From Pseudomonadota bacterium (GTDB lineage: Bacteria > Pseudomonadota > Alphaproteobacteria > Rhodobacterales > Rhodobacteraceae), in NCBI GenBank assembly GCA_963205235.1, contig CAUJIP010000038.1, positions 1 through 64,000 of the forward strand: a stretch of DNA of 64,000 nt, in the 5' to 3' direction. The translations under genes and the position numbers were made by a program. Under the pieces are notes generated by a model. It was not told where the DNA came from. It did no database searches and saw only the letters and a program-made list of their open reading frames with translations. Of this stretch, positions 1-64,000 are shown one piece after another (within the stretch, counting starts at the first letter, position 1; every line of letters begins with the position of its first letter).

Positions 1-512
1 AGTCGCGTGACGCCGCCCGGGCCCAGGCCTTTGGCGATGCGCTGATCGACGCACTGGACCACGGCACCCCCGATGAACGGCGCGAGGCGCTGGCCGCCGT
101 GCCCGCCGATGCCGAACAGGCCGCGATCCTGAACCTGATCCTCGCCTCCGACCCCGCTGAAAATCCGCAGGCGACTGTGGCCGCGCTCGACAAGGTTGCT
201 GCCGATACATCGCTTTCGCCCGCCTACCGCGACCTCGCGGTGCTGCGCCGCGTCCTCGTGGCCGGGTCGGAGCAGTCGGTTGCCGACCGGCGCACTGCGC
301 TGGAGGGGATCGCGGTTGCCGGCCGTCCCTATCGGGTTCTGGCCAACGAACAACTGGCGTATCTTTTGATCGAAGACGGCAAGGTGGACGAGGCGATCAC
401 AGCCCTCGGCGCACTTCTGCAGGATCAGGAAGCGTCGAACGCACTTCGGGCCCGGGTGGCCCAGGTGATCACGGCACTTGGCGGGACCCTGCCCGAACCG
501 GCAGGCGGTTGA
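1..512 (+). CDS. TPR-like (YfgM-type) protein, C-terminal part
   Basis: The reading frame is open from the left edge (first full codon at base 3) to a TGA at 510-512, so only the last 169 residues are visible. They form Ala/Leu-rich paired helices without catalytic motifs, including a helix-turn-helix repeat near the end (YLLIEDGKVDEAITALGALL) of the kind seen in tetratricopeptide solenoids. Position directly before a BamB-like lipoprotein and der matches the conserved order in which a YfgM-like TPR protein, linked to the Sec/BAM envelope machinery, precedes bamB. That role is inferred from context. The N-terminal membrane anchor expected for YfgM would lie outside the window. Confidence 0.75.
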   Translation, partial: SRDAARAQAFGDALIDALDHGTPDERREALAAVPADAEQAAILNLILASDPAENPQATVAALDKVAADTSLSPAYRDLAVLRRVLVAGSEQSVADRRTALEGIAVAGRPYRVLANEQLAYLLIEDGKVDEAITALGALLQDQEASNALRARVAQVITALGGTLPEPAGG

Positions 513-555
513 AACGCAAGATGGGCCAAGCGAAAGGTTCTTTCAGGTGGCAGGC

Positions 556-1911
556 ATGAAGGTCAGACAGATGGGCGGCAAGCTGGTGACCGGTGCGGGG
601 CTCTTGGCGCTGCTGGCCGCCTGCGGCCCTAGGGAAGTCGTCCTGCAGGGCGAACGCTTCCCGGTGCGGGCAGATCTTGAGGCCTCGGTCCCGGTCGAAG
701 GCCAACCGGCCCCCACCGCACCTGCGCCTGCCGAAAACCAGAGCGTCGAGATTTCGCTCGGGCCGCAGACCAGTGGTGACTGGACCCACCGTGCAGGCAA
801 TGCGCGCCATTTGATGCCGCATGCCACGCTTAGCGCCACGCCCGCGCTGACCTGGACCGCCGCTATCGGGCAGGGAAGCAGCCGCAAGAACCGGATCGTC
901 GCTGCCCCTGTCGTTTCGGACGGGCGGGTCTTTACGATGGACGCCGGAACCACGGTCAGCGCGACGTCGACCGGCGGGGCAAGCCTGTGGTCGGTCGACC
1001 TGACGGCAAGCTTCGACAAGGGCGGCGGCCAGTCTGGCGGCGGCCTTGCCGCTGCGGGCGACATGCTTTTCGCGGCAACCGTCTATGGCGAACTTGTCGC
1101 TCTGGACGCCGCCTCTGGCAGCGTGGTCTGGCGGCAGCGTCTGGACGCGCCGGTATCGGGCGCACCCGCAGTTGATGGGGGCGTGGTCTATGTCAGCGGG
1201 CGCGATGGGTCGTCCTGGGCGGTCGATGCCAAGGACGGCAAGGTGATCTGGCAAGTGTCCGGAACGCCCGGTCCGACCGGTTATGTCGGCACTGCGGCCC
1301 CGACAGTGGGCGACAGCGCGGTCATTTTCCCGTCGTCTGCCGGTTTTCTGACGGCGGTCCTGAAGATCGGCGGCGGCACCAAGGTCTGGCAGGTGTCGAT
1401 TGCGGGCAAACGTTTGGGCCGCGCCTATGCGATGACCTATGACGTGACGGGCGATGCGGTGATCGACGGCAAGGTGATCTATGCCGGAAACGCTTCGGGC
1501 CGCACGGTGGCGATGTCGGTCTCCTCGGGTGAAAAGCTCTGGTCGGCGGGCGAAGGGGCGATGGGCCCGGTCGCCGTTGCAGGGGGCTCGCTGTTCCTGA
1601 TCAACGACGAAGCCAAGCTGGTTCGCCTGGATGCCGAAACCGGTGAGGTGATCTGGGCGGTCGAAATGCCCTATTTCACCGCCGACAAGGTGAAAAAGCG
1701 CAAAGCCATCTATGCCCATTACGGACCGGTTGTCGCCGGGGGCCGGATCATGGTGGTGTCGTCTGACGGGCTGTTGCGCGCCTTTGACCCCACGGATGGC
1801 AGCCTGACCTATTCCACCGAAATTCCGGGCGGCGCGGCCGCGCAGCCAGCGGTGGCAGGGGGTGTTCTCTATGTCGTCAGCGGCAAGGGCCAACTTCTGG
1901 CTTTCCGCTAG
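556..1911 (+). CDS. bamB: BamB-like outer-membrane assembly lipoprotein (PQQ-type beta-propeller)
   Basis: The 451-residue product starts with a lipoprotein signal peptide: Lys/Arg, a hydrophobic stretch, and lipobox LLAAC with Cys23 as the lipidation site. This decides for the ATG at 556 over an upstream in-frame codon at 478 that would bury the signal. The rest shows repeated propeller blades with the W-containing signature of PQQ-like repeats (GSVVWRQ, GKVIWQV, GTKVWQV, GEKLWSA, GEVIWAV). BamB is the scaffold lipoprotein of the BAM complex that inserts outer-membrane beta-barrels. It lies between a YfgM-like TPR gene and der, the usual bamB context. No quinoprotein dehydrogenase catalytic residues are apparent. 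Confidence 0.85.
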   Translation: MKVRQMGGKLVTGAGLLALLAACGPREVVLQGERFPVRADLEASVPVEGQPAPTAPAPAENQSVEISLGPQTSGDWTHRAGNARHLMPHATLSATPALTWTAAIGQGSSRKNRIVAAPVVSDGRVFTMDAGTTVSATSTGGASLWSVDLTASFDKGGGQSGGGLAAAGDMLFAATVYGELVALDAASGSVVWRQRLDAPVSGAPAVDGGVVYVSGRDGSSWAVDAKDGKVIWQVSGTPGPTGYVGTAAPTVGDSAVIFPSSAGFLTAVLKIGGGTKVWQVSIAGKRLGRAYAMTYDVTGDAVIDGKVIYAGNASGRTVAMSVSSGEKLWSAGEGAMGPVAVAGGSLFLINDEAKLVRLDAETGEVIWAVEMPYFTADKVKKRKAIYAHYGPVVAGGRIMVVSSDGLLRAFDPTDGSLTYSTEIPGGAAAQPAVAGGVLYVVSGKGQLLAFR

Positions 1912-1959
1912 GCGTGATCCCGTGTATGGCAGGCGCTTCGCCATTGCCGGACCTATGAC

Positions 1960-3429
1960 ATGAGCTTTACCCTCGCCATCGTGGGGCGCCCGAATGTGGG
2001 CAAGTCCACCCTGTTCAACCGCCTCGTCGGTCGCAAGCTTGCGCTTGTCGACGATCAACCCGGCGTGACCCGCGACCTGCGCGAAGGCGACGCGCGGCTT
2101 TTCGACCTGCGCTTCACCGTGATCGACACGGCGGGGCTTGAGGAAGTCACTGACAACTCGCTTCAGGGCCGGATGCGCCGTCTGACCGAACGCGCCGTTG
2201 AAATGGCGGACGCATGCCTGTTCGTGATCGACGGGCGTGTGGGCGTTACCCCGACGGATGAGGTTTTCGCCGACATCCTGCGCAAGAAGAACGCCCGCGT
2301 GTTCCTTGCGGTCAACAAGGCCGAAGGCAAGGCAGGCGACGCTGGAGCGATTGAGGCTTATTCTTTGGGCTTGGGAGAACCGATCCGCATTTCCGCCGAA
2401 CATGGCGAGGGGATGGACGACCTTTACAATGCGCTTCGTCCGCTTGAAGGCGAGTTTGCGGAACGCGAAGCCGAAAACGCACCCGAGGTCGACATCGACC
2501 TGTCCGAAGAAGACGCCGAACTGGATGCCGACGAGACTGCACACTACCCCACGTCCAAGAAGCCGCTGCAGATCGCGGTGATCGGGCGCCCGAATGCCGG
2601 GAAGTCGACGCTTATCAACAAGATCCTTGGCTATGACCGCCTGCTGACCGGCCCCGAGGCCGGGATCACCCGCGACGCAATTTCGGTCCGTGCCGACTGG
2701 CAGGGCACCCCGATCCGCATCTTTGACACCGCAGGCATGCGGAAGAAGGCCAAGGTGATCGAAAAGCTGGAAAAGCTGTCCGTCTCTGACGGCATCCGCG
2801 CTGTCCGCTTTGCCGAAGTCGTGGTCGTGCTGCTGGACGTGGAAATCCCCTTCGAAACCCAAGACCTGCGAATCGCCGACTTTGCCGAGACCGAAGGTCG
2901 GGCGGTCGTGGTGGCGGTCAACAAATGGGATCTTGAGGACGACAAGCAGGACAAGCTGGCCGAACTGAAGGAAATGTTTGACCGGCTTCTGCCGCAGCTC
3001 CGGGGCGCGCCGCTAATCACGGTCAGCGCCAAGACAGGCCGCGGCCTTGACCGCCTGCACGACGCGATCCGCAAGGCGCATGACGTCTGGAACCGCCGGA
3101 TTCCGACGGCTCGGCTGAACTCCTGGCTTGGTGCGATGACCGAAGCCCACCCGCCACCCGCGCCGGGCGGCCACCGGATCAAGCTGCGCTACATGACGCA
3201 GGCCAAGACCCGGCCCCCCGGCTTCATGATCAAATGTTCGCGTCCCGATGAGTTGCCGGAAAGCTATAAACGCTATCTCGTCAACGGGTTGCGCGACCAT
3301 TTCGACATGCCGGGCACGCCGATCCGGCTGTTCCTGCGGTCGCAGGGGAATGAAAACCCGTGGAAGGAACGCAAATTCCACACGCCAAGCCGGTTGCGCA
3401 AGCACAAGGAAAAGAACACTGGGCAATAG
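1960..3429 (+). CDS. der: Ribosome-assembly GTPase Der (EngA)
   Basis: Der is the tandem-GTPase factor needed for 50S subunit maturation. Both G domains are complete. The first has the P-loop GRPNVGKST at residues 9-17, DTAG at 56-59 and NKAE at 119-122. The second has GRPNAGKST at 209-217, DTAG at 256-259 and NKWD later. An acidic linker (about residues 165-195) joins them, and a C-terminal KH-like domain follows. The length of 489 residues is normal. It lies 48 bases after bamB and ends at a long inverted repeat shared with the convergent TspO-like gene. Confidence 0.97.
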
Positions 3430-3431
3430 TG

Positions 3432-3496
3432 CTGGGGGCCAAGAATTTTAAGGAAAATTCTTGTCAAATTCCTTTCTTAAGCAATCTGGCCCCCAG
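3432..3496. terminator. Convergent-gene inverted repeat with nested hairpin
   Basis: A perfect 10-bp outer stem (3432-3441 with 3487-3496) encloses a perfect 9-bp AT-rich hairpin (3441-3449 with 3454-3462, loop AAGG) plus a further AT-rich tail. It fills the gap between the ends of der (plus) and the TspO-like gene (minus), so a bidirectional terminator is the simplest reading. The internal 40 bases at 3450-3489 match 9084-9123 at 32 of 40 positions, so this is also a member of a repeat family. Confidence 0.6.
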
Positions 3497-3498
3497 AT

Positions 3499-4206
3499 TC
3501 AGGCCCGGCGCAATATCAGGGCCAGTCGCGCCAGCATGACCAGACCGCCACCTGCCGCTGCGACTGCGACCGAAACATTCTCGCCAAGGTTCGCGACCAG
3601 GACCCCGACCAGCGCCCAGACAACGGTAAGGCCGTAAACCGGCATGCGTGGTTTTTGCCACTGCACGGCAAGGGCCAGCACAAGCACCAAGGCCAGCATC
3701 GCCAGCGCCGCGTTGGTGTCGCTCAGGCAGCCGCAACCGGCAGCGACCACGCCGGACGACACGGCTGCAGCCGCTGAGAGCCAGCCCGCCAGCAACGCAA
3801 CCGGCCCGGACAAAAGCCAACGGTCAACCGACGTATTCGCCCGCAGGAAGGCAAGGTTTGCGGCGACAGCCATGATCCAGATCGTCACGGTGCCCCAGAC
3901 CGGGCTTTGCCCCGCGATCCACAGCCAGAGCGTCCCAAGCGCAACGGCCACGATCAGATACGGACGAACGACGTTCCAAGCCGGGTCCTCGACCCGCTTC
4001 CAAAGGCCAAAGGCTGCGTGTGCGACCAGGCCAAGGTAGATCACGCTCCAGATCGCGAAGGCATAGCCTGCGGGCTGGATCGAGGGGCGCTCGATGAAGA
4101 CCCGGAACTGCGCCGGGTCATAGCCGGTGAAGGGCGGCGTGACGAAAGGGGCCGCGACGAAGGTCACGGTGGCGATCAGCAGAATCAGGGCGTTTGTTTT
4201 CATCAT
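3499..4206 (-). CDS. TspO/MBR-like tryptophan-rich membrane protein
   Basis: This 235-residue protein is almost entirely hydrophobic, with an N-terminal segment and about six further transmembrane segments. The piece PAGYAFAIWSVIYLGL, followed by WKRVEDPAWN and several conserved tryptophans, resembles the TspO/MBR (peripheral benzodiazepine receptor-like) fold. The length exceeds the about 160 residues of canonical TspO, so it belongs to the longer related group rather than being the photosynthesis regulator TspO itself. Ligand and role cannot be read from the sequence. It lies 27 bases downstream of serS on the same strand and is probably co-transcribed with it. Confidence 0.7.
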   Translation of the reverse strand: MMKTNALILLIATVTFVAAPFVTPPFTGYDPAQFRVFIERPSIQPAGYAFAIWSVIYLGLVAHAAFGLWKRVEDPAWNVVRPYLIVAVALGTLWLWIAGQSPVWGTVTIWIMAVAANLAFLRANTSVDRWLLSGPVALLAGWLSAAAAVSSGVVAAGCGCLSDTNAALAMLALVLVLALAVQWQKPRMPVYGLTVVWALVGVLVANLGENVSVAVAAAGGGLVMLARLALILRRA

Positions 4207-4233
4207 GCACGTCCTTACGCATGACAGCGCTGA

Positions 4234-5523
4234 TCAGATCAGTGTGCCGTCAGAGGAAATCCGCGACTTGCCGCCCAGATAGGGGACCAGCGCCGACGGC
4301 AGGGTGATCGAGCCGTCCGCCTCTTGCCCGTTCTCCAGCACCGCGATCAGGCAACGGCCCACGGCCAGACCGGACCCGTTCAGCGTTGCGACAAAATCGG
4401 GTTTGCCACCAGCGGCCCGATACCGCGCATTCATCCGCCGCGCCTGGAACTGGCCGCAGGTCGAGCAGGAGGAAATCTCGCGATAGGTGTTCTGGCCGGG
4501 AAGCCAGACTTCAAGGTCATGGGTCTTTTGCGATCCAAATCCCATGTCACCGGTGCAAAGGACGATGGTCCGATAGGGAAGGCCAAGCCGTTCCAGCACA
4601 GCTTCGGCGCATTTCGTCATGCGGTCGTGTTCGGCCAGCGCGGTTTCCGGGGTGCAGATCGTCACCATCTCGACCTTTTCGAACTGGTGCTGGCGAAGCA
4701 TGCCGGTGGTGTCCTTGCCCGCCGACCCAGCCTCTGACCGGAAGCAATGGGTATGCGCGGTCATGCGCAGGGGCAGGGCGGCCTCGTCCAGAATGTCGCC
4801 CGCGACCGAGTTGGTCAGCGTCACCTCAGAGGTCGGGATCAGCCACCAACCATTGGTGGTCTGATAGCTGTCCTCGGCGAATTTCGGCAGTTGGTTGGTG
4901 CCATACATCGCCTCTTCCTTGACCAGAACCGGGGTCCAGGTTTCGGCTAGCCCGTGTTCGGACGTGTGCAGGTCCAGCATGAACTGCGCCAGCGCCCGGT
5001 GAACGCGGGCCACGGCACCGCGCAGCACGACAAAGCGGCTGCCAGAAAGTTTGGCGGCGGTCGGGAAATCAAGCCCGCCCTTCGCGCCGGGAATGTCGAA
5101 ATGTTCCAGAGGCTTGAAGTCCATGACGCGGGGAGTGCCCCAGCGACGGATCTCGACGTTGCAGGTCTCGTCCGGGCCATCCGGCACTTCATCAAGCGCC
5201 ATGTTCGGAATACGCATCAAGGCGTCGCGCAGGCGGGCATCTTCCGCCCCGGCTTCTTCGGTCAGGCGCGCGCCTTCGGCCTTCTTCTCGGCGACCAGCG
5301 CCCGCAAGCGTTCAAATTCGGCGTCATCCCCGCGTGCCTTGGCGGCACCCACGTCCTTGGACGCGGCATTCTGTGCGGCTGCAGCCGTTTCGGCGGCATG
5401 GATCTTGGCCCGCCGCGCTTCGTCCATCTCCAGCAACCCTGACGACATCGGTTCCAGTCCGCGACGAGAAAGGGCCGCGTCGAAGGCAGCGGGATTTTCG
5501 CGGATGAAACGGATATCGTGCAT
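4234..5523 (-). CDS. serS: Seryl-tRNA synthetase
   Basis: SerS charges tRNA-Ser with serine using ATP in the cytoplasm. The 429-residue product has the N-terminal antiparallel coiled-coil arm (about residues 30-100, rich in Ala/Glu/Arg) that grips the long variable arm of tRNA-Ser. The class II catalytic domain follows: the TSEVTLTN serine-site stretch, motif 2 around [15 protein letters not shown], and motif 3 around [15 protein letters not shown]. Start and length are standard. A 7-bp inverted repeat lies just upstream of the start, in the region divergent with yajC. The TspO-like gene follows closely. Confidence 0.97.
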
Positions 5524-5705
5524 GGTTCTGGCCTCATGTAAGCTGTGCCGGCGCTTATGCCCGATTATCCGCGCCGGTGAAAGATGCTGGCCACGCCGGA
5601 ATCGTGCGCTCCCTCTGGCAATGCGCGCTGAAAGGCCTTACATGACGCCGCAAGCCGAAAGAGGCGCCGCCAGACGGTTGCCCTTCCCTGCAGGAGAGGA
5701 AGTCC

Positions 5706-6038
5706 ATGTTCGTTACCCCCGCCTTTGCCCAAGCCGCAGGCGCTGGTCCGTCGGGCGTCGCCGCGTTTGGCAGCCTGATGCCGATCGTCCTGATCTTCAT
5801 TATCTTCTATTTCCTGCTGATCCGCCCGCAGCAAAAGAAGATGAAAGAGCACCGCGCCATGGTTGAAGCCCTGCGTCGCGGCGATCAGGTCGTGACCTCT
5901 GGCGGGATCGTCGGCAAAGTGTCGAAGGTCCAGGATGATGGCTTTGTCGAGGTCGAGATCGCCGAAGGCGTCAAGATCAAGTTGGTCAAGCACACCATCA
6001 CCCAAGTCTTGAACAAGACCGAACCTGCAGCAAGCTGA
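5706..6038 (+). CDS. yajC: Sec translocase accessory subunit YajC
   Basis: YajC is the small single-span partner of the SecDF complex. The 110-residue product has a short periplasmic N-terminus, one transmembrane helix (LMPIVLIFIIFYFLLI, about residues 22-37), the conserved RPQQKKMKEH motif right after it, and a cytosolic domain with GDQVVTSGGIVGKV. The start is backed by a strong purine-rich ribosome site, GGAGAGGAAG, ending a few bases before the ATG. The gene heads a plus-strand operon with secD 11 bases downstream and secF after that. Confidence 0.96.
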   Translation: MFVTPAFAQAAGAGPSGVAAFGSLMPIVLIFIIFYFLLIRPQQKKMKEHRAMVEALRRGDQVVTSGGIVGKVSKVQDDGFVEVEIAEGVKIKLVKHTITQVLNKTEPAAS

Positions 6039-6049
6039 AAGCCTCTCCC

Positions 6050-7717
6050 ATGGAATCGATGGCGCTTTGGAAGCGAATCCTCATCCTTGTTGTCTGTGGT
6101 TGGGGCCTCCTTGCTGTGGTTCCGAACCTTAACTACGCGAGGGTCGAGCGGCACAATGATGCCGCCGCAGCCATTGAGGCCGCTGCCGGGGCCGCGACTG
6201 CGGAACAAGAGGCAGCGCTTGCCGAATGGCCAAGCTTCCTGCCGTCAAGCATCGTCAACCTTGGTCTTGACCTGCGCGGTGGCGCGCATCTGTTGGCCGA
6301 AGTTCGTGTCGAGGATGTCTACAAGGTGCGGATGGATGCTCTTTGGCCCGAAGTCCGCGACGCTTTGAAGGATCTGCGCGATCAGGTCGGCACCGTTCGC
6401 CGCGCGCCTTCGCCCGACGATGTCCTGCGCGTCACCCTGTCCAATCCCGACGGTATTGCAGCCGCTGTCGAAGCGATCCGGGCCTTGGACGGGGGCGTGA
6501 TGACGCTGACCGGTGTCGGCCAGAGCACGCTTGCAGTGACGGTCGAGGGCAATGACATCGTCATCCAGCTCACTGCCGCGGAAAAGCAGGCGACCGATCA
6601 ACGCACGATGCAGCAGTCGCTGGAAATCATCCGCCGCCGTGTCGACGAAGCGGGAACCCGTGAACCCACGATCCAGCGCCAGGGCGAAGACCGCATCCTG
6701 ATTCAGGTGCCCGGAATCGGTTCGGCGGACGAGCTGAAGAAGCTGATCGGCAAGACCGCCAAGCTGACCTTCAACACCGTGCTGCGCACGACGACCGATG
6801 CGGGGGCCAATCCCGGTGCCCGCAACGTCATCTTCCCCTCGGCGGACGACGAAGGTGTTTACTACATCCTCGAAGAGACTCCGGTGGTGTCCGGGGATGA
6901 ACTGGTCGACTCGCAGCCGTCGTTTGACCAAAACGGCCAGCCTGCCGTCAGCTTCCGCTTTGACTCGACCGGTGCGCGCAAGTTCGGTGACTATACCGCC
7001 GGTCATATCGGCCAGCCCTTCGCCATCGTCCTGGACGGCGAGGTGATCTCGGCCCCGGTGATCCAAAGCCATATTCCGGGCGGTTCGGGCATCATCACCG
7101 GCAATTTCTCGGTCGAGGAATCAACCCGCCTTGCCGTGCTTTTGCGTGCGGGTGCCCTGCCTGCCGAGATGTCGTTCCTTGAAGAACGCACGATCGGCCC
7201 GGAACTTGGCCAGGATTCGATCGACGCGGGCCGGATGGCTGCGCTTATCGGCGCTGCGATCGTGTCGCTTTACATCATCGCAAGCTATGGCTGGTTCGGC
7301 ATGATGGCGAACATGGCGCTGGCGGTGAACATCGCGCTGATCATGGCGGTCCTGTCCGCCATCGGCGCCACGCTCACACTGCCCGGCATCGCTGGCATCG
7401 TGCTGACGATGGGCATGGCCGTCGACGCCAACGTGCTGATCTATGAACGCATACGCGAGGAATTGCGTGACGGCGCGAACCCCAGGCGCGCGGTCGAGGC
7501 AGGCTTTGAACGCGCCTTCTCGGCGATCATGGACTCGAACCTCACCGGCTTTCTGACGGCGATCATCATGTACTGGCTTGGCTCTGGTGCCGTGCGCGGC
7601 TTTGCGGTCACACTGGGGCTGGGGATCATCACGTCGATGTTCACCGCAGTCTACGTCACCCGGCTTATTGTCGAGCTCTGGCTCGACTGGAAACGCCCGA
7701 AGACCATCGTGGTCTGA
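6050..7717 (+). CDS. secD: Protein translocase subunit SecD
   Basis: SecD works with SecF to pull proteins through SecYEG using the proton-motive force. The 555-residue product has a first transmembrane helix near its N-terminus (LILVVCGWGLLAVV), the LGLDLRGGAHLL motif of the periplasmic P1 region, a long periplasmic domain, and a C-terminal block of five transmembrane helices starting near residue 395. That block contains the RND-like GMAVDANVLIYERIREE signature, including the functional Asp of helix 4. A second ATG three codons in (6059) is equally possible as start. It sits between yajC and secF in a normal yajC-secD-secF order. Confidence 0.97.
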   Translation: MESMALWKRILILVVCGWGLLAVVPNLNYARVERHNDAAAAIEAAAGAATAEQEAALAEWPSFLPSSIVNLGLDLRGGAHLLAEVRVEDVYKVRMDALWPEVRDALKDLRDQVGTVRRAPSPDDVLRVTLSNPDGIAAAVEAIRALDGGVMTLTGVGQSTLAVTVEGNDIVIQLTAAEKQATDQRTMQQSLEIIRRRVDEAGTREPTIQRQGEDRILIQVPGIGSADELKKLIGKTAKLTFNTVLRTTTDAGANPGARNVIFPSADDEGVYYILEETPVVSGDELVDSQPSFDQNGQPAVSFRFDSTGARKFGDYTAGHIGQPFAIVLDGEVISAPVIQSHIPGGSGIITGNFSVEESTRLAVLLRAGALPAEMSFLEERTIGPELGQDSIDAGRMAALIGAAIVSLYIIASYGWFGMMANMALAVNIALIMAVLSAIGATLTLPGIAGIVLTMGMAVDANVLIYERIREELRDGANPRRAVEAGFERAFSAIMDSNLTGFLTAIIMYWLGSGAVRGFAVTLGLGIITSMFTAVYVTRLIVELWLDWKRPKTIVV

Positions 7718-7735
7718 CGCAAAGGAGAATGCAAA

Positions 7736-8707
7736 ATGGCCTGGCGTCTGCGGCTTGTCCCTGAAAAGACCAACATCAACTTCTTCCACCTGCAATGGGT
7801 AACCTTTGGCATCTCGGTTTCCGCGATGATCGCCTCGGTGATCCTGATCCTGACCATGGGTCTGAACTTCGGCATCGACTTCCGGGGCGGCACCACGATC
7901 CGCACCGAATCGACCACTGCGGTCGATGTCGCTGCCTATCGTGACGCGCTCTCCACCGTCGATGCGGGCGACGTGTCGATCACCGAGGTCTTCGACCCCT
8001 CGTTCCGCGACGACCAGCACGTCGCGATGGTCCGTCTCTCGGCCCGTGAAGGGGAAGAGGCCGTCACCCCTGAGGTGATCGCCGAAGTCGAAGCCGCGCT
8101 GAAGGCCATCGATCCGGCCATCACTTTCCCGTCGATGGAATCGGTCGGCCCCAAGGTCTCGTCAGAACTGATCACCTCGGCCTTGCTTGCCATCGTGGCA
8201 GGCACCATCGGGATCCTGGTTTACGTCTGGTTCCGCTTTGAATGGCAGTTCGCGGTCGGCACCGTTGCGGCGCTGATCCACGACGTCCTGGTGACAGTCG
8301 GGATCTTCTCGCTCTTCCAGCTCAAGTTCGACCTGACCATCGTCGCGGCGCTTTTGACCATCCTTGGCTATTCCGTGAACGACACCGTCGTGATCTTCGA
8401 CCGCCTGCGCGAGAATCTGGCCAAATACAAGCAAATGCCGCTTCTTGACATGATGAACCTGACCGCGAACGAAACGCTGTCGCGCACCATCATGACCGCG
8501 ACGACCACCTTCCTGTCGCTGCTGGCGCTGTTCATCTTCGGTGGTGACGTGATCCGTGGCTTCGTCTTCGCGATGCTGCTGGGCGTGGTGCTGGGCACCT
8601 ATTCGACGCTTTACATGGCCAAGAACATCGTCCTGATGCTGGGTGTCGACCGCGGCGACAAGCAAAGGAAGACTGACAAGGGCGAATTCGCCAACGTCGA
8701 CGCCTGA
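7736..8707 (+). CDS. secF: Protein translocase subunit SecF
   Basis: SecF is the second half of the SecDF proton-driven motor. The 323-residue product shows the first helix, the GLNFGIDFRGGT motif, a short periplasmic domain, and five C-terminal transmembrane helices with GYSVNDTVVIFDRLREN, the counterpart of the SecD helix-4 signature. It begins 18 bases after secD behind the ribosome site AAAGGAG. The four-base gap to the next gene points to continued co-transcription with the Mth938-like gene. Confidence 0.97.
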   Translation: MAWRLRLVPEKTNINFFHLQWVTFGISVSAMIASVILILTMGLNFGIDFRGGTTIRTESTTAVDVAAYRDALSTVDAGDVSITEVFDPSFRDDQHVAMVRLSAREGEEAVTPEVIAEVEAALKAIDPAITFPSMESVGPKVSSELITSALLAIVAGTIGILVYVWFRFEWQFAVGTVAALIHDVLVTVGIFSLFQLKFDLTIVAALLTILGYSVNDTVVIFDRLRENLAKYKQMPLLDMMNLTANETLSRTIMTATTTFLSLLALFIFGGDVIRGFVFAMLLGVVLGTYSTLYMAKNIVLMLGVDRGDKQRKTDKGEFANVDA

Positions 8708-8711
8708 TCCG

Positions 8712-9068
8712 ATGCGCCTCACCGAGGTCACTTACGGCAGCGCGAAAGCGATCGAGGGCTATGGCCCCGGCTTCTTTCGCGTTGTCGGCCATGTTCTTCG
8801 GGGGCCCTGCCTGATCACCCCCTGGGACGCCGGTCCCTGGGGTGGGTTCGACGACACGGCTAGCCCGCTGACACTGGTCGACCGGATCGACGTTCTTTTT
8901 GTCGGCACCGGGACCAGCCTGTCCCATCTGCCCCCCGCCTTTCGTGAGGCGTTGGAGGCCAAAGGGATCGGTGTCGAGCCAATGGCGTCCCCCACAGCCT
9001 GCCGGACCTACAATGTCCTGCTTGGCGAAGGACGACGGGTCGCCGTGGCGCTGTTGCCTGTGACCTAG
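8712..9068 (+). CDS. Mth938-like (DUF498) domain protein
   Basis: The 118-residue product matches the compact Mth938-like alpha/beta fold: MRLTEVTYG at the start, a central FRVVGHVLRGPCLITPWDAGPW segment (split here by sheet and turn), VDVLFVGTG-like DVLFVGTGTS, and a C-terminal TYNVLLGEGRRVAVALLP. Human AAMDC and NDUFAF3 belong to this family. The bacterial role is not established. The ATG at 8712, only four bases past the secF stop, gives the usual N-terminus; an in-frame upstream start would lie inside secF. Linkage to secDF and ccm genes is common in Rhodobacterales, as I recall, but gives no biochemical assignment. Confidence 0.85.
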   Translation: MRLTEVTYGSAKAIEGYGPGFFRVVGHVLRGPCLITPWDAGPWGGFDDTASPLTLVDRIDVLFVGTGTSLSHLPPAFREALEAKGIGVEPMASPTACRTYNVLLGEGRRVAVALLPVT

Positions 9069-9075
9069 GAAAACA

Positions 9076-9123
9076 GAATTCTTAAGCAAGAATTTTGGCA
9101 AATTCCTTGCTTAAGGAATTTGG
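9076..9123. repeat. AT-rich palindromic repeat (second copy)
   Basis: This imperfect palindrome pairs GAATTCTTAAGCAAGAATT with AATTCCTTGCTTAAGGAATT around a short spacer, allowing single-base bulges. Bases 9084-9123 match 3450-3489 at 32 of 40 positions. It stands out against the GC-rich background and separates the Mth938-like gene from ccmA. It may end transcription of the sec operon, but there is no clear T-run. Confidence 0.55.
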
Positions 9124-9198
9124 GCTGTGACCCAGGGGCGGACCTTGCCCGAAATCATCGCTCTTTTCCCTCCGCCCAGCATGGGTTAGGGCTTTGGC

Positions 9199-9816
9199 AT
9201 GCAACTGACGCTTAGCAATCTTGCCGTCGCGCGGGGCGGGGTGACGGTCCTCCAGGGCCTGTCCTTCACACTTGCACCCGGCAAGGCGCTGATCCTGCGC
9301 GGGCCGAACGGGTCGGGCAAGACCACGCTGTTGCGCACGCTTGCGGGCCTGCAACCCCCGGCGAGTGGCAGCTTTGACCTTCCCCCCGATGCCGTCGCCT
9401 ATGCGGCCCATGCCGACGGGCTGAAATCGACGCTGACAGTGGTCGAAAATCTGACCTTCTGGGCATCGATCTATGGTGGCCCGCCAATCGATCACGCGCT
9501 GCACGCGCTGGACCTTGTCGCGCTTTCCCGTCGCCGCGCGGGTGAGCTTTCCGCCGGGCAGAAGCGGCGGCTTGGCCTTGCCCGTCTTCTGGTCACCGGC
9601 CGCCCGCTTTGGCTTCTGGATGAACCGACCGTCAGCCTTGATGTCGCCTCGGTCGCGCTTTTTGCCAGGGTCGTCCGCCAGCATCTGGCCGCTGGCGGTC
9701 TGGCGGTGATTGCTACCCATGTCGATCTTGGCCTTCCCGAAGCGCAAGTGCTTGATCTTGAACCCCATCGTGCACGCCTGATCGCGCAGGACGGCTTTGA
9801 CGAGGCTTTTGCATGA
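9199..9816 (+). CDS. ccmA: Heme exporter ATPase CcmA
   Basis: CcmA is the ATPase of the CcmABCD complex, which releases heme-loaded CcmE for System I cytochrome c maturation. The 205-residue product is a complete ABC ATPase: Walker [10 protein letters not shown] at residues 35-43, signature [14 protein letters not shown] starting at 117, and Walker B LWLLDEPT with Asp141 and Glu142. Length is typical of CcmA. It opens the ccmABCDG run, and its stop overlaps the ccmB start by four bases (ATGA), indicating translational coupling. Confidence 0.96.
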
Positions 9817-10469
9817 AGGCGCTGCTTCTTCGCGATCTTCGGTTGGCAATCCGGACCGGGGGCGGTTTTGGCCTTGGCCTTGCCTTCTTCTTCCTGCTGT
9901 CCGTGCTTGTGCCCTTGGGCGTCGGACCGGAAGGCGGCATTCTTGCACGTATTGCACCGGGCATCCTGTGGATCGGGGCGCTTTTGGCCTGTCTTCTCTC
10001 GCTTGACCGGATCTTCGCGCTAGATCACGAGGACGGCTCGCTTGACCTTCTGGCGACCGCACCCATTCCGCTTGAAGCCGTCGTCGCGCTGAAGGCCTTG
10101 GCGCATTGGTTGGTAACGGGGCTGCCGCTGACGCTTGTCGCGCCGGTGCTGGCCGTGTTCCTGAACCTTCCGCCTGCGGGATATCCTTGGCTGATGATCA
10201 GCCTGATTCTGGGCACTCCGGCCCTCTCGGTGATCGGGGCTTTCGGGGCCGCCCTGACTGTGGGGCTGCGGCGAGGTGGGTTGCTTCTAAGCCTCCTCGT
10301 CCTGCCGCTTTACGTCCCCACCCTGATCTTCGGGGCCGAGGTGATCCGTCGTGGGGCAGAAACCATGTCCCTGGCGACACCGCTTGCCCTTCTGGCGGCG
10401 ATCAGCCTTGGTGCCGTGGCTCTGTTACCCTTCGCCGCAGCGGCGGCGATCCGCGTCAATTTGCGCTAG
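9813..10469 (+). CDS. ccmB: Heme exporter permease CcmB
   Basis: CcmB is the membrane permease paired with CcmA. The 218-residue protein has six predicted transmembrane helices, the N-terminal [17 protein letters not shown] cytosolic start, and the family segment [21 protein letters not shown] between helices 2 and 3, which carries the conserved E-D-G-(S/T) motif. Start overlaps ccmA by four bases. About fifty bases separate its stop from ccmC. Confidence 0.96.
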
Positions 10470-10523
10470 CTTCTCGCGCGATGGTGTGTTGAGCGGCGGC
10501 GACGAAAAGGATAGGCCTTGCCC

Positions 10524-11252
10524 ATGTCGATCTGGGAATATGCAAACCCGAAGAAGTTCATGCAAACCTCGGCCTGGGCCTTGCCTTGGGTCGTCGGGCT
10601 GACGCTTGTCTGCCTTGTCGTCGGGCTAAGCTGGGGCTTCTTCTTCACGCCGGATGATTACAAGCAGGGCTCGACCGTCAAGATCATCTACATCCACGTT
10701 CCCGCCGCGATGATGGCGATCAACGCCTGGGGGATGATGCTTGTGACCTCGATGATCTGGATCATCCGCCGCCACCATGTGTCGGCGCTGGCGGCCAAGG
10801 CCGCGGCGCCGGTCGGGCTGACCTTCACCCTGATCGCGCTGGTGACCGGGGCCTTGTGGGGCCAGCCGATGTGGGGCACCTGGTGGGCCTGGGACCCGCG
10901 TCTGACCTCATTCCTGATCCTGACACTGTTCTACTTCGGCTACATGGCGCTTTGGGCGGCCATCGAGGACCCGGACACGGCGGCCGATCTGACGTCGATC
11001 CTGTGTCTGGTGGGATCAGTCTTCGCCGGACTTTCCCGCTATGCGGTGCTGTTCTGGAATCAGGGGCTGCATCAGGGGGCGTCGCTTAGCCTCGACGAGA
11101 AAGAGAATGTCTCGGACGTGTTCTGGCTGCCCTTGGTGATCTGTATCGCGGGGTTCGTGCTGTTGTTCCTGACCATGGTTCTGCTGCGGACCCGGACCGA
11201 GATTCGCTCTCGCCGTTTGAAGGCGCTTTTGGCGCGGGAGAGGGTGGCGTGA
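10524..11252 (+). CDS. ccmC: Heme-handling protein CcmC
   Basis: CcmC holds heme at the outer face of the membrane for transfer to CcmE. With the ATG start, the 242-residue product has six transmembrane helices, the tryptophan-rich WWAWD motif at residues 120-124, and the two expected heme-ligand histidines (His58 in IHVP and His183 in GLHQG). The N-terminus MSIWEYANPKKFM agrees with Rhodobacter HelC-type proteins as I remember them. A TTG two codons upstream (10518) has a better-spaced AAGG ribosome site, so two extra residues are possible. The stop overlaps ccmD by one base. Confidence 0.96.
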   Translation: MSIWEYANPKKFMQTSAWALPWVVGLTLVCLVVGLSWGFFFTPDDYKQGSTVKIIYIHVPAAMMAINAWGMMLVTSMIWIIRRHHVSALAAKAAAPVGLTFTLIALVTGALWGQPMWGTWWAWDPRLTSFLILTLFYFGYMALWAAIEDPDTAADLTSILCLVGSVFAGLSRYAVLFWNQGLHQGASLSLDEKENVSDVFWLPLVICIAGFVLLFLTMVLLRTRTEIRSRRLKALLARERVA

Positions 11253-11410
11253 TGCCCGATTTGGGAAAATACGCGATCTCGGTGCTGGGCTCCTATGTCG
11301 TGACGGCGGTCTTGGTCGCGGCGCTGGTCGGGCTGTCCTTGTGGCAGTCCGCGCGAATGAAACGGGCCTTGGCCGAGGTCGAGGCGCGGCAGGGGAAGAA
11401 TGATGGCTAG
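11252..11410 (+). CDS. ccmD: Small heme-exporter subunit CcmD
   Basis: This 52-residue protein has the CcmD layout: a short periplasmic lead with the conserved Tyr (MPDLGKYAISVLGSY), one transmembrane helix (VVTAVLVAALVGLSLW), then a charged Lys/Arg/Glu tail. CcmD retains holo-CcmE in the CcmABCD complex. The start ATG shares its A with the stop of ccmC, and the stop overlaps the ccmG start by 11 bases, so all three are probably translationally coupled. Confidence 0.9.
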   Translation: MPDLGKYAISVLGSYVVTAVLVAALVGLSLWQSARMKRALAEVEARQGKNDG

Positions 11411-11942
11411 ATGGGTGATGCTGCTGCCACCGGTCCTGTTCCTGGGGCTGGCGGGGCTGTTCTATTTCGGCATGCAGCGGGACAATCCGGGTGAGCTGCG
11501 GTCGGTCTTTGTTGGCCAGCCCGCCCCGGCGCTGCCGATGACGTCGATTGAAGGGATCCCGGCGCTGACGGACGCTGACCTGCGGGACGGCAAGGTCACG
11601 GTGGTGAACTTCTGGGCGACTTGGTGCCCGCCCTGCCGAGCCGAGCATCCGGTGCTGCTGAAAATGGCTTCGGATGGGGTGCGGGTTGCGGGGGTCAATA
11701 TCCGCGACGATGATGAAAAGGCGCTGGCCTACCTGACCGAGGAGGGCAATCCCTTCTTTGGCGTGGCCAGCGATCCTGCGATGCGCGGGGCGATCAACTG
11801 GGGGGTCACGGCCCCGCCGGAAACCTTCATCATCGGGGGGGACGGGACGGTTCTGTTCCGCTTTGTCGGGCCGCTGGTCGGCACCGATTACGAGGACCGG
11901 TTCGTTCCGGAACTGGCAAAGGCGCTGGCAGCTCAGGAATAG
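11400..11942 (+). CDS. ccmG: Periplasmic thioredoxin CcmG/DsbE
   Basis: CcmG reduces the heme-binding cysteines of apocytochrome c (directly or through CcmH) in the periplasm. The 180-residue product has an uncleaved N-terminal anchor (about residues 6-24), then a thioredoxin fold with the active-site WCPPC (Cys76 and Cys79), the family insert before it, and the cis-proline region GVTAPPETFIIGGDG. It ends the ccm block here; ccmE, ccmF and ccmH are not in this window. A small hairpin with a T-rich tail follows. Confidence 0.95.
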   Translation: MMARWVMLLPPVLFLGLAGLFYFGMQRDNPGELRSVFVGQPAPALPMTSIEGIPALTDADLRDGKVTVVNFWATWCPPCRAEHPVLLKMASDGVRVAGVNIRDDDEKALAYLTEEGNPFFGVASDPAMRGAINWGVTAPPETFIIGGDGTVLFRFVGPLVGTDYEDRFVPELAKALAAQE

Positions 11943-11949
11943 TGCCCAC

Positions 11950-11969
11950 GGCGGACAGATTTTTCCGCC
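11950..11969 (+). terminator. Weak intrinsic terminator after ccmG
   Basis: A 6-bp stem (GGCGGA at 11950-11955 with TCCGCC at 11964-11969) closes an 8-base loop and is followed by CTTTAATTT. It starts eight bases after the ccmG stop and could end the sec-ccm transcript. The short stem keeps confidence low. Confidence 0.45.
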
Positions 11970-12064
11970 CTTTAATTTCAAGGGGTTGGCCGTGAGCATT
12001 CAAGAATTCTTAACCTGAAGTCGATGGACCAACCCAAAAAGAAGGGGCCGCAGAACGGCCCACC

Positions 12065-12229
12065 CTACGGGCGCTGTGTCCGTGGTTTGCGATCTGGCAG
12101 GAATTGGGTCAGCGCTGTTCGGGCCAGCCGCAGAAGCGGGCGGCGCGACAGGACGGGGGTTCTGGTTTGTGCCGCAACCATTGCATCAATTTCGGCCTGC
12201 GAGCGCAGTTTGGGAAAGCGGGGGTCCAT
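12065..12229 (-). CDS. Possible small basic protein, unknown function
   Basis: In the roughly 400-base gap between ccmG and acnA, a 54-codon frame reads from ATG to TAG on the minus strand. An AGAAGG ribosome site lies seven bases before the ATG, and the codons look like the host's. The product is strongly basic (many Arg), starts MDPRFPKLRSQAEIDAMVAA, and shows no membrane segment or motif I recognise. It could be a real small gene or chance. Its frame lies downstream of the acnA terminator on the same strand, so it would need its own promoter. The rest of the gap holds only the ccmG hairpin and one AAGAATTCTTAA stretch at about 12002-12013. Confidence 0.4.
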   Translation of the reverse strand: MDPRFPKLRSQAEIDAMVAAQTRTPVLSRRPLLRLARTALTQFLPDRKPRTQRP

Positions 12230-12289
12230 GGGGCGGCCTTCTGGCTTGGGGTGTCAGAAGTCTTGGCGACGGACCCTTGAGAAATGCTG

Positions 12290-12312
12290 AAGGCCCGGAC
12301 GTGCCGGGCCTT
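12290..12312 (-). terminator. Terminator hairpin downstream of acnA
   Basis: A perfect 9-bp GC-rich stem (AAGGCCCGG at 12290-12298 with CCGGGCCTT at 12304-12312) closes a 5-base loop about 30 bases past the acnA stop. The run of T after the stem on the minus strand is poor, so it may depend on stem strength. Confidence 0.6.
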
Positions 12313-12340
12313 TGCATCTGGAAACAATCCGTTTCGAATA

Positions 12341-15025
<2,685 letters not shown>

Positions 15026-15057
15026 CTTGTTGGCTCCTTAGGGAAGGCGGTGCAGCC

Positions 15058-15077
15058 ATTGTATGCAATTGTATGCC
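15058..15077. promoter_or_regulatory. Tandem ATTGTATGC repeat upstream of acnA, possible operator
   Basis: ATTGTATGCA at 15058-15067 is followed directly by ATTGTATGCC at 15068-15077. The junction also gives ATTG-TATG-CAAT, an inverted repeat resembling operators of FCD-type GntR regulators. It lies 33-52 bases upstream of the acnA start, where a regulator would overlap the promoter. The binding protein is unknown. Confidence 0.4.
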
Positions 15078-15210
15078 GAATATCCAGCCCCTTTGCGGGC
15101 TTTCCTTCGGGTGTGTCATGCCAGATTGCAGGGCTCTCGCAAATCCTTGATTGGCATGTGACTGTCTGCATCCCTATAACGGGATGGGGAACAGGGTTCA
15201 GGATACCAGG

Positions 15211-15906
15211 ATGCGACATATCGTCAGCGCCGCTTGTGGCATATGGCTTGCCGCCACCGGGGCCATTCAGGCCGAACCGGTTGTGGTGGTCGAGCTTTAC
15301 ACCTCGCAAGGGTGTTCGTCCTGTCCACCGGCGGATGAATTCATTGCGATGCTGGCCTCGGACCCGCGTATTCTGCCCTTGGCGTTGCATGTCGACTATT
15401 GGGATTACATCGGCTGGGCGGATGTTTTCGCGCAGTCCAAGTTCACCGACCGCCAGCGCGCCTATGCCAAGGCGGAAGGGTCGCGAACAATCTATACGCC
15501 GCAGCTGATCATCGGAGGGCAGGACCGGGTCGAAGGCTTTGCGCCCGAAGAAACCGCCGAACGGCTGCGCGAGCATCTGGCAGCGGGAACGCCGATCCTG
15601 CTGACCGTGACGCGCGAGGGGGATCATCTGGTGATCCGCGCCGAGGCCGACCCGCCGCTGACCGAACCGGTGCGGGTGCAATTGGTGCGCTACAAGCCGC
15701 AAGAGACCGTGATGATCGAGCGGGGCGAGAACGCGGGCCGCGCGATCACCTATACCAACATCGTCACCTCATGGCAGCGGCTGGATGACTGGTCGGGGCA
15801 AACCCCGCTGGAAGTGACGGCACCCTTCGATGGCGACGAACCGGGTGCAGTGATCATCCAGACCGAGGGACCGTCAGCCATTCTGGCAGCGGCGCGGGTC
15901 GACTGA
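15211..15906 (+). CDS. DUF1223 thioredoxin-like secreted protein
   Basis: The 231-residue product has a signal peptide ending around AIQA-EP (residues 1-21). A thioredoxin-fold start follows: VVVVELYTSQGCSSCPPAD, with Cys35 and Cys38 in a CxxC arrangement, as in DUF1223 proteins. The family contains periplasmic or secreted redox-like proteins with no settled substrate. The ATG at 15211 keeps the signal peptide at the extreme N-terminus; earlier in-frame ATGs add non-hydrophobic sequence. It is divergent from acnA and convergent with the acyltransferase gene. Confidence 0.85.
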   Translation: MRHIVSAACGIWLAATGAIQAEPVVVVELYTSQGCSSCPPADEFIAMLASDPRILPLALHVDYWDYIGWADVFAQSKFTDRQRAYAKAEGSRTIYTPQLIIGGQDRVEGFAPEETAERLREHLAAGTPILLTVTREGDHLVIRAEADPPLTEPVRVQLVRYKPQETVMIERGENAGRAITYTNIVTSWQRLDDWSGQTPLEVTAPFDGDEPGAVIIQTEGPSAILAAARVD

Positions 15907-15930
15907 CGCGGCGGTGCGCTGTAGCGCAGC

Positions 15931-16824
15931 CTACAGAGTGCCGCCCTTCCAGCGCCGGTGAATCCAGAACCATTGGCCGGGGTCGGCCAGAACACGGGTT
16001 TCAAGCGCGACGGTCACCTCACGCATCATGGTTTCGGGATCGCTTGGCGCGATGGGTGCATCCAGCGTCACGCTGAACCCCAGCCCGTCGGGCTGCCGGA
16101 TTGCAAAGAACGGGATCAGGTCGGCCTTCAGCCGCAGCGCCAGTTCTGCGGCGGAAAGCGCAGTCCGCGCAGGGCGGCCAAGGAAGGGCAGGGCGGGTGC
16201 GCCCGGCACATCCTGATCGAACAGCAGGACCAGTTGGCCGCCCTCTTTCAGATGCCGGACAAAGCCCGCCGTCCCGGCCCGGCCTTGCGGAAACACCGGG
16301 CCGCCGAAGGCCTGCATGGTCTTGACGTAATGCGCGTTGAAGTAACGGTTGGAAAGGTTGCGATATAGCCCGCCAATCACGAAGCCTTTTGCCACAAGCG
16401 CGGCGCGCGCGGCTTCGTAGTTGCCGAAATGGCCTGACACCAGGATCACCGGACGTTTCTGGTCCCGTGCGGTCACCAGCGCCTGATAACCCAAACCTTC
16501 GGGCGTGATTTCGGCTGCACGCGCCATGAATGCCTTGGTCGAATAGTTTTCGATCAAGGTGCGTCCGGCGTTATCCAAGACCTGATCCGCGATCCGGTTG
16601 CGGTCAGTCTCGGTCTGATCTGGCCAGATCAGGTGCAGGTTTTCACGCGCCCGGGTGCGATAGCCCGCAATCGGCCCGATCACCCGGCGCATCAGCCAGC
16701 CCACAAAGGCGACCCGGACGGGGTAGGGCAACAGAAGCGCCGTACCGATCAGCCCGCGCAAGCCCAGGTTCACCGCGAAATGGTCAAGCCGGAAGGGTGG
16801 TCGGTCTTGGCCTGGGGAGGACAT
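15931..16824 (-). CDS. LpxL/HtrB-like lauroyl acyltransferase
   Basis: Members of this family add a secondary acyl chain to lipid A at the inner membrane. The 297-residue product has an N-terminal hydrophobic segment (about residues 24-45), the catalytic HX4E motif HFGNYE with His132 and Glu137, and later family segments FDQDVPGAPALPFLGRP and GSALRL-like AELALRLKADLIPFF. The donor and acceptor cannot be told from sequence, so it could act on lipid A or another glycolipid. It lies 11 bases downstream of the EamA transporter gene on the same strand. Confidence 0.85.
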   Translation of the reverse strand: MSSPGQDRPPFRLDHFAVNLGLRGLIGTALLLPYPVRVAFVGWLMRRVIGPIAGYRTRARENLHLIWPDQTETDRNRIADQVLDNAGRTLIENYSTKAFMARAAEITPEGLGYQALVTARDQKRPVILVSGHFGNYEAARAALVAKGFVIGGLYRNLSNRYFNAHYVKTMQAFGGPVFPQGRAGTAGFVRHLKEGGQLVLLFDQDVPGAPALPFLGRPARTALSAAELALRLKADLIPFFAIRQPDGLGFSVTLDAPIAPSDPETMMREVTVALETRVLADPGQWFWIHRRWKGGTL

Positions 16825-16835
16825 GCCAGTTCTGC

Positions 16836-17735
16836 CTAAGGGGCGCGGTCGGCCCGGTTTTCACGGTGCCAGACATAAAGTCCCGCTGACACGATCACAA
16901 GCGCACCGATCACGGTCCAGTGGTCGGGCCACTGGCCAAACAGGATCGCACCCCAGAACGTGGCGAAGATGATGCCAAGATACGAAAAGGGGGCGACGAT
17001 CCCCGCCTCGGTGATGGAAAAGCTGCGGATGATGCAAAGCTGCGCCCCGGTGCCAAGGCAGCCGATCAGGACGAACTTCCAGATATCCTCGGCGGCGACC
17101 GGTTCCCAGACAAAGGGCAGGATGGCCCCGGCAGCGATGGAGCCAAACAGCGCGGCATAGATCATCGATGCCCAGACGCTTTCCTGCGCACCAATCTTTC
17201 GGGTCAGAAGTGCGCTTGTGGCATAGGAAATCGCGCAACCAACCGGCATCAGCGCCCACCAGGTAAAGATACCGGCACCGGGGCGGATCACGATCAGCGC
17301 GCCGATCAGGGCTGCAACCACCCCGGCAACCCGGCGCGGCCCAAGCTTTTCGCCAAGGAAAAGTGCCGCGCCAAGGGTGATCAGCACAGGGTTGGTGTCG
17401 GCAATCGCCGTCGCCTCGGCCAGACCGATATGGGGCAAGGACAGGAAGAAGAACGAGGTCGCGCCAAGTTGCGAGGCAGAGCGCCAGAAGTGCAGCACCG
17501 GAAACCGGGTGCGCAGGACCGTGCCAAGGCTGGGCAGCCGGGGCCGAAAGAAGCCCGGCCCAAGGATCACCAGAACCAGCAGGAATTGCCCGAAGAACCG
17601 GGTCCAGATGACTTGCGGGGCCGGATAGCGTTGGATCAGCCCCTTGGCGACCGCGTCCATCGTGCTGAACAACAGGATCGCGGTGATCATCAGCGCGATG
17701 CCGCGCGTGACTTGGGAAGGGGAGGGAATCGTCAT
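16836..17735 (-). CDS. EamA/DMT-family transporter
   Basis: This 299-residue membrane protein has ten predicted transmembrane helices in two EamA repeats, typical of drug/metabolite transporters (RhaT/YdcZ superfamily). Segments such as FSTMDAVAKGLIQRYPAPQVIWTR and the repeat beginning near GCAISYATSALLTRK mark each half (shown here in part). The ATG at 17735 gives MTIPSPSQVTRG; an upstream in-frame TTG at 17771 would add twelve hydrophilic residues and is less likely. The substrate is unknown. It is divergent from the beta-barrel gene and probably co-transcribed with the acyltransferase. Confidence 0.85.
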   Translation of the reverse strand: MTIPSPSQVTRGIALMITAILLFSTMDAVAKGLIQRYPAPQVIWTRFFGQFLLVLVILGPGFFRPRLPSLGTVLRTRFPVLHFWRSASQLGATSFFFLSLPHIGLAEATAIADTNPVLITLGAALFLGEKLGPRRVAGVVAALIGALIVIRPGAGIFTWWALMPVGCAISYATSALLTRKIGAQESVWASMIYAALFGSIAAGAILPFVWEPVAAEDIWKFVLIGCLGTGAQLCIIRSFSITEAGIVAPFSYLGIIFATFWGAILFGQWPDHWTVIGALVIVSAGLYVWHRENRADRAP

Positions 17736-17875
17736 CTGCCGGACGCTAGGAGGAAGGTCGGGGCGGGACAAGCGGAAAGGGAGACTCCGGATGGGGTAGG
17801 GTCAGGAAGACCGTAGTTGGAATGCGTCACCGCCTGTGCTATCCGGCAAATAATATAGTCTTTTCGAGGATTTTC

Positions 17876-18457
17876 ATGTTTAAGAATGTCGTGTTTTGTG
17901 CAGCTTGCCTTGTGACCGGTCCAGCGCTTGCCGGTGGCCCGCTGGCAGTTGAACCCGAGCCCGCCCCCGCCCCCGCCGCAGCCCCTGTGGCCGATCTTGA
18001 CTGGACGGGGTTCTATGTCGGCTTGATGACCGGGAACGGCGAGTTCGGCTATGGGTCGCCGGCTGAGTATTCGCACTACGGGATCCAGGCGGGCTACCTG
18101 CGCGATTTCGGCACCTTCGTTTTGGGTGGCGAACTGGCCTACATGACGGGCGATCAGAAGGGCTCGGGGACGCTTGGGTTCACATCGACCCGGGCGAAGC
18201 TGATCGGCGGTCTGAGCCTGGACAGGGTCATGCCCTATGGCTTTGCCGGGTTGTCGAATTTTTCGGTCGACTATGGATCGTCGGAGATCAGCGACAGCTT
18301 CCAGATTTATGGGCTGGGCGCGCGCTTTGCCCTGGGGGCAAGCGGTCGTCATGTCTTTGGCGTCGAGTATCTGGTCGAGAAAGACAGTGACTTCAATGAC
18401 TTCGGCGCACCGGCGGACAATTCGGAAGTTTCGCTGCGCTATGATTTCCGGTTCTAG
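17876..18457 (+). CDS. Small outer-membrane beta-barrel protein
   Basis: The 193-residue protein starts with a signal peptide (MFKNVVFCAACLVTGPALAG) and a Pro/Ala-rich linker. The DWTGFYVGLMTGNGEFGYG stretch that follows is typical of first strands in alphaproteobacterial Omp25/RopB-like 8-strand barrels. Alternating aromatic/polar strands follow, and the chain ends SLRYDFRF with a C-terminal Phe as barrel proteins do. The start is fixed by CGAGGA five bases upstream. Function beyond the outer-membrane location is unknown. It converges with fliG nine bases away. Confidence 0.8.
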   Translation: MFKNVVFCAACLVTGPALAGGPLAVEPEPAPAPAAAPVADLDWTGFYVGLMTGNGEFGYGSPAEYSHYGIQAGYLRDFGTFVLGGELAYMTGDQKGSGTLGFTSTRAKLIGGLSLDRVMPYGFAGLSNFSVDYGSSEISDSFQIYGLGARFALGASGRHVFGVEYLVEKDSDFNDFGAPADNSEVSLRYDFRF

Positions 18458-18466
18458 AGCCAGATC

Positions 18467-19570
18467 CTAGTCGGTTTCCGGCTGGATCAGGGTCAGTTCG
18501 CCTGCGCCTTCCAGTTGACGGATGGCGAGGATGATGGCGTTCATCGCATCCTCGCCTTCCTTTTCCTTCACTTTTCCGCGCGTCTCCATCTCTTCGCGCA
18601 GGCCTTGGGCCAGACGCTGCGAGATGTTGGCAAGGATGAATTCCGCGGCCTCGGCCAGCTTGGGTTTGCCCTGCGCGGCGGCCAGCGCTGTGACGAGGAT
18701 CGGTTGTTCGACCAGACGGGTGATCTTGGGCGCGTCGCGGGGCGACAGGCGGGCCGGGATATGCACAAAGGTAAAGATCGCGCGGCGCACTTCAGCGGCA
18801 AAGGCGGCATCTTCACTTTCCAGGCCTTCGAGCACATCGTCGCGGGTCAGCGAGGGCGAGACGTTCAGGATCGCCCCCACCCGTTCCACCGGGCCGACAT
18901 CAAAGGCGCGGGCGGGTTGGTTGTCGAGTTCGGCCAAGAGCGCCGCCCCGATCCGGCGCACGGTTTCGGGATCGGTATTGCCGGTCATCGATACGGCATA
19001 GGCCACGCGGCGCGCCCGGTCGCCGGGCAGGCGGCCAAGGATTTCGGCGGCCTTCGGGACGGGCAGTTTCGACAGCATGACGGCGCCAACCTCAACCGCC
19101 TCATCCGCAAGGATCGGCAGCAGGCGGTCGATGGGCAGCGCGGTGATCCGTTCCCACGGGTCAACCTTGGACGAGGCCGAGGCCATGCGGCGCAGGCGCG
19201 AGGCGGCGGATTGGGAGATGTGGCCGTCCATCATCGACAGCGCGCCTTCGATCCCACCGGGGAAGGCAAGACCGACGGATTCCAGTTCGGACAGGAATTC
19301 GCCGACGACGGCATCCAGCGTGACCCGGTCGATCAGCCGCATCTTGCCCATCTGTTCTGCAAGGGCCGCCTGCATATGTTCGGGAAGCGAGGCGAGCGGC
19401 AGGGAGCTGCCTTCGGTCAGCAGGTGCCGGACAATGACTGCGGCCTTCTGGCGCGGGGTCAGGCCGGGGCGGACGGTTGTCGTGGGGGAAATCGTCACAG
19501 CCCGACGGTCGGGAAAGATCCGGGCAAGGGGCACCAGGTCCTGGGGCATTGCAACCTCATTGATTCGCAC
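18467..19570 (-). CDS. fliG: Flagellar motor switch protein FliG (orphan)
   Basis: FliG is the rotor protein that couples the MS ring to the C ring and receives torque from the stator. The 367-residue product contains the N-terminal helices (LTPRQKAAVIVRHLL), middle-domain armadillo helices, and the C-terminal domain with charged helices including RLSPRDAPKITRLVEQP and LRAIFTF-like segments. It diverges from the enterobacterial protein but has the right length and order. No other flagellar gene is nearby. A TTAACC half-site like those bound by CtrA lies about 30 bases upstream; a single half-site is weak evidence. Start may be ATG at 19549 instead. Confidence 0.75.
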   Translation of the reverse strand: MRINEVAMPQDLVPLARIFPDRRAVTISPTTTVRPGLTPRQKAAVIVRHLLTEGSSLPLASLPEHMQAALAEQMGKMRLIDRVTLDAVVGEFLSELESVGLAFPGGIEGALSMMDGHISQSAASRLRRMASASSKVDPWERITALPIDRLLPILADEAVEVGAVMLSKLPVPKAAEILGRLPGDRARRVAYAVSMTGNTDPETVRRIGAALLAELDNQPARAFDVGPVERVGAILNVSPSLTRDDVLEGLESEDAAFAAEVRRAIFTFVHIPARLSPRDAPKITRLVEQPILVTALAAAQGKPKLAEAAEFILANISQRLAQGLREEMETRGKVKEKEGEDAMNAIILAIRQLEGAGELTLIQPETD

Positions 19571-19619
19571 ACAACAAGGGTCGCAGCCCCAGGTTAACGG
19601 CTGCTTGATCCAGACCGGG

Positions 19620-19784
19620 TCAACTTGTCGGGGCTTCGACGCAGGTGCCTGTTTCGGCGTCCCAGATCATGCCCGGCAGGCAGCTTGCGGCGGTCTGGTC
19701 CAGCGCCTCGCCCCGGCAGGTGGCCAGGGCGAGGGTTGGCAGGACAGTCAGGGTCAGAACGGAAAGGGTCGCAAGAATCTTCAT
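19620..19784 (-). CDS. Small secreted protein with a CxxGxxWDxxTxxC motif
   Basis: A 54-residue product reads from ATG to TGA: a clear signal peptide (MKILATLSVLTLTVLPTLALA) and a mature part of about 33 residues with three cysteines. It contains CLPGMIWDAETGTC. The same cysteine motif occurs in the gene just upstream on this strand (CKKGEVWDEKTEAC). The two genes are 15 bases apart and probably form an operon. The motif resembles small disulfide modules such as chitin-binding type-2 fragments, but no function can be assigned. Confidence 0.7.
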   Translation of the reverse strand: MKILATLSVLTLTVLPTLALATCRGEALDQTAASCLPGMIWDAETGTCVEAPTS

Positions 19785-19799
19785 GAAGCCCCCATCAGG

Positions 19800-20342
19800 T
19801 CAGAAGTTGTAGGTGACACCCGTTTCGATGGCCGTGGCAAGCGAGCGTTCCGACCAGGTGCCGGTGCCGCCATAGGCACGGATTTCGTCAAGCTGGAGTT
19901 GGGCAAGCTGGATCTCGTCCATCTCGACCAGAAGCTGGCCGTAATAGCTGCGGGCCAGGATGTTGGCAGGGTCGATCGCCAAGGCTTCCTCATAGGCGGC
20001 GATGCCTTCTTCGACATGGCCCATCTTGCGCAGAAGGAAACCTTCGTAGGTCATGACGCGGGCGGTCTTGCCCTCGGTCATGGTGTCAAGGATCAGCTTG
20101 GCATCGGCGGGACGACCGGCATAGGCCAGTTCGCGGACCGCATCATAGCGCTGGTCGTTGTTCAGAAGCTGGCTGGAGGATTCGACACAGGCTTCGGTCT
20201 TTTCATCCCAGACCTCGCCTTTCTTGCAATCTTCACTGGTCTGCGTCTTGGGCGGAGGCGCATCATCTCCGCCGCCGTCACCACCTGCGGCAAGAGCGAA
20301 CTGCGGCACCAGACCGACCAGAGTAACGAGAAGAAGACGCAT
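19800..20342 (-). CDS. Secreted TPR protein with a CxxGxxWDxxTxxC motif
   Basis: The 180-residue product has a signal peptide (MRLLLVTLVGLVPQFALA) and a Gly/Asp/Pro-rich spacer. The disulfide motif CKKGEVWDEKTEAC comes next, followed by TPR-like helices (RELAYAGRPADAKLILDTM; GHVEEGIAAYEEALAIDPAN). The ATG at 20342 is chosen because the signal peptide begins there and AGAGG lies upstream; an in-frame upstream codon adds a charged lead. A role in periplasmic protein interaction is likely from the TPRs, but the partner is unknown. It is followed closely by the small motif-sharing protein. Confidence 0.75.
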   Translation of the reverse strand: MRLLLVTLVGLVPQFALAAGGDGGGDDAPPPKTQTSEDCKKGEVWDEKTEACVESSSQLLNNDQRYDAVRELAYAGRPADAKLILDTMTEGKTARVMTYEGFLLRKMGHVEEGIAAYEEALAIDPANILARSYYGQLLVEMDEIQLAQLQLDEIRAYGGTGTWSERSLATAIETGVTYNF

Positions 20343-20390
20343 GACAGACCTCTTGGAATTTCTCTCCAAAAGCTAACATGGCTTTCTGCA

Positions 20391-20417
20391 CCTTCCCGCG
20401 TGAAAAATGCGGGAAGG
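20391..20417 (-). terminator. Hairpin downstream of purB
   Basis: A perfect 9-bp stem (CCTTCCCGC at 20391-20399 with GCGGGAAGG at 20409-20417) closes a 9-base A/T-rich loop, about 50 bases beyond the purB stop and before the next minus-strand gene. No T-run follows, so it may end or pause transcription. Confidence 0.5.
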
Positions 20418-20469
20418 GCTGAGCGGGATGATCACGGTTGCGTCATTACGTCGCAGCAAGCGGCGGCGA

Positions 20470-21774
20470 TCATGCCCCGAAAACCCGGCGAAAGATCGTG
20501 TCGACGTGCTTGGTGTGGTAGCCAAGGTCGAACTTTTCCTCGATTTCCGCAGGCGAAAGGGCGGCGGTGACTTCGGGGTCGGCCAGAAGCTCGGTCTTGA
20601 AGTCGGCACCCTTTTCCCAGACCTTCATCGCGTTGCGTTGCACAAGGCGATAGCTGTCCTCGCGGCTGACACCGGCCTGGGTCAGGGCCAGAAGCACGCG
20701 CTGCGACATGATCAGGCCTTTGAACTTGTTCAGGTTCTTCAGCATGTTTTCCGGGTAGATCACCAGTTTTTCGACCACGCCCGCCAGCCGGTGCAGCGCG
20801 AAATCCAGCGTGATCGTCGCATCCGGCCCGATGGCGCGTTCAACCGAGGAATGGCTGATGTCGCGTTCATGCCACAGCGCCACGTTTTCCAGCGCCGGGA
20901 CGACGGCCATGCGGACGAGACGGGCAAGGCCGGTCAGGTTTTCGGTCAGTACGGGGTTGCGCTTGTGCGGCATCGCGCTGGAGCCCTTTTGGCCGGGCGA
21001 GAAGAACTCTTCCGCCTCAAGAACCTCGGTCCGCTGCATGTGGCGGATCTCGATTGCGACGTTTTCGATGCTGCTGGCGATGACGCCAAGGGTGGCAAAG
21101 AACATCGCGTGGCGGTCGCGCGGGATGACCTGGGTGCTGATCGGTTCGGGCGTCAGGCCAAGCATCTTGCAGACATGCTCTTCAACCGCCGGGTCGATGT
21201 TGGCAAAGGTGCCGACGGCACCAGAGATTGCCCCGGTGGCCACTTCGGCGCGGGCGTTCACCAGCCGCGCCCGGTTGCGCGACATTTCGGCATAGAAGCG
21301 GGCGAAGGTCAGGCCCATCGTCGTCGGTTCGGCATGGATGCCGTGGCTGCGGCCGATGCGGACGGTGTCCTTGTGTTCAAAGGCACGGGCTTTCAGTGCG
21401 GCCAGAACCCGGTCCAGAGCGGTCAGAAGCAGGTCGGACGCGCGGACAAGCTGGATGTTCAGCGTGGTGTCCAGCACGTCAGACGAGGTCATGCCCTGAT
21501 GGACAAAGCGGGCATCATCCGCGCCGATATGTTCGGCCAGATGGGTCAGGAAAGCGATGACGTCATGTTTGGTGACAGACTCGATCTCATCAATCCGGGC
21601 GACGCTGAATTCCACGTCCTTCGCGCGCCAGACGGCCTCGGCATTGGCCTTGGGGATCACACCAAGGGCGGCTTGCGCGTCGCACGCATGCGCCTCGATT
21701 TCGAACCAGATCTTGAAGCGGGTTTCCGGGGACCAGATCGCCACCATGTCGGGGCGGGAATAGCGCGGGATCAT
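20470..21774 (-). CDS. purB: Adenylosuccinate lyase
   Basis: PurB performs two beta-eliminations in purine synthesis: SAICAR to AICAR plus fumarate, and adenylosuccinate to AMP plus fumarate. The 434-residue product has the fumarase/aspartase superfamily signature GSSAMPHKRNP at residues 264-274 (mobile catalytic loop) and the SHGIHAEPT segment at 143-151 with catalytic histidines. It also has TSSDVLDTT near residue 97. The ATG at 21774 is the family start; the frame is open upstream but without resemblance. It stands as a single gene upstream of the secreted-TPR pair. Confidence 0.96.
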   Translation of the reverse strand: MIPRYSRPDMVAIWSPETRFKIWFEIEAHACDAQAALGVIPKANAEAVWRAKDVEFSVARIDEIESVTKHDVIAFLTHLAEHIGADDARFVHQGMTSSDVLDTTLNIQLVRASDLLLTALDRVLAALKARAFEHKDTVRIGRSHGIHAEPTTMGLTFARFYAEMSRNRARLVNARAEVATGAISGAVGTFANIDPAVEEHVCKMLGLTPEPISTQVIPRDRHAMFFATLGVIASSIENVAIEIRHMQRTEVLEAEEFFSPGQKGSSAMPHKRNPVLTENLTGLARLVRMAVVPALENVALWHERDISHSSVERAIGPDATITLDFALHRLAGVVEKLVIYPENMLKNLNKFKGLIMSQRVLLALTQAGVSREDSYRLVQRNAMKVWEKGADFKTELLADPEVTAALSPAEIEEKFDLGYHTKHVDTIFRRVFGA

Positions 21775-22035
21775 CTTGGACCTCGGTATCTGAAGGGGCA
21801 AAGGGGACGTGCGCCCCCTTACGACGCAAGGGGCAGGGGTGCAAGATCGGCTTGGGGTCGGGATATTTTCGCATGGATCGCCGCGCCGGGTGCTTTGCAG
21901 AGATTGGGGCCAGTGCCTGGGCCGAAAGGAAGTCAACGCCGTTCCTCATTTCTGCCGCAGTCGTCGGGCTGGAAGGACGGCAACTGGCGGTCCGCGGGGC
22001 ACCTTCAGGGGCGTTCCGCCCCAAAGGGTGCAGGC

Positions 22036-22959
22036 ATGGCCCCGGGGTCGAAAGAGAAGAGGGTGGGGGCATCGGTGGAAAGTGGGATTCTGACCTGGCG
22101 AAATGCGGCAGGGCTGCTTGGGGTTCTGGCGATCATGGCGCTGGCGGGAGGCTATCTGGGGGCACTGCACCCGATCGGCGATTCCCTGGCGGTCGGGCGC
22201 GCATTCGCCGTGATTGGGGTGCTGCTGTCGGCGGTGCTGCTGAATATTGCAGGACTGCAAATTGCTTCGTTTGCCGCGACCCTGTTTGCGATGATCTGCG
22301 GGATGCAGGTGTTTCTTGCCTACTATCTGCCCGGCCCACCCGGTCGGCTGCTGATCTATCAGAAGAACATGCATTTCGAGAATCTGGAACTTGACGCGCT
22401 TGCGGCGGATATCAGGGCTACCAATCCGCTGGGCATCACCTTGCAGGAAGTGTCAGAGGCGAACCTTGCCCTTTTGGAAGGGCTGAAGGACAGCTATCCG
22501 CACCAGCAGGTCTGCCCCTGGGGTTCGGTTGGTGGGGTGGCGGTGGCAAGCCGGTTGCCGATGATCGAGGGGACGGGGTTTTGTGCGCCCGGTCTGGCGG
22601 CGGTGCAGGTGCGGACGGAAGACAGCCAGTTCTGGCTGGTCTCGATCCACCTGCACTGGCCCTGGCCCTATCAGCAACGCGACCATCTGAAGACGCTGTT
22701 GCCGGTGTTGGCCAAGCTGGACGGGCCAGTGATCCTGGCGGGGGATTTCAACATGGTCGAGTGGGCCTATTCGGTGAAAGCTCTTGCCGATGTGACCCGG
22801 ACCAAGGCGGCAGGGCCGACACTGGGAACCTATCTTGGCTATGCGCCATGGCTTCGGTTGCCCATCGACCATGTCTACGCGCCAAGTGGCGGACGAGTGG
22901 AGGCGCGCGGGGCTTTCGGGTCGGATCATCTGGGGCTTTTGGCCGGGGTCGAGCTTTAG
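22036..22959 (+). CDS. Membrane-anchored endonuclease/exonuclease/phosphatase (EEP) family protein
   Basis: The 307-residue product begins with three hydrophobic helices (about residues 18-100), then an EEP catalytic domain: QKNMHFENLE and the metal-binding Glu in ITLQEVSEANL, the His in VSIHLHWPWP, the Asp/Asn in LAGDFNMVEW, and the C-terminal Asp-His pairs in PIDHVYAP and GSDHLGLL. These are the residues expected for an active metal-dependent hydrolase. Whether it cleaves nucleic acid, a phospholipid or another phosphodiester is not visible. The active domain should face the periplasm or cytosol depending on an unclear topology. GTG at 22066 is an alternative start. Confidence 0.8.
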   Translation: MAPGSKEKRVGASVESGILTWRNAAGLLGVLAIMALAGGYLGALHPIGDSLAVGRAFAVIGVLLSAVLLNIAGLQIASFAATLFAMICGMQVFLAYYLPGPPGRLLIYQKNMHFENLELDALAADIRATNPLGITLQEVSEANLALLEGLKDSYPHQQVCPWGSVGGVAVASRLPMIEGTGFCAPGLAAVQVRTEDSQFWLVSIHLHWPWPYQQRDHLKTLLPVLAKLDGPVILAGDFNMVEWAYSVKALADVTRTKAAGPTLGTYLGYAPWLRLPIDHVYAPSGGRVEARGAFGSDHLGLLAGVEL

Positions 22960-23295
22960 GGTCACCAGAAGCTGACCTGTCGCGTCTGAGGCATGGCCTG
23001 ATCGCTTGGAGCCGGGAAGCTGAGGCGGACTGTGCCACTTGGTGCTTTCGCATCGCCGGTTCTGGCCGACTTCAGAGGCCACGTCCTGTTGCACGGTCGA
23101 GACGCAGGGGTTGGAAATCCGGTTCATCAGCGCGGCGGGTGAGACGACGAACCGGCGTCATGTCGACCTCTGATCTGCCTCGGGCGGGACGGCAGGCCCC
23201 GGATGCAACAACACTGATACCGGTTGCATTTTTCAGTCGCCAACTCGCCTTGATAGTGCAATAGTTAACCTGTGAGTGAAATCCAAGAGAACGCC
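22960..23295. other. Gene-free gap
   Basis: These roughly 335 bases between the EEP gene and the DUF1330 gene hold no convincing reading frame on either strand. I see no strong hairpin or repeat. Close to the downstream gene the sequence becomes AT-richer (around TAGTGCAATAGTTAACC), which may hold its promoter. Confidence 0.4.
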
Positions 23296-23628
23296 ATGCC
23301 TGTGACAATAGTTGCTTTGCTGACGATCAATGACGCCGAGCCTGCTGCGCTTGCCGAGTATTTCCGGATCACCGCACCGCTGATGGAGCGGGCAAAGGCA
23401 AGGATGGTCAAGCGGTTCACCTTGCACGAGGTCATCGTCGGAAAGCGCCCGGCAGAGATGGCGGTGATCGTCGAATACCCTGATCGCGCCGCGGTGGACA
23501 TGGTGTTCAAAAGCGCCGAATACCATAAGGCCATTCCGGCCCGCGACAGGGCTTTCTTGAAATATGAGATCACCATCGGCGTCGGCGACGATGCCCCGGC
23601 GGTCGAGGTCGAAGCCGAACAGGCCTGA
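23296..23628 (+). CDS. DUF1330 family protein
   Basis: The 110-residue product has the dimeric ferredoxin-like fold pattern of DUF1330: a short beta start (MPVTIVALLTIND), a helix, then RFTLHEVIVGKRPAEMAVIVEY and a closing helix/strand with KSAEYHKAIPARDRAF. The family has no fixed reaction. The ATG at 23296 is preferred because AAGAGA lies about six bases upstream and proteins of this family start close to the first strand; GTG at 23272 is an alternative. It converges with dddP, leaving a 10-base gap. Confidence 0.75.
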   Translation: MPVTIVALLTINDAEPAALAEYFRITAPLMERAKARMVKRFTLHEVIVGKRPAEMAVIVEYPDRAAVDMVFKSAEYHKAIPARDRAFLKYEITIGVGDDAPAVEVEAEQA

Positions 23629-23638
23629 CAGGGCAGGA

Positions 23639-24979
23639 TCAGCCGCCCATCAGCCTTGGATCGAACGGGTATTTCGTCAAGTTCTCGCATCCCGTCTCGG
23701 TGATCAGCACCTGATCTTCCAGCTTGATCGAGAAATCCCCGCCTTCGGGGCTGATCAGGGCCTCGACGCACAGTGTCATGCCGGGTTCCAGCGCGTGTTC
23801 CATTGCGCCATCAACCCAGCCGTCGGAATAGGGCACGAAAGGCCATTCGTCGCATAGACCGACGCCGTGCATCTTGCAGGAGTATTTCTGCTTCCAGTAC
23901 TGGTCTTCCAGCTTGTGGCCGCCGTGCGTCAGTTCGCGGATGGTGACGCCGGGTTTCAGTCGGGACTGGTGGTCGCGGATGTGGTCCATCCCGTGTTTCA
24001 TCGCGGAAATCATCGCATTTGACGGGCGCGCGTCGCCCACCCACCAGCTGCGAGAGATGTCGATGCAGATGCCATAGGCGCCGATCAGGTCGGTGTCGAA
24101 GGCGACGATCTCGTTATTCTGCACGATCCTTGGCCCACATTCCTGAAACCAGGGGTTGGTGCGGGGACCCGAGGCCAGAAGCCGGGTCTCGATCCATTCG
24201 CCGCCGCGCCGGATGTTGCCCTTGTGGAGTTCCGCCCAGATGTCGTCTTCGGAAACGCCGCCCTTCGGCACGTTTTCACGGGTAAAGGCCTCCATTTCCG
24301 CAATCGCCTTTTCGCAGGCGTCATGGGCGCAGCGCATCGCCCGAATATCCTCGGGGCCCTTGATCGCGCGGGTGCGTTCGGTGACCTCTTCGCCCTCAAG
24401 CACCTCGAACCCGGCGCGTTCCAGCGCGCGCAGTCCCGCGACCATGATCTTGTCGACGGCAAGGCGGCGGTTGCTGCCGGCATGGGCGCGCATCACCTCG
24501 TCCACCTGACCGGCAAAGGACGAGGCAGCCTCGGTCCCCTTGTCGCCGGTGATCGAATAGAAGAACGACGCGCCCGAGCGCAATTCCTTGACCAGAGGGT
24601 TGAAGGTCACAAGGAACGGGGCCTGCTTGTATTCCCAGATCACCATATGGCCGTCGGCGCAGAGCAGGACAGCGCGGAACGGGTTGTGGCTGTTCCAAAG
24701 CTGCATGTTGGTGGTGTCGGTGGCATAGCGGATGTTCAGGGGGTCGAACATCAGAAGGCCGCCAATGTCGCGCTTGACCAGCGCCTCGGTCAGCCGCCGC
24801 CAGCGGTATTCGCGCATCCGGTCCAGATTGGGTGGGGTCAGGCCCGCTGCTTCCCATTCCCGGAACGCAAGTTGCGTCGGGCCGATTTCCACCCGGTCGT
24901 TGTCATTGGGGGTGCCATCGCCCAGCCGGTCTTCGCGGGTCGGGTCGATCTTGCGGCGGTCGCGGTGATAGTCGGTCAT
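23639..24979 (-). CDS. dddP: DMSP lyase DddP (M24-fold metalloenzyme)
   Basis: DddP cleaves the marine osmolyte dimethylsulfoniopropionate to dimethyl sulfide and acrylate in the cytoplasm. The 446-residue product has the N-terminal creatinase-like half and the M24 pita-bread half. The metal-ligand set Asp295, Asp297, Asp307, His371, Glu406 and Glu421 matches in identity and numbering the set I recall for Ruegeria DddP. Hallmark segments are GPTQLAFREWEAAGL, SGPRTNPWFQECGPRI and MHGVGLCDEWP. General M24 peptidases lack the latter. It stands alone; no dmdA, acuI or other DMSP gene is in the window. Confidence 0.92.
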   Translation of the reverse strand: MTDYHRDRRKIDPTREDRLGDGTPNDNDRVEIGPTQLAFREWEAAGLTPPNLDRMREYRWRRLTEALVKRDIGGLLMFDPLNIRYATDTTNMQLWNSHNPFRAVLLCADGHMVIWEYKQAPFLVTFNPLVKELRSGASFFYSITGDKGTEAASSFAGQVDEVMRAHAGSNRRLAVDKIMVAGLRALERAGFEVLEGEEVTERTRAIKGPEDIRAMRCAHDACEKAIAEMEAFTRENVPKGGVSEDDIWAELHKGNIRRGGEWIETRLLASGPRTNPWFQECGPRIVQNNEIVAFDTDLIGAYGICIDISRSWWVGDARPSNAMISAMKHGMDHIRDHQSRLKPGVTIRELTHGGHKLEDQYWKQKYSCKMHGVGLCDEWPFVPYSDGWVDGAMEHALEPGMTLCVEALISPEGGDFSIKLEDQVLITETGCENLTKYPFDPRLMGG

Positions 24980-25176
24980 GGCATGGCTCCCCTTTGGGTA
25001 TCACCATGCCCCCAGCGGCAATCCGCCGCCTATACTGCGGGCGACAGGGTCTGTCGCAAACGTGGCGTTGCAGCGGGTCGCAGGCCGTGGTCAAAGTCGG
25101 CCCTGACGCGCAAACTGGGCCCATCGGCAGTTTCCAGACCGAAGGGCAAAATCGGCGTCGTGGCACGGAGGCCTTC

Positions 25177-26052
25177 ATGCCCGGAATGATCCGCAGGACC
25201 CTGCTTGTCGGGGGCATCGTTGCCGCTGCCGGTGGGGTGGCGCTTTGGCGCTGGCGGCCACCGGGGGGAGCCGAGGTCAGCTATGGCAACGACCCGGCGC
25301 AAAAGCTGGATATCCGGTATCCTCGGGGGCATGAGGCGCATCCGGTGCTGGTCATCTTTCATCCCGGCGACTTTTCGGATGGTGACAAGGCGGATGTGAC
25401 GGTCTGGCCGGAACTGCTGGAGGCAGGGATTGCCGTTGTCCGCGTCAACACCCGGTTGTCGGGCACTGCGAAATGGCCGGCGCAGGCCGATGACGCGCTT
25501 GCCGCGATCATCCATTTGCAGCGGCAGGCCGAAACTCTGGGTCTTGACCCGTCGCGGATGGTGATCATGGGGCAGGGGGCTGGGGCCTATGTGGCCGTCA
25601 CTGCCGCGCTTAGCCTTGTGGAAGTGGGCCTTCCGCCAAAGGCCGTGGTCAGCCTTTACGGGCCGATTGATTTCTCGACCCTGGATGGCGACATGAAGAC
25701 ACTGGGGCGCAACCCGGCCCGTGGCCCGGCGGATGAACCGGAAAGCCCGGAAAGCCGTCTGCTTGGCTTTGCCGTCGGCGAGAAACGCGACGCGGCCCGC
25801 GCGGCAAGCCCGCTGGCCAAGCTTGACCTTCTGCGCGAACCCTTGCCGCCGATCCTGATCCGGCATGGCGATGCCGATTCGGTTGTAGCCGACCTGCAGG
25901 CCAAACGGCTGCGCGAGGCTTGGATTGCCGCCGACCCGAAAGCCCGGATTGATTACAAGCTGGTCCCCGGTGCCGGTCACGGCGGCGAGGCTTTCGAGAC
26001 GGGCGACGTCAGGGCCGATATCCTGGCCTTTGTCCAAGAAGCGCTGGCCTGA
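25177..26052 (+). CDS. Alpha/beta-hydrolase-fold protein lacking the nucleophile serine
   Basis: The 291-residue product carries an N-terminal membrane anchor or signal (about residues 5-25), then an esterase/BD-FAE-like alpha/beta-hydrolase fold. The nucleophile elbow, normally GxSxG, reads MGQGAGAY, with Gly134 where Ser is expected. The later Asp (HGDADSVV, Asp234) and His (GAGHGGE, His268) of the triad remain. The oxyanion region FHPGDFSDG also deviates from HGGG. It may be a binding protein or pseudo-enzyme. The ATG at 25177 follows CGGAGG by five bases. It is divergent from dddP and abuts the next gene end to end. Confidence 0.75.
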   Translation: MPGMIRRTLLVGGIVAAAGGVALWRWRPPGGAEVSYGNDPAQKLDIRYPRGHEAHPVLVIFHPGDFSDGDKADVTVWPELLEAGIAVVRVNTRLSGTAKWPAQADDALAAIIHLQRQAETLGLDPSRMVIMGQGAGAYVAVTAALSLVEVGLPPKAVVSLYGPIDFSTLDGDMKTLGRNPARGPADEPESPESRLLGFAVGEKRDAARAASPLAKLDLLREPLPPILIRHGDADSVVADLQAKRLREAWIAADPKARIDYKLVPGAGHGGEAFETGDVRADILAFVQEALA

Positions 26053-26793
26053 TCAGTCCTCGGTCCCGATCTTGCGTAGGTCCTGTCCGCGGGCAAAGGT
26101 CCAAAGCGACCGGATCAGGCCATAGGGCAGGGCGATGATTGCCGTGCCCCTGCCGATCAGCCAGCCGGTGACCTGAATCGCCGTTGCCGCCACCTGCCCC
26201 GGTGGCGGGGGCGGGCCCTTTGGCCCCTCGGGCGCGGGGCGCAGCTTCACTGCCTGTTTTCTGGGCGATTCCGTCTGGGCCTTCCGGTCGATCTCGGCCC
26301 GGATCGCGGCGAGGGGATCATAGGGTTTCGCCTCGGGCTCTGGCAGAACCACGGGTTCGGGTTCGGTGATCGGCGGGGGCGCAGGTTCCACCGGGGCGGC
26401 GGCCTCCATTTGCTCGACCGACCAAAGATGCGGCTCGACGGCGGCGACCAGCGCATTGCCGCGTTTGACATTGGGGTCAGCCGAGGCGCTGGCATGGGCA
26501 AAGACCGCCGACAGGTTCTTGATCCACATCGCAACCCGCAGATGCGAGGGTATGAAAGGTGCCGCCCGGCCCAGTTTCGCCTCGGGGATTCGCCCCGCTC
26601 CGTCGCGCACGTTCAACGCCACGCGCCGCCCGGTTGTCGCAAGCCAGCCGTGCAGCGGGGCCACGCCGTCACGGGCAAAGAACAGGCTGGCCCGACCCAG
26701 CGCGCGAAAGTCGAAAGGGGGGCGCTGGCCGCCTGTCGTCCAGATTTTCGGGCGGCTGCCATCGGGTTTGCGGTTAAGCGGGCTGTTGGCCAT
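26053..26793 (-). CDS. Conserved-type hypothetical protein with Pro/Glu-rich linker
   Basis: The 246-residue product is not one I recognise. It shows a basic N-terminal globular region (about residues 1-120, with DGVAPLHGWLATTGRRVALNVRDG), a Pro/Glu-rich linker (about 133-160), a basic stretch, and a hydrophobic C-terminal region (about 205-230) that could associate with the membrane. No signal peptide is evident. Composition matches its neighbours. Its start lies just past the glnA terminator on the same strand, so it is probably transcribed separately. Confidence 0.6.
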   Translation of the reverse strand: MANSPLNRKPDGSRPKIWTTGGQRPPFDFRALGRASLFFARDGVAPLHGWLATTGRRVALNVRDGAGRIPEAKLGRAAPFIPSHLRVAMWIKNLSAVFAHASASADPNVKRGNALVAAVEPHLWSVEQMEAAAPVEPAPPPITEPEPVVLPEPEAKPYDPLAAIRAEIDRKAQTESPRKQAVKLRPAPEGPKGPPPPPGQVAATAIQVTGWLIGRGTAIIALPYGLIRSLWTFARGQDLRKIGTED

Positions 26794-26860
26794 AGAATGT
26801 CTCTGCCTGAATTCAGACGAACGCTAGCCTTGGCAACTGCGGCTGACAATTGCTGGCAAG

Positions 26861-26888
26861 AAAAAAGGGCACCCGAAGGTGCCCTTTT
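26861..26888 (-). terminator. Strong intrinsic terminator of glnBA
   Basis: An 11-bp perfect stem (26863-26873 with 26878-26888) closes a stable UUCG tetraloop on the minus-strand transcript and runs into TTTTTTCTT. It begins about 20 bases past the glnA stop. It is the best intrinsic terminator in the window. Confidence 0.9.
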
Positions 26889-26907
26889 GCATGGTCATGC
26901 GGTCGGA

Positions 26908-28317
26908 TCAGCAGGAGTAGTACAGCTGATACTCGATCGGGTGCGGCGTGTGTTCGTAGGCGTAAACCTCTTCCCACTTCAGCCCCATATAGCTTTCCAG
27001 CTGGTCACGGGTGAACACGTCACCCTGCAGCAGGAAGTCCATGTCCTTTTCCAGTTCTTCCAGCGCTTCGCGCAGGGAACCGCAAACGGTCGGGATTTCG
27101 GCCAGCTCTTCCGGCGGCAGATCATACAGATCCTTGTCCGAAGCCGGGCCGGGGTCGATCTTGTTGCGGATGCCGTCAAGACCAGCCATCAGCAGGGCGG
27201 CAAAGCACAGGTAGGGGTTCGCCGACGGATCGGGGAAACGGGCCTCGACACGCTTGGCTTTCGGCGATTCCGTCCACGGAATACGGACGCAGCCCGACCG
27301 GTTGCGGGCCGAATACGCGCGCAGGACCGGGGCTTCAAAGCCGGGGATCAGGCGCTTGTAGCTGTTGGTGCCGGGGTTGGTCAGCGCGTTCAGCGCCTTG
27401 GCATGCTTGAGGATGCCGCCGATGAAATACAGGGCGTCCTGGCTCAGGTCGGCATATTTGTCGCCTGCGAACAGCGGCTTGCCGCCCTTCCAGATCGACA
27501 TGTTGACGTGCATCCCCGACCCGTTGTCGCCCTTCATCGGCTTCGGCATGAAGGTCACGGTCTTGCCGTAGGCGTGGGCCACGTTGTGGATCACGTACTT
27601 GTACTTCTGGATGTTGTCGGCCTGTTCAACCAGCCCACCGAAGATCATCCCCAGCTCGTGCTGGCAGGTCGCGACTTCGTGGTGGTGCTTGTCGACCTTG
27701 ATGCCCATCCGCTTCATCGTGGACAGCATCTCGCCCCGGATGTCCTGGGCTTCGTCGATCGGGTTCACCGGGAAATAGCCGCCCTTGTGGCCCGCACGGT
27801 GGCCGTAGTTGCCACCTTCGGTCACAGTGTCGGTGTTCCAGGCGGCGGCTTCGGCGTCGATCTCGTAGGCCACCTTGCGGGGGGTCACGGAATAGCGCAC
27901 GTCGTCAAACAGGAAGAATTCCGCTTCCGGCCCGCAATAGAACGCATCGCCCACGCCCGAGGATTTCAGGTAGGCTTCCGCCTTCAGCGCGATCTGGCGG
28001 GGGCAGCGGCTGTAAGCCTCACCCGTATCGGGTTCGACCACGTTGCAATGCACGCAAAGGGTCTTTTCCGCGTAGAACGGGTCCAGATAGACCGAGGCCG
28101 CATCGGGCATCAGTTTCATGTCGGACTGGTCAATCGACTTCCAGCCCGCGATGGACGAGCCGTCGAACATGAAGCCTTCTTCGAAGAATTCCTCGTCCAC
28201 AAGGTCAACCACCAGCGTGACGTGCTGAAGCTTGCCCTTGGGGTCGGTAAACCGGATGTCGACGTATTCGACTTCCTCGTCCTTGATCAGTTTCAGAGCT
28301 TTCGCAACTGCGCTCAT
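26908..28317 (-). CDS. glnA: Glutamine synthetase, type I
   Basis: GlnA condenses ammonia and glutamate with ATP to glutamine, forming dodecamers in the cytoplasm. The 469-residue product has the beta-grasp N-domain with [10 protein letters not shown] and the catalytic domain with [11 protein letters not shown] and [14 protein letters not shown]. It also carries the adenylylation loop [11 protein letters not shown], whose Tyr (residue 398) is the target of GlnE, so activity is likely controlled by adenylylation. Two adjacent ATGs exist (28320 and 28317); the second is better spaced from AAAGG. It follows glnB by about 90 bases, with an imperfect hairpin (28378-28400) between them that could set the glnB/glnA ratio. 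Confidence 0.98.
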
Positions 28318-28409
28318 CATGCTGCCTTTCGGTTGGGTTTCGGTATGGGTCTTGCAACCCGGTTTCAGATCAAACTTGCGAATTTTCGACGAAATCTCGC
28401 GCGCTTTTG

Positions 28410-30598
<2,189 letters not shown>

Positions 30599-30616
30599 GG
30601 CGCACCCCGCCTGATG

Positions 30617-30952
30617 CTATTTCAGCGGTTGCAGCGTGCTGTCGCCCAGAAGGGACTTGGTTGTCCGAGCAGGCAGGCTGGAGCGCGGGGTGGTGACCTC
30701 GCAATAGGCGTCCTTCGGGCCGAAGGAACAGTCGGCGCTGGTGCCGCTTGGCAGGGTGCAGGACACGCCTTCGGAGCCTTGCGAACTGTCGTCGATGCTG
30801 CCCCCCATGCCTTCGCAGTTCTGGATGAACTGGCTCGCGGTCAGGCCGTTGGCGACGCGGGTCTCTTTCTTTTCGGCCATCGCAGCATTGCCAAGGGACA
30901 GCACGGCGGTGGTCGCGATGATCAGAATGCGGGGAAATTTGCAGGGTGTCAT
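30617..30952 (-). CDS. Small secreted cysteine-containing protein, unknown
   Basis: The 111-residue product has a signal peptide (about residues 1-26, ending NAAMA), then a mature part with four cysteines (NCEGMGG, SCTLP, DCSFG, YCEV). This suggests two disulfides in the periplasm. The ATG at 30952 is preceded by GGAGG at good distance. I do not recognise the family. It lies downstream of the kinase gene on the same strand with a 113-base gap, and converges with nnr. Confidence 0.65.
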   Translation of the reverse strand: MTPCKFPRILIIATTAVLSLGNAAMAEKKETRVANGLTASQFIQNCEGMGGSIDDSSQGSEGVSCTLPSGTSADCSFGPKDAYCEVTTPRSSLPARTTKSLLGDSTLQPLK

Positions 30953-31065
30953 GTCATTGCCTCCGAAATACAGTCGGCGGAAGTGCCGGCCTGGATCGAT
31001 GGGCCGACATCCAGGCATGCTATGCAATATCGTGGAAGGCCGGACGCTCTGCTATCGCATAGCCT

Positions 31066-32187
31066 CTAGGTCAGGATGAACCACAAGACGACCGCCAAAG
31101 CCGCCACAGTCAGCGCCCCGGCGGCAAGCAGGACTTGCGGGCGGTTGGCCAAAATCTGACCCCACGGCTCTGCCCGTGTCGCGGTCACGGTCGGGCGCGG
31201 AGGGGCGGTGTGGGATGTTGGGGCCTTTGGGCCAGCCGGGTCCTGCGCAAGCGAGGTCTGGACAAGCTGGATCCAGTCCGAAGCACTTTGCAGCCGGTCC
31301 TTTTGCAGAACCCGCAGCGCTGCGTCGATCGATTCCAGAAATCCCGGCGGAAAGCCGGCAAACCGCCCGGCAAGCGGCTGGCACGGGTCCGGCGTGCCCC
31401 CAGCAAGGGCAGCCAGACGCCGCTGGCTGGCCGGAGGGGCCTTGCCCGAAATGACATGGTAGAAGGTGGCGCCCAGGGCATATAGATCACTGGCGGCTGT
31501 CTGTTCGGCCCCGGTCAGGTAAAGCTCTTGCGGCGAATAGCCGTCCTTGACCACCCGCCGCGCCGTCACGATGCGGCTTTCCGGCGTCAGCTGTTCGCTT
31601 GCCGCGCCAAAGTCGATCAGGACCGGTTTGCCGTTGCGGTCGATCAGGATGTTGTCGGGCGAGATGTCGCGATGCAGGATGCCGATCTGGTGGATGAATT
31701 CGACCGCGCTTAACATCCGGGTCAGCAGAACAACGACTTCGGCCGGGGAAAAGGCGCTGTCCGTCGATTCCAGAATGTCGTGCAGGTCTTTGCCGTCGAT
31801 GAAGTCGATGGCCATATAGGCGGTGCCGTTGTCTTCGAACACCTGATGCACGCCGACAATGCCGGGATGCACGACTTTGGAAAGGCTGCGTGCCTCGTCG
31901 ATAAAGCCCTGCACCACGGTGCGAAATTCGGCGGCATGCTTGCGCGACCGGGCAACGACAGTGGCACCGGATCGACGGCACAGCGCATTCGGAAAGCATT
32001 CCTTGATCACGACCGTACGGTCGACCGAATCCCGCGCCAGATAGGTGATGCCAAAGCCGCCCGAGTTCAGAAAGCTTAGAATTTCGTATTGGCCGTCCAG
32101 CAAAAGCGAACCGGGCTTAAGGTCATCGGCGAAAAGCGCGGCCTCGTGCGGTTCGGCTGACTGGTCGGGACTTGTCGAATTTGGCAC
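31066..32187 (-). CDS. Hanks-type Ser/Thr protein kinase with C-terminal membrane anchor
   Basis: The 373-residue product has a complete kinase domain: glycine loop LNSGGFGITYLA (about 40-51), catalytic Lys62 in VVIKECFP, catalytic loop HRDISPDN with Asp174 and Asn179, and DFG at 192-194. A Pro/Ala linker leads to a single transmembrane helix (about 350-371) at the very C-terminus, so the catalytic part is cytosolic and little or nothing reaches the periplasm. No PASTA or sensor domain is present. Substrate is unknown. A 17-bp palindrome sits about 100 bases upstream. No PP2C phosphatase gene is nearby. Confidence 0.88.
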   Translation of the reverse strand: MPNSTSPDQSAEPHEAALFADDLKPGSLLLDGQYEILSFLNSGGFGITYLARDSVDRTVVIKECFPNALCRRSGATVVARSRKHAAEFRTVVQGFIDEARSLSKVVHPGIVGVHQVFEDNGTAYMAIDFIDGKDLHDILESTDSAFSPAEVVVLLTRMLSAVEFIHQIGILHRDISPDNILIDRNGKPVLIDFGAASEQLTPESRIVTARRVVKDGYSPQELYLTGAEQTAASDLYALGATFYHVISGKAPPASQRRLAALAGGTPDPCQPLAGRFAGFPPGFLESIDAALRVLQKDRLQSASDWIQLVQTSLAQDPAGPKAPTSHTAPPRPTVTATRAEPWGQILANRPQVLLAAGALTVAALAVVLWFILT

Positions 32188-32282
32188 TTTTCTTGTCTGC
32201 TTTCGCTGTTAATTCAGCGTGATGCCACGCTGCGCTCCTTGGCACGCAGGGCGCGGGATATCCTGCCCGGCCCGTCTGCCAC

Positions 32283-32299
32283 AGGGGAAATATTCCCCT
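32283..32299. promoter_or_regulatory. Perfect palindrome AGGGGAA-ATA-TTCCCCT
   Basis: A perfect 7-bp inverted repeat with a 3-base spacer lies between the end of the DAO oxidoreductase gene and the start of the kinase gene (both minus strand), about 96 bases upstream of the kinase start. There is no T-run, so an operator is more likely than a terminator. The cognate regulator is unknown. Confidence 0.4.
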
Positions 32300-32371
32300 T
32301 GCTTACCACAAACCGATGCAGAGGTAGCGGATATTCCATTCGCCACCGCTGCCAGATGGGCAAGACCAAAC

Positions 32372-33745
32372 CTACCCCCGCCCTGTCAGCCAGTTTCCAA
32401 GGGTCGCCAGTCGCGATGGCCCGGCACCAGGGCGGGCCTCGCTCCGGTCGGCGGCGTTCAGAAGCGCATACATTCCTGTCACCCCCAGCCAGCGGAACGG
32501 CTCACGCTCCCATGACCGGACACGGCGGTTGACCCAGGGCAGGGTGGTCAGGTCTGTCTTGCGGTCAAGCGCCAGGTCGGCCAGCGTCCGGCCTGCGAGG
32601 TTGGAGGTCGAGACGCCAACCCCGACATAGCCGCCAGCCCAGCCGATGCCAGTTGCCGGGTCCAGCCCCACCGTCGCGCACCAGTCGCGCGGCACGCCCA
32701 GAACCCCGCACCAGGCGTGGTCGATCTTGGCCGAGGCCGCAGCGGGGAAATGCTTGTGCAGGATCGCCGTCAGACGGCGGATCGTTTCACCATCCGGCGC
32801 GCCGTTGGTGTCAAGGTTCGACCCGTAAAGATAGGGCACCCCCCGCGCGCCAACCGTGATCCGGCCTTCGCGGGTGCGCTGGCAGTAGCAATAGGCGTTG
32901 GCGAAATCGCCAAGGATTTCGTGGCCGTCCCAGCCGATCTGATCCCAAACCTCGGGCGGCAGGGGTTCGCTCGCGATCTGGGCCGAGTTCAGCGGCAGCC
33001 ATTCGCGTTTCAGCCCCGGCAGACCGGCGGTGAACCCTTCGGTGCAGCGCAGGATGCGGGGGGCGCGGACGGTGCCTTTATCAGTCTGCACCCGGCCCTT
33101 TTCCAGACTGGTGACAGTTGTCCCCTCAACGATCCGAACCCCCAGCCTTTCGACCGCAGCGGCCAGCCCGCGCACCAGTTTCGCAGGTTGCACGCGGGCG
33201 ACGTTGGTCACCACCATTGCCCCCAGCGCGCCGGGAATGCGGATGCGTTTGGCAAGCTCCTCCGCACCGATCTCATACACGCGGTCTTCCTCGCCCCAGT
33301 GGCGGCGATGGGCGACTTCGTCCTTCATCCGGCCAAGCTGGGCGGGCAGGGTCGCGACCATCAGCTCATCCGTACGGCGAATATCGGCGTCGATGCCTTC
33401 GGCTTCGGTCACGCGGATCACCTCGTCGACCGTGGTGTTCATCGCAGCGACCATGCCGCGCACCCCGGCTTCGGTCGAAGTTTTCAGATAGCGCGCGTGG
33501 TTCCAGGCAAAGCCCCCCGTCAACCAGCCCCCGTTCCGCCCCGAGGCACCAAAGCCCGCGAATTCCTTTTCGATCACGATGACATTCAGACCGGGATCAG
33601 CCTTTTTCAGGTAATAGGCCGTCCAAAGCCCAGTATAGCCCGCGCCGATGATGGCCACATCCGCCGTCGTATCCCCTGCAAGGGCCGCGCGGCGCTGGGG
33701 CAGGCCGATATCGGCATACCAGAATGACACATCCCCGATCTGCAT
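32372..33745 (-). CDS. DAO-type FAD-dependent oxidoreductase
   Basis: The 457-residue product opens with MQIGDVSFWYADIG, then the dinucleotide fold DVAIIGAGYTGLWTAYYL and the GASGRNGGW motif of the D-amino-acid-oxidase family, close to PuuB/OrdL-like and glycine-oxidase-like enzymes. The C-terminal GWAGGYVGVGVSTSNLAGRTLADL closes the FAD site. These enzymes oxidise amines or N-methyl amino acids with oxygen or a quinone; the substrate here is not known. The ATG at 33745 is the family start; further upstream the frame is open but unrelated. It is divergent from the dimethylformamidase-like gene, which may point to shared amine/amide metabolism. Confidence 0.85.
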   Translation of the reverse strand: MQIGDVSFWYADIGLPQRRAALAGDTTADVAIIGAGYTGLWTAYYLKKADPGLNVIVIEKEFAGFGASGRNGGWLTGGFAWNHARYLKTSTEAGVRGMVAAMNTTVDEVIRVTEAEGIDADIRRTDELMVATLPAQLGRMKDEVAHRRHWGEEDRVYEIGAEELAKRIRIPGALGAMVVTNVARVQPAKLVRGLAAAVERLGVRIVEGTTVTSLEKGRVQTDKGTVRAPRILRCTEGFTAGLPGLKREWLPLNSAQIASEPLPPEVWDQIGWDGHEILGDFANAYCYCQRTREGRITVGARGVPYLYGSNLDTNGAPDGETIRRLTAILHKHFPAAASAKIDHAWCGVLGVPRDWCATVGLDPATGIGWAGGYVGVGVSTSNLAGRTLADLALDRKTDLTTLPWVNRRVRSWEREPFRWLGVTGMYALLNAADRSEARPGAGPSRLATLGNWLTGRG

Positions 33746-33868
33746 GGTTTTCCCCCGAAGCCCTTGGGCTAGAGAGGCACAGCTTTCCCGGCTTTTCAAG
33801 GCGGCCACCTGTTGCATTCCAGGCTGTTGGGCAGGAAACTCGTACCGCACGGGACAAGGGGGAATGGA

Positions 33869-35446
33869 ATGCAAGGTTTCTTCGTGGCGGGCCCCTATGA
33901 CGACGGCGATCCGGTCACCGGGCATTATTACGAGATGGCGTCGGAAGACCCTTCGCGCCCGCAGGTCTGGGGCTATAGCGACCGGCTCAGCTATGCGCCG
34001 GGTGAGACGCTTCGTCTGCATGCCATGTCCAGCGCGACCAAGGCGCGGTTGCGCATCGAAAGGGACGGCTTGACCCCGGTCACGCTGATCGACACCGAAA
34101 TCGCCACCCGCTTCGCTCCGACCCCCGCCGATTGCTCGGTTCGGGGCTGCGACTGGCCGTTGGCATTCGAAACCCTGATCCCTGCGGATTGGCAAAGCGG
34201 GGTCCATGTCGTGACCCTGACCATCGACGGCCATTCCTCGCAAGGCATGTTCGTCCTGAAGCCCATCAAGCCCAAGGCGAAGCTGGCCATGGTTCTGGCG
34301 ACCGGAACCTGGTGCGCCTATAACGACTGGGGCGGATCGAACCACTATCAGGGGCTGTGCGGTCCGACCGGGGGCGATTTTTCCGCCGAAGTCAGCCTGC
34401 TCCGCCCTTGGGCCAAGGGATTTGTCCGCTGGCCCGAGGATGCCCCGCGCATTCCGCATGCCTCGCCGCTGCTGTCGCGTCCGGCCTATCCGCATATGGA
34501 CTATGCCCGCACGAAGGGGATTTCCAAGAAATACGCCTCATCGGGCTGGGCGGCGTTCGAGCGGCCCTTTGCCCTTTGGTGCGAAACCCAAGGCATCGCG
34601 CTGGACTATTTCACCCAGCACGACCTGCACTCCGACCCCGCCTGTCTGGACGGATATGCCCGCGCGGTGATCGTCGGCCATGACGAATACTGGACCTGGG
34701 AAATGCGCGACCATCTGGACGGCTGGCTGGACCGGGGCGGGCAACTGGCACGGTTCGGCGGCAATTTCTTCTGGCAGACCCGGCTGTCGGCGGACCTGCT
34801 GACCCAGACCTGCCACAAGGCGCGGGCCGAGGCCGAGGACCCGCTGGCCCAAACCGACCGGATCACCAGCTACTGGGACCATCCCCGCGCCGCGCGGCCT
34901 GCGGTGGCCACGATGGGCCTGACCGGGTCCATGGGCGTCTATGCCGGGTGGAGCCGCTGTGCCGCGCATGGCTCCGGCGGGTTCACCATCTATCGCCCCG
35001 ACCATTGGGTCATGCAGGGCACCGGGCTTGGCTATGGCGATGTGCTGGGGGCTGCCTCGAAGATCTTTGGCTATGAGGTGGACGGGATCGACTACGAAAC
35101 CCGCAAGGGCCTGCCATACCCCGCCGATGGCACGGGCTTGCAGGGGGAACTGACCATCGTTGGCCTGTCCCTTGCCACCACGCTGTCGCACTCCACCGGA
35201 CGCCATGACGAGGATCACTTCATCGGCACGCTGGATGCCGAGGAAGTGGCGATGACGATCTATGGCGAGATCACGTCCGAAACCCTTGGCCTTGCCAGCC
35301 GAGGCAACGGTTGCATGGCCGAATACCGGCGGGGCAAGGGGGCGGTGTTCAATGCGGCGTCCTGTGAATGGGTTGCGGGCCTGATCGCCCGCGAACGCCC
35401 GGTCGAGGTGGTGACGCGGAACCTGCTGCAGGGCGACTGGGGCTGA
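33869..35446 (+). CDS. N,N-dimethylformamidase large-subunit-like protein
   Basis: The 525-residue product matches the beta-subunit-type domain of N,N-dimethylformamidase: an Ig-like N-terminal part (GETLRLHAMSS, SGVHVVTLTIDGH), then GTWCAYNDWGGSNHY and VIVGHDEYWTWEMRDHLDGW. The HxE of VGHDEYW (His271, Glu273) corresponds to the iron ligands I recall for DMFase; a conserved Tyr (perhaps Tyr151) would complete the site. It is shorter than the characterised DmfA2 and no small alpha subunit is adjacent, so an amidohydrolase acting on another amide is possible. It is divergent from the DAO oxidoreductase. Confidence 0.75.
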   Translation: MQGFFVAGPYDDGDPVTGHYYEMASEDPSRPQVWGYSDRLSYAPGETLRLHAMSSATKARLRIERDGLTPVTLIDTEIATRFAPTPADCSVRGCDWPLAFETLIPADWQSGVHVVTLTIDGHSSQGMFVLKPIKPKAKLAMVLATGTWCAYNDWGGSNHYQGLCGPTGGDFSAEVSLLRPWAKGFVRWPEDAPRIPHASPLLSRPAYPHMDYARTKGISKKYASSGWAAFERPFALWCETQGIALDYFTQHDLHSDPACLDGYARAVIVGHDEYWTWEMRDHLDGWLDRGGQLARFGGNFFWQTRLSADLLTQTCHKARAEAEDPLAQTDRITSYWDHPRAARPAVATMGLTGSMGVYAGWSRCAAHGSGGFTIYRPDHWVMQGTGLGYGDVLGAASKIFGYEVDGIDYETRKGLPYPADGTGLQGELTIVGLSLATTLSHSTGRHDEDHFIGTLDAEEVAMTIYGEITSETLGLASRGNGCMAEYRRGKGAVFNAASCEWVAGLIARERPVEVVTRNLLQGDWG

Positions 35447-35550
35447 TCCCCGCGCCAAGCGCTGTCGCAAATCCGTGACGCTGGCGTCGTGGTCTTGTGA
35501 TCGGGTGCTGGCACCTTGTCGGGAATCGCCGCCCCGACAAAGGCCCAGTC

Positions 35551-36513
35551 ATGACCCACCAGCCCAGCCCGGAGAGCTTTGGTGACTTTTCGGTCGCGCT
35601 TGGCCTTCCCGGGCCCGTCGCCAGCTTTGACCAGCCGCCGATTTCGCCTGCCGTGACCTTCACCTATTCGCACGCGGGCCAGTCGATCTTTCGCCGTGGC
35701 CTGATCCGTGCGGTCGAGATGCTGACCGGGCAACCCCGACTGAAGCGGCTCTATCTGGACTGGGTGATCTGCGACAAACGCCCCGGAGAGCCGGTCTTTG
35801 ACGCGGCGCTGCGCAAGCTTGGCATCCGGCTCCGCATTCGGCAGGGGGCCGAACACCTGGCGACGCTGCCCGCAACAGGCGGCCTGCTTCTGGTCGCGAA
35901 CCATCCGTTCGGCGTGGTTGACGGGCTGGCCATCGGGCAGATTGGCATGCGCTTGCGCGGCAATGTGCGGATCATGACCAACAGCCTGCTCTGCCGGGTT
36001 CCCGAGGTTGATCCACACCTTCTGCCGGTCGACTTTTCGGGCACGCCCGAGGCGCGGCGCATTACCGGCGAGACCCGTCGCCGCGCGGCGGACCTGCTGG
36101 CCCAAGGCCAGACAGTCGCGATCTTTCCCGCGGGCGGGGTGGCTACGGCCAACAAGCCGCTGCGCGGGCGGGCGGTGGATTCCGCCTGGCATCCCTTTGT
36201 CGGCCGCCTTGCCACGATCCCCGGCGTGACGACCTTGCCGCTGAATATCTCGGGCCAGAACTCGCGCCTTTTCCAGATCGCCAGCCACCTGTCCTATCCG
36301 CTGCGCATCGCTTTGGTCTTTTACGAGACCTGCCGTCGCATCAATCGGCCCATCGACATCGCCGTCGGTGCCCCGATCCGGGCCGAGGAGTTGCGGCATC
36401 TGGACCGTGACGCTGTTTCGGTCGAACTCCGCCGCCGCGCCATGGCCCTTGCTGCGCCAAGCCTTGCCGACCCGGACGAGGTCTATGTCTGGCCGCCGCA
36501 TATCCGCTGGTAA
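35551..36513 (+). CDS. PlsC-like lysophospholipid acyltransferase
   Basis: The 320-residue product has the LPLAT acyltransferase core: VANHPFGVVDG with His118 and Asp124 (HX5D variant), the acceptor-site FPAGGVATA, and PLNISGQNSRLF. The HX5D spacing and NHPFG wording are typical of the group that includes OlsA/OlsF-type and hemolysin-associated acyltransferases rather than the HX4D of PlsC. The acceptor lipid is unknown. The ATG at 35551 fits the spacing; an in-frame codon at 35497 adds unlike sequence. It follows the formamidase-like gene by about 100 bases. Confidence 0.8.
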   Translation: MTHQPSPESFGDFSVALGLPGPVASFDQPPISPAVTFTYSHAGQSIFRRGLIRAVEMLTGQPRLKRLYLDWVICDKRPGEPVFDAALRKLGIRLRIRQGAEHLATLPATGGLLLVANHPFGVVDGLAIGQIGMRLRGNVRIMTNSLLCRVPEVDPHLLPVDFSGTPEARRITGETRRRAADLLAQGQTVAIFPAGGVATANKPLRGRAVDSAWHPFVGRLATIPGVTTLPLNISGQNSRLFQIASHLSYPLRIALVFYETCRRINRPIDIAVGAPIRAEELRHLDRDAVSVELRRRAMALAAPSLADPDEVYVWPPHIRW

Positions 36514-36691
36514 CCCGTCCCGCATCGGCCCGGTGGTTCCGCTCGCCTTTAGATATTGCTGCGGAAATCTTGCCGCGACCGCTCCATGAAATTGCTGCAT
36601 TCCCCCTGTTCAGTCGCTGACTGACTGGGCATATAGTGAATTTGACACGAAAAATGCCCATTAAGATCAGATACTTGGCGATGAGATTGCA

Positions 36692-39574
36692 ATGGTTTCG
36701 AACAAAAAGACGCGAATTCTGGCCATCGGCGGTGGCGTTGGAACAATCACGGCACTTTTCGCCCTGACCCGGCTGCCTGACTGGCAAGACCGGTTTGACA
36801 TCACCGTCTATCAGCTTGGCTGGCGGCTGGGTGGCAAGGGGGCCAGCGGCCGGAACGCCGCCCAAGGCGAGCGGATCGAAGAACACGGTCTGCATGTCTG
36901 GGGCGGCTTCTATGACAACGCCTTCCGCAATCTGCGCGACTGCTATGGCGAATTGCTGCGTCTTGGCCTGCGCAAGCCCGACGCACCGCTTGGCACGATG
37001 GACAAGGCCTTCAAACCGCTGCGCCATCTTTTCCTGTCGGAAGACGTGCCCAAGGCCGATGGAACCGGCATTGACTGGCGGCCCTGGCTGATCGACCTGC
37101 CGGGCAATGACCAGATCCCCGGATCGGCAACCACGGCCCCGACGCCGTTCGAGATGTTCCGCCGAGTGGTGGAAATCGTGCTGGAATTCATCGCGCGCCA
37201 CGAACTTGAAGATGCATCGCGTTTGACCGCAGGGCTACAAACTGCCGGGAACCGGCTTCGCGATGGTCTTGCTGCGCTGTCTGACCGTCCAAGCCTGCAC
37301 TTGCCTTCGCAGCGGTCCCTGTTGGCCGACTTGATCAACGATGCGCAAAAGGCCGTTCATGCCCGGATGACGCCCGCAGCCATTCAGGACGACGCGCAGC
37401 GCCGGATCCTGATGCTCGCTGACCTTGGCCTTGCCTATGCGCATGGCATGGCGGCCTCGGATGCCTTTACCCAAGGCTATGACGTGCTGGACCAGTGGGA
37501 GTTTACCGACTGGCTGCGTGCCAACGGGGCCAGTGAACTGGCCTTGAAATCAGTGCTGGTCCGGGGCTGCTATGATTTTGTCTTCGGCTTTTCTGCCGGA
37601 AACATTCATCAGGCAAACGTCGGCGCAGGCACGGCGGCACGGGCGATGGGGCGGCTGGTGCTGGCCTATTCGGGCGCGATCTTTCAGAAGATGCAGGCCG
37701 GAATGGGCGACACGATCTTTGCGCCCTATTATCAGGTGCTGGAAAAGATCGGCGTCAAGTTCCGGTTCTTCCACGCCGCTACTGCCCTGCGCCTTTCTCA
37801 GACGGGAACCGACATCGGGGCTGTCGAACTGGTTCGGCAAGCCGAGGTTATCAAGGGCGACTACCAACCGCTACGCGACGTGAAAGGCCTGCCTTGCTGG
37901 CCGTCCGAACCCGATTGGGACCAACTGGTCGATGGTGCGGCGCTGCGGGCCTCCGGGATCAATTTCGAATGCGAGGCCGAGCCGCCCAAGGGCACGCCCA
38001 TGGTTCTGCGGCTGGGTGAGGATTTCGACAAGGTCTTGCTTGGTGCGTCGCTTGGTTCGCTGCCGCCCATGACGCGGGACCTTGCCGCCGTCTCGCCGCG
38101 CTGGGCGCAGATGCTGGGGTCGCTGCAGACCGTGGGCACGCAGGCCGCGCAGTTCTGGCTGGACAAAAGCTTTGCCGACATGGGCTGGGACGCAAAGGTC
38201 GCCAAGCACAACAACCCCAAGGCGATTCCCAAAAGCCCGCTGCAGACCATTATGACAGGCTTTGCCGAGCCGCTGGATACCGTGGCAGACATGAGCCACC
38301 TGATCCCGGTCGAGGATTGGGCGGGCACGGGTCCCACCTCGATTTCCTATTTCTGTTCACCTGCACCCGAAGGGCAGACGCTGGAGAAGTTCACCACTGA
38401 AGTTCGCGACTGGGTGACAAAGGACCTGCCCGCGCTTTGGCCCAAGGCGGACCCGGTGCCGTTCCATCAGGGCGGGTTGGAAGACCAGTATCTGCGCGTC
38501 AACATGTTCGGATCGGAACGCTATGTCCTGTCGGTCAAGGGCAGCCTTTACCACCGCCTCGCACCGGGCGAGAGCGGGTTTTACAACCTTGTCCTTGCCG
38601 GAGACTGGACACGTTCCGGCCTGAACGCAGGCTGTGTTGAAGGGGCCACGATGTCGGGCATCGCCGCCGCATCCGCCCTGTCTGGGGCAAAGCTTCTGAA
38701 CGTCGGCGCGGATGACCTTGCCGATGGCGGCACCGCCACCGATATCGCCGCCTTCAAGACCCTTTCGGTGACCGGTGCCAACTGGCCGTTGACCGGGTTT
38801 TACGCGCGTGGGGAAATGACCGGCTGGTTCGTCTTTTACGCAATGCCCCGGCATGAGGTCGCAAAGCTGTTGCCGAAAGGTGTCGTCCTTGGCCATTCCT
38901 CGATGGTTCCCGCGGGCATGCATCCGGTCGGCATGTCCTTTTGCCGCTACCACAACGTGCGCAGTTCCTTCCTGCCGCAATTCCTTGGCTTTCCGCCCTA
39001 TAGCGAGGCGACCTTCGCCATTCCCGACTGCCGCACCGATGAAGGTGGACCTGCGCCGTTCCTTTACCCCCGCAAGCTTTACGTCGACAATGCCGCGGCC
39101 ATCATGGCGGGCAAGGTCTTCTATGCGATGAACAAATCCCGCGCGACGCTGGGATGGGAGGAAGCCGGCTTTACTGGATCAACCCCTGATGGGCTGATGA
39201 TCGACAGCCAGTTCATTCAGACCGACGATCCCGTCAGCCTTGCAGGCCACCCCGCGATGGGGGCGGTCGCGCAAATGCTTGGCACCGCCTTTGTGACCGA
39301 CAGCCAGCGCTGCCGGAAACTGCTTTACAACGCCTTCGATCTGCAACTGGACAAGGCCTGGATCGCCCCGGTGCATGGCCGTGTCCGGGTCAAGGATTCC
39401 ACCCCCGGCGGCTTTGTCGATGCCGACCGCGACTTCCAGCCGTTGCTACCGGTTGCAACTCAGACCTTGCCAGGGGCCTTCAGAATATGGTGTTCATGGT
39501 CCATGACAAACCCCGCTGACAGCAAGCGGGTCCGACAAGCCGCAAAGGCGCGGAGTTTCATGGGGGGACTGTGA
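36692..39574 (+). CDS. FAD oxidoreductase fused to an acetoacetate-decarboxylase-like domain
   Basis: The 960-residue protein combines two units. Residues 1 to about 670 form a phytoene-desaturase/amine-oxidase-like flavoprotein: a dinucleotide fold start (ILAIGGGVGTITALFAL, residues 9-25), QLGWRLGGKGASGRN (41-55), EHGLHVWGGFYDN, and the C-terminal FAD motif LVLAGDWTRSGLNAGCVEGA (634-652). Residues about 695-945 resemble acetoacetate decarboxylase: PRHEVAKLLPKG, LYVDNAAAIMAGKVFYAMNKSRA, where Lys815 aligns with the Schiff-base Lys and the usual next Lys is Ser. A TTGACA at 36642 may be part of its promoter. The stop overlaps the cyclase start by four bases, so both are made together. The reaction is unknown. 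Confidence 0.8.
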   Translation: MVSNKKTRILAIGGGVGTITALFALTRLPDWQDRFDITVYQLGWRLGGKGASGRNAAQGERIEEHGLHVWGGFYDNAFRNLRDCYGELLRLGLRKPDAPLGTMDKAFKPLRHLFLSEDVPKADGTGIDWRPWLIDLPGNDQIPGSATTAPTPFEMFRRVVEIVLEFIARHELEDASRLTAGLQTAGNRLRDGLAALSDRPSLHLPSQRSLLADLINDAQKAVHARMTPAAIQDDAQRRILMLADLGLAYAHGMAASDAFTQGYDVLDQWEFTDWLRANGASELALKSVLVRGCYDFVFGFSAGNIHQANVGAGTAARAMGRLVLAYSGAIFQKMQAGMGDTIFAPYYQVLEKIGVKFRFFHAATALRLSQTGTDIGAVELVRQAEVIKGDYQPLRDVKGLPCWPSEPDWDQLVDGAALRASGINFECEAEPPKGTPMVLRLGEDFDKVLLGASLGSLPPMTRDLAAVSPRWAQMLGSLQTVGTQAAQFWLDKSFADMGWDAKVAKHNNPKAIPKSPLQTIMTGFAEPLDTVADMSHLIPVEDWAGTGPTSISYFCSPAPEGQTLEKFTTEVRDWVTKDLPALWPKADPVPFHQGGLEDQYLRVNMFGSERYVLSVKGSLYHRLAPGESGFYNLVLAGDWTRSGLNAGCVEGATMSGIAAASALSGAKLLNVGADDLADGGTATDIAAFKTLSVTGANWPLTGFYARGEMTGWFVFYAMPRHEVAKLLPKGVVLGHSSMVPAGMHPVGMSFCRYHNVRSSFLPQFLGFPPYSEATFAIPDCRTDEGGPAPFLYPRKLYVDNAAAIMAGKVFYAMNKSRATLGWEEAGFTGSTPDGLMIDSQFIQTDDPVSLAGHPAMGAVAQMLGTAFVTDSQRCRKLLYNAFDLQLDKAWIAPVHGRVRVKDSTPGGFVDADRDFQPLLPVATQTLPGAFRIWCSWSMTNPADSKRVRQAAKARSFMGGL

Positions 39575-42366
39575 TCGTGACCGCTCCGGCAGCAACGGGC
39601 GTCGGCGACAAGGCCGAACGCCGGATCTTGACGATTTGCTTCGTCGATCTGGTGGCCTCGACCGAAATGGCCGAACGGCTGGGGCTTGAGGATTACGATG
39701 CCACGTTGCAGGGTTTTCATGCGCTGACCGCGCGGGTCTTTGCCGCCTTCCGTGGTCGCGTCATCCAGCATTACGGCGATGGGGTGCTGGCCTGTTTCGG
39801 CATTGATGAAGGCCCCGAAGATGCCGCGCTGACCGGACTTGGCTGTGCTTTGGCAATGGTGGACACCGTGTCAAAGGACCTGCCCGGTTGCGTCGCGCGG
39901 GCGGGCTTGCATGCCGGAACCTTCCTGTGCCGCGTCGGGGCGGGCGATGACGGGCGTCCGCAACTGTCCGGGCTTGACCTTAACATCGCCGCAAGGGTCC
40001 AGGGCGAGGCGGGACCGGGTAAGGTCATGGCCTCGGACCGGTTCGCCGGTTTTGTCAGCCGCTTGGCGAAACTGGAGGTGTCCGAAACGCGGTCCGTCCG
40101 GTTCAAGGGCACCTCGACCGACACGACCGTGCATGAAATCCACGGCTTCAAGGTCGTCCGCCCCGATCACGGCACCTCTCGCCTGCTGGAACGTGAGACG
40201 CTGGTCCGGGAATGCCTGAACGGCGATACGCACCGGTTTTTGCTGGTCGGTCCGGCAGGGATCGGAAAATCGGCGCTGGCGCAGGCCCTGATGGCGCAGG
40301 CCGGGATCGGTCGGGCAACTGTGCCGCTAAGCGCGCGCAGCAACCTGACCCGCTCGCCACTTCTGCCCGTCACCGAATGGCTGCGCGGTATGTTGCCGGG
40401 GCAGGGCTCCCTTGCCGATCAGCTTGCCGCACGTGGCATCACGCTGGCCCCAGCCTTGCACGACGGTCTGGCCGAAATCCTTGACCCCGCCCGCGTGGCG
40501 ATCCCGCACCCGGAGTTTTCGCTGCAACTGCGCCGTCAGAACCGGATCGAGGCGGCAGTTGCCCTGCTCACAGACCGGCTTGCCGACCCCCTGTCGCTTT
40601 TGTTCTTCGACGATTTCCACTGGTGCGACGCCGACACGCGCGAAGTGATCGGTCGGTTGATGAAGGCGGGACCCGAGGTTGCAGGCCGCGTGATCATCCT
40701 GTCGCGCCCGACGCCCGAAGTGATGGACCACGCCCGCGCCGAGGGATTCGAGACCGTGCAGGTTCCGCCCCTGTCGGCAGAAGCCTCGCGCCAAGTGATG
40801 CAGGACGAGATTCAGGAAAGCTTTTCCGCCGCGGTCGAGGCCCGTCTGGTTGAAGTCGCAGGCGGCAACCCGCTGTTTCTGCGTGCCCTTGCCCGTGCCG
40901 AAAAGCTTAACCCTTCGGTCGAAGGCCAGTCGCTGCCGCCCCCCACCATCGAAGCCACGATCCAGCATCTGCTGGAGGAACTGCGCACCCTGAAGGAAAC
41001 CGTGCTGACCGCCGCCGTCATCGGTCGCAACTTTCGGCTGGAGCATCTGAAACACCTGATCGACGACGATGTCGATCTGGCCGCCCACGGGGCCGAACTG
41101 ATCAAGCTTGGCATACTTGAAGCTGAGCCGCAGGGCTTTGGCTTTCACCACATCCTTCTGCGCGACTGTGCCTACAACATGCTGCCCGCCCGGCGCAGGC
41201 GGCAGTTGCATGGCCGGTTCGCCGGTGTTTTGCAGCAACATTACCCGGACGAAGCCGCCGCTTATCCGGAACTTGTGGCCGACCACTACCTGCAAGCCGA
41301 AGCGATGGCCGAAGCGGTTGCTCCTCGCATGGCCGCAGGCATCAAATTCCTTGGCAGCGCCACCTTCGACGCCGCCTCGACCTATCTGGAACAGGCGCTT
41401 TCGGTGCTGTCCTCGGTTCCAGACCCCGACAAGCCGACCAGCGACGCGCTTATTCAGGCGCAAACCCTGCTGGGCGCGACCAAGGTGCAGCGCTTTGGCT
41501 TTTCCCATCCCGAGGTCGCCAAGGCCTATGACGAACTGGATGCCAGCGTCACCCGGTTGAACGCTGGCAGCCGGGCGCGGATGTACGCGCTGTACGGGAT
41601 TTTCGCCAAGACCACGATCGGCGGCCGGATGCACGAAAGCGCCGAGCTTCTGGCGACAATGCAGCGCGTCGCCAATCCGGATTCGTCCGAAGAACAGATC
41701 CTTTATCTGACCAACAAGACCGCGCATCTGATGTATTCCGGCGCGCTTGACGCCGCGCTGCAGGCCGGGGACGAACTGAAGGCGATCTATGACCCCGCCC
41801 AGCATGGCCAGCTTTTCTATCTTCTGGGGGCCGATCCGCTGGTTTCGGTCCTGTCGGCGGAATGCCACATCAACATCCTGCTTGGCCGCAAGGATCAGGG
41901 CATGGCGGCACTGAAGGCTGCTCTTGACCAGATCGACCGTGTCGGTGCGCGCCTGCAACTGCCATGGGTCCATGTCTTTGCCGCGCAGGCCTTTTGCCTG
42001 ACTGGCGACCGCGCAGCCTTTGACCAGCACCTTGAAACCGGGCTTGGCTATGCCGCCACGCAGGGCCACGCCTTCTGGACGGTGATCGGTCAGCTTTGGA
42101 AAAGCATGGATGCGGTCTGGCAGGGCCACACCGCTGCGGGCGAGGCGGGGCTTTCCCAGCTTATGCCGGTGGCCGATGCCATCGGGTTGCAGCTTGGCTG
42201 GCCGGTCTATGCCTCGGCCCAGGCGCAGGCCCTTGCAGCGCGGGGCGAGGTCGATGCCGCGCGCGAACTTGCGCAGGCGGCTGTCGATCGGATGGACGCC
42301 CAAGGCGAACGCATCTGGGAACGGCGGGTGATCCTGACGCGCGATGCCCTGATGGCCATGGTCTAA
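39571..42366 (+). CDS. Class III nucleotide cyclase with AAA ATPase and TPR-like C-terminus
   Basis: The 931-residue protein starts at a GTG inside the GTGA overlap. Residues about 15-190 are a class III cyclase homology domain with both metal Asp (Asp26 in CFVDLVAST, Asp70 in HYGDGVLACF) and the Asn138/Arg142 pair in LNIAARVQ, so it should be active, with ATP the likelier substrate. An AAA/STAND ATPase follows with Walker A GPAGIGKS (227-234) and Walker B LSLLFFDDFH (341-350). The remainder is helical repeat like TPR solenoids. This is the architecture of STAND-type cyclases that sense protein or small-molecule input. It is cytosolic; no membrane segment is visible. Confidence 0.88.
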   Translation: MIVTAPAATGVGDKAERRILTICFVDLVASTEMAERLGLEDYDATLQGFHALTARVFAAFRGRVIQHYGDGVLACFGIDEGPEDAALTGLGCALAMVDTVSKDLPGCVARAGLHAGTFLCRVGAGDDGRPQLSGLDLNIAARVQGEAGPGKVMASDRFAGFVSRLAKLEVSETRSVRFKGTSTDTTVHEIHGFKVVRPDHGTSRLLERETLVRECLNGDTHRFLLVGPAGIGKSALAQALMAQAGIGRATVPLSARSNLTRSPLLPVTEWLRGMLPGQGSLADQLAARGITLAPALHDGLAEILDPARVAIPHPEFSLQLRRQNRIEAAVALLTDRLADPLSLLFFDDFHWCDADTREVIGRLMKAGPEVAGRVIILSRPTPEVMDHARAEGFETVQVPPLSAEASRQVMQDEIQESFSAAVEARLVEVAGGNPLFLRALARAEKLNPSVEGQSLPPPTIEATIQHLLEELRTLKETVLTAAVIGRNFRLEHLKHLIDDDVDLAAHGAELIKLGILEAEPQGFGFHHILLRDCAYNMLPARRRRQLHGRFAGVLQQHYPDEAAAYPELVADHYLQAEAMAEAVAPRMAAGIKFLGSATFDAASTYLEQALSVLSSVPDPDKPTSDALIQAQTLLGATKVQRFGFSHPEVAKAYDELDASVTRLNAGSRARMYALYGIFAKTTIGGRMHESAELLATMQRVANPDSSEEQILYLTNKTAHLMYSGALDAALQAGDELKAIYDPAQHGQLFYLLGADPLVSVLSAECHINILLGRKDQGMAALKAALDQIDRVGARLQLPWVHVFAAQAFCLTGDRAAFDQHLETGLGYAATQGHAFWTVIGQLWKSMDAVWQGHTAAGEAGLSQLMPVADAIGLQLGWPVYASAQAQALAARGEVDAARELAQAAVDRMDAQGERIWERRVILTRDALMAMV

Positions 42367-42794
42367 CTCGACCCGTTGTCAACACATCCAAAGAAAAGCT
42401 GCGGGCCCCGCGCAACTCTTGGGGAGTAGCTTCACGCGAAGGCCCGCCTAGGTGCTCAAGTTGATTTATCGGTGCGGTACTCTACACCAATTCGAAGCAA
42501 GAATTCTTGCCACCACAATACTCGTGACTAGCGAGAAAATGCCTCTCGCCTTACTCGCACTTCGGCGTCTGGTTCAAAGTCCGGAAGTGCCAGGGAGCAC
42601 AGGAAAGACCCTTCCGTCCGCATCGTCGCTGCTTTGCTGAAGCGTTTGTTCAGATTGCCTTAAGGGTTTTCTAACGACCTGTGCCGCCCGCCGCTGTGCT
42701 TTGCGGCACATGCCGCGCTTGTTTGGTGCATGACATGCAGCTAATGCTTGGGCATGCATCCAATCCGCGCCATCCCTAAACCCGACGGGCCGAC
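42367..42794. other. Gene-free gap with three palindromes
   Basis: No convincing reading frame lies in these 428 bases. They hold a perfect 14-bp palindrome GCAAGAATTCTTGC (42497-42510), a 6-bp stem GCGAGA/TCTCGC (42531-42536 with 42544-42549), and an 8-bp inverted repeat TGTGCCGC/GCGGCACA (42680-42687 with 42703-42710) about 85 bases before the Crp-type gene. Part is AT-richer than its surroundings. Promoter and control sites for the regulator gene are probably here; a cyclase-operon terminator could be the 42531 hairpin, although it lies 165 bases after the stop. Confidence 0.5.
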
Positions 42795-43505
42795 ATGACC
42801 GATATGGTCAGGCCAGACGTTTTTGCGCTGTTTCCCGTGTTCGCGGGGCTGGAAGCAGACACCCGTGCGGATCTGGCAAGGCTGGGCTTCAGCCATCGCT
42901 GGACGGCCGGGCAATTGATCTTTCAGCGCGGCGACAGTGATGACCGGATGATTGCCGTCCTGTCGGGCCGAATCCGGCTGTCACTGATGACCCCGCAGGG
43001 CCGCGAACTGGTGCTGACCTCGGTCGGACCGGGGGAAGTGCTGGGCGAACTGGCGCTTCTGGACGGCGAACCACGCTCGACCGACGCCATGGCGACCGAG
43101 ACGACGACAGCAATCCTTCTGACACGCGAACGGTTCATGCAGGTGGCACGCCAGCGGGCCGATCTGCCGCTTGCGATTGCAAGGCACGTTTGCGGTCATT
43201 TGCGCCGGGCGACGTTCCAGATGGAATCCATCGCGCTTTACGATCTGCAAGGCCGTCTTGTCCGCTATCTTCTGATGGCCGCGCATCAGGCCAAGGGCGG
43301 CAGGGATGCCACCGAAATTCGGGTCGACCTGGGCCTGAACCAGTCGGACCTTGCCGCCGTGCTTGGTGCCACGCGGTCGCGCGTCAACAACGCGCTGCAG
43401 GACCTTGTCGCCGAAGGGGCGATCCGCCGGGATGGCGCCGCCGTGATCTGCCATATCCCCAAGCTGCGCGCCCTGTCGGACGATCTTGGTGACGTCGGTC
43501 CCTAA
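42795..43505 (+). CDS. Crp/Fnr-family regulator with intact cyclic-nucleotide pocket
   Basis: The 236-residue product has the cNMP-binding barrel with the phosphate-binding cassette GEVLGELALLDGEPRST, whose Glu85, Arg94 and Ser95 are the residues that hold cAMP in Crp-type proteins. There is no Cys cluster as in Fnr. A dimer helix and a winged HTH follow, with LNQSDLAAVLGATRSRVNNAL as the recognition region, unlike the E-x-x-S-R of Fnr. It is therefore expected to be cAMP-responsive, although its DNA motif may differ from TGTGA. It lies downstream of the predicted cyclase on the same strand. It converges with the ArsR-type repressor gene. Confidence 0.88.
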   Translation: MTDMVRPDVFALFPVFAGLEADTRADLARLGFSHRWTAGQLIFQRGDSDDRMIAVLSGRIRLSLMTPQGRELVLTSVGPGEVLGELALLDGEPRSTDAMATETTTAILLTRERFMQVARQRADLPLAIARHVCGHLRRATFQMESIALYDLQGRLVRYLLMAAHQAKGGRDATEIRVDLGLNQSDLAAVLGATRSRVNNALQDLVAEGAIRRDGAAVICHIPKLRALSDDLGDVGP

Positions 43506-43511
43506 GCCCGG

Positions 43512-43826
43512 TCAGGCCCGCTTGCAAAACGTGTCGCGCAAGGCCGTGACGACAGCCGCCACTTCCTCGCGCGCCAGATGGTAGATCACGCTTTTGCCTT
43601 CGCGCCGGGTCTGCACGATGCCTTCCGCGCGCAGCCGCATCAGTTGCTGCGAGACGCTGACGGGACTGACCCCCAGCGCCTCGGCAAGTTGGGTGACGTT
43701 CAGGTCGCCTCCGACCAGCAGGCAAAGAATCTGAAGCCGCCCCTCATGGGACAGCGACTTCAGCAGGGCCACCGCTCGCGCAGCCTGATCCTGCGTTCCG
43801 CCGAAACCTTCCAGAATCTCTGCCAT
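43512..43826 (-). CDS. ArsR-family repressor of the BigR/SqrR persulfide-sensing type
   Basis: The 104-residue product is a winged-helix ArsR protein (LLKSLSHEGRLQILCLL, LAEALGVSPVSVSQQLMRLR, wing TRREGKSVIYHL). It has just two cysteines, Cys35 and Cys101, 66 residues apart. That is the spacing of Cys42/Cys108 in BigR and Cys41/Cys107 in SqrR, which form a polysulfide bridge when reactive sulfur is present and release DNA. There is no CxC metal motif of ArsR or SmtB. It is the last gene of the sulfide-oxidation/efflux unit and probably autoregulates it. Confidence 0.88.
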   Translation of the reverse strand: MAEILEGFGGTQDQAARAVALLKSLSHEGRLQILCLLVGGDLNVTQLAEALGVSPVSVSQQLMRLRAEGIVQTRREGKSVIYHLAREEVAAVVTALRDTFCKRA

Positions 43827-43842
43827 TTTTCACTCCTGCACC

Positions 43843-44046
43843 CTATTCGAAGGCGCATCCTTTCTTGATGCCGAACATCCGGAAGACCGAAGCCGCCGGA
43901 CAAAAGCCGGTAAAGCTGGACTGGATCTGGTTCAGGCCGATGAACACCGTGAACCAGACGAACAACGGCGAGACATAGACGGTAAGCACGACGCTCAGCA
44001 GCACCATGACACCGGCAAAACGCATGACAGCACGATCAAGAGACAT
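43843..44046 (-). CDS. DUF2892 small membrane protein
   Basis: The 67-residue product has two hydrophobic segments and the DUF2892 wording MSLDRAVMRFAGVMVLLSVVL, GLNQIQSSFTGFCPAASVF, and a closing GIKKGCAFE, with the two Cys typical of the family (as in the tail of the rhodanese YgaP). DUF2892 genes commonly sit with rhodanese, SQR and persulfide-regulator genes. The start at 44046 matches the family N-terminus; an ATG at 44058 overlapping the SQR stop would add four residues. It is coupled with the SQR-like gene. Confidence 0.85.
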   Translation of the reverse strand: MSLDRAVMRFAGVMVLLSVVLTVYVSPLFVWFTVFIGLNQIQSSFTGFCPAASVFRMFGIKKGCAFE

Positions 44047-44054
44047 TTCAGACC

Positions 44055-45341
44055 TCATCCTTTAGTGGTTTCTTTAAGCTTGTCGATCCCCAGCACTTTC
44101 AGCGCGAGGCTTTCGTAGAAGGGTTCCGACTGGCCCTTGCGCAGCTTGCGCAGGAAGTATTTCTCGAACCCGATCTTGGCCAGATGGACCCATTTGCCCG
44201 ACGACGACCAGTTGACGTTGCGCGGCGGGATCTGCGGTTGCGCGACAAAGGCGATGCCCCCGTCGCCGAAATCGGCGAGGCAGACGGCGTTCCAGCTGCC
44301 GACACTGTCGGGCTGGTTGCCGCGCACCAGCGCGCCGATGTTGTGGGCAGTCGCGGTGACCATCGATTCGATCATGAAGCCGGTCTTCGGCACGCCGCAG
44401 GGCACCGGGGTCGGCCCCATCGGCGGGATCGCCACACAGACCCCCACGGCAAAGACGTTGGGGTATTTCGGGTTTTGCTGGTGCTTGTCGACGATGGTGA
44501 AGCCGCGCGGATTGCTCAGGCCTTCGATCCCCGACACCGGCTTGATCCCCCGGAAGGCGGGCAGCATCATCGAAAACGCGAAGGGCAGGTCCTTTTCAGG
44601 TTTCGCAACCCCGTCTTCGCCCACTTCCTCGACGAACATGTGGCCGTCTTCGACCCGCTTCACCCGGGTGTTGGTCATCCACTTGATGTGCTTTTCGCGC
44701 ATCTGGCTTTCCAGAAGACCCTTGGTGTCACCCACCCCGTCCAAACCCAGATGCCCGACATAGGGCTCGGGCGAGACAAAGGTCATCGGCACCTTGTCGC
44801 GGATTTTCGCCCGGCGCAGCGCGGTTTCCAAGATGAACAGGAATTCATAGGCAGGACCAAAGCAGCTTGCCCCCTGCGCAGCCCCGATGATGACCGGGCC
44901 GGGATTGGCCAGCAGCTTGTCGAAAACCTCTTTGGCCGCCAATGCATGGTCGATATGGCAGACCGACTGAGTATACCCGCCATGCGGCCCCAGCCCCGGG
45001 ATTTCGTCAAAGGCCAGTTCCGGCCCGGTGGCGATCACCAGATAGTCATAGCTGACCGACTTGCCGTCGACCAAGGCAATCCGGTTTTCTTCCGGGTGCA
45101 GCTTTTCGGCAGCAACCGGGATGAAGTTGATCCCCTTTTTCGCCATCGTGGGCGCCAGGTCCACCGTGATGTCCTCGCGGTCACGCCAGCCGACGGCGAT
45201 CCAGGGGTTTGACGGCACGAAGTGATAGGTCGGGTCCTTGGTGACCACGGTCACGGTATCTTCGGGCCGCAACTGGTCTTTCAGTTCATAGGCCATGATG
45301 GCGCCACCAAGACCGGCGCCAAGTACGACGACATGAGCCAT
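44055..45341 (-). CDS. sqr: Sulfide:quinone oxidoreductase-like flavoprotein
   Basis: SQR oxidises sulfide to polysulfur and reduces quinone at the membrane. The 428-residue product has two dinucleotide folds (VVVLGAGLGGAIMAYEL at the N-terminus; the second around 148-160) and the cysteines Cys128, Cys160 and Cys354, close in position to the Cys128/160/356 set I recall from Acidithiobacillus SQR. The C-terminal amphipathic tail (KWVHLAKIGFEKYFLRK) fits monotopic membrane docking. Extra Cys302 and Cys315 lie near the FAD region. Linkage to a BigR-like repressor and DUF2892 supports a sulfide role; a different sulfur substrate is possible. It lies 36 bases behind the RND pump gene. Confidence 0.85.
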   Translation of the reverse strand: MAHVVVLGAGLGGAIMAYELKDQLRPEDTVTVVTKDPTYHFVPSNPWIAVGWRDREDITVDLAPTMAKKGINFIPVAAEKLHPEENRIALVDGKSVSYDYLVIATGPELAFDEIPGLGPHGGYTQSVCHIDHALAAKEVFDKLLANPGPVIIGAAQGASCFGPAYEFLFILETALRRAKIRDKVPMTFVSPEPYVGHLGLDGVGDTKGLLESQMREKHIKWMTNTRVKRVEDGHMFVEEVGEDGVAKPEKDLPFAFSMMLPAFRGIKPVSGIEGLSNPRGFTIVDKHQQNPKYPNVFAVGVCVAIPPMGPTPVPCGVPKTGFMIESMVTATAHNIGALVRGNQPDSVGSWNAVCLADFGDGGIAFVAQPQIPPRNVNWSSSGKWVHLAKIGFEKYFLRKLRKGQSEPFYESLALKVLGIDKLKETTKG

Positions 45342-45377
45342 TTCAGTCTCCTCCTCTGATTGGGCATGGGTTGCCGG

Positions 45378-48300
45378 TCATGTGCGCAAGACGCGGTAGA
45401 TGGCCGGGATGACAAGGACTGTCAGCAAGGTGGAACTGAGCAGACCGAACAAAAGCGAGATGGCGAGACCCTGAAAGATCGGGTCCGCAAGGATCACCAC
45501 CGCGCCGATCATGGCGGCGATGGCGGTCAGAAGGATCGGCTTGAACCGGATCGCCCCCGCCTCGATCAGAAGGTCGACCGTGATCGGGCCAGCCCCGTGG
45601 CGGATGAAATCCACCAGCAGGATCGAGTTGCGCACGATGATCCCAGCCAGCGCAATGAAGCCGATCATTGACGTGGCCGAAAACGGCGCACCGAACAGCC
45701 AGTGGCCAACCATGATGCCAAGGAAGGTCAGCGGGATCGGCGTCAGGATTACCAGGGGCAGCTTGAACGACCCGAACTGCGCCACGACCAGGATATAGAT
45801 GCCAAGAAGAGCGATGCCGAACGCCGCCCCCATGTCGCGGAAGGTGACGAAGGTCACTTCCCATTCGCCGTCCCACAGCAGGGTGACCTTTCCCTCATCC
45901 GCAGGCTGGCCGTGCAGCGACACCTCGGGCTTGGTCCCCTCGGGCCAATCCATCGCCTCGATCTGGTCGGAAACGGCAAGCATCCCGTAAAGCGGCGCTT
46001 CAAACGCCCCCGCCAGTTCCGCCGTGACCATTTCCGCATCGCGGCCATTGTGGCGGAAGATCGGGAAGCTGGCGGCTTCCTCGGCAACCGTCACCACATC
46101 GCCCAGTTCCACCACCCCGCGCGCGCCGGGCAGGGCGTTGGCCGGGATCGGCGTCGTCAGGAACCGTTCATCCAGCACTCGGTCGCCCTTGTCGCGCCCG
46201 ATGACCAGCGGGATCGGCAACCGACCCTCGCCACGATGCGAATAGCCCACGGTCTGCCCGCCGTTCAGCAGGGCCAGCGTGTCGAACACGTCCTGTTCCT
46301 GCACGCCGAAATATTCCAGATCGTCGGTCGAGATCGTCGCGCGAAGCCGCCGCGACTGGGTGCCGAAACTGTCGTCCACGTCGACAAGGAAGGGTACTGC
46401 CTCGAACGCCGCGCGGATTTTCGTCGCCGCTTCCCGCCGGGTCTTGGCATCCGGTCCATAGACCTCGGCCAACAGGGTCGCGATCACCGGCGGGCCGGGC
46501 GGAGGTTCCACCACCTTCAGGCTCGTCCCCTCGGGCACCGGCAGCGCGGCAAGTCGCTCCCGCAGGTCCAGCGCAATATCATGGCTGGCCCGGTCACGGT
46601 CGCCCTTGCCGGTCAGGTTGACCGCCACTTCGCCCAGTTGCGGCTCGCTGCGAAGATAGTAGTGCCGCACCAACCCGTTGAAATTGAACGGTGCGGGCGT
46701 CCCGGCATAGATCTGGGCGCTGGTCACTTCCGGCAGGCCCATCACCACATCGGCCACATCCCGCGCCACACGGTCCGTCGCCTCGACCGATGACCCTTCG
46801 GGCAGGTCGATGACCACCGACAGCTCGGACTTGTTGTCGAACGGCAGAAGTTTGACCGTCACGTCGCGGGTGTAAAGCAGGGCCAACGACCCGAAGGACA
46901 GGGCGGCAGTGACCAAGAGAAAGGTCAGACTGCGCCGCTTGGTCGCCAGAAGGGGCCGCGCAAAAGCGGTATAGGCCTTCTCCAGCCAGCCACCGTGATG
47001 CCCGCCATGGACATCATCGCCCGCGTGGTCGTGCATGTCCGCCCGACCCGCGATCTTGACCATCAGCCAAGGCGTGATGATCACTGCAACAAAGAACGAA
47101 AAGATCATCGCTGCGCTGGCATTCGCCGGGATCGGCGACATATAGGGCCCCATCAATCCACTGACGAACAGCATCGGCAACAGCGCCGCGACCACGGTCA
47201 GCGTGGCAACGATGGTGGGGTTCCCAACCTCGGCCACCGCATCAATCGCCGCCTGCATCCGCGATTTCTTGCGGTCCAGACCCCAGTGCCGGTCGATATT
47301 CTCGATCACCACAATCGCGTCGTCGACCAGGATACCGATGGAGAAGATCAGCGCGAACAACGACACCCGGTTCAGCGTGTAGCCCATCACCCAGGCGGCA
47401 AACAGCGTCAGCAGGATCGTGACCGGAATGACGATCGCCACCACCGAAGCCTCACGCCAGCCAATGGCAAAAAGGACCAGAATGATGATCGACACCGTGG
47501 CCAGACCAAGGTGGAACAGCAGTTCATTGGCCTTTTCATTCGCCGTTTCGCCATAGTCGCGCGTCACCGTGACCGTCACGCCATCGGGGATCAGCTTCGG
47601 CGTCAAAGCCTCGACCCGGTGCAGCACGTCTTCGGCCACCACCACGGCATTCGCCCCGGCCCGCTTGGCAATCGCCAGCGTCACGGCAGGGCCACCCGTC
47701 ACAACGCCATCCGTCTTGGCCAGATGCGACACGATGCTTTCGCGGGTGTTTTCCACATAGCGCACCGTCGCCACATCCGCGACATAGACCGGCCGCCCGT
47801 CGCGCGTGGTGATCAGAAGATTCGCCACCTCTGCCGGAGCGGTCAGCGTTTCCCCCGCGACCAGGTCGATCATCTGACCGCCATCGCGCAGCTTGCCGGT
47901 GTTCAGCGTCCGGTTCGCCTGCGCGACCTTGCCCGCCAGTTGCTGCAGCGTCACACCATAGAGCGCCAGCCGGTCGGGGTCGGGTTCAATGCGGATCGCG
48001 TCCTGAGCGTCCCCGACCAGATAGGTCAGGCCCACATCCTCGGTCTTGGCGACCTCGGTCTGCAACATCCGGGCGATGCGGGTCAGGTCATTGGCACCAA
48101 GGTCCTCGGCAGACAACGTCAGCGTCAGGATCGCCACATCGTCAATGCCCCGGCCCACGATCAGGGGTTCCGGAATCCCCACCGGAAGTGCTCCGATATT
48201 GGCGCGCAGCTTGTCATGCACCCGCAGGATCGCATCCTCGGGTCGGGTCCCAACCTTGAACCGGGCGGTGACCATCGCGGCATCGTCACGGGTCGAGGAA

Positions 48301-48575
48301 TAGACGTGTTCGACGTCGTTGATGCCCTTGACCAGAACCTCCAGCGGCTCCGTCACCAGCTTGACCGCGTCTTCCGCCTTCAAACCTTGGGCCTGCACAT
48401 GGATGTCGACCAAGGGCACCGAAATCTGCGGCTCTTCCTCACGCGGCAGCGACACCAAGGCCACCACCCCCGCCGCCAGCGCCGCAAGGATGAACAGCGG
48501 CGTCAGGGCCGAGGCGATGAACCGCTTGGTCAGCCCGCCCGCGATGCCCAGCGAAGGGGTCTTGCGCTCAGTCAT
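45378..48575 (-). CDS. RND-family efflux pump with His-rich cytosolic loop
   Basis: The 1065-residue product is a full RND permease: an N-terminal helix, two large periplasmic loops, helices 2-6 and 8-12, and the proton-relay pair Asp418/Asp419 in SIGILVDDAIVVIENIDRH. A loop at residues 511-530 contains five His and three Asp (RADMHDHAGDDVHGGHHGG), unusual for HAE-type pumps and suggestive of metal binding. Overall it resembles the HAE/uncharacterised RND group seen next to sulfur genes rather than CusA. The ATG at 48575 overlaps the adaptor gene by eight bases. No outer-membrane channel gene is nearby. Substrate unknown. Confidence 0.92.
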   Translation of the reverse strand: MTERKTPSLGIAGGLTKRFIASALTPLFILAALAAGVVALVSLPREEEPQISVPLVDIHVQAQGLKAEDAVKLVTEPLEVLVKGINDVEHVYSSTRDDAAMVTARFKVGTRPEDAILRVHDKLRANIGALPVGIPEPLIVGRGIDDVAILTLTLSAEDLGANDLTRIARMLQTEVAKTEDVGLTYLVGDAQDAIRIEPDPDRLALYGVTLQQLAGKVAQANRTLNTGKLRDGGQMIDLVAGETLTAPAEVANLLITTRDGRPVYVADVATVRYVENTRESIVSHLAKTDGVVTGGPAVTLAIAKRAGANAVVVAEDVLHRVEALTPKLIPDGVTVTVTRDYGETANEKANELLFHLGLATVSIIILVLFAIGWREASVVAIVIPVTILLTLFAAWVMGYTLNRVSLFALIFSIGILVDDAIVVIENIDRHWGLDRKKSRMQAAIDAVAEVGNPTIVATLTVVAALLPMLFVSGLMGPYMSPIPANASAAMIFSFFVAVIITPWLMVKIAGRADMHDHAGDDVHGGHHGGWLEKAYTAFARPLLATKRRSLTFLLVTAALSFGSLALLYTRDVTVKLLPFDNKSELSVVIDLPEGSSVEATDRVARDVADVVMGLPEVTSAQIYAGTPAPFNFNGLVRHYYLRSEPQLGEVAVNLTGKGDRDRASHDIALDLRERLAALPVPEGTSLKVVEPPPGPPVIATLLAEVYGPDAKTRREAATKIRAAFEAVPFLVDVDDSFGTQSRRLRATISTDDLEYFGVQEQDVFDTLALLNGGQTVGYSHRGEGRLPIPLVIGRDKGDRVLDERFLTTPIPANALPGARGVVELGDVVTVAEEAASFPIFRHNGRDAEMVTAELAGAFEAPLYGMLAVSDQIEAMDWPEGTKPEVSLHGQPADEGKVTLLWDGEWEVTFVTFRDMGAAFGIALLGIYILVVAQFGSFKLPLVILTPIPLTFLGIMVGHWLFGAPFSATSMIGFIALAGIIVRNSILLVDFIRHGAGPITVDLLIEAGAIRFKPILLTAIAAMIGAVVILADPIFQGLAISLLFGLLSSTLLTVLVIPAIYRVLRT

Positions 48576-49587
48576 GGCTGGCACCGGTCCCGGCGTCGGC
48601 ACGGGCTTCAGGCGCTTGAACTACCACGTCACCGGCCTGCAAACCGCTTAGAATCTCGACCATCGCCACCCCGTCAACCAGTTGCGGCTGGCCCGATACG
48701 ATGCTGCGAAGGGCGACCGTGTCGCCGGTCGCAATGCCGACGAAATCCAGCCCCGCGCGGGTAACGATATCGGCTGCCGGAACCATCAGCGCCTCGCGCA
48801 TGGCTACGGGCAGGCGCACCAGCATCCGGGTGCCGACAAAGCGGTCCGACAGACCTGCAATCTCGACATCGGCTGTGACCCTGCCGCCTTCGACCAGCGG
48901 ATAGACCCGGGCAAGCGTCCCCTCATGGTCGCCGTCCGGGCCGGAAATCGCGATTGCATCGCCTTCATCCAGCGCCATGGCGTGACGTTCCGGCACGGCA
49001 ATCCGCAGGAACGTGCCCCCGCCACCCAGAACCGCGACCACTTCACCCGGCATCACCACCGCGCCCTTGGTCACCGGCACATCCAGCACCCGGCCCGCGA
49101 CCGGGGCCAGCACCGTGCCCTCTTTCGCCTGCTGCGTGATCACCTCGGCCTGCGCATCCAGCGCTGCGATCTGCCCGGTCAGCACATCGACCGCCGTCTG
49201 CAAGGCATCGACCCGCTGGGTCGTCGTCACGCCGTCTTTCAGAAGGTCCTGACCGCGTTTCAGGTCGGCCTCGGCATTGCCAAGCTGTGCGGTCAATGCC
49301 GCGCGCTGGGCCGCAAGACCGGCAAGCTGGAAATCCAGCTTGTCATCGACGATCCGCGCCAGTTCCTGACCGGCTTCGACCACATCGCCCTCGGCTACCG
49401 ACAGGGCGACCAAGGTGCCGCCAAGCCGCGCGCGCGCCGGAATTCGGTCCCGCGCCTCGACTGTGCCATAGACCGCTTTCCATTCGGTGATGCTGGTCAG
49501 GGCAAGCGGTGCAGGGTCCGCCAGCGCAAGGCTGGACAGGCCAGAAGCAAAAGCGGTGGTTAGCAGAACAAGACGAAGCGGGGACAT
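48568..49587 (-). CDS. RND periplasmic adaptor (membrane fusion protein)
   Basis: The 339-residue product has a signal peptide (MSPLRLVLLTTAFASGLSSLALA), a barrel-sandwich lipoyl-like domain split by a hairpin (GGTLVALSVAEGDVVEAGQELA and GTVLAPVAGRVLDVPVTKGAVV), a coiled-coil hairpin between them, and beta-barrel and membrane-proximal domains. No lipobox Cys follows the signal. It links the RND pump to an outer-membrane channel. It is the first gene of the minus-strand unit, 23 bases downstream of a promoter-like pair. Start at 49614 is possible but lacks the signal-peptide fit. Confidence 0.9.
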   Translation of the reverse strand: MSPLRLVLLTTAFASGLSSLALADPAPLALTSITEWKAVYGTVEARDRIPARARLGGTLVALSVAEGDVVEAGQELARIVDDKLDFQLAGLAAQRAALTAQLGNAEADLKRGQDLLKDGVTTTQRVDALQTAVDVLTGQIAALDAQAEVITQQAKEGTVLAPVAGRVLDVPVTKGAVVMPGEVVAVLGGGGTFLRIAVPERHAMALDEGDAIAISGPDGDHEGTLARVYPLVEGGRVTADVEIAGLSDRFVGTRMLVRLPVAMREALMVPAADIVTRAGLDFVGIATGDTVALRSIVSGQPQLVDGVAMVEILSGLQAGDVVVQAPEARADAGTGASHD

Positions 49588-49616
49588 GCGACTCGGGTCC
49601 TTTCTTGGCATCAATA

Positions 49617-49646
49617 CCTATAAAGGTTTGAAGCTGTAAAAGTCAA
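49617..49646 (-). promoter_or_regulatory. Predicted sigma-70 promoter of the RND-SQR-repressor unit
   Basis: On the minus strand, TTGACT (49646-49641) and TATAGG (49622-49617) are separated by 18 bases in an AT-rich patch, ending about 30 bases before the adaptor start. The palindrome ACCT-ATAA-AGGT (49616-49627) overlaps the -10 and would suit a repressor such as the BigR-like protein, but I do not recognise its consensus. Confidence 0.5.
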
Positions 49647-49705
49647 TGATGTAAAGCTCGATATGGGATGTAGCCGACAGTATAGGGACAGAATCCGATC
49701 CGGAC

Positions 49706-49719
49706 TTGACGGGGATCAA
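49706..49719. promoter_or_regulatory. FNR-like box TTGAC-GGGG-ATCAA
   Basis: This site differs at one half-site position from the Rhodobacter FnrL consensus TTGAT-N4-ATCAA. It lies between the divergent exporter units, 48 bases upstream of the ABC ATPase start and about 100 bases from the predicted RND promoter start. Control by FnrL or a related Crp/Fnr protein is therefore likely for the ABC unit, either activating or repressing. Confidence 0.55.
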
Positions 49720-49766
49720 TGCGCTGGCAGTTTATGTTGGCCATCCAAGCCGGATTGGAGGTCCCC

Positions 49767-50480
49767 ATGCTTCAGACCGACCCCGTCTTTCGCGTGCGCG
49801 ACCTGTCCAAGACCTATCGGACCGGTGCAGTCGAGGTGCAGGCGCTGCGTGGCGTCAACTTTCAGGCCCGCGCGGGAGAGTTCGTCGTGATCCTCGGACC
49901 TTCGGGTTCGGGCAAGTCGACTTTCCTGAACATCATCGGGGGGCTCGATTCCGCCACATCGGGCGACGTGTGGTTCATGGACCACGACCTGACCCGTGCA
50001 GGCGATGCCGCGCTGACCCGCTATCGGCGCGACCATGTCGGCTTTGTCTTCCAGTTCTACAATCTGGTGCCCAGCCTGACCGCGCGGGAAAACGTCCGCC
50101 TCGTCACCGAAATCGCCCGCCGCCCGATGAAGCCCGAAGAAGCGCTGGCGATGGTCGGCCTTTCCGACCGGATGGACCATTTCCCAGCCGAGCTTTCAGG
50201 CGGCGAACAGCAGCGCGTCGCCATCGCCCGCGCCATCGCCAAGAACCCCGAGGTGCTTTTGTGCGATGAACCGACCGGGGCGCTTGACAGCCACACCGGC
50301 ATCAAGGTGCTTGAGGCGCTGACCAATGTGAACGCGGTAATCGGGGCCACGACACTGGTCATCACCCATAACGCCGCGATCCAGGATATCGCCCACCGCG
50401 TCGTGCGCTTTGCCAATGGAACGATCATGTCGGAGGAGGTGAACGCCACCCGCAAGGCCCCTGCCGAGGTCAGTTGGTGA
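49767..50480 (+). CDS. LolD/MacB-type ABC transporter ATPase
   Basis: The 237-residue ATPase has Walker [10 protein letters not shown] (44-52), signature [16 protein letters not shown], Walker [14 protein letters not shown] and the H-loop. The [16 protein letters not shown] stretch is typical of the MacB/LolD/DevA group that pairs with FtsX-type permeases. The ATG at 49767 has GGAGG five to six bases upstream. The stop overlaps the permease start by four bases. It is the first gene of an exporter unit behind an FNR-like box. Confidence 0.92.
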
Positions 50481-52852
50481 GCGCGCTTTCCCCCCTGCGG
50501 CTGAAACTTCTCCGCGACTTGCGACGGCTGTGGGCGCAGGCCTTGGCGATTGCGCTGGTCATGGGGGCAGGTGTCGCAACGCTGGTGCTTGGGGTCGGGG
50601 CCTATGCCTCGCTGGATCAGACCCGCGCCGCCTATTACACCGACAGCCGCTTTGCCGATGTCTTCGCCGATGTCACCCGCGCGCCGCGCACCCTTGCCAG
50701 TCGGATCGCTGCCATCGACGGGGTGCTTGCGGTTGAAACCCGGATCGCCCGGCTTGCCCTGACCCGGATCGAGGGGATGGAGGAACCCGGCAACGCCATG
50801 CTCATTTCCGCCCCGGGCGAGGGGGCAGGGGCGCTGAACCAGCTTTACCTTCGCTCCGGTCGCTTGCCCGACCCGCAATCCCCGCGTGAGGCGGTGATCT
50901 CGGAAGGCTTCGCCAAGGCGCATGGCTTTGAACCCGGCGCGCGCTTCACTGTCCTGATGAACGGCCAGTCGCGCGACCTTCTGGTGACCGGTGTCGCCTT
51001 GTCGCCGGAATATATCTACGCCTTGGGTCCGGGTGACGCGATGCCGGACGAACGGCGCTTTGGCATCATCTGGATGTCGCAAAAAGCGCTGGCCTCGGCC
51101 TTCGATCTTGAGGGTGCCTTTTCCAGCGTCTCGGTGAAACTTGCGCCGGGAGCCTCGCAAGCCGCAGTCATCGCCGAAATTGATCGCCTGCTTGCCCCCT
51201 ATGGCGGGACGGGGGCCTATGGCCGGAAAGACCAGCTGAGCCATGCCTTCCTTGATGCCGAACTGCAGCAGCTGCGCGGCATGAGCCAGGTATTGCCGCC
51301 GATCTTCCTGGTGGTCGCAGCCTTTCTGGTGAACATGACGCTCTCGCGGCTTGTCGCGCTGGAACGCGAACAGATCGGGCTCTTGAAGGCCATCGGCTAT
51401 GGGCCTTGGGCGATTGCCGGGCATTATGTCGAATTCGTCCTGGCCATCGCCGTCATCGGCATCGCCATCGGCTTTGGCGCGGGAACCTGGCTTGGCATGG
51501 AGCTTGCGCAGCTTTACGCGCGCTTCTTCCACTTTCCCTATCTGATCTTCAGCCGCGACCCTTCGGTCTATGCCATCGCGGCCCTGATCACGCTGGGGGC
51601 CGCCGTCGCAGGGGCCGCCAATGCCGTCCGCTCGGTCGCCTGGCTGCCCCCGGCCGTTGCCATGCAGCCCCCGGCCCCCCTTCGCTATCGCCGGTTCATG
51701 GGCGGGCTTTTCGAAGCCGCCCATCTGGTCGGTCAGTCGGGTGTCATGGTCGCCCGCCACCTTCTGCGTTGGCCGTTGCGCACCGCAAGTTCGATCCTTG
51801 GTGCCGCCCTTGCCGTCGCGGTCCTTGTCGGCTCGCAGTGGAGCGAGGGGTCGATGGACCGGATGATCGACGTGGTCTTCTTCCGCACCGCGCGGCAGGA
51901 TGCGACCCTGACCTTCGCGCAGGAACAGCGGATGCCCGCGCTTTATGACAGTGCCCGGCTGCCCGGCGTCCTTGCCGCCGAACCCTTCCGCATGGTGGGG
52001 GTCCGCATCTCGAACGGGCCGATCTCGCGGCGCGTCGCCCTTCAGGGCCTGCCCGAGGGCGTGACAGAACTGTCGCGCGTCCTTGGCACGGACGAAGCCC
52101 CGATGACCATGCCCGAAGACGGCGTCATCCTGTCCGAAGCCCTGGCGCAGATCCTTGGGGTCCGGACCGGCGATCTGGTCGACATCACGCTTCTGGATGG
52201 CGACCAGCGCAGCTTTGCCACCCCGGTCAGCGGCATCAGCCTTGGCTATCTGGGCCTTGGTGCCTATGCGGGCCTGCCGGCTCTTGACCGGATGACCGGC
52301 AGACCGGGGCGGATTTCCGGGGTCAACCTTGCCCTTGATCCCGCGCAAGAGGCCGCCTTTTACGCTGCCGTCCGCGCAACCCCGATGACCGGCTTTCTGG
52401 CGTTGAACCGGCTGTCGGTGGAAAAGTTCCGCACCACTCTGGCCGAAAACGTGACGATCATGACCACGGTCTATACCGTTCTTGGCGCGATCATCGCCAT
52501 CGGGGTCGTCTACAATTTCGCCCGCATCGTCCTTTCCGAACAGGGGCGCGAACTTGCCAGCCTGCGCGTCCTTGGCTTTACCCGGGGCGAGGTGGCGCGC
52601 ATCCTTTACGCCGAGATTGCCGTCGTTGTCCTGATCGCCCAGCCTTTGGGCTGGCTGATCGGCTGGGGCTTTGCGAATGCGGTTCTGGCCGCCTTCAGCT
52701 CGGAACTTTATCGTGTGCCCCTGATCGTCACGCCATGGGTCTATGCCAAGTCAAGCCTCGTCGCGCTTGCAGCGGCGATCGGCTCTGCCGCACTGATCCG
52801 GGGTCGGATCAACCGGCTCGACATGATCGAAGTCCTGAAGACGAGGGAATGA
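50477..52852 (+). CDS. FtsX-type ABC permease (large, two FtsX domains)
   Basis: The 791-residue protein has an N-terminal transmembrane helix after a cytosolic start, a periplasmic MacB-like core, then three FtsX helices (around residues 270-400). A second copy of helix, periplasmic domain and FtsX helices (around 440-790) ends [17 protein letters not shown]. This duplicated LolC-like layout marks members that function without a second permease. It starts with GTG in the GTGA overlap with the ATPase. Together with the HlyD adaptor it resembles DevBCA-like or macrolide-type exporters. Substrate unknown. Confidence 0.88.
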
Positions 52853-52853
52853 G

Positions 52854-54041
52854 ATGACCCGAAGACTTGTGATCCTTGCCTTGGTTCTGGCCCTGATCGG
52901 GGCCTTCGCCTGGGCGCTCTGGCCGCAACCGATCATGGTCGACACCGCAACCATCGCGCGGCAGTCGATCACGGTCGAGGTCGAAGAGGAAGGAACGGCG
53001 CAGATCCGCGAGGTCTTCACCGTGTCTTCACCCATCGCCGGGCAAATGCAGCGCGGCCAGCTGCACGCCGGTGATCGGGTTGTCGCCGGTGAAACCGTGG
53101 TCGCGCGGATCAGCCCCGTCGCCCCGGCCCTGCTGGACCAGCGGTCGCGCAAGGTGGCCGAGGCCACGTTGCAGGCCGCCGAAGCCGCGCTGGGCCTGGC
53201 CGAAGCCGAACTCTCCCGCGCCAAATCGCAACTTGCCTTCCGGCAGGCCGATGCCACTCGCGCAACCGCCCTGCGCGAAAAGGGCACGATTTCCGACCGC
53301 GACCTTGACCTTGCCATGCTGGATCTGGACGCCGCCGAAGCCGCCCTTGCCAGCGCCAAGGCCAATCTTGCCGTGCGCGAAAGGGAACGCGACAGCGCCA
53401 GTGCGGTTCTGGCGGCGGGCGAGGGCGAAGTCTCCACCACCTGCTGCACCGAGATTCGCGCGCCCGCCAGTGGCCGCGTCCTGCGCGTTCTGGTCGAAAG
53501 CGAACAGGTCGTTCAGCCGGGCGAGCCGCTGCTTGAAATCGGCGATCCGGCGGATATGGAAATCGTGGTCGAGCTTCTGTCCTCGGACGCCGTCCGCATC
53601 GCACCTGGGGCTGTGGCCACGGTCGAAGGCTGGGGTGGCGCGGCTTTGGCGGCCAAGGTCCAGCGCATCGAACCTGCCGCCACGACCAAGGTCTCGGCCC
53701 TGGGAATCGAGGAACAGCGCGTCAAGCTGGTCTTGGTCCTGACCGGCGATCCCGCAACCTGGGCCGGTCTTGGCGATGGGTACCGCGTTACCTTGCGGAT
53801 CACGGTCTGGAACGGCGAGGACCTGACCGCCATCCCGATCGGGGCCCTGTTCCGGGCGGGAAGCGACTGGGCCACATATGTCGTAAACGACGGGCGCGCG
53901 ACATTGCGTCGGATCACGCTGGGCGAACGGAATGACCGCCTTGCACGGGTGCTGACCGGGCTTGAACCTGGCGATGTCGTCATCCTGCACCCCAATGACC
54001 AGATCGCCGAAGGTGCCGCCGTCACGGCTTTGACCCCCTGA
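52854..54041 (+). CDS. HlyD-family membrane fusion protein
   Basis: The 395-residue adaptor has an N-terminal anchor (LVILALVLALIGAFAWALW), lipoyl-like halves around GTAQIREVFTVSSPIAGQM and APASGRVLRVLVESEQVV, and a long Ala/Glu-rich coiled-coil hairpin between (about residues 100-190). A beta-barrel and C-terminal membrane-proximal domain follow. The start is one base after the permease stop. Cys-Cys at about 198-199 is unusual. It completes the ABC exporter; an outer-membrane channel is not encoded here. A GC hairpin follows at 54062-54081. Confidence 0.9.
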   Translation: MTRRLVILALVLALIGAFAWALWPQPIMVDTATIARQSITVEVEEEGTAQIREVFTVSSPIAGQMQRGQLHAGDRVVAGETVVARISPVAPALLDQRSRKVAEATLQAAEAALGLAEAELSRAKSQLAFRQADATRATALREKGTISDRDLDLAMLDLDAAEAALASAKANLAVRERERDSASAVLAAGEGEVSTTCCTEIRAPASGRVLRVLVESEQVVQPGEPLLEIGDPADMEIVVELLSSDAVRIAPGAVATVEGWGGAALAAKVQRIEPAATTKVSALGIEEQRVKLVLVLTGDPATWAGLGDGYRVTLRITVWNGEDLTAIPIGALFRAGSDWATYVVNDGRATLRRITLGERNDRLARVLTGLEPGDVVILHPNDQIAEGAAVTALTP

Positions 54042-54061
54042 CCGGAGCTGAACACCAGGCA

Positions 54062-54081
54062 AGGGCAGGGCGGACTGCCCT
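54062..54081. terminator. Hairpin between HlyD gene and tRNA
   Basis: A 7-bp stem AGGGCAG/CTGCCCT (54062-54068 with 54075-54081) with a 6-base loop lies 20 bases after the HlyD stop and about 19 bases past the 3' end of the convergent tRNA gene. It could end either transcript, but lacks a T-run. Confidence 0.4.
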
Positions 54082-54099
54082 GGCCTTCAGCCGGGGGAA

Positions 54100-54176
54100 T
54101 GGTAGGCCCGGAGGGACTCGAACCCCCAACCAAGGCGTTATGAGCGCCCTGCTCTAACCAATTGAGCTACAGGCCC
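54100..54176 (-). tRNA. tRNA with CAT anticodon (Met or Ile2)
   Basis: A 77-base cloverleaf reads on the minus strand with encoded CCA. The acceptor pairs GGGCCTG with CGGGCCT (including one G-U at position 1-72 and one U-G at 6-67). The D arm is AGCTCAATTGGTTAGAGC, the anticodon stem GGGCG/CGCCT around loop CTCATAA, the T arm GGGGGTTCGAGTCCCTC. CAT serves elongator Met or, when C34 is modified by TilS to lysidine, Ile(AUA). Initiator identity is unlikely because position 1-72 is a G-U rather than the C-A mismatch. I cannot separate Met from Ile2 by eye. Confidence 0.9.
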
Positions 54177-54189
54177 CCGTAGCCTGCTT

Positions 54190-54217
54190 TGCCTAGCAGA
54201 ACCGGGCCGGGGGTCAA
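54190..54217 (-). promoter_or_regulatory. Predicted tRNA promoter
   Basis: On the minus strand TTGACC (54217-54212) is followed after 16 bases by TAGGCA (54195-54190), which would start transcription a few bases before the tRNA 5' end. The -35 is good, the -10 poor. An inverted repeat CTGCT/AGCAG (54184-54188, 54195-54199) overlaps it. Confidence 0.4.
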
Positions 54218-54289
54218 GCGCGGCGCGTTGCACAGGGCGGGGCAATGGTCTATGCGGACCGCGAACCGAGTCACGCAGGGGACAGGCAG

Positions 54290-55336
54290 ATGACCAAGGG
54301 CCAAAGCGGATTGACCTATGCCGATGCGGGCGTCGACATCGATGCCGGGAACGCCTTGGTCGACCGGATCAAACCTGCCGCCAAAGCGACCAGCCGCCCC
54401 GGAGTGATGGGTGGGCTGGGCGGTTTCGGTGCCCTCTTCGACCTGAAAGCCGCTGGCTACAAAGACCCGGTTCTGGTCGCCGCGACCGATGGCGTCGGCA
54501 CCAAGCTGCGCATCGCCATTGATACGGGCCATGTCGACACCATCGGCATCGACCTTGTCGCGATGTGCGTCAACGATCTTGTTTGTCAGGGTGCTGAACC
54601 GCTGTTCTTCTTGGACTACTTTGCCACCGGCAAACTTCAGGTCGAAGAAGCCACCCGCATCATCAATGGCATCGCCAAAGGCTGCGCTGACAGCGGCTGC
54701 GCCCTGATCGGCGGCGAAACGGCGGAAATGCCGGGCATGTACCACAAGGGCGATTTCGACCTTGCCGGTTTTGCCGTCGGTGCGATGGAGCGGGGCGGTG
54801 AGCTTCCCCATCACGTGGCCGAAGGCGACGTTCTTCTGGGCCTTGCCTCGAACGGGGTGCATTCCAACGGCTACAGTTTCGTGCGCAAAGTTGTTGAACT
54901 GTCCGGCCTTGGCTGGGACGCGCCCTCGCCGTTTTCCGAAGGCACGCTGGGGCAGGCGCTGCTGACCCCGACCCGGCTTTACGTCAAACAGGCGCTTGCC
55001 GCCGTCCGCGCCGGTGGGGTCCACGGCCTTGCCCATATCACCGGCGGTGGCCTGACCGAAAACCCGCCGCGCGTGCTGCCCGAGGGGTTGGCTTGCGAAA
55101 TCGACCTTGGCGCATGGACTCTGCCGCCGGTCTTCCGCTGGCTGGCCACCACCGCCAACATGTCGGAACCGGAACTGCTCAAGACCTTCAACTGCGGCAT
55201 CGGCATGATCGCCGTCGTCGCCGCAGACCGGGCCGACGCCCTGACCGCGCTTCTTCAGGCCGAAGGTGAAACCGTCACCCGACTGGGGACCATCGTGAAA
55301 GGGCAGGGGGTCATCTACCGGGGCCACCTGCTGTGA
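54290..55336 (+). CDS. purM: Phosphoribosylformylglycinamidine cyclo-ligase
   Basis: PurM closes the imidazole ring of AIR from FGAM with ATP in purine synthesis. The 348-residue product has [16 protein letters not shown] at the N-terminus, [12 protein letters not shown], the [21 protein letters not shown] motif, [13 protein letters not shown] and [17 protein letters not shown], all typical. The ATG at 54290 fits the family. It overlaps purN by four bases (GTGA), giving a coupled purMN pair. Confidence 0.97.
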
Positions 55337-55923
55337 AGCGCGTCGCCATCCTCATCTCTGGGGGTGGCTCCAACATGCTGGCGTTGGTCCGGTCGATGAA
55401 CGGCGACCACCCGGCGCGGCCCGTGCTGGTGGCATCAAACGACCCGAACGCCAGCGGCCTTGCCAAAGCCGCAGCGTGTGGCATCCCCACCGCCGGCGTC
55501 GACCACCGCCCCTTCGGCAAGGACCGCGCGGGTTTCGAGGCCGCCCTTCTGACCCATATTGACGCGGCCCAGCCGGATATTGTCTGCCTTGCCGGGTTCA
55601 TGCGCATTCTGACCCCCGGCTTCATCCGCCATTTCGAAGGCCGGATGCTGAACATCCACCCCTCGCTTCTGCCGAAATACCCCGGCCTGCACACCCACGC
55701 CCGCGCGCTTGCCGCAGGCGACGCGCAGGCGGGCTGCACCGTCCATGAAGTCACTGCTGAACTGGATGCAGGTCCCATCCTTGGTCAGGCGCGCGTTCCC
55801 GTCCTGCCCTCAGACACCGAAGACGACCTTTCCGCCCGCGTCCTGACGGCCGAGCATCTGCTTTACCCCGCCGTCCTGCGCCGGTTTGCCAGCGGCGACC
55901 GCACGCCTGTGCTGCTAGGCTGA
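55333..55923 (+). CDS. purN: Phosphoribosylglycinamide formyltransferase
   Basis: PurN transfers a formyl group from 10-formyl-THF to GAR. The 196-residue product begins [16 protein letters not shown]-like and has the catalytic trio Asn107, His109 ([13 protein letters not shown]) and Asp145 (TAELDAGPI), matching E. coli Asn106, His108 and Asp144. The start GTG lies in the overlap with purM. The end overlaps the convergent DUF454 gene by nine bases. Confidence 0.97.
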
Positions 55924-56277
55924 CGGACCATCCGGCCGGGTCAGGATGAACGCCGCGCCAATCGCCATCAGCACCACTTGCGGCACCAGAACCCTCCAGG
56001 TCAGCCCGATGATCAGCGACAGCGCGAAGACCGCCGTCATGGTCCCGATCGCCAGCCGCTTGGCCCCGCGCGAGATCGCCCCGTTCTCATTCCAGTTGCG
56101 GATCGGCGGGCCAAAGGTTGGATGGTTCACCAGCCAACCATGCAGCCGGGGCGAAGACCGCGCGAAACAGGCGGTGGCGACCAGCAGGAAGACGGTCGTC
56201 GGCATGACCGGCAAGAACGCCCCGATGATCCCGAGGGCGGTAAAGAACAACCCGGCTGCCAGCCACAGGATCCGCAT
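55915..56277 (-). CDS. YbaN-like DUF454 membrane protein
   Basis: The 120-residue product shows the DUF454 pattern: an N-terminal helix (RILWLAAGLFFTALGIIGAFLP in part), the FLPVMPTTVFLLVATACFARSSPRLHGWLVNHP motif (split across helix and loop), and two further helices. YbaN proteins are small inner-membrane proteins of unknown function. Length and start are typical. It converges with purN (9-base overlap) and is divergent from rnd. Confidence 0.88.
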   Translation of the reverse strand: MRILWLAAGLFFTALGIIGAFLPVMPTTVFLLVATACFARSSPRLHGWLVNHPTFGPPIRNWNENGAISRGAKRLAIGTMTAVFALSLIIGLTWRVLVPQVVLMAIGAAFILTRPDGPSA

Positions 56278-56411
56278 TCGGCCTTCTCCATTTCGCGCCG
56301 AAGCTAGGCATGCCCAAGCGCGAACCGCAAGCCCGCCTCTTTTCTTTTCCCGCGCCTGCCCCTATAGCGGCGCGCAACTGGCGGGATGACCCCGCGACGA
56401 AAGGGCCAAAG

Positions 56412-57566
56412 ATGCGCACGATCACCACGACCGAAGACCTTGCCGCCTATTGCGAAATGGCGAAAAGCCAGCCCTTCGTCACCATCGACACCGAATTCCT
56501 GCGCGAACGGACCTACTGGTCCAAGCTGTGCCTGATCCAGATGGCGCTTCCCGGCGCGGGCGAAGCTGTCCTGATCGACCCGATCGAGGGCGAGGCCATG
56601 TCGATGGAACCGCTTTATGACCTCTTCCGGCACGAAGCGACGGTCAAGGTCTTCCACGCCGCCCGTCAGGATCTGGAAATCTTCTTCGTCGAAGGCAAGG
56701 TCTTCCCAACGCCCCTTTTTGACACTCAGGTCGCCGCCATGGTCTGCGGCTTTGGCGAACAGGTCGGCTATGAAACGCTGGTCAAGCGTATCGCCAAGGC
56801 CAACCTCGACAAGACCAGCCGCTTTACCGACTGGTCGCGCCGCCCGCTCTCCGACGCCCAGAAGGATTACGCCATTGCCGATGTCACCCATCTGCGGGTG
56901 ATCTATGAATTCCTGTCCGCGCAACTGAAAAAGAACGGGCGCGCCGAATGGGTGGCCGAGGAATTGGCCGTCCTGACCGACCCCGCCACCTATACGGTCG
57001 AACCGGATGAAGCCTGGCAGCGGATCAAGACCCGCACCACCTCTGGCCGTTTCCTTGCTGTGGTCAAGGCGTTGGCCCGGTTCCGCGAGGTCTATTCCCA
57101 GTCTCACAACGTGCCGCGCAGCCGCGTGATGAAGGACGACGCGCTGCTCGAACTTGCCTCCACCCGCCCCACCAGCGCCGAGGAACTGGGCCGCTCGCGC
57201 CTTCTGATGCGCGAAGGCCGCAAGCCCGAGATTGCCGATGGCATCCTTGCCGCAGTGAAAGAGGGGCTGGAGATGCGCCCCGAGGATATTCCCAAGGTCG
57301 ATGCCGCCCGCGAACAGATGCAGGTCAATCCGGCCCTCGCCGATCTTCTGCGCGTGCTTTTGAAGGCGAAATCGGAAAGCCTTGGCGTCGCCCCCCGCCT
57401 GATCGCCTCATCGTCGGAACTCGACCAGATCGCCGCAGGCGACCGTGACATTCCCTCGATGCAGGGCTGGCGGCATGAGGTGTTCGGCGAAGACGCGATG
57501 CGCCTGTGCAAGGGCGAAATTGCCCTGTCGGCCAAGGGCAGCGAAGTCCGCGTCGTCCGGCTGTAA
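56412..57566 (+). CDS. rnd: Ribonuclease D
   Basis: RNase D trims 3' ends of tRNA precursors and other RNAs. The 384-residue product has the DEDDy exonuclease residues Asp26 and Glu28 (TIDTEFLRE), Asp87 (FHAARQDLEIF), Tyr153 and Asp157 (DYAIADVTHL), followed by HRDC domains in the C-terminal half. The ATG at 56412 is the family start, with AAAGGGCCAAAG upstream. Transcribed alone. Confidence 0.95.
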   Translation: MRTITTTEDLAAYCEMAKSQPFVTIDTEFLRERTYWSKLCLIQMALPGAGEAVLIDPIEGEAMSMEPLYDLFRHEATVKVFHAARQDLEIFFVEGKVFPTPLFDTQVAAMVCGFGEQVGYETLVKRIAKANLDKTSRFTDWSRRPLSDAQKDYAIADVTHLRVIYEFLSAQLKKNGRAEWVAEELAVLTDPATYTVEPDEAWQRIKTRTTSGRFLAVVKALARFREVYSQSHNVPRSRVMKDDALLELASTRPTSAEELGRSRLLMREGRKPEIADGILAAVKEGLEMRPEDIPKVDAAREQMQVNPALADLLRVLLKAKSESLGVAPRLIASSSELDQIAAGDRDIPSMQGWRHEVFGEDAMRLCKGEIALSAKGSEVRVVRL

Positions 57567-57571
57567 CCCGG

Positions 57572-58414
57572 CTACCAGTGGCCCGAAGCCCCCCCCCCGG
57601 AAGACGACCCGCCGCCGCTTGACCCGCTGTCCGAATGACTTGACGAACTGCTGTCGCTCAACATGGCAATCGTATAGGGCCGATCTTCGACAAAACTGCA
57701 GAAACTGCAGGTCAGATGGGTGATGCCACTGCCAGAACTGTAGGACGTGGCGGACTGCATCACCTCATGCTGGCGCTGCAGACCGGGCTGGCCGCAGCTT
57801 GGGCAACGCACATAGGCACCATACATCCTTTTGCCGATACCGATGATCCAGCGGACCACCCACAACACAACCGCCCCGATCAGCATCAGCGGCCAGCTGT
57901 CCGCCAACCCGACCCAGCGCCCCTCGGCAAAGGGCAGGGCGATCATGTCCTTGATTCCCGCCACGCCCGCAAGAATACCCTCGGCCATCCGCCCGTCGCG
58001 AAAACGCGGCAGCATCGTGTTGTCGATCACCGTCTGAGCGCGCGAGTCGTAGGTCCAGGAAAACCCAGACCCAAGCTCGATCCGCATCGCCCGGTCGTCA
58101 CTGGCGACCAACAGCAACACGCCGTCATCCTTGGCCGCATCACCGATCCGCAAGTTATTGAACAGCGCGGTGGCATAGGCCTCAAGGCTTTGGCCCGCGC
58201 CGCCATGATTGGCAAGACGGTCCATGGTGATCACCACCAGCGCAACCCCTGTCTCGGCGCGGATGTCCTGAATGTCCGCCCGCAGCTGGGTTTCCTCGGC
58301 CGGGGACAACAGGTTTGCAAGGTCGGCAATCCCGTCAGCATCGGGCCGGGGCAGACCATCGGCCAAGGCGGCAAAGGGGAACAGAAGGACCGCAAGGAAC
58401 AGCTTCAGGCGCAT
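57572..58414 (-). CDS. TPM-domain (Psb32/YgcG-like) membrane protein
   Basis: The 280-residue product has a signal peptide (MRLKLFLAVLLFPFAALADG), then a periplasmic TPM domain: DLANLLSPAEETQL, VALVVITMDRLA, DDGVLLLVASDDRAMRIELG, and RFRDGRMAEGILAGVAG. A transmembrane helix (about 185-205) follows, then a cytosolic tail with two CxxC pairs (RCPSCGQ and TCSFCSF) that could bind zinc, and a low-complexity Ser/Gly end. TPM domains may have phosphatase activity or act in photosystem/envelope repair; the role here is unknown. The ATG at 58414 fits the signal. Four 11-bp repeats lie upstream. Confidence 0.85.
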   Translation of the reverse strand: MRLKLFLAVLLFPFAALADGLPRPDADGIADLANLLSPAEETQLRADIQDIRAETGVALVVITMDRLANHGGAGQSLEAYATALFNNLRIGDAAKDDGVLLLVASDDRAMRIELGSGFSWTYDSRAQTVIDNTMLPRFRDGRMAEGILAGVAGIKDMIALPFAEGRWVGLADSWPLMLIGAVVLWVVRWIIGIGKRMYGAYVRCPSCGQPGLQRQHEVMQSATSYSSGSGITHLTCSFCSFVEDRPYTIAMLSDSSSSSHSDSGSSGGGSSSGGGASGHW

Positions 58415-58495
58415 CAAACTACTCCCCGGTTCCGGGCTGCGTCGTGGAAAGGCCCCGATTCGTTGCCGTTGGTTAATGCGGCGCACGCCCCACCG

Positions 58496-58539
58496 GGGGC
58501 AAGACAAAAGGAAGACGAAAGCAAGACGCAAGGAAGACA
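58496..58539 (-). promoter_or_regulatory. Four 11-bp direct repeats GTCTTsC-N4
   Basis: On the minus strand four consecutive 11-base units begin GTCTTCC, GTCTTGC, GTCTTCC and GTCTTGC, each followed by four variable bases. The 7+4 layout in one-helical-turn steps is that of Pho-box-like sites for OmpR/PhoB-type regulators, but the half-site is not the Pho consensus. They end about 82 bases before the TPM gene start. Confidence 0.5.
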
Positions 58540-58591
58540 GCGAAAATCGCCGGAAAGCCGACCGTAAAGCCAGCGTTCTCAAGACCTTGAC

Positions 58592-59062
58592 CTAGCGGCT
58601 GGCTGACCGGGCATTGGTCGCACCCTGCACCACGATCTCGTTCACGAACTCAAGCTTGTAGTCCGACACATAGATCGCCACGTCAATCTCACGCGACCGG
58701 GGGATGTTGGCATCGGTCGGCTTGTCCGGCTGCGACAGTCGAAATTCATAGACCAGCACGCCGGTTTCATCCGTCGGCTTCAACACCAGTTCGGCATCCC
58801 ACCAGCCTTGGGTCGGCGGCAAACCCCTTGCCCGAACAATGGCCCCACCCGGAATGGGTTCTACCTTCAGGTCAAGCACGGTTTCCACCAGTGGCCGCGT
58901 ATCCGACGGATCCTCTGGCACATCCACCGCCACCCGGGTTTCGGACCGTTTGAACCAGTTGAACGGGTTCAGCTTGCTGTCGCGCATCCCCCCACAGCCC
59001 GCAAGGGCGATGACCAGCGTGGCGGCAAGCAGCGGGCGAAGAACCGAAGGGGCAGCGGGCAT
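58592..59062 (-). CDS. Lipoprotein of unknown function
   Basis: The 156-residue product has a lipoprotein signal (RPLLAATLVIALAGC, with lipid site at Cys23), then a mature domain without motifs known to me. It has SKLNPFNWFKRSE near the start, GGAIVRARGLPPTQGWWDAELVL in the middle, and REIDVAIYVSDYKLEFVNEIVV towards the end, looking like a beta-rich domain. It lies upstream of the TPM gene on the same strand with a gap holding the 11-bp repeats, and is divergent from sufE. Confidence 0.8.
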   Translation of the reverse strand: MPAAPSVLRPLLAATLVIALAGCGGMRDSKLNPFNWFKRSETRVAVDVPEDPSDTRPLVETVLDLKVEPIPGGAIVRARGLPPTQGWWDAELVLKPTDETGVLVYEFRLSQPDKPTDANIPRSREIDVAIYVSDYKLEFVNEIVVQGATNARSASR

Positions 59063-59194
59063 GGAAGCTTTCCTGTACGACTGTCCCTTGGGTAGCCGAT
59101 GGGGCGGCGTTTGAAAAGCGCTTCCGAACAGCGCATCCTTGGGGCTGGACCTTTCGCGCCCGTCGCCTTACCTCAACCGGGAACGGAGAGCGCC

Positions 59195-59605
59195 ATGGCA
59201 ACCGCAGCCTTTGAAGAAATCGCCGAAACCTTCGACTTCCTGGATGATTGGGAGGAACGGTATCGCCATGTGATCGAGCTTGGCAAAGCGATGCCGCCAC
59301 TCGACGAAAGCTTCAAGGTCCCCGCGCTGAAAGTGCAGGGCTGCGCCAGTCAGGTCTGGCTGCGCCCGATGCCTCGCGACGGCAAGTTCGACTTTCAGGG
59401 CGACTCGGATGCGATGATCGTCCGGGGCCTGATTGCCGTCCTGCACGCGCTTTACGCAGGCGTTCCGCTTGCCGATGTCGCCAAGATTGACGCCACCGCG
59501 GAACTTGGTCGCCTTGGCCTGAACGAACACCTCTCCAGCCAGCGCTCAAACGGCGTGCGGGCGATGGTCGAGCGTATCCGCGAAGAAGCCGCTAGCCGCG
59601 CGTGA
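59195..59605 (+). CDS. sufE: Cysteine desulfuration protein SufE
   Basis: SufE accepts sulfur from SufS onto a conserved Cys and passes it to the SUF iron-sulfur assembly system. The 136-residue product has EEIAETFDFLDDWEERYRHVIELGK and the acceptor Cys50 in KVQGCASQVW, matching E. coli Cys51. The ATG at 59195 is the family start with CGGAGAG close upstream. No suf operon is adjacent; sufE is often separate in Rhodobacteraceae. Its end overlaps the convergent DUF427 gene by 14 bases. Confidence 0.95.
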   Translation: MATAAFEEIAETFDFLDDWEERYRHVIELGKAMPPLDESFKVPALKVQGCASQVWLRPMPRDGKFDFQGDSDAMIVRGLIAVLHALYAGVPLADVAKIDATAELGRLGLNEHLSSQRSNGVRAMVERIREEAASRA

Positions 59606-59933
59606 CCTTTACACGGTCGGGGTAAAACGCCAGATGCCCGGCAATCGCCGCGACATCGTCTTTGGGCGTTTCATACGACCAGACCGCATTGGCCAGCATC
59701 CCGAAGTCGCCCTTGATGGAATAATAGCTGGCCTGACCCTTCCACGGGCATTTCGTCGTGTGACGGGTCGCGACAAGCCGGACCATGTCGATATCTTCGC
59801 GCGGGACATAGACCACGGGCGGGTTGCTCCCCTCACGCAGTTCCAGCGCGCCACGGCTGGTGCCAAGCACCGTCGACCCCGCCGTCACCGTGACCGGCCC
59901 ATCAATCGGCGATATCGTGATGTGATCGGCCAT
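59592..59933 (-). CDS. DUF427 family protein
   Basis: The 113-residue product has the DUF427 signature: an N-terminal strand region (ITISPIDGPVTVTAGSTVLG), the PPVVYVPREDIDM segment, and the conserved TKCPWKGQASYYSI motif with WSYETPKDDVAAIAGHLAFYPDRV at the end. No reaction is established. Length and start are normal. It lies nine bases downstream of pepP on the same strand and probably shares its transcript. Confidence 0.9.
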   Translation of the reverse strand: MADHITISPIDGPVTVTAGSTVLGTSRGALELREGSNPPVVYVPREDIDMVRLVATRHTTKCPWKGQASYYSIKGDFGMLANAVWSYETPKDDVAAIAGHLAFYPDRVKVTRG

Positions 59934-59942
59934 TCCATTCCC

Positions 59943-61742
59943 TCAGATCGGGGCGCATGCCCTCTGCAGCCAGTCCAGCGTCGCACCGGAAACCCGGTTT
60001 CCAAGCTTTGCCAGCACCTCGGCGTGATAGGCGTTCAGCCACTGGCGTTCCCCCGGCGAAAGCTCCGACGCCAGGATCAATCGGCGGTCAAAAGGCACGA
60101 AGGTGATGGTTTCAAACGACAATTGCGCCCGCATATCGCCCAGGGGTGGCGCGGTTTCCACCACGATCAGGTTCTCCAGCCTTATGCCGAAGGCCCCTTC
60201 GCGATAGTAGCCGGGTTCGTTCGACAGGATCATGCCGGGTTCCAGCGGAACCTCGGACACCCGCGAAATCCGCTGCGGGCCTTCATGCACCGACAGGAAC
60301 GCGCCCACACCATGCCCGGTACCATGGTCGAAATCCTGCCCCGCAACCCAAAGGTTGAACCGGGCCAAGCCGTCAATGTCGCGGCCCGTGATGCCCTTGG
60401 GAAACCGCACCCGGCTGATTGCGATCACGCCTTGCAGAACCCGAGTGTACTGAACCCGCGCTTCCTCACCTGGATCGCCAATCGCGATGGTGCGGGTGAT
60501 GTCGGTCGTTCCGTCCAGATACTGCGCGCCGCTGTCGACCAGCAAAAGTTCATTCGCCCCGACCGGACGGTTGCTCTCCTCGGTCACCCGGTAGTGCATG
60601 ATCGCGCCGTTCGGCCCCGACCCGCAGATCGTGTCGAAACTGATGTCATGCAGCGCGTTCGTCGCCCGCCGGAACCCTTCCAGCGCCTGCACCACCGAAA
60701 TTTCGGTCAGTCCGCCACCGGGAGAAGCCTCATCCAGCCAGCGCAGGAACTCCACCATCGCCGCCCCGTCGCGAAGGTGAGCTTCCCGTGTGGCAGCAAT
60801 CTCGGCGGCATTCTTGCAGGCCTTGGAAAGGCGGCAAGGGTCATCGCCCCATTGAACCTCGATCCCGGCGGCCTTCAGGATATCGGCCACGGCAAGCGGG
60901 GCTGTCCCCTTGTCCACCCTGACCGGACCCGCAAGGGATTTCAGCGCCGGGGCAAACCCGTCAACCGGGTGAAGGGTCACCCCTTCCCCAAGATGCGCTC
61001 GCACGGCATCGTCCAACTTGGCCGGATCAAGGAAAAGATCGACCTTCCCGTCGTCCAGAAGCACGGCAAAGGCATGCACGATCGGGTTCTTCGGCACATC
61101 CGCGCCCCGAATGTTCAAAAGCCAGCAAAGCGAATCCGGCAGTGTGATGACGGATGCCTTCTGCCCCGCTTTCCGCAACCCCTCGGCCAGCCGCGCGCGT
61201 TTGGAGGCACTCGATTCCCCCGCCAAGACTTCGGGATGTGCAAAGGCCCGGCCGCAAGGCGTGTCCGGCTGATTCACCCAGATCGCATCGACCGGATTCT
61301 TGGCCACCGACACCAGCGTCACGCCGGACCCGACAAGCGCCGTCTCGATCTTGGCAATCTCATCCGCCGTATGAAGCCAGGGGTCAAACCCCACCTGTCC
61401 CGCCGTCAGGCTTTCCCTGATCCACTCACCCGCTTTCACCTCGGGCCACGGTACCGGCGTAAAGTCCATCAACGCAACCTGACCCTTGACCTGCGTCCGG
61501 TAGCGCCCGTCGATGAACACCCCCGCCACATCCGGCAACACCACCGCAAAACCCGCCGATCCGGTAAACCCGGTCAGCCATTGCAACCGTTCATCCCGCG
61601 CGGCGACATATTCGCCCTGATGCACGTCCGACCGGGGAATGATAAAGCCTTGCAGCCCCATTGCGCCCAGCCGCGCCCGCAAGGCGGCCAACCGGGGCGG
61701 ACCCTGATCGGGCGAGGCATGACTTTCAAAGGTCTGGAACAT
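59943..61742 (-). CDS. pepP: Xaa-Pro aminopeptidase (M24B)
   Basis: This enzyme removes N-terminal residues before proline. The 599-residue product has two creatinase-like N-terminal domains and the M24 catalytic domain: metal ligands in LLLVDSGAQYLDGTTDITRT (two Asp), GHGVGAFLSVHEGP (His), MILSNEPGYY (Glu) and RLENLIVVE (Glu). The length near 600 fits the three-domain aminopeptidase P group (XPNPEP1-like), rather than the 440-residue E. coli PepP. The metal and cytoplasmic location are inferred. DUF427 follows. Confidence 0.93.
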   Translation of the reverse strand: MFQTFESHASPDQGPPRLAALRARLGAMGLQGFIIPRSDVHQGEYVAARDERLQWLTGFTGSAGFAVVLPDVAGVFIDGRYRTQVKGQVALMDFTPVPWPEVKAGEWIRESLTAGQVGFDPWLHTADEIAKIETALVGSGVTLVSVAKNPVDAIWVNQPDTPCGRAFAHPEVLAGESSASKRARLAEGLRKAGQKASVITLPDSLCWLLNIRGADVPKNPIVHAFAVLLDDGKVDLFLDPAKLDDAVRAHLGEGVTLHPVDGFAPALKSLAGPVRVDKGTAPLAVADILKAAGIEVQWGDDPCRLSKACKNAAEIAATREAHLRDGAAMVEFLRWLDEASPGGGLTEISVVQALEGFRRATNALHDISFDTICGSGPNGAIMHYRVTEESNRPVGANELLLVDSGAQYLDGTTDITRTIAIGDPGEEARVQYTRVLQGVIAISRVRFPKGITGRDIDGLARFNLWVAGQDFDHGTGHGVGAFLSVHEGPQRISRVSEVPLEPGMILSNEPGYYREGAFGIRLENLIVVETAPPLGDMRAQLSFETITFVPFDRRLILASELSPGERQWLNAYHAEVLAKLGNRVSGATLDWLQRACAPI

Positions 61743-61801
61743 CGGCTTTCCTCTTGGCCCAAATACTCATCTTGCGACGGTTCAGCACAGGCTGCGGAAA
61801 G

Positions 61802-63670
61802 TTACCCCGCCCGCCGCATTCCCAGGGCGCGTGCGCGTTTCTTGGGGTCGACCTCGAACAGGGCGGCCAGTTGCTCGGTCATCGCGCCCGCCAACTGCTC
61901 GACATCCGTGATCGTCACCGCGCGCTGGTAATATCGGGTCACGTCATGGCCGATGCCGATGGCGATCAGTTCCACCGCGCGGCGGCGTTCGACCATGGCG
62001 ATCACGTCGCGCAGGTGTTTTTCCAGATAGTTCGCGGGGTTGACCGACAAGGTGCTGTCATCCACTGGCGCGCCGTCGGAGATCACCATCATGATCTTGC
62101 GCGCTTCGGGCCGGTGCATCGCCCGCCGGTGGGCCCATTCCAGCGCCTCGCCGTCGATGTTTTCCTTGAGCAAGCCTTCCTTCATCATCAGGCCAAGGTT
62201 TGGCCTGACCCGCCGCCAAGGTGCGTCGGCGGATTTATAGATGATGTGGCGCAGATCGTTCAGCCGCCCCGGCATCTGCGGGCGGCCCTGTGCCAGCCAG
62301 CGTTCGCGGCTTTGCCCGCCCTTCCAGGCGCGGGTGGTGAAACCCAGGATCTCGACCTTGACCGAGCAGCGTTCCAGCGTGCGGGCCAACACATCCGCAC
62401 AGATCGCCGCGATGGAGATTGGCCGCCCCCGCATGGAGCCGGAGTTGTCGAGGAGAAGCGTCACGCAGGTATCGCGGAACTCGGTGTCCTTTTCCTGCTT
62501 GAAGGACAAGGGGGTCGTCGGGTTCGCCACCACCCGTGCCAGGCGGCCCGCGTCCAGCGTGCCTTCTTCAAGGTCGAACAGCCAGGACCGGTTCTGCTGC
62601 GCCTGCAACCGGCGCTGGAGCTTGTTGGCCAAGCGGCTGACCGCACCCTTCAGCGGTTCAAGCTGCTGGTCGAGATAGGCCCGCAGCCGTTCCAGCTCGG
62701 CCGGTTCTGCCAGATCTTCGGCTTTGATTTCCTCGTCAAAGTCGGTGGTATAGACCGTATAGTTCGGGTCAGCGTCGGAATGCGGGGCAGGGGGGGGCGG
62801 CTCCAGCGGGGCCTCGCCTTCGGGAAGCTCGGACTCGTCGCCCTGCTCCATGTCGGCGCTGTCCTCCATCGTGACCTGCGCCTGATTCTGGTCCTGCTGT
62901 TCTTCCTGACTGCGCTCGGGCGTGGCCTCGGCGTCTTCGCTTTCGTCCTGCTCTTCGCCGGTGCTGTCGGGGCTGTCCTGATCTTCTTCCGCCTGATCGC
63001 CCGCGTCATCCTGGGGCGCGTCGGGGTCGTCGCCCAACTGGTCGCCATAGCCCAGATCGGCAATCACCTTCCGGGCAAGCCGCGCGAAAGCCGCCTGATC
63101 GGCCAGCACATGGTCAAGGTTCTGCAGCGTCTCGCCCGCCTGATCTTCGACGAACCCGCGCCAAAGATCGGCGGCATGCGCGGCCGATTTCGGCAGGTCG
63201 CGCCCCGTCGCCATCTGCCGCACCAGATACCCCGCCGCCACCGGCAAGGGCACCTCGGAGGCCTGAGACACCTGACCATAGCCCTTGCGGTCGGCCTCAT
63301 GCGCGATCTTGGCGTCGATGTTGCCAGCAGTCCCCGGCATTTCGCGGGCGCCCACGGCCTCGCACCGCGCGTTTTCCATCGCCTCGTAAATGTCGCGCGC
63401 CAAAGGCCCGGTGGGCGCATAGCGGGCGGCGACCCCGTCATCGTGGAACTTGCGCCGAAGGGCAAAAGCATCGGCGGTGCCACGCGCCAAAAGCACCTCG
63501 TCCCGCGTCATCCGGCGGCTGACCTGAGGCAGGCGCACGCCTTCCTTGTTCATCCCCGCAGGGTCGACCGAATAGGTCACCGTCATCTCGGGGTCATCCG
63601 CCAAAGTGCGGGTGGCCTCGGCCAGGGCTTTCTTGAACGGATCGGCGGGGTTGTCGCTGTTCTTCATCAT
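61802..63670 (-). CDS. cobT: Cobaltochelatase subunit CobT
   Basis: CobT, with CobS, forms the AAA-driven part of the aerobic cobaltochelatase that inserts cobalt into hydrogenobyrinic acid a,c-diamide for cobalamin synthesis. The 622-residue product has the N-terminal domain, a strongly acidic linker (about residues 210-300, rich in Asp/Glu/Gln), and a C-terminal VWA domain with MIDAS motif [11 protein letters not shown]. Two ATGs (63670, 63667) and a TTG overlapping the racemase stop are start candidates. CobS and CobN are not in the window. It follows the racemase-family gene closely. Confidence 0.93.
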
Positions 63671-63675
63671 GGCCG

Positions 63676-64000
63676 TCAACCTATCCCCGGAAGCGTCCGA
63701 CTGCCAGAGGCCAGATCAGCCAGAAGCGCCACATGCACATCAAGGGCGTCGATGACGCGGTAGGGGGTTTCCTGCCCGTCAAAGGCCAGGTTCAGGTCGG
63801 TTCCCGCCAACACCACCGCCTGCGCGCCCTGATCCACAAGCTGTTGACCTGCCTTCAGAAATGCCGCGCGGTCGGCGGGGCTGCAGACCCCTGCCACCGC
63901 CATGTCCTGATAGCACTGGCCAAGGCTTTCGATCTGGTCCTCCAGCGCGATGGCGCGGGTGCGCCGAAGTTGGCCGTAAAGCCGCGTGCGCATCACGACC
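63676..64000 (-). CDS. Asp/Glu racemase-family protein, C-terminal part
   Basis: The frame is open through the right window edge, so only about the last 108 residues are visible. They carry the end of an aspartate/glutamate racemase-like fold: [13 protein letters not shown], an [13 protein letters not shown] stretch where the second catalytic Cys of the family is replaced by Thr-Asp, and [16 protein letters not shown]. This points to a family member that may be a racemase-like hydrolase or lyase rather than a two-Cys racemase. Its stop lies five bases before the cobT ATG. Confidence 0.75.

What the first reader, a model, noticed from the sequence alone, without database searches (positions are those of the whole stretch)
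36692..39574. Fusion of an FAD oxidase with an acetoacetate-decarboxylase-like domain
The decarboxylase-like part keeps a Lys (815) at the Schiff-base position but lost the neighbouring Lys that lowers its pKa. Joined to a phytoene-desaturase-like flavoprotein, it suggests consecutive oxidation and C-C cleavage, or a binding role. I know of no characterised enzyme of this make-up.
Basis: partly seen in the sequence, partly recalled or inferred. Interest (0 to 1): 0.75.

Follow-up and report, generated by a model that had tools for sequence, protein, structure and literature searches.

The report
Desaturase–decarboxylase fusion beside nucleotide cyclase
A bacterial gene joins a carotenoid-desaturase-like flavin enzyme to a domain of the acetoacetate decarboxylase fold that keeps its reactive lysine, and because distant bacteria keep the same pair side by side or fused in either order, often next to a signalling gene, it looks like an unstudied lipid-modifying unit rather than a sequencing accident.

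Summary
Window 36692-39574 (+) is one intact 960-residue ORF: residues about 1-675 fold like plant phytoene desaturase, about 698-960 like the acetoacetate decarboxylase (ADC) superfamily. Lys815 is at the Schiff-base position and is K in 36 of 36 related ADC domains; Glu772 is E in 31, D in 5. The neighbouring Lys is present in only 4 of 36, so its absence is the family norm. The join is no artefact: of 43 loci, 28 carry FAD-ADC, 3 the reverse order ADC-FAD, 5 separate nearby genes, 7 no ADC. A Crp-type cyclic-nucleotide-binding gene follows in the window. Best reading: the flavin half oxidises a lipophilic, probably isoprenoid, substrate, and Lys815 forms an imine with the resulting carbonyl, within a cyclic-nucleotide operon. 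Substrate and reaction are inferred, not shown.

The parts
36692..38716 (+). N-terminal flavoprotein half of the fusion, residues 1-675, phytoene-desaturase-like fold (GGGVG at residues 13-17, GWRLGGKGASGR at 43-54)
   Evidence: Pfam Amino_oxidase; model pLDDT 89; best PDB fold match rice phytoene desaturase 5mog; invariant residues in 20- and 38-row alignments. FAD binding itself is inferred from fold and motifs
38717..38782 (+). linker, residues 676-697, low confidence in the model (678-687 under 50)
38783..39571 (+). C-terminal acetoacetate-decarboxylase-superfamily domain, residues 698-960
   Evidence: Pfam ADC 7e-4, under cut-off; family profile matches PDB chains 3bgt, 3c8w, 5upb, 6eej, 4zbo (E 2e-4 to 3e-3) and 3bh2 (0.04); model pLDDT 91.7 and 24 of 24 Foldseek chains with E <= 0.001 in the ADC superfamily
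39005..39007 (+). Glu772 codon, probable position of the active-site Glu (Glu76 of ADC)
   Evidence: E in 31, D in 5 of 36 domains; E in 21 of 21 rows of A6; equivalence to Glu76 inferred from the alignment and PMC4520260
39134..39136 (+). Lys815 codon, predicted Schiff-base lysine
   Evidence: K in 36 of 36 domains; aligned with the first K of PKK in solved ADC-fold chains
39571..42366 (+). partner gene: class III nucleotide cyclase + AAA_16 ATPase (931 aa), starts inside the end of the fusion (4-base overlap)
   Evidence: Pfam Guanylate_cyc 8e-8 and AAA_16 2e-13; homologue immediately downstream in 26 of 27 fusions; only match of this protein in its own genome; motifs FVDLVAST, HYGDGVLA, NIAAR and a Walker A present (motif meanings recalled)
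42795..43505 (+). possible effector: Crp/Fnr-type regulator with cyclic-nucleotide-binding domain
   Evidence: Pfam cNMP_binding 5e-21 and HTH_Crp_2 6e-14; a Crp-type gene lies in 19 of 27 fused loci, in 12 of them downstream on the same strand

Best explanation
It is a two-domain enzyme of a conserved operon for which I found no description. Shown by calculation: a phytoene-desaturase-fold flavoprotein joined to an ADC-fold domain with an invariant Lys and a conserved acidic residue, co-oriented and overlapping with a cyclase-AAA gene and followed by a cyclic-nucleotide-binding regulator. Inferred: the flavin half removes hydrogen from a lipophilic, most likely isoprenoid, substrate and leaves a carbonyl or conjugated enone; this passes to the second half, where Lys815 forms an imine and Glu772 moves protons, giving double-bond migration, aldol/retro-aldol chemistry or decarboxylation. 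Also inferred: the product or its absence is read by the cyclase-AAA protein, whose cyclic nucleotide acts on the Crp-type regulator.
For: Folds of both halves. Lys815 36 of 36, Glu772 E 31 / D 5 of 36. Coupling: of 43 loci 28 have FAD-ADC, 3 the reverse order, 5 a separate ADC gene, 7 no ADC found; L081 and L083 (reverse order) and L086 pass Pfam's ADC cut-off (39.2, 33.5, 32.5 against 29.8), and Pfam's ADC model matches 24 of the 38 rows of A3 at E <= 0.01, 26 of these rows being fusions. The two orders imply at least two separate joinings (inferred). In the plasmid collection the 9 records with the Catenovulum-type ADC are all among the 11 with the flavoprotein, though 8 of the 9 are Azospirillum. 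Lipophilic substrate: fold of phytoene desaturase; nearest NCBIfam models HpnE and carotenoid desaturases, far under their cut-offs; polyprenyl synthetase genes after the flavoprotein in L057 and L064 and a FadL-type gene beside it in Azospirillum. [quoted passage not shown]); an ADC-family NXD1 homologue rises in cyanobacterial lipid droplets under nitrogen starvation (PMC12923008). Signalling link: 26 of 27 direct downstream neighbours; 36 of 43 loci with a cyclase- or kinase-AAA relative within 5 kb; cNMP-binding genes.
Against: No substrate, product or activity is known. The window's ADC domain is under Pfam's cut-off, and Foldseek TM scores to solved ADC folds are 0.48-0.57 with rmsd 5-9. 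Seven of 43 loci have no ADC found (L023, L057, L059, L060, L063, L065, L085), and three of these (L023, L063, L085) have another shared partner gene instead. Seven have no cyclase/kinase-AAA neighbour (L022, L060, L064, L065, L081, L082, L083), among them all three reverse-order fusions, so neither partner is obligatory. The N-x-A-x-R cyclase pattern was found in 17 of 34 listed cyclase-profile ORFs by a simple pattern search, so cyclase activity may not be general. Six of 27 fused loci show no Crp-type or larger cNMP-binding gene in the stretch held, 7 of the 19 Crp genes are not downstream on the same strand, and the Crp base rate was not measured. Polyprenyl synthetase was seen in only 2 loci, neither a fusion. 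No convincing Crp site was seen upstream.
Confidence: 0.5

Rival explanations
1. The ADC domain is a binding or sensing module: Lys815 holds a carbonyl lipid (reversible imine) without turnover, and the fusion is a ligand-producing or ligand-holding sensor for the cyclase.
For: Close, conserved coupling to cyclase-AAA genes; residue 816 unconstrained.
Against: A conserved acidic residue at 772 besides Lys815 looks catalytic; ADC genes or domains also occur without such a neighbour (L022, L064, L081-L083).
Confidence: 0.22
2. An ordinary carotenoid or hopanoid flavoprotein (desaturase or HpnE type) with a C-terminal domain of no catalytic importance.
For: Best fold match is phytoene desaturase; best NCBIfam model is HpnE.
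Against: Far under the equivalog cut-offs (HpnE 42.4 of 283 bits); flavoprotein half about 200 residues longer than 5mog; ADC domain kept with an invariant Lys across deep divergence and in reverse order.
Confidence: 0.15
3. A defence or stress-response module (Pycsar-like) in which the cyclase signals to cNMP-binding effectors and the flavoprotein is an auxiliary.
For: PADLOC PycC matches of the cyclase (3.5e-6 in the window, 6.5e-14 in L054), Pyc effector matches of the cNMP domains, TIR protein in L064, and kinase models such as PD-T4-6 (5.4e-42) for the kinase part of the L063 neighbour.
Against: These matches cover general cyclase, cNMP, TIR and kinase domains (my reading of the matched ranges); the fusion itself matches no PADLOC model at E <= 0.001; the window's cNMP protein is a DNA-binding Crp type.
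Confidence: 0.05
4. A sequencing- or assembly-related join of two unrelated genes.
For: None found.
Against: Same join in many genomes and on a complete plasmid record; both halves modelled with confidence.
Confidence: 0.01

Closest known systems
Plant/cyanobacterial-type phytoene and zeta-carotene desaturases (PDS 5mog) and hydroxysqualene dehydroxylase HpnE
   Same: Fold of the N-terminal half and weak profile matches
   Different: 13% identity in the fold alignment, far below equivalog cut-offs, longer, and joined or linked to an ADC-fold protein
ADC superfamily: S. bingchenggensis aldolase-dehydratase (4zbo, 4zbt, 6eej), MppR (4jm3, 4jmc, 4jmd, 4jme), Swit_4259 (5upb), ADC (3bh2, 3bgt)
   Same: Fold, Schiff-base Lys, probably the Glu
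   Different: Residue after the Lys not conserved; fused to a flavoprotein; substrate probably larger and lipophilic (inferred)
CLA-HY / CLA-DC of Lactiplantibacillus plantarum
   Same: An oleate hydratase (FAD protein, MCRA family; recalled) and an ADC-family protein work in one lipid pathway (passages)
   Different: Separate proteins with a dehydrogenase step between; sequences not compared here. Four of 38 members of our family give a weak MCRA match, best 4.9e-5
TOMM-type and Ser/Thr kinase cyclase-AAA signalling proteins (TIGR03903) and Pycsar cyclases
   Same: Domain types of the partner gene and its relatives
   Different: No kinase domain was found in the window's partner; it scores 197 of 706 bits for TIGR03903; TOMM genes were not looked for

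Membership tests
ADC superfamily (PF06314 fold) | ADC fold | tested here: met
   24 of 24 Foldseek chains with E <= 0.001, TM 0.48-0.57; model pLDDT 91.7
ADC superfamily (PF06314 fold) | score over Pfam's curated cut-off | tested here: not met
   19.6 of 29.8 bits for the window protein; met by relatives L081, L083, L086 but not L084
ADC superfamily (PF06314 fold) | Schiff-base lysine and partner glutamate | tested here: met
   Lys815 36 of 36; Glu772 E 31, D 5 of 36; Glu equivalence inferred
acetoacetate decarboxylase proper | Lys-Lys pair (115/116) | tested here: not met
   Ser816 in the window protein; K in 4 of 36
acetoacetate decarboxylase proper | decarboxylates acetoacetate | not testable with these tools
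   needs enzyme assay
flavin amine oxidase / desaturase superfamily (PF01593) | score over Pfam's cut-off, and fold | tested here: met
   32.0 of 19.8 bits; 5mog ranks first among 296 matches with E <= 0.001
HpnE, zeta-carotene desaturase (equivalogs) | NCBIfam equivalog cut-off | tested here: not met
   HpnE 42.4 of 283; zeta-carotene desaturase 13.7 of 622
TOMM kinase/cyclase fusion (partner gene) | TIGR03903 cut-off | tested here: not met
   197.3 of 705.75 bits
Pycsar defence | pyrimidine cyclase with TIR or membrane effector bearing a cNMP domain (definition recalled) | tested here: inconclusive
   window: weak PycC matches and a Crp-type cNMP protein, no such effector in the operon; L054 has a membrane protein with a cNMP domain after the cyclase
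CLA-DC-like lipid isomerase | isomerises an oxo fatty acid | not testable with these tools
   literature passages only

The most novel reading that the evidence does not exclude
The fusion makes, or holds as an imine on Lys815, an oxidised isoprenoid (apocarotenoid-like) carbonyl that is the ligand of the cyclase-AAA protein, so that the operon is a self-contained lipid-to-cyclic-nucleotide circuit: desaturase, Schiff-base domain, cyclase and Crp-type effector. For it: the cyclase gene directly follows 26 of 27 fusions and kinase- or cyclase-AAA relatives lie beside unfused forms, one on a Bacteroidota plasmid. Against it: the three reverse-order fusions have no such neighbour, and the Bacteroidota locus has no ADC.
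Probability: 0.14. Interest if true: 0.85.

Novelty: new variant of a known kind. Interest (0 to 1): 0.6.

Why it matters
Two well-known enzyme folds have been brought together more than once and in both orders, which is good evidence that they act on one substrate or in one pathway, yet I found no reaction described for the pair. The tie to a nucleotide cyclase suggests that a lipid-derived compound is produced for, or sensed by, a cyclic-nucleotide pathway. It is directly testable with a K815A change and lipid profiling, and it gives a handle on unassigned ADC-family genes.

Tried and rejected
Considered and dropped: sequencing join. Defence system (kept as a minor rival). A Crp site upstream of the fusion: nothing convincing, judged by eye and an inverted-repeat search. 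The Rufibacter gene next to the flavoprotein (L023 10195-11148) as the ADC partner: it does not align as ADC and has no Pfam match; it is instead a relative of neighbours in L063 and L085. PDB sequence search of the whole protein gave one chance match and the flavoprotein profile none. Literature searches returned no paper. ORFs of clusters c6 and c7 look, from their overlaps with the flavoprotein and cyclase genes in the coordinates, like antisense ORFs and were not counted as neighbours.

Counts: the 43 loci are the 37 (window, L003-L006, L008, L020-L023, L048-L074) plus L081-L086. Gap lengths use the first possible start codon, so overlaps such as -535 (L058) and -223 (L008) are over-estimates. 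One search aligned the domains to a profile made from 30 of them, which favours the motif; MAFFT alignments without it show the same Lys. In L074 the cyclase gene is seen as two ORFs; in L068 it is cut by the contig end.
Full report
Observation. The ORF 36692-39574 (+) is intact and 960 aa long. Its N-terminal part matches Pfam Amino_oxidase (over cut-off) and its C-terminal part matches ADC under the cut-off. NCBIfam's nearest models are HpnE (42.4 of 283 bits) and zeta-carotene desaturase (13.7 of 622). The own genome (97.6% complete) holds no second copy at E <= 0.001 and no other PF06314 match.

Structure. AlphaFold2 on a 33-row alignment gives pLDDT 89.0 and pTM 0.82, with a short low-confidence linker at 678-687. 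Foldseek puts rice phytoene desaturase first (four chains of 5mog, best E 9.3e-16; next entry 2.7e-12). The C-terminal domain alone (residues 688-960; 21 rows) gives pLDDT 91.7 and pTM 0.89; the 24 chains matched with E <= 0.001 are all of the ADC superfamily, led by the S. bingchenggensis aldolase-dehydratase and MppR; TM scores are 0.48 to 0.57, so it is a remote member.

Active site. A profile of 22 ADC domains aligns Lys815 with the first Lys of the PKK motif in 3bgt, 3c8w, 5upb and 6eej. Of the 36 ADC domains found in the 43 loci, Lys815 is K in 36, the next residue is K in 4, and Glu772 is E in 31 and D in 5 (L022, L081, L082, L083, L086). In PMC4520260 (section 20 read) Lys115 and Glu76 are named residues of the ADC pocket; the equivalence of Glu772 and Glu76 is inferred.

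Relatives. Fusions were found in 7 contigs with titles (six matched from residue 1-8 to 957-959, one cut at the contig end), in 10 of 61 near genomes including its own and on a Qingshengfaniella plasmid. The flavoprotein profile at E <= 1e-60 matches 17 of 394 genomes of the family, 5 of 398 of the phylum and 6 of 244 of the order of G784; these counts include the query's own or the centre genome. Of the 17, 13 carry a fusion do not (G409, G446, G156, G265). G784 is of another class than the window; that it is gammaproteobacterial is inferred from its place in the tree next to Catenovulum. Separate flavoprotein and ADC genes lie together in Azospirillum and Catenovulum and in L062, L064 and L084 (in L064 about 3 kb apart with three genes between). 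In L081, L082 and L083 the ADC domain comes first and the flavoprotein second (Pfam ADC 39.2 and 33.5 bits for L081 and L083). L086 is FAD-ADC, outside the main fused group of the tree. Of 47 flavoprotein ORFs, 28 are FAD-ADC, 3 ADC-FAD and 16 unfused; the best tree needs 4 changes of label, and well-supported branches force 1 (FAD-ADC), 2 (ADC-FAD) and 3 (unfused); gains and splits cannot be told apart, and the root is arbitrary. An earlier tree without the last six loci had the 27 fusions on one side of a branch (94/98). L061 sits on a long branch and its place is unsure. No ADC was found in L023, L057, L059, L060, L063, L065 and L085. In L023, L063 and L085 the flavoprotein has another neighbour in common, 268-320 aa, 41-56% identical, without Pfam match in the two tested.

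Operon. The end of the fusion overlaps the start of the cyclase-AAA gene (39571-42366). In 26 of the 27 FAD-ADC loci a homologue lies directly downstream on the same strand (gap -535 to +48); in L061 it lies upstream beyond a second flavoprotein gene. In the BLAST clustering no other gene cluster recurs in more than 9 of 37 loci (Crp genes are split over clusters there), so the pair is kept while surroundings change. The own genome has one match to this cyclase-AAA protein. Counting all 43 loci, 36 have a cyclase- or kinase-AAA relative within 5 kb of a flavoprotein gene: the 27 above and L021, L023, L057, L059, L062, L063, L084, L085, L086 (domains confirmed with Pfam for the window, L020, L021, L023, L057, L059, L063, L084 and L086; the rest by profile). 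None: L022, L060, L064, L065, L081, L082, L083. Near the flavoprotein of L060 and L065 lie regulator/TPR proteins and, farther off, in L064 a TIR/TPR protein. The window's cyclase has the metal-site, N-x-A-A-R and Walker A patterns; the N-x-A-x-R pattern was found in 17 of 34 ORFs listed (meanings recalled). A Crp-type gene of 217-311 aa lies in 19 of 27 fused loci, in 12 of these downstream on the same strand; L054 and L055 have instead a larger cNMP-binding protein (ABC membrane and STAS type) right after the cyclase; 6 have none in the stretch held (L051, L052, L053, L058, L061, L068). Nine of the 19 were confirmed with Pfam (window and L020; seven). The base rate of Crp genes was not measured.

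Substrate clues. Phytoene-desaturase fold, polyprenyl synthetase genes in L057 and L064, FadL type in Azospirillum. Literature precedents, read as passages: CLA-DC isomerises an oxo fatty acid (PMC13365329, PMC11719350); [quoted passage not shown] an ADC-family NXD1 homologue rises in Anabaena cyanoglobules under nitrogen starvation (PMC12923008). These make a lipophilic, carbonyl-forming two-step reaction the best reading; the exact chemistry is open.

Verdict. Observation confirmed, interpretation partly supported and extended. No paper on this pair came up, nor on the wider neighbourhood (open-access library only). One search listed 8 papers by pairs of terms; two hold both names of the pair and were looked at as passages and do not describe it there; the other six were judged from the listing. 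On checking, the odds of the novel case were lowered from 0.15 to 0.14 and interest from 0.62 to 0.60, because the reverse-order fusions lack the signalling neighbour and cyclase motifs are not general.

Noticed in passing
L057 11371-13210 (+) and L064 11131-12959 (+): After the flavoprotein gene come a protein of about 256-270 aa without Pfam match and a polyprenyl synthetase (E 3e-52 and 5e-54). L064 also has a second gene (15258-16484) that looks ADC-like by eye but has no Pfam match at E <= 0.1.
   Followed up: partly
L023 10186-11148 (+), L063 8282-9193 (+), L085 11034-11840 (-): Three loci with an unfused flavoprotein, a kinase-AAA-type neighbour and no ADC share another neighbour of 268-320 aa, 41-56% identical, without Pfam match (L023, L063): perhaps an alternative partner.
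   Followed up: partly
window 33812-35446 (+): Strong match to the C-terminal part of N,N-dimethylformamidase beta subunit (PF20254, 6.7e-66).
   Followed up: no
window 35497-36513 (+): Acyltransferase resembling the acyltransferase half of OlsF (107.8 of 620 bits), 178 bases upstream of the fusion; not in any cluster of three or more loci.
   Followed up: no
L074 11117-14079 (+): The cyclase-AAA gene downstream of the fusion is seen as two ORFs of 173 and 780 aa; whether natural or a sequencing fault is unknown.
   Followed up: no
L059 1849-6143 (-), L061 7944-12855 (+), L021 7995-14684, L062 7645-12846: Several loci carry two divergent flavoprotein paralogues near each other, which may mean two related oxidation steps.
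   Followed up: partly
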